Assembly (NCBI GenBank): GCA_016867195.1
Contig: VGKE01000004.1
Location: 1 to 10,725, forward strand
Source of the DNA: Candidatus Nealsoniibacteriota bacterium
GTDB taxonomy: Bacteria; Patescibacteriota; Minisyncoccia; Minisyncoccales; GWA2-38-27
DNA length: 10,725 nt
Direction of reading: 5' to 3'
The translations under genes were made by a program, and so were the position numbers. The notes under the pieces are model-generated. The model saw only the letters and a program-made list of their open reading frames with translations, was not told the DNA's origin and did not search any database. This document shows, piece by piece, positions 1-10,725 of the stretch (its first letter is position 1; each line of letters starts with the position of its first letter).

Positions 1-12
1 AAGTTAGCAACT

Positions 13-56
13 ACCGAGAACTGTTCTCGGCAATATTGCCGAGAACAGTTCTCGGT
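13..56. repeat. Nested palindrome, intergenic copy
   Basis: This is a perfect 44-nt palindrome downstream of the reductase gene. Each half is itself a small hairpin: 14-30 reads CCGAGAACTGTTCTCGG and 39-55 reads CCGAGAACAGTTCTCGG, each with 7-bp arms and a 3-nt loop. The halves are joined by CAATATTG. It could fold as one long hairpin or as two small ones. It has no clear U-tract on the minus strand, so it is not an obvious intrinsic terminator. Its core is shared with 527-580, and the outer stem pairs differ in a compensatory way. Confidence 0.9.
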
Positions 57-98
57 TGGTTTTAGAATGTAAATAACGCGGTGAATTCTTACATATTA

Positions 99-1034
99 TT
101 ATAACAAAAAATCGGATTCTATTTTAGTTGTTTTGGACAACAACCACGGCGCTTTAAATCCCAAAAAATAAACTATTTTAGTTGCTGTTTTGGAAAGAAC
201 AATCTTGGGAATAAAAAATTTTTTTATTTCTTTATGATATTTTAAAAAATCAGGAAAACTTTTTAAGAGAATTTCAGCCGCTATTAATCCCCAGACAACT
301 CCCCCGCCCGACCAGGGCTTGGTTAAACCAGCAGCATCGCCGCAGAGAGTAATTAAGGGATTTGAAGGAATTATAAGTCCCTGAGGGATAATTCTTGCTT
401 TTGCTCTAAGGAAATCAACTCCTTTAAAGGAACCGAGTTCCTTAATTGCTCCCTGTTCTATATTTTCTCCCCTTGGTATTTTCCAGGAGAAGCCATTTTT
501 ACAGGGCCAAACCTCTACATAATTAGAAATAGCGGAGAACTGTTCTCCGCCGTTTGGCGGAGAACAGTTCTCCGCTATTTTCTCTATATTTAAAGCGCCT
601 AATCTATATTTTGGTTCTTTTAATCCTAAACCCCTTCTAATAAAAGAGTTAGCCCCGTCGCAACCAATTATTCTATCGTAGCCCTGAGGAAATCGAGAAA
701 TCTTTTGATTTAAAACAATTTTAACCCCTGCTTTTTTAGCCAGGTCGGCTAATAAATTATCCAATTCAAAATGGGATATTATAAAAAAGTCCTTAGAAAA
801 ATTTACCCTAACTGTTTTTTTGGGAAAATGCAGAAGAACAAAATTTATCTTATTTTTAACCAGCCCCTCTGAGGCTGGGATAAATTCAAAAATTTTTTTT
901 GAAAAAAGACCAGAGCAAATATCTTGGCCAATTTTCTTTTTTTGTTCAAAAACAGTTACTTCCCGGCCTCTTTCTGACAACTTCCAGGCTAAATAAAGAC
1001 CAACTGCTCCTGCTCCAATAATGGCTACCCTCAT
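99..1034 (-). CDS. FAD-dependent oxidoreductase, geranylgeranyl reductase-like
   Basis: This is a flavoprotein of the geranylgeranyl reductase / FAD-dependent monooxygenase superfamily, about 311 residues from the chosen start. The N-terminus has the Rossmann FAD-binding motif GAGAVGLYLAWKL, followed by FEQ with the acidic residue that binds the ribose. A CSGLFS segment follows at about residue 40. Near residue 230 is GDAAGLTKPWSGGG, the second FAD-binding motif typical of this family. Members usually reduce isoprenoid double bonds or act on related lipids; the substrate here cannot be inferred. I start it at the ATG at 1034, not 27 nt upstream, because MRVAIIGAG begins the Rossmann strand directly and its ATG overlaps the TGA of the upstream small gene (ATGA), suggesting translational coupling. 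A perfect 54-nt palindrome (527-580) lies in frame within it and encodes roughly AENCSPPNGGEQFSA, which looks inserted relative to the family pattern as I remember it. Confidence 0.85.
   Translation of the reverse strand: MRVAIIGAGAVGLYLAWKLSERGREVTVFEQKKKIGQDICSGLFSKKIFEFIPASEGLVKNKINFVLLHFPKKTVRVNFSKDFFIISHFELDNLLADLAKKAGVKIVLNQKISRFPQGYDRIIGCDGANSFIRRGLGLKEPKYRLGALNIEKIAENCSPPNGGEQFSAISNYVEVWPCKNGFSWKIPRGENIEQGAIKELGSFKGVDFLRAKARIIPQGLIIPSNPLITLCGDAAGLTKPWSGGGVVWGLIAAEILLKSFPDFLKYHKEIKKFFIPKIVLSKTATKIVYFLGFKAPWLLSKTTKIESDFLL
527..580. repeat. In-frame nested palindrome inside the reductase gene
   Basis: The arms are 25 bp and perfect (527-551 and 556-580), with a 4-nt GTTT loop. Each half (531-551 and 556-576) contains an 8-bp hairpin, GCGGAGAA-CTG-TTCTCCGC and its CAG-loop counterpart. 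The 54-nt length equals 18 codons and the reading frame stays open. The GAGAACTGTTCTC core is the same as in the intergenic copy at 13-56, but the flanking stem pairs are changed on both sides together. Confidence 0.92.
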
Positions 1035-1306
1035 AATAATTTCCAATTTCCTTGGATCCAAAAGGGACTACCCGAAGGTTTGCTTTTCAATTTCCAATAA
1101 TTTAACATTGGACGTTTGGCATTTGAAATTTTATTAGAAATTGGTAATTGGGAATTAGACATTTCAAATTGTATCGGCTCTTTATTTTGATATTTAGCCG
1201 TTATAAAGCCGGCGGCAAAAGAAAACAAAGAGATTAAAATAACGCCAATTATTAATACAATGTCTGCCTGATAATTTTTGACAAAATTTTTAATATTTGC
1301 TAACAT
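1031..1306 (-). CDS. Small membrane-anchored protein with repeat-derived tail
   Basis: I do not recognise a characterised family. The 91-residue product has a lysine-containing N-terminus, then one strong hydrophobic segment at about residues 15-37 (ADIVLIIGVILISLFSFAAG), which would make it a single-pass membrane protein with a short exposed tail. From about residue 46 the sequence is encoded by an AT-rich repeat of the kind found in the spacer at 3654-3816 (region 1035-1170), giving low-complexity residues rich in S, N, P, K and L. The TGA stop overlaps the ATG of the downstream reductase (ATGA), which supports real translation and coupling. The start lacks a Shine-Dalgarno sequence and lies only 8 bp from the divergent rpmA start. 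The original protein may have ended near residue 46-48 before repeat insertion. Confidence 0.6.
   Translation of the reverse strand: MLANIKNFVKNYQADIVLIIGVILISLFSFAAGFITAKYQNKEPIQFEMSNSQLPISNKISNAKRPMLNYWKLKSKPSGSPFWIQGNWKLL
1035..1170. repeat. AT-rich repeat sequence captured in a coding tail
   Basis: This stretch is built of recurring AATTTCCAAT / ATTGGTAATTGGGAATT-like words in both orientations, with a GC-richer patch (about 1053-1084) in the middle. The same word style fills the non-coding spacer at 3654-3816. Here it is open in one minus-strand frame and forms the last half of the 91-residue small membrane protein. Repeat limits are approximate. Confidence 0.55.
1278..1306 (+). promoter_or_regulatory. 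rpmA sigma70-type promoter, near-leaderless
   Basis: A perfect TTGACA -35 at 1278-1283 is followed by a 17-nt spacer and TAACAT at 1301-1306, with TGC directly upstream giving an extended -10. Expected initiation is around 1312-1314, immediately before the rpmA ATG at 1315. No Shine-Dalgarno sequence precedes that ATG. The whole promoter lies inside the coding region of the divergent small membrane gene. Confidence 0.6.
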
Positions 1307-1314
1307 AAAATATT

Positions 1315-1587
1315 ATGGCAAAAACAAAAGCAACAGGCGCTACAAAATTAGGAAGGGATTCTCAGCCAAAATATCTTGGGATTAAACGCTCTGAGGGACA
1401 AATAGTAAAACCAGGGATGATAATTATTCGTCAGAGGGGAACAAAGTTTTGCCCGGGAAAAAACACAAAAAGAGGGTCTGACGATACTATTTACGCTGGA
1501 AAAACAGGGGTTGTTAAATTTACAACGAAAAGGAAAACAAAGTTTGATGGTTCTCAACGAATAATTAAAATCGTGAACGTTATTTAA
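1315..1587 (+). CDS. rpmA: 50S ribosomal protein L27
   Basis: This is ribosomal protein L27, whose basic N-terminus reaches towards the peptidyl-transferase centre of the 50S subunit. The 90-residue length is normal. The family core GMIIIRQRGTKFCPGKN followed by KRGSDDTIYAGKTGVVKF is clear at residues 34-68. The N-terminus starts MAKTKATGATKLGRDSQ, so there is no cleavable extension of the Firmicutes type. It is the only plus-strand gene in the window. It converges on pyrG with 6 nt between stop codons, so there is no room for a terminator hairpin. The upstream promoter predicts a transcript starting within a few nucleotides of the ATG, consistent with the absence of a ribosome-binding site. 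Confidence 0.97.
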   Translation: MAKTKATGATKLGRDSQPKYLGIKRSEGQIVKPGMIIIRQRGTKFCPGKNTKRGSDDTIYAGKTGVVKFTTKRKTKFDGSQRIIKIVNVI

Positions 1588-1601
1588 TGAACGTTATTTA
1601 A
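1574..1601. repeat. 14-bp tandem duplication at convergent stop codons
   Basis: TGAACGTTATTTAA occurs twice in perfect tandem (1574-1587 and 1588-1601). The first copy carries the rpmA stop codon and the second carries the pyrG stop on the opposite strand. With only one copy, the two convergent genes would overlap by 8 bp, so the duplication appears to have separated them. Confidence 0.9.
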
Positions 1602-3210
1602 CAGAAGCGCGGATGAACTCCTTAAACAATGGATGGGGCTGCAAGGGCCTTGATTTAAATTCGGGATGAAACTGAGTAGCGACAAAAAAAGGATGATTTT
1701 TAAGTTCAATTATTTCCACCAGGTCCCTTTCCGGATTAACTCCGGCGAACACTAAACCGTTTTCTTCTAAAATTTTCCGATAGTCGTTATTTAATTCATA
1801 ACGATGGCGGTGTCGTTCAGACACTAATCGGCTTTTATAGGCCTGAAAACTGATAGTGCCGGGCTTTATTTTGCATTGATAAGAACCCAGTCGCATTGTC
1901 CCGCCATATCTTTTTTCTCTTAAAAGAGCTTTCTGTTCCGGCATAAAATTGATTACTAAGTTACCGGATTTGGAAAATTCAGACGAATGGGCTTTTTCAA
2001 TTTTACAAACATTCCGGCTGAATTCAATAACTGCCAGCTGCATTCCCAAACAAAGTCCTAAAAACGGAATTTTGTTTTTCCGGCAAAATTCAATTGCTTT
2101 TATTTTTCCCTCTACTCCCCTACCCCCAAAACCTCCTGGAATAATAATGCCCTGATATTCTTTTAATTGGTCTAAGTTTTTTGGATTTTTTTCAAAAATT
2201 TCCGCATTAATCCATTCAATGATCGGTTTCCTTTTCCAAAAAAAAGCAGCGTGTTTTACCGCCTCAATAACCGAAATGTAAGAATCTGTCAAAATAAAGT
2301 CGCCGCTGCCGAAATATTTGCCAATAATGCCTATCTCTACTTTTTTTTGTGCCTTTTTAATCCCCCTGACAAAATTATCCCAGTCCTTCATATCTTTCTC
2401 TTTGCTTTTTAAGGAAAGTTTTTTTAAAATTCTGTCGCCGATATTATCTTTTTCAAAATTAATCGGTATTTCGTAAATACTTTCTACATTGGGAGCGGAA
2501 ATTACATCCCCTTCCCCCATACTGCACATAAACTGGATTTTCTCTTTTCTTTTTTTATCCAATGGCACGACGGCCCGGCCTAAAATTATATCCGGATGAA
2601 TACCAACTGAATTTAGGTTTCTAACAGCGTGTTGGGTCGGTTTGGTTTTAAGTTCAGTGCCGCCAGCGCTCAATGCCGGAATAAAACTGACTAAAACTAA
2701 AATAACGTCTTTTGGTTTTTTAAGTTTTAATAATCTTATCGTTTCCAAAAAGAGCAGATTTTCATATTCGCCAACCGTGCCGCCAATCTCAATTACGACC
2801 ACCTCGGATTTTTCTTTTTTTGCCGCTTTATCTATTCGCTCAATAACTTCAAGAGGGATTCTGGGGACCACTTCTACCTGTTTTCCTTTATAATACATAC
2901 TTCGCTCCTTATTTATGACAGAAAGGTAAACGCTGCCGGTGGTCATATAATTTGCTTGCGATAAACTACAACCTAAAAATCTTTCATAGTTTCCCATATC
3001 CTGGTCGCACTCTACTCCGTCGTCTAAAACAAAAACCTCACCGTGTTCGGTAGGATTCATTGTGCCGGCATCCACATTGACATAAGGATCAATTTTTATG
3101 GCAGTGACATTAAAACCCCGCGCCTGAATAATTTTTCCAATAGCAGCGGTAGCGACGCCCTTCCCCACTCCGGACATCACCCCTCCTGTTATAAAAATAT
3201 ACTTCCTCAT
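1594..3210 (-). CDS. pyrG: CTP synthase
   Basis: CTP synthase aminates UTP to CTP using ATP and glutamine, the last step of de novo pyrimidine nucleotide synthesis, in the cytoplasm. At 538 residues it is full length. The N-terminal synthetase domain has the P-loop GGVMSGVGKG (residues 9-18), the magnesium/substrate segment KIDPYVNVDAGTMNPTEHGE, EIGGTVGEYE near 141-150, and the UTP/CTP-binding motif KTKPTQHAVRNLNS near 188-201. The C-terminal class I glutamine amidotransferase domain has the oxyanion loop IIIPGGFGGRGVEGK, nucleophile Cys387 in GLCLGMQ, and the His515/Glu517 pair in FHPEF. The ATG overlaps the TGA of rplI by 4 bp (ATGA), implying translational coupling. All key residues are present, so it should be active. 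Confidence 0.98.
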   Translation of the reverse strand: MRKYIFITGGVMSGVGKGVATAAIGKIIQARGFNVTAIKIDPYVNVDAGTMNPTEHGEVFVLDDGVECDQDMGNYERFLGCSLSQANYMTTGSVYLSVINKERSMYYKGKQVEVVPRIPLEVIERIDKAAKKEKSEVVVIEIGGTVGEYENLLFLETIRLLKLKKPKDVILVLVSFIPALSAGGTELKTKPTQHAVRNLNSVGIHPDIILGRAVVPLDKKRKEKIQFMCSMGEGDVISAPNVESIYEIPINFEKDNIGDRILKKLSLKSKEKDMKDWDNFVRGIKKAQKKVEIGIIGKYFGSGDFILTDSYISVIEAVKHAAFFWKRKPIIEWINAEIFEKNPKNLDQLKEYQGIIIPGGFGGRGVEGKIKAIEFCRKNKIPFLGLCLGMQLAVIEFSRNVCKIEKAHSSEFSKSGNLVINFMPEQKALLREKRYGGTMRLGSYQCKIKPGTISFQAYKSRLVSERHRHRYELNNDYRKILEENGLVFAGVNPERDLVEIIELKNHPFFVATQFHPEFKSRPLQPHPLFKEFIRASVK

Positions 3211-3653
3211 TTTTCTTCACTTACGATAACTCTTATTTCCGCTTCTAAATTATGTTCAAACTTAATTTTTATAGGAAACTCGCCGAGTTCTTTTATTGGC
3301 TCAGACAATTCAATTTGTTTTTTATTAATCTCAAAGCCGAATTCTTTTAATTTTTCCGAGATTTTTTGTTCATTTACTTTTTCAAAAAGCTGTCCTTCTT
3401 CGCCAATTTTTACCGGAATAACAACTTCTAAGCCGTCAATTTTAGAAGCCAGGTCCTGAACTCTTTTTAATTCTTCCTCAATCTTATTTTTTTCAATTTC
3501 TTTCTGATTTTCTAACCATTTCAAAGATTCCCTGGTCGCCTTTTTAACCAACCCCCTAGGAAGCAAAAAATTCCTGGCATAGCCATCTTTAACGTCTTTT
3601 ACCTCATGCTTTTTTCCAATATTTTCAATATCTTGTAAGAGAATTACACGCAT
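3207..3653 (-). CDS. rplI: 50S ribosomal protein L9
   Basis: Ribosomal protein L9 binds 23S rRNA near the base of the L1 stalk and helps maintain reading frame. The 148-residue length is normal. The N-terminal domain MRVILLQDIENIGKKHEV...DGYARNFLLPRGLV is the family signature (residues 1-36). It is followed by the long charged linker helix (about 42-75) and the C-terminal domain, which ends FEHNLEAEIRVIVSEE. Some CPR lineages are reported to lack L9, so its presence is a useful taxonomic hint. It precedes pyrG with a 4-bp overlap and follows an AT-rich repeat spacer. No strong ribosome-binding site is visible before the ATG. Confidence 0.97.
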   Translation of the reverse strand: MRVILLQDIENIGKKHEVKDVKDGYARNFLLPRGLVKKATRESLKWLENQKEIEKNKIEEELKRVQDLASKIDGLEVVIPVKIGEEGQLFEKVNEQKISEKLKEFGFEINKKQIELSEPIKELGEFPIKIKFEHNLEAEIRVIVSEEK

Positions 3654-3816
3654 AACTCTAAAAATTTCAAAATTATAAATTCCAAATTACAAATAAATTC
3701 TAAATTCCAATTTTCAAATGACCAAAACTTTATTTTATTTTGAATTTTGAATTTTGGTTATTGGGATTTCTTTGGAATTGGTGCTTTGAATTTGGAATTT
3801 CTTTTCTTTTTATATT
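3654..3816. repeat. AT-rich quasi-palindromic spacer repeat
   Basis: This 163-bp gap between the protease and rplI is composed of short words such as AAATTCCAAATT, GAATTTTGAATTTTGG and TTTGGAATTG in opposing orientation around a T/A-rich centre near 3730. It reads as a large imperfect inverted repeat with few pairs above background certainty. Words of the same style occur at 1035-1170. I associate such spacers with Parcubacteria genomes, from memory. No coding potential or clear promoter was seen in it. Confidence 0.6.
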
Positions 3817-4989
3817 TTAATCCATCTCTCTAATAATTTCAAGCGCTTTGTCTAATTGGGGGTCGCGTCCCTGTTCATAATCCTCGTCTGTTATCTCCAC
3901 TTTAATATCCGGTTCCAAACCTTTTTCGGCAATAAGGTTGCCTTTGGGAGTCAACCATTTCCCTATTGTTATTTTTAAACTGGAGCCCTCTGTTAATCGT
4001 TCCAACTCCTGAACCGAACCCTTGCCAAAAGAAGTTTCTCCAATAAGTTTTATGCCACGATTTTCTTGAAGAGCCGAAGCCAAGATTTCTGAAGCAGAGG
4101 CGGTTCCCTGATTGATTAAAATAACCATTGGATAACCCAGAAATTTAGCATTCCCGTTTGCTTTATAAATCTTTTGTTCTTGTTTTCCGCCAAAGTCCTC
4201 AATAACTACAATGTCGCTTTTTTCTAAAAACCAGCCGGCAATATCTTGGGACCTTTGTAAATAACCGCCGGGATTACTCCTCAGGTCAAGAATTATTTTT
4301 TTAGCCGGGCTCTTTAAAATATCAATCGCCGCGTTGCTGAAGTCATAATTAATTTTTTCCGAAAAATGATAAAGTTTTATATAAGCAATGTCATCGTCTT
4401 TCAGTTCCCATTTAAAGGAAGGAATCTCAATAACGCCGCGTTTAATTTTGAAGTCCCTCGGGGTATCCCAGCCATCTCGGACAATCATTAAATTAACCTC
4501 TGTTCCTTTTGGTCCCCGGATAAGAGTTACTGCCTCTTCAATAGTAATATCAGCGGTTACCCTTTCGTCTATTTTAATAATTTTATCGCCCGGACGCAAG
4601 CCGGCTTTCTGAGCAGGCGTTCCTTCTAAAGGGGTAATAACCTGAAGTTGGCCTTCCCTAACGTCAATTTCAATTCCTATTCCTTCAAAACGACCGCTTA
4701 CATCTTCTAAAAACATTTTTGTTTCCTCTGGTTTAAAAAATGTGGTATAGGGGTCACCTAGTGACCTGACCATTCCTGAAATCGCTCCGTAAATTAGATC
4801 CTGGGTTTTAATATTTTCCTGCTCAATATATTTTCTTTCAATTTTATGCCAGGCCTCCCAAAAAAGAGAAAAATCAAGTTCTTCGGGCGGACAAACAGGG
4901 CAAACAACACTGTTTCTTCCGAACCAAAAACCCGCTCCAAAAACTGCTAAAACAATCCCTATTAAAAAAACCTTTTTTGTTAAACTCAT
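3817..4989 (-). CDS. ctpA: S41-family C-terminal processing peptidase, membrane anchored
   Basis: This is a carboxyl-terminal processing protease (S41, Tsp/CtpA type), 390 residues from the chosen start. A hydrophobic segment at about residues 7-24 acts as a signal anchor, placing the enzyme outside the cytoplasmic membrane; a CPVC motif follows. The conserved LGDPYTTFF lies near 78-85. A PDZ domain spans about 100-175 (GTPAQKAGLRPGDKIIKID). The protease core has LDLRSNPGG at 235-242, catalytic Ser298 in GTASASE, and general base Lys323 in FGKGSVQ, the same 25-residue spacing as E. coli Tsp Ser430/Lys455. I chose the ATG at 4989 over one 33 nt upstream because AAAGAGAAG precedes it and the peptide then starts MSLTKK before the anchor. 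Likely roles are processing or turnover of exported proteins; the substrate is unknown. Confidence 0.93.
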   Translation of the reverse strand: MSLTKKVFLIGIVLAVFGAGFWFGRNSVVCPVCPPEELDFSLFWEAWHKIERKYIEQENIKTQDLIYGAISGMVRSLGDPYTTFFKPEETKMFLEDVSGRFEGIGIEIDVREGQLQVITPLEGTPAQKAGLRPGDKIIKIDERVTADITIEEAVTLIRGPKGTEVNLMIVRDGWDTPRDFKIKRGVIEIPSFKWELKDDDIAYIKLYHFSEKINYDFSNAAIDILKSPAKKIILDLRSNPGGYLQRSQDIAGWFLEKSDIVVIEDFGGKQEQKIYKANGNAKFLGYPMVILINQGTASASEILASALQENRGIKLIGETSFGKGSVQELERLTEGSSLKITIGKWLTPKGNLIAEKGLEPDIKVEITDEDYEQGRDPQLDKALEIIREMD

Positions 4990-5035
4990 ATTCTTCTCTT
5001 TATACCAAAAATCAAAAATCAAATCAAATACAAGG

Positions 5036-5066
5036 ATAAGGCACGAGCCACCAGCCCGCGCCTTAT
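5036..5066 (-). other. Hairpin with G-U pairs on the minus-strand RNA
   Basis: The 13-nt arms 5036-5048 and 5054-5066 enclose a 5-nt loop. In minus-strand RNA all 13 positions pair, two of them as G-U; in plus-strand RNA those two become A-C mismatches. A run of eight T follows on the plus strand (5066-5073). The fold therefore favours the leader of the protease mRNA, while the T-run would suit a plus-strand terminator. It lies 47 nt upstream of the protease start. Function is unknown. Confidence 0.55.
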
Positions 5067-5085
5067 TTTTTTTACCTCCAAAAAA

Positions 5086-5109
5086 GTAATTCTACGATCG
5101 TATAATTAC
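5086..5109. promoter_or_regulatory. 24-bp near-perfect palindrome, possible operator
   Basis: The sequence runs GTAATT-C-TACGATCGTA-T-AATTAC, symmetric except for one position pair. It lies in the 178-bp gap between the superoxide dismutase stop and the protease start. The size and symmetry fit a dimeric regulator site, but no cognate regulator can be named. Confidence 0.4.
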
Positions 5110-5167
5110 TCTAAAATTATTAAATTAAACTATCTGAAAAAAACTTTTAATCCTTACCTATTAAACA

Positions 5168-5764
5168 TTACTTCTTTGCGGTTTTTTGAAATTTTTGATT
5201 GATTTTTCCCCAATCTAAATTAGAAAAGAAACTCTCAATATAGCTCTTTCTATCTGAACCAAAGTCAATAAAGTAGGCGTGTTCATAGACATCTAAAACC
5301 AAAATCGGAGCCGCTCCCCAAATTCCATAAAGATTGTGAGCATCGGCGATATAATTTCTTAACCTCTCTTCATTAAAATCATAACCCAAAACAGCCCAGC
5401 CCCGCGAAGCCAAACCTAATGACTTAAATTCTTTCAGCCAGTTTTCAAATGAGCCGAAATTTTTGGCAATAACTTCTATAATTTCTCCTTCCGGGTTTCC
5501 GTCGCCGCCTAAGATATCAAAATAGGCCTCGTGCAAAATAATAGCGTTAGCGGTAAAGGTCTCCTCTATTTTTAATTCTCTAAATTCGGAAAAGCTGGCA
5601 TTGGCCATCTCCCTATCTGCGGTTTCCAGATTCTCTTGAATCTCTTGCCATTTTTTAACATAACCCTGATATAATTTTTCCCAATGAATTTCTATTGTCT
5701 TTTGAGAAATTCCTCCTTTTAATTCTTTAAATGATAAATTTTTAATTTCTCCGTAATTTTTCAT
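5168..5764 (-). CDS. sod: Superoxide dismutase, Fe/Mn family
   Basis: The enzyme converts superoxide to hydrogen peroxide and oxygen. The 198-residue length is normal for the Fe/Mn family. Predicted metal ligands are His27 (EIHWEK), His78 (ILHEAYF), and Asp158 and His162 in DVYEHAY; gateway Tyr35 is in LYQGYV. The usual second-shell His30 (E. coli MnSOD numbering) is Leu31. Ala74 occupies the FeSOD Gln69 position, and His143/Asn144 (DAHN) sit near the MnSOD Gln146 position, so the solvent hydrogen-bond partner is atypical. Metal specificity should not be assumed. It is last in the perR cluster, 45 bp after the NrdD-like gene. A TAAAAT box (5772-5777) lies 7 nt before the ATG without a good -35, so a separate leaderless promoter is possible but weak. 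Confidence 0.95.
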   Translation of the reverse strand: MKNYGEIKNLSFKELKGGISQKTIEIHWEKLYQGYVKKWQEIQENLETADREMANASFSEFRELKIEETFTANAIILHEAYFDILGGDGNPEGEIIEVIAKNFGSFENWLKEFKSLGLASRGWAVLGYDFNEERLRNYIADAHNLYGIWGAAPILVLDVYEHAYFIDFGSDRKSYIESFFSNLDWGKINQKFQKTAKK

Positions 5765-5809
5765 AGTCTATATTTTAGATTTTTTTGCGACCTTTGCCCC
5801 GTTTAGAGT

Positions 5810-6097
5810 TTATGAGTTTATTTTAAATTCTTCCCTTTCTTTGAATTCTTGTTTTTTGCCAATATGCCATTGCTGAACCGGCCTCAAATAACCGACTACC
5901 CTTGAATAAACCTCGCAGGCCTGGTAATTTTTTAATTCCCGACTTTTCGTAAAACAATCCTTACACTTAAAAAACAACATTTTTTCTCCCTCATTTTCAT
6001 AAGATAACAAAACCCCGTTTTTTATTTCTTTATTTTCTATTACTATCTTTTTTTGGCAATCGTGGCATTTTTGCTCGACATTTTTTACAATATCCAT
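5810..6097 (-). CDS. Stand-alone NrdD-like zinc and glycyl-radical domain protein
   Basis: This 95-residue protein resembles the extreme C-terminus of class III anaerobic ribonucleotide reductase (NrdD) without the catalytic barrel. Two CxxC pairs (Cys11/Cys14 and Cys45/Cys48) suggest a zinc ribbon. They are followed by YSRVVGYLRPVQQWHIGKKQ (residues 64-83), which matches the NrdD tail pattern RVxGYL...GKQEExKxR, including Gly69 at the glycyl-radical position. The 31-residue spacing between CxxC pairs is longer than in E. coli NrdD. Its start lies 68 bp inside perR in another frame and has no Shine-Dalgarno sequence. An internal ATG at 5980 (Met40) follows GAGGGAG with a 5-nt spacer and would give a 56-residue form lacking the first CxxC. 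Lying between perR and sod, it may replace an oxygen-damaged NrdD radical domain; alternatives are a regulatory zinc protein or a decayed NrdD fragment. Confidence 0.75.
   Translation of the reverse strand: MDIVKNVEQKCHDCQKKIVIENKEIKNGVLLSYENEGEKMLFFKCKDCFTKSRELKNYQACEVYSRVVGYLRPVQQWHIGKKQEFKEREEFKINS
5986..5992 (-). promoter_or_regulatory. Strong internal Shine-Dalgarno sequence
   Basis: GAGGGAG followed by AAAAA precedes an in-frame ATG at 5980 inside the NrdD-like gene. It is the best ribosome-binding site I see in the perR cluster and could direct a 56-residue product starting MLFFKCKDC. Confidence 0.5.
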
Positions 6098-6473
6098 AAA
6101 AATAAATTTGATAATTTTTAATTTTCCCGACCTTTAATTTTTGCTCTTTGATTATTTGACATTCCTGACAGATATCAAAAATATCATAAATATTATGGCA
6201 TTCTTGACAGATAAAATGGGCGTGAGAAGACACATCTCCGTCAAAATGAGTTATGCCTCCAACCGAAATTGCCTTAACCTTGTCTTTGTTTTTTAAATTA
6301 TTTAGAATCCTATAGACGGTTCCCTGACTTATTCTGGGCAATTTTTTTCTAACTTCTCTGAAAATCAATTCGGCCGAAGGATGGGTCTTAACCGATTTCA
6401 AATAATCCAAAATAATTTCTTTCTGACAGGTAATCCTTTCAATGCTCCCCCGGTTTTTATTATTAGTAATCAT
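6030..6473 (-). CDS. perR: Fur-family peroxide regulator, PerR-like
   Basis: This is a Fur-superfamily metal-dependent repressor of 147 residues with a winged-helix DNA-binding domain (about 10-75; SQGTVYRILNNL recognition helix at 49-60) and a C-terminal dimerisation domain. Compared with B. subtilis PerR, all five regulatory-site ligands align at nearly constant offset: His31 (H37), Asp78 (D85), His84 (H91), His86 (H93) and Asp97 (D104). The structural zinc cysteines Cys89/Cys92 and Cys129/Cys132 also align. Asp97 rather than Glu favours PerR over Fur. A further CQEC (102-105) is an unusual insertion. The last 21 codons overlap the NrdD-like gene in another frame. It has its own promoter 71 bp downstream of copA and a PerR-box-like site at its start, suggesting autoregulation and control of the NrdD-like gene and sod. 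Confidence 0.9.
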   Translation of the reverse strand: MITNNKNRGSIERITCQKEIILDYLKSVKTHPSAELIFREVRKKLPRISQGTVYRILNNLKNKDKVKAISVGGITHFDGDVSSHAHFICQECHNIYDIFDICQECQIIKEQKLKVGKIKNYQIYFYGYCKKCRAKMPRLPKKDSNRK

Positions 6474-6478
6474 TATTA
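6464..6478. promoter_or_regulatory. PerR-box-like operator over the perR start
   Basis: TAGTAATCATTATTA matches 11 of the 14 defined bases of the B. subtilis PerR consensus TTATAATNATTATAA, and its arms pair at 6 of 7 positions. It spans the predicted transcription start and the ATG of perR, a position suited to autorepression. AT-rich background lowers its significance. Confidence 0.4.
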
Positions 6479-6483
6479 TTTAA

Positions 6484-6512
6484 ATTTTATTCTTAACAAA
6501 AAAACTTGTCAA
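6484..6512 (-). promoter_or_regulatory. perR promoter, near-leaderless
   Basis: On the minus strand there is TTGACA (6512-6507), a 17-nt spacer, and TAAAAT (6489-6484), a near-consensus sigma70-type promoter. Initiation is expected at about 6477, leaving roughly four nucleotides before the ATG at 6473. No Shine-Dalgarno sequence is present. Confidence 0.65.
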
Positions 6513-6544
6513 GCCACCTTACCTGTGGAAAACTAATTAAAAAG

Positions 6545-8767
6545 TCAGATTTTGATTTTTCTCAAACGTAAAGAGTTGAGAACTACGGTTAAAGAACTTG
6601 CCGCCATCGCCACGGCTCCAATTACCGGATGCAACAATCCCAAAAAAGCTGCCGGAATGGCCACCGCGTTATAAAACCAAGCCCAGAAATAGTTTTGCTT
6701 TATTTTATTAAAAGTGGCTTTGGAAAGATTAATGGCGGTAATAATGCCGGAAATGTCGCCCCTGATTAAGATTATATCTCCGGATTCAATAGCCACATCA
6801 GTGCCCGTTCCTATGGCAATGCCGACATTGGCCGCGGCCAAAGCCGGACCGTCGTTGATGCCGTCGCCAACCATAGCCACCATGCCGTATTCCTGCTGCG
6901 CCCGTTGAACGGCCGCCACTTTCTGGTCGGGCATAACCTGAGCGTAAACCTCATTAATGCCAGCCTGCCTGGCTATGGCTTCAGCGGTTTTTTGATTATC
7001 TCCGGTCAGCATTATTGTTTTTAGTCCTCTTTTTTCAAATTCATTGATAACATCAGCCGCGCCCTCTTTTAAGGTGTCTGCCAGAGCGATTATTCCAATA
7101 ATTTTTTTACCTGCCCCGTAGGGTGCTTGCTCTCCTATGGGGTCTGCGGCAACAATCATGGCTGTTTTTGCCTGTTCCTGCAATTCTTTCAATTTTTCTT
7201 CTATTTCTGCTTTCGCCTCACCAACCATTTCCGGCTTGCCCACCATCACTTCAGCGCCGTTAACAATACCCTTTACGCCCATTCCAATAACTGCTTCAAA
7301 TGACTGGCACTCGTCTAATTTAACGTCCATCTCTTTCGCTTTATCAATAATGGCCCGACCCAACGGATGTTCGGAATTCTGCTCTACCGACGCCGCCAAT
7401 TGTAGAACGGCGGAGGGTAGCCCTCCGCCAACTTCAACAATATCGGTGACACTTGGCTTTCCCTTGGTTAAAGTGCCGGTTTTATCAAGGATAATCGCTT
7501 TTACTTCTTTCATTGTTTGTATGGCTTCTCCCTTACGCAGCAAGACCCCTTTTTCCGCTCCTAAACCAGAACCGACCATCAAAGCAGTCGGTGTGGCCAA
7601 TCCCAAGGCGCAAGGACAGGCAATGACTAAAACAGCCACTGCCGCCAATATGGCCAGGGAGATTACGGGCGCGGCGACATTTAACCATGGCAGATTAAAA
7701 AATTCTACAATCGGTATGTGGAAATTGGGGAAAAGTATCCAAGAAACAAAGGTGCCAATCGCCACCAAAATAACCGCCGGCACAAGGTAGCCCGTAACCC
7801 TGTCGGCAAACTCCTGAATTGGAATTCTGCTGCCCTGACATTCTTCAACTAATTTTATAATCTGGGAAAGAAATGTTTCTTTGCCGATTTTTGTCGCTTG
7901 AACCTTCAAAACGCCCTGCTGGTTGATTGTTGAACCAATGACCGCGTCCCCTTTTTTCTTACCCACTGGCATTGATTCTCCCGTAGCCATTGATTCGTCA
8001 ACATGGCTTTCCCCCTCAATTACCAGTCCGTCGGTCGGAATTTTCTCGCCTGGCCTGACAATCATCACATCGCCAACCTTCAACTCCTCTACGGCAATTT
8101 CTTTTTCCTGGCCGTCTATAATAATTTTTGCTTTTTTCGCCCCAAGCTCTAAAAGCCGCTTAATCGCCTGGGAGGCCCGGCCTCTTGCTTTTGCTTCCAG
8201 ATATCTGCCGATTAAATGAAATGTTAAAATAGATATGGCCATTTCCACAAAAGTGGTTACCGGGAAAAAAAACTGAAGAAAACTCAAAAGATAAGGCGGC
8301 AAAGAACCCAGCATCACCAGAGTGTCCATATTGGCGCTAAAATGCTTTGCCGCAATAAAAGCGGACTTGTGAGTGTTATAGCCGACAAAGAAAATTACCG
8401 GTAAACCAAGAATTAAGGTAATGTAAAAAAAATAAGGCACGGTCCGAATAAACATATCAACCATCATCAAAGACATCATCGGAACCCAAAACCAAAGTGC
8501 CGTAATCATTCTTTTTTTTGCCTGCGCCATTTCCTTTTCTTCAATGTCTTTAAGTTCTTCTTTTTCGGGAAACGCTTTATAATCCCCGACCGCGGAAACA
8601 GCTTCTATAACTTCTCCATCTTTTACATCTCCTTCTAGATAAAGCTTTTTGGCGGCAAAATTCACTTTTGCCGACTTCGCTCCAGGCAATCTCAAAACCG
8701 CTTTTTCAATATTTCTGGCGCAGGAAGCGCAATGCATTCCCAAAATTTTAAAAATCTTTTTTTCCAT
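6545..8767 (-). CDS. copA: Copper-translocating P1B-type ATPase
   Basis: CopA exports Cu(I) across the cytoplasmic membrane at the cost of ATP. At 740 residues it is full length with a single N-terminal HMA metal-binding domain (GMHCASC, Cys13/Cys16). Further motifs in order: the actuator loop with ATGES, the transport-site motif Cys384-Pro-Cys386, phosphorylated Asp428 in DKTGTLT, the nucleotide-binding SEHPLG, TGDN, GDGIND, and the C-terminal [12 protein letters not shown] and MAASS membrane motifs typical of Cu(I) ATPases. Two palindromic DNA elements lie in frame: 7409-7429 encodes GGGLPSA between the phosphorylation site and LAASVE, and 7113-7143 encodes roughly [10 protein letters not shown] between MIVAAD and [12 protein letters not shown], a loop normally without this insertion. 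It is last in a csoR-led copper cluster, so copper-dependent derepression is likely. Confidence 0.97.
7113..7143. repeat. In-frame hairpin insertion in copA
   Basis: CCCCGTAGGG (7114-7123) pairs with the TCCTATGGGG region (7133-7142) through ten positions, two as G-U in plus-strand RNA. It occupies about 30 nt (7112-7141, ten codons) between codons for MIVAAD and GKK. CopA homologues, as I remember them, go directly from the Asp to GK here. It differs in sequence from the GGCGGAG palindromes. Confidence 0.6.
7409..7429. repeat. In-frame palindrome in copA, half-unit of the GCGGAGAAC family
   Basis: Nine-bp perfect arms (GGCGGAGGG and CCCTCCGCC) flank a TAG loop; the 21 nt equal seven codons (GGGLPSA). 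The outer GGCGGAG / CTCCGCC and the total length match the half-units of the palindrome at 527-580, while the inner pairs change from AA/TT to GG/CC together, as expected for a conserved hairpin. Confidence 0.75.
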
Positions 8768-8780
8768 ATTTTAAAAATTT

Positions 8781-8803
8781 ACAATTAAACGATTCTTAAT
8801 TGT
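8781..8803. promoter_or_regulatory. Inverted repeat upstream of copA
   Basis: ACAATTAA (8781-8788) and TTAATTGT (8796-8803) are perfect 8-bp arms separated by 7 nt, in the 81-bp gap between the DUF2318 gene and copA. It could be an operator, or an AT-rich weak terminator followed by AAATTTTT on the minus strand. Nothing else clear was seen in this gap. Confidence 0.4.
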
Positions 8804-8848
8804 TAAATTTAAATTATTGGGCAGGTGCCTACTTCTGATTTACACCTT

Positions 8849-9343
8849 TCATAATGTTCTCCAGGTGTTATCAGCTAAATCTTTTATTTTTATAACAACA
8901 CTATCCCCCTCTACGGTGTTTGGTAAATATCCTGGCCAACAACCGCCAGGAGTTTTGTTTTCCGTTCCAAGTCCAGAAATGGGATATTTGTTTCCGCAAT
9001 TATTACAAACCATATAATCCCCTTCTTGGCGGTATCCCTTGCCACTGTAATAACAAACATCGCAAGCATCAAAAGCTGTTTTTATGTTTCCGTCCTCAGT
9101 TTTAACCGTAAAGAATTTTATTTCCTTTCCGTCTAAATCATATTCATACCATTTAGCCTGGTCTATTACTTCGGACAAAGGTATCTGTATAAAATCTTCT
9201 GAATCAATTTGTCCTGATTGAAAAAAGCCAAACCCTCTGGTTAGAAAAACAGCGATCAGTAACGCTAAACAAAAAAATATAATTAGAATTTTGATATTTT
9301 TCACAGAACTTATTGTTTTTTTATCTTCTGCAGCCGCAACCAC
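8849..9343 (-). CDS. DUF2318 / FtrD-like cysteine-rich membrane protein
   Basis: The product matches the DUF2318 (FtrD-like) family, found near metal transporters but biochemically little known. One membrane segment (about 18-37) is followed by an extracytoplasmic domain. Family features are IPLSEVIDQAKWYEYDLDG, FDACDVCY (Cys94/Cys97), KGYRQEGDYMVCNNCG (Cys113/Cys116) and GGC (Cys135), five cysteines likely to bind metal or an Fe-S centre. The start is uncertain. A GTG at 9343 overlaps the upstream gene by 23 bp; a GTG at 9304 would avoid the overlap and give an N-terminus MKNIKILIIFF that fits a signal anchor better. Neither has a convincing ribosome-binding site. Position between the HMA-like membrane gene and copA suggests a role in copper or iron handling, which is inference. 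Confidence 0.88.
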   Translation of the reverse strand: MVAAAEDKKTISSVKNIKILIIFFCLALLIAVFLTRGFGFFQSGQIDSEDFIQIPLSEVIDQAKWYEYDLDGKEIKFFTVKTEDGNIKTAFDACDVCYYSGKGYRQEGDYMVCNNCGNKYPISGLGTENKTPGGCWPGYLPNTVEGDSVVIKIKDLADNTWRTL

Positions 9344-10148
9344 AACCCTTGCTTGATCCTGCGCAATCTATGGCGCAATTGCCGGCTAATGACTGGTTCT
9401 CCCTGGGATTATTTATAGTTTGCTCAGCAACGTTTTCTTGCTGCTCGTTCGTAACTGTGGCTTTGTAGGTGTCAAAAACATCTAAAGCAAGTATATTTTC
9501 TTTGGATGTCTTTTCGTATTCATAGCTGATATCAAATAAATTTGGAAATCTATATCCAACACTTCCTACTCCGCTAATTTTTTTAAGTTCTCCTGTTATT
9601 AAAGAAGCGTGCCCTGGGCAAGGAATATCAACTTTTATGCTTAAAAGGTTTTCTCCTTCTTTTATTTTGATATTTCCTTCTTTTTGGAAAGCATTTGATA
9701 TGGCTGCAGTAAAACTTGTCCCAGCATCAATATTTGCCACAATCGGAAAAATAAGCATAAATAGAATAAGATTGATGCCGATAGTTGTTCCATAAAGAGT
9801 TAAAAGATATTTCCACTTTCTCTTAATTCCTTTTGGCGCAAATTCAAATTCCCAACTTCCATCTTTTTTGCTTAAACTTATGAACCCTTGTTTTTTAAAG
9901 TAAAAAACAGCTGAAATTGTAGCAAAAATAAAAGAAATCAATATTAAAATATGGAAAAAATAACGACTAAGAAGGAGTGGTTTAAAAATAGCTGTGGCTG
10001 TGGTAACCCCTAAAACTGAAAAAATAATAAATCCTATACATCCTATATGGGGCACTAAGCCATAGATAATTCCTGAAAAAATCCCTTTTTTATTTGCCTT
10101 ATTTTTTTGAGCGTCTTGATTATTTTTGTTTTTATCGCAGCAATTCAT
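9321..10148 (-). CDS. Cys-rich membrane protein with degenerate HMA-like domain
   Basis: I cannot name a characterised family. The 275-residue product starts MNCC, a possible metal site. It has hydrophobic segments at about 24-48 (LVPHIGCIGFIIFSVLG, with His34 and Cys37 in the membrane), 65-85 and 115-138, giving about three membrane passes. Residues about 168-231 look like an HMA fold (LLSIKVDIPCPGHASLITGE, then a GVGSVGYRF strand), but CPGH (Cys177...His180) replaces CxxC. The tail is cysteine-rich: Cys258, Cys262 and the GCGCGCRR end. The membrane histidine/cysteine, HMA-like domain and Cys tail together suggest metal uptake or delivery, somewhat like MerT-type or chaperone proteins. It sits between csoR and the DUF2318 gene, 60 bp after csoR, so copper is the likely metal. 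The start lacks a Shine-Dalgarno sequence. Confidence 0.8.
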   Translation of the reverse strand: MNCCDKNKNNQDAQKNKANKKGIFSGIIYGLVPHIGCIGFIIFSVLGVTTATAIFKPLLLSRYFFHILILISFIFATISAVFYFKKQGFISLSKKDGSWEFEFAPKGIKRKWKYLLTLYGTTIGINLILFMLIFPIVANIDAGTSFTAAISNAFQKEGNIKIKEGENLLSIKVDIPCPGHASLITGELKKISGVGSVGYRFPNLFDISYEYEKTSKENILALDVFDTYKATVTNEQQENVAEQTINNPRENQSLAGNCAIDCAGSSKGCGCGCRR

Positions 10149-10208
10149 AATTTTTATTTATCCCGTTAAAAATTAAAAAATGTTTAACACCAAAACATAG
10201 AAAAATTT

Positions 10209-10493
10209 CTAATGAGATTTGTTATCAGAATTTTTAAAAAGCTCTAAAAGTTCTTTCATTTTTCTCTCTCTTTCTGCTTTGTTTTTACCTTTGATTGCTT
10301 CTGTCACGCAAGTATTTAAATGATTTTCTAAAATTATTTCGTCAACCTTTTTTAAGGCAGAATATACTGCTTTGTTTTGCATAATAATATCAATACAATA
10401 TTTTTCTTGTTCAATCATTTTTTTAATCCCCTGCAAATGTCCAATAATATAATTGACCCTGTTTATGGCTTGTTTTTTTAAATCTTTTTTCAT
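10209..10493 (-). CDS. csoR: CsoR-family copper-sensing repressor
   Basis: This 94-residue all-helical protein belongs to the CsoR/RcnR/FrmR family of metal-sensing repressors. The family start is clear: AINRVNYIIGHLQGIKKMIE (residues 9-28). Predicted Cu(I) ligands are Cys33, His58 and Cys62, with the same spacing as Mycobacterium tuberculosis CsoR Cys36/His61/Cys65, which favours copper over nickel or formaldehyde sensing. Apo-protein binds DNA and Cu(I) releases it. A matching operator lies directly upstream, overlapping the predicted transcription start, so autoregulation and control of the downstream HMA-like, DUF2318 and copA genes is expected. Confidence 0.95.
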   Translation of the reverse strand: MKKDLKKQAINRVNYIIGHLQGIKKMIEQEKYCIDIIMQNKAVYSALKKVDEIILENHLNTCVTEAIKGKNKAERERKMKELLELFKNSDNKSH

Positions 10494-10495
10494 AG

Positions 10496-10515
10496 AAATA
10501 TTTCCGGAAATATTT
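10496..10515. promoter_or_regulatory. Perfect 20-bp palindrome in the csoR leader
   Basis: AAATATTTCCGGAAATATTT lies between the CsoR operator and the csoR ATG. In RNA it could form an 8-bp hairpin with a CCGG loop; GGAAA, the only Shine-Dalgarno-like stretch before the ATG, would be partly enclosed. It may instead be a second protein-binding site. Confidence 0.5.
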
Positions 10516-10518
10516 TAG

Positions 10519-10544
10519 TAATACCCACCCTAGGGGGGTTATTA
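10519..10544. promoter_or_regulatory. CsoR operator
   Basis: A 26-bp palindrome centred on CTAG (10530-10533), pairing at 11 of 13 positions. AATACCCACCC on one side and GGGGGGTTATT on the other give the C-run/G-run arrangement known for CsoR boxes. It overlaps the predicted start of the csoR transcript. Confidence 0.8.
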
Positions 10545-10547
10545 TCC

Positions 10548-10575
10548 ATATTACCCATTCAACAAACTGTGTCAA
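10548..10575 (-). promoter_or_regulatory. csoR promoter
   Basis: Minus-strand TTGACA (10575-10570), a 16-nt spacer and TAATAT (10553-10548). Initiation would fall near 10541, inside the CsoR operator, giving a leader of about 48 nt. The -35 lies just after the stop of the upstream permease gene. Confidence 0.55.
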
Positions 10576-10583
10576 GGGGATAA

Positions 10584-10725
10584 CTATTTGTGATGGTTAA
10601 ATAAAAAAGTCAAGACTAAGAAAAACAAAGCTACCAGGACAATGACTCCGCCCGGGGCCATATTAAAGTAGTAAGCCAGGACAAGGCCGGAGAATACGGA
10701 AACTAAGGACAGTGAAACAGCCAGA
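10584..10725 (-). CDS. ABC metal-ion permease, C-terminal fragment (ZnuB/MntB-like)
   Basis: The 5' part lies beyond the window. The visible 46 residues, read from 10724 to the TAG at 10586-10584, are LAVSLSLVSVFSGLVLAYYF, NMAPGGVIVLVALFFLVLTF and LFNHHK. A hydrophobic helix, a short turn with APGG and a final hydrophobic helix is the usual C-terminus of ABC-3 family zinc/manganese permeases, where the turn commonly reads (L/M)xPGATIVL. The fragment is too short to tell zinc from manganese or iron. A good csoR promoter follows directly, so csoR need not be co-transcribed with it. Confidence 0.72.
   Translation of the reverse strand, partial: LAVSLSLVSVFSGLVLAYYFNMAPGGVIVLVALFFLVLTFLFNHHK

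Follow-up and report, generated by a model that had tools for sequence, protein, structure and literature searches.

Rickettsia palindromic elements (RPEs) are short palindromic repeats that lie in frame in many unrelated genes (PMC3733652, PMC10969869), and those first reported were about 150 bp long (PMC10969869). The part of PMC3733652 available to us names no mover for RPE-like palindromes that enter genes. It identifies the intragenic repeats of R. conorii as RPE-4 and RPE-6 and describes the CGTC repeats of Rickettsia as not associated with transposase genes. According to the same part of that source, intragenic REPs with GTAG or CGTC tags had been described by 2013 in Opitutus terrae, Rickettsia conorii and others, and in O. 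terrae and other bacteria REP monomers and dimers are located in ORFs, with many replication and repair genes, including a DNA ligase, among the hosts. The principle of a palindrome inside a gene is thus not new. The TIRYT/TIRtron systems treated there combine RAYT-like proteins with inverted repeats that lack GTAG, some of which are self-complementary and some dispersed as dimers or clusters, and a GGGGWSAS motif is named for them as well (PMC3733652).

The stretch of DNA analysed here, 10,725 nucleotides from a Candidatus Nealsoniibacteriota genome, is referred to as the window. The genome (G000) comprises 531,980 bases in 121 contigs and is 94% complete. A perfect palindrome at 527-580 of the window leaves the frame of a reductase gene open. 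With a probability of roughly 0.75, it represents a REPIN-like, non-autonomous doublet whose palindrome family is served by the Y1/HUH (RAYT-like) transposases of Patescibacteria. The features concerned are listed in Table 1.

Table 1. Features at the start of the window (positions are those of the window).
Feature	Position	Strand	Remarks
MITE copy (one of 14)	1..93	-	cut by contig start; end taken from the terminal repeat in other copies
Second doublet, ACCGAGAACTGTTCTCGGCAATATTGCCGAGAACAGTTCTCGGT	13..56	.	in the ksgA-like fragment of the MITE
FAD-dependent oxidoreductase, geranylgeranyl-reductase-like	102..1034	-	open through the palindrome
REPIN-like doublet, perfect palindrome	527..580	.	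25-nt arms, 4-nt loop, within the reductase gene
First 19-nt palindrome of the doublet, GCGGAGAACTGTTCTCCGC	532..550	.	same 19 nt in and beside the L280 transposase (other genome)
Second 19-nt palindrome of the doublet	557..575	.	inverted copy of the first

The arms of the palindrome, 527-551 and 556-580, are 25 nt each, 100% complementary and separated by 4 nt, and the gene is open through them, as the first-pass annotation of this DNA had stated. The same annotation gave the length as exactly 18 codons. The 54 nt do amount to this, although the element is offset by one base from the codon boundaries, its first base being a second codon position. Its description of each half as a hairpin was correct: each is a 19-nt palindrome GCGGAGAACWGTTCTCCGC, the two halves are in inverted orientation, and the doublet measures 38 nt from outer end to outer end of its two cores. 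It also proposed a core common to an intergenic palindrome at 13-56. The two elements indeed have two 13-nt cores GAGAACWGTTCTC in common at an identical spacing of 25 nt; however, the element at 13-56 lies in a MITE-borne ksgA-like fragment and is not an independent intergenic insertion. The outer stem of this partner is CCGAGAA/TTCTCGG, and its middle is unlike that of 527-580.

The peptide predicted across the 527-580 palindrome is AENCSPPNGGEQFSAISNY, and the RNA fold of the element has an energy of -50 kcal/mol (z -13.8). A scan of window positions 1-1400 against Rfam gave no family at gathering score; the best rows, miRNA-type models far under their gathering scores, were taken as chance matches to a long hairpin. 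A reading of GAGAACTGTTCTC as a LexA box was dropped, the spacing being wrong and copies being located within genes.

The reductase ORF encodes 311 aa from the ATG at 1034, or 320 aa from a TTG at 1061. PF01266 was matched above cut-off and the geranylgeranyl-reductase model TIGR02032 below it. For comparison, 55 orthologous loci were read, from 69 of 119 genomes with a match. The window's reductase has 30 residues between fixed anchors versus 17 in 47 of the 54 other orthologues. The database protein P0001, which equals the window's reductase but for one residue (ENSS for ENCS) and has the same insert, contains 35 residues between another set of anchors versus 22 in 90 of 119 database homologues (best 120 of 1699). 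An insertion of about 15-18 residues had been anticipated; the alignments confirm an insertion and suggest a net gain of about 13. This is less than the 18 codons spanned, so a few loop residues were probably replaced or are shared. In the AlphaFold2 model, residues 156-168 are predicted with low confidence (pLDDT < 50) as a turn between two strands. Palindromes are present at the same turn in 4 of the 55 orthologues with DNA (the window's, L134, L209 and L213), all of them different in sequence. The loops of L135, L146 and L151 are longer at this turn but contain no such palindrome. The same residues encoded by non-palindromic DNA were not found in homologues: most lack the residues, and three with DNA carry other palindromes.

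Long loops are patchily present and replace one another at this one site of the protein. They occur in 24 of 120 database reductases (best 120 of 1699), and many resemble doublets of various palindrome families (ENxS..ExFS, ETRS..RDRVS, EARP..GRAS and GVRPP..GGLTP), the classes being named from peptide patterns, not from DNA, with six long loops fitting no pattern. A quick tree built without the loop columns requires 17 gains or losses of the long loop, at least 7 of which are forced by starred branches. Over 286 residues outside the loop, proteins P0008 and P0043 share 96.9% identity, one having a long loop and one a short loop, and P0014, P0020 and P0024, with identities of 94.3-96.1%, have three different palindrome-type loops on peptide evidence. 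With different loops in near-identical reductases, turnover at the turn looks fast. The loop of P0030 is seemingly half one palindrome family and half another (EARP...GEQFS). When the reductase homologues were back-translated, synonymous choice gave arms of at least 19 in 10 of 24 long loops versus 0 of 96 short loops. Elsewhere in these proteins, such arms can be reached at some place in 18 of 120, and the P0001 loop reaches only 15; we regard this test as suggestive only.

The expectation of further copies in the genome was borne out. G000 contains 32 exact GAGAACWGTTCTC sites, all of which are read on both strands and which form 16 doublets with one spacing. Those 16 are the occurrences of the exact doublet pattern (reversed control, 0), which is absent from all 13 other genomes of the family searched. 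Flank alignment assigned 14 doublets to a MITE and one to ksgA, in frame; the last is the reductase copy. The MITE is 226-227 bp long in the four copies with both ends seen, and its terminal repeats agree in 21 of 28 bases in the one copy compared. Between the terminal repeats lie the ksgA-like fragment and a second palindrome pair of the CGTCATTGCGAG type (e.g., L026, L029, L031 and L033). The doublet of ksgA (rsmA) is read as ILK PTENCSRQYCREQFS VVANLPFYI, and the MITE around its palindrome reads ILKPTENCSRQYCREQFSVVASLPFYI in one copy translated; the KsgA search also matches MITE copies. VVANLPFY-like residues are conserved in KsgA orthologues, and hence the MITE most likely captured a piece of a ksgA gene that already bore the palindrome, a direction that we infer from these sequences.

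A second core, GAGGTCSGACCTC, is that of the palindromes of transposases C11 and C32. It occurs at 20 sites in G000 (reversed control, 0), of which 13 are in mechanical ORFs of at least 80 aa. These sites belong to the two transposases' own genes, a doublet and a singlet in comEC, a doublet in ligA, and a doublet and a singlet in tsaD; the rest are in three less clear ORFs. The ligA and comEC doublets, each 38 nt long, are identical but for 1 nt and share one spacing, and the tsaD doublet is 2 nt shorter. Both non-MITE GAGAAC doublets of the genome are also located in genes (ksgA and the reductase). Several palindrome families lie in frame in several genes, namely those for the reductase, KsgA, LigA, TsaD and ComEC, which is the RPE-like behaviour suggested in the first-pass annotation. 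The background was estimated on the window and 20 whole contigs, the largest ones (180,751 of 531,980 bases, 163 ORFs of at least 100 aa). With halves of longer doublets included in the observed counts, there were 18 intragenic palindromes with arms of at least 9 versus a mean of 1.2 in 20 codon-order shuffles (most 4), and 29 with arms of at least 8 versus 6.6 (most in 20 shuffles, 12). Elsewhere, a TTCGGACGTGCGACGTCCGAA-type doublet was noted at L037:2741-2785, just downstream of a LysM/M23-like ORF; its core also flanks the L098 transposase and occurs inside it.

Host protein lengths were compared for four gene families at 27 in-gene palindromes (arms of 11 or more), of which a few overlap. 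The net change relative to the median orthologue ranges from -9 to +13 residues, and the palindromes span 7.7 to 18 codons. In G000, the values are +2 for KsgA, -4 and +7 for TsaD and -9 for LigA; these loops vary in length among orthologues, which makes the empty-site evidence for the three proteins ambiguous. At TsaD site 1, there are 43 residues between the anchors, as in 10 of 29 orthologues. The net gain is mostly smaller than the palindrome span, so simple insertion does not fit all copies, and on the alignments the in-gene events look length-saving in many cases. Either insertions were trimmed later or entry replaces loop sequence, and this is the main gap of a plain RPE-like insertion model. 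Neither a DNA-level empty site nor a target-site duplication was established for these palindromes.

Some relatives show further peculiarities. Six of 29 TsaD relatives (L341:1028-2158, L374-L402) have 79-95 residues between the anchors versus 43, where G000 has the palindrome singlet. The TsaD of G066 (L397) contains an identical 42-nt perfect doublet palindrome twice, at residues 118 and 193, and the KsgA of G021 (L201) contains four palindromes of three kinds, all within an open frame.

The Y1_Tnp model matched five places in G000, four of them above cut-off. Transposases C11, C80 and C32 scored 33.4, 50.2 and 40.0 bits with PF01797 (cut-off 23), and the C26 transposase had no Pfam match at 1e-4. 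The only family match was to NF047646 (RAYT equivalog), with 40.1, 50.8 and 45.2 bits for C11, C80 and C32, below the cut-off of 80. The NHxH motif and tyrosines are conserved in the transposase alignments, from which a catalytic tyrosine is putatively assigned; searching the sequences of solved structures with the transposase alignment gave 0 matches. The full genes of C11, C80 and C32 feature a perfect in-frame palindrome at about residues 61-68. The same palindrome is repeated next to the gene, at both its ends in C11 and C80 and on the one side seen in C32. No palindrome was found for C26.

Two sets of related transposases were studied. Set 1 comprised 84 sequences, the best 80 of 428 confirmed relatives and the four of G000; according to their titles, most are from Patescibacteria, L063, L070 and L105 are from other groups, and several are called just 'bacterium'. 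Among these 84 (best 80 of 428 plus four), 60 have a flanking palindrome and 34 have palindromes on both sides. An internal palindrome, with arms of 8 or more, is present in 24 and is accompanied by a flanking one in all but L067. By the criteria used, 60 of the 84 lack an internal palindrome and 24 a flanking one. In all 23 transposases of this set with both kinds, an internal palindrome agrees with the flank of the same gene over 17-33 nt, versus a median of 4 nt for the flanks of other set-1 loci, a few of which are similar over up to 25 nt. Of the two internal palindromes of L091, one is without a match to the flank. The palindrome density at set-1 loci is 26 in 55 kb of transposase genes versus 48 in 252 kb of other ORFs.

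Set 2 consisted of 50 further transposases from genomes chosen mostly for a palindrome in the reductase or KsgA, with five sequences also present in set 1. Flanking palindromes were found in 43 of the 50 and internal ones in 25, all of which also have flanking palindromes; the match to the own flank is at least 15 nt in 22 of the 25, the exceptions being L273, L309 and L310. The 46 matched internal palindromes of both sets, in which one sequence is counted twice and L057 gives two, are distributed over the codon phases as 15, 15 and 14, plus 2 even-length doublets. Most are located at residues 44-70, three at 153-160, and the two of L057 at the start of a truncated match. At the transposase of G084 (L278), two palindromic doublets (48 and 56 nt) adjoin the gene, and a third, of 50 nt, is within its own ORF.

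On a quick tree of 125 rows with the palindrome columns left out, the presence of the internal copy changes 25 times, at least 10 of these changes being forced; the internal copy was thus gained or lost many times. In the group of C80, L075/L252, L272, L258, L302 and L304, the codon phase is constant and the core GAGAA...TTCTC is conserved. The outer stems are unlike between most members, and within each member the internal copy equals the flanking one, a pattern suggesting either that the copies are replaced in concert or that selection keeps them alike. The L075 model has pLDDT values below 50 at residues 59-63, a stretch predicted to be disordered that directly precedes the HUH-motif strand. 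We also considered whether palindromes are selected to be open in every frame, which the counts do not support: of the unique palindromes, 22 of 41 are open in all three frames in transposases with an internal copy and 29 of 57 in the others, versus 18.7 and 25.3, respectively, with shuffled arms (p 0.15 and 0.17).

The core type is associated with the transposase phylogeny. Of the 98 palindrome-bearing tree rows, 12 belong to the GAGAA-core class, which requires 3 changes versus 11.6 for shuffled labels, with 0 of 500 shuffles as low; L307, counted among the 12, possesses its own, different palindrome. The other core classes show more scatter (e.g., GAGGT..ACCTC, 10 changes for 12 rows). Transposase C80 of G000 falls within the GAGAA class, and its stem CCGAGAA/TTCTCGG is that of the ksgA/MITE copy, with a different loop. 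The exact 19-nt unit of the reductase element was found in and beside transposase L280 of genome G090. A transposase with the exact 527-580 stem was not found in G000, where all 32 exact GAGAACWGTTCTC sites are in doublets and none is a transposase-flanking singlet.

In-gene palindromes were also compared with the transposase palindromes of the same genome, using 35 palindromes (37 before overlapping ones were merged) of four gene families in genomes among the 19 with transposase palindromes. A match of at least 15 nt was obtained for 6 of the 35, three of which (tsaD twice and ligA, all in G000) had been pre-chosen for the motif; permuted genomes gave a mean of 0.56, and 1 of 5000 permutations reached 6. 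The matches that were not pre-chosen are those of KsgA in G021 (23 nt), KsgA in G038 (21 nt) and the reductase in G021 (17 nt, also found in another genome). The remaining 29 have no same-genome 15-nt match among the transposases read, which are a part of those present in these genomes, and this incompleteness partly accounts for them. A same-genome match of ksgA was removed, as it came from a MITE copy adjoining the C11 transposase. The different but complementary outer stems of 13-56 and 527-580 had been taken earlier as a sign of selection on structure rather than on the peptide. Such selection is unneeded, since stems vary between transposases and match the transposase that owns them.

We suggest the following course of events. 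The transposase would recognise the hairpin in single-stranded DNA, probably via the inner core (here GAGAA...TTCTC), and would then insert or swap singlets and doublets at new places, including the interiors of genes. Selection would retain events in flexible surface loops in which the frame stays open, and what survives would be an in-frame loop of the protein. The transposase gene would tolerate its own palindrome likewise, in a disordered loop before the catalytic strand. Transposition itself, the recognition of single strands and the order of these events are what we infer.

Copying other than transposition, that is, gene conversion or recombination between palindromes, could also spread and homogenise them, the transposase gene then being one more host. 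Near-identical reductases with different palindrome-type loops at one site, the exchange-like loop of P0030 and the joint variation of internal and flanking copies in the outer stems of related transposases would agree with such copying. We nevertheless consider it unlikely, as one class of cores clusters in a single part of the transposase tree and palindromes stand on both sides of 34 of 84 transposases (best 80 of 428 plus four), as in mobile elements. The palindromes may, alternatively, have been made in place by replication template switching or hairpin-templated repair, with no transposase involved, and have survived in tolerant loops. A net gain often near zero (TsaD site 1; KsgA, +2) fits overwriting rather than interruption. 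It is improbable, however, that an origin in place would put one 38-nt doublet, with 1 nt different, into both ligA and comEC, make some in-gene palindromes the same as those of resident transposases of that genome, and let the internal and flanking copies of a transposase match each other and not other loci.

A protein-binding site or a regulatory RNA hairpin under functional selection, for instance one attenuating gene expression, would be in line with the very stable RNA fold. We judge this very improbable, given the patchy presence even at 96.9% identity elsewhere in the protein, the different families at one site, the many unrelated genes hit and the lack of an Rfam family at gathering score in window positions 1-1400. 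That the doublets are an assembly or library artefact is hardly credible: 10 of the 16 are located within 200 nt of a contig end, but all 10 are MITE copies, and repeats of any kind break assemblies. In addition, P0001, with one residue different, has the same insert, and related inserts occur at the same site in other assemblies.

Under the preferred reading of 527-580 as a REPIN-like doublet served by a Y1 transposase, the palindrome families described here are tied to small transposases of the same or related genomes, whose genes often carry the palindrome in frame. The mechanism is therefore directly testable in vitro. The data suggest that core proteins of these small genomes may gain and exchange loops quickly, which is relevant to the annotation, protein evolution and structure prediction of CPR proteins. 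A more far-reaching idea, which we offer tentatively and think more doubtful than probable, is that Patescibacteria possess a system for rewriting loops. The transposase would keep matching, co-changing hairpins upstream, in frame inside and downstream of its gene, and palindromes, beyond inserting, would replace flexible surface loops of core proteins (ligase, TsaD, KsgA, ComEC and the reductase). Nearly identical proteins would then differ by a whole loop, and the in-frame internal hairpin would be a working part rather than a passenger.

In the part of the literature covered, we found neither a RAYT-like gene reported to contain a cognate palindrome nor a report of RPE- or REP-like intragenic elements in CPR bacteria. 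The CPR setting, the link to a transposase and the copy inside the transposase gene are the points without a report in that literature. The first-pass annotation knew of no named family of this kind in CPR bacteria; this agrees with the lack of a CPR report in the literature covered, but intragenic REPs had been described by 2013, as the available part of PMC3733652 states, and a likely mover can be named. Like RPEs, the palindromes are in frame in unrelated genes (reductase, KsgA, LigA, TsaD and ComEC). The unit, however, is a doublet of 38-54 nt or a singlet of ~20 nt, not about 100-150 bp, and unlike in Rickettsia, matching Y1 transposases are present in the same or related genomes. With the elements of Opitutus terrae they share REP-type monomers and dimers inside ORFs and a DNA ligase among the hosts; the palindrome classes and phyla are different, and the available part of PMC3733652 does not describe a transposase gene with its own REP. 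The TIRYT systems are similar in having a tyrosine transposase with non-GTAG inverted repeats, and differ in that the in-ORF cognate copy and the CPR setting seen here are not mentioned for TIRYT in that part of PMC3733652.

The tags of classical REPs are missing. Of 171 flanking palindromes with arms of 9 or more, 1 has GTAG within 6 nt on either strand, unlike in GTAG-REPs, and 1 has a CGTC tag beside the hairpin, unlike in CGTC-REPs. Part of the present family has a cognate copy in the transposase ORF. In the rayT of E. coli K-12, used as the one control, the longest word common to ORF and flanks is 9 nt, versus 34, 25, 21 and 10 nt in C11, C80, C32 and C26, respectively; C26 has no palindrome. 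The perfect-palindrome scan did not detect a flank hairpin at E. coli K-12 rayT. Two adjacent hairpins also form the putative mobile unit of the double-hairpin elements of fungal and algal mitochondria, for which we know of no transposase link; those are organellar, unlike the bacterial elements described here. In form, the elements are like REPINs, inverted palindrome pairs with a short fixed spacing and several copies per genome (here, 16 doublets with one core spacing). REPINs are mainly extragenic, whereas many copies here are intragenic (13 of 20 GAGGTCSGACCTC sites in ORFs). The traits in common with the REP/REPIN-RAYT system (TnpA-REP, REPtron) are a palindrome-flanked Y1/HUH transposase (on both sides in part of the family), singlets and inverted doublets scattered over the genome, the presence of several palindrome families in a genome, and a palindrome type linked to the transposase.
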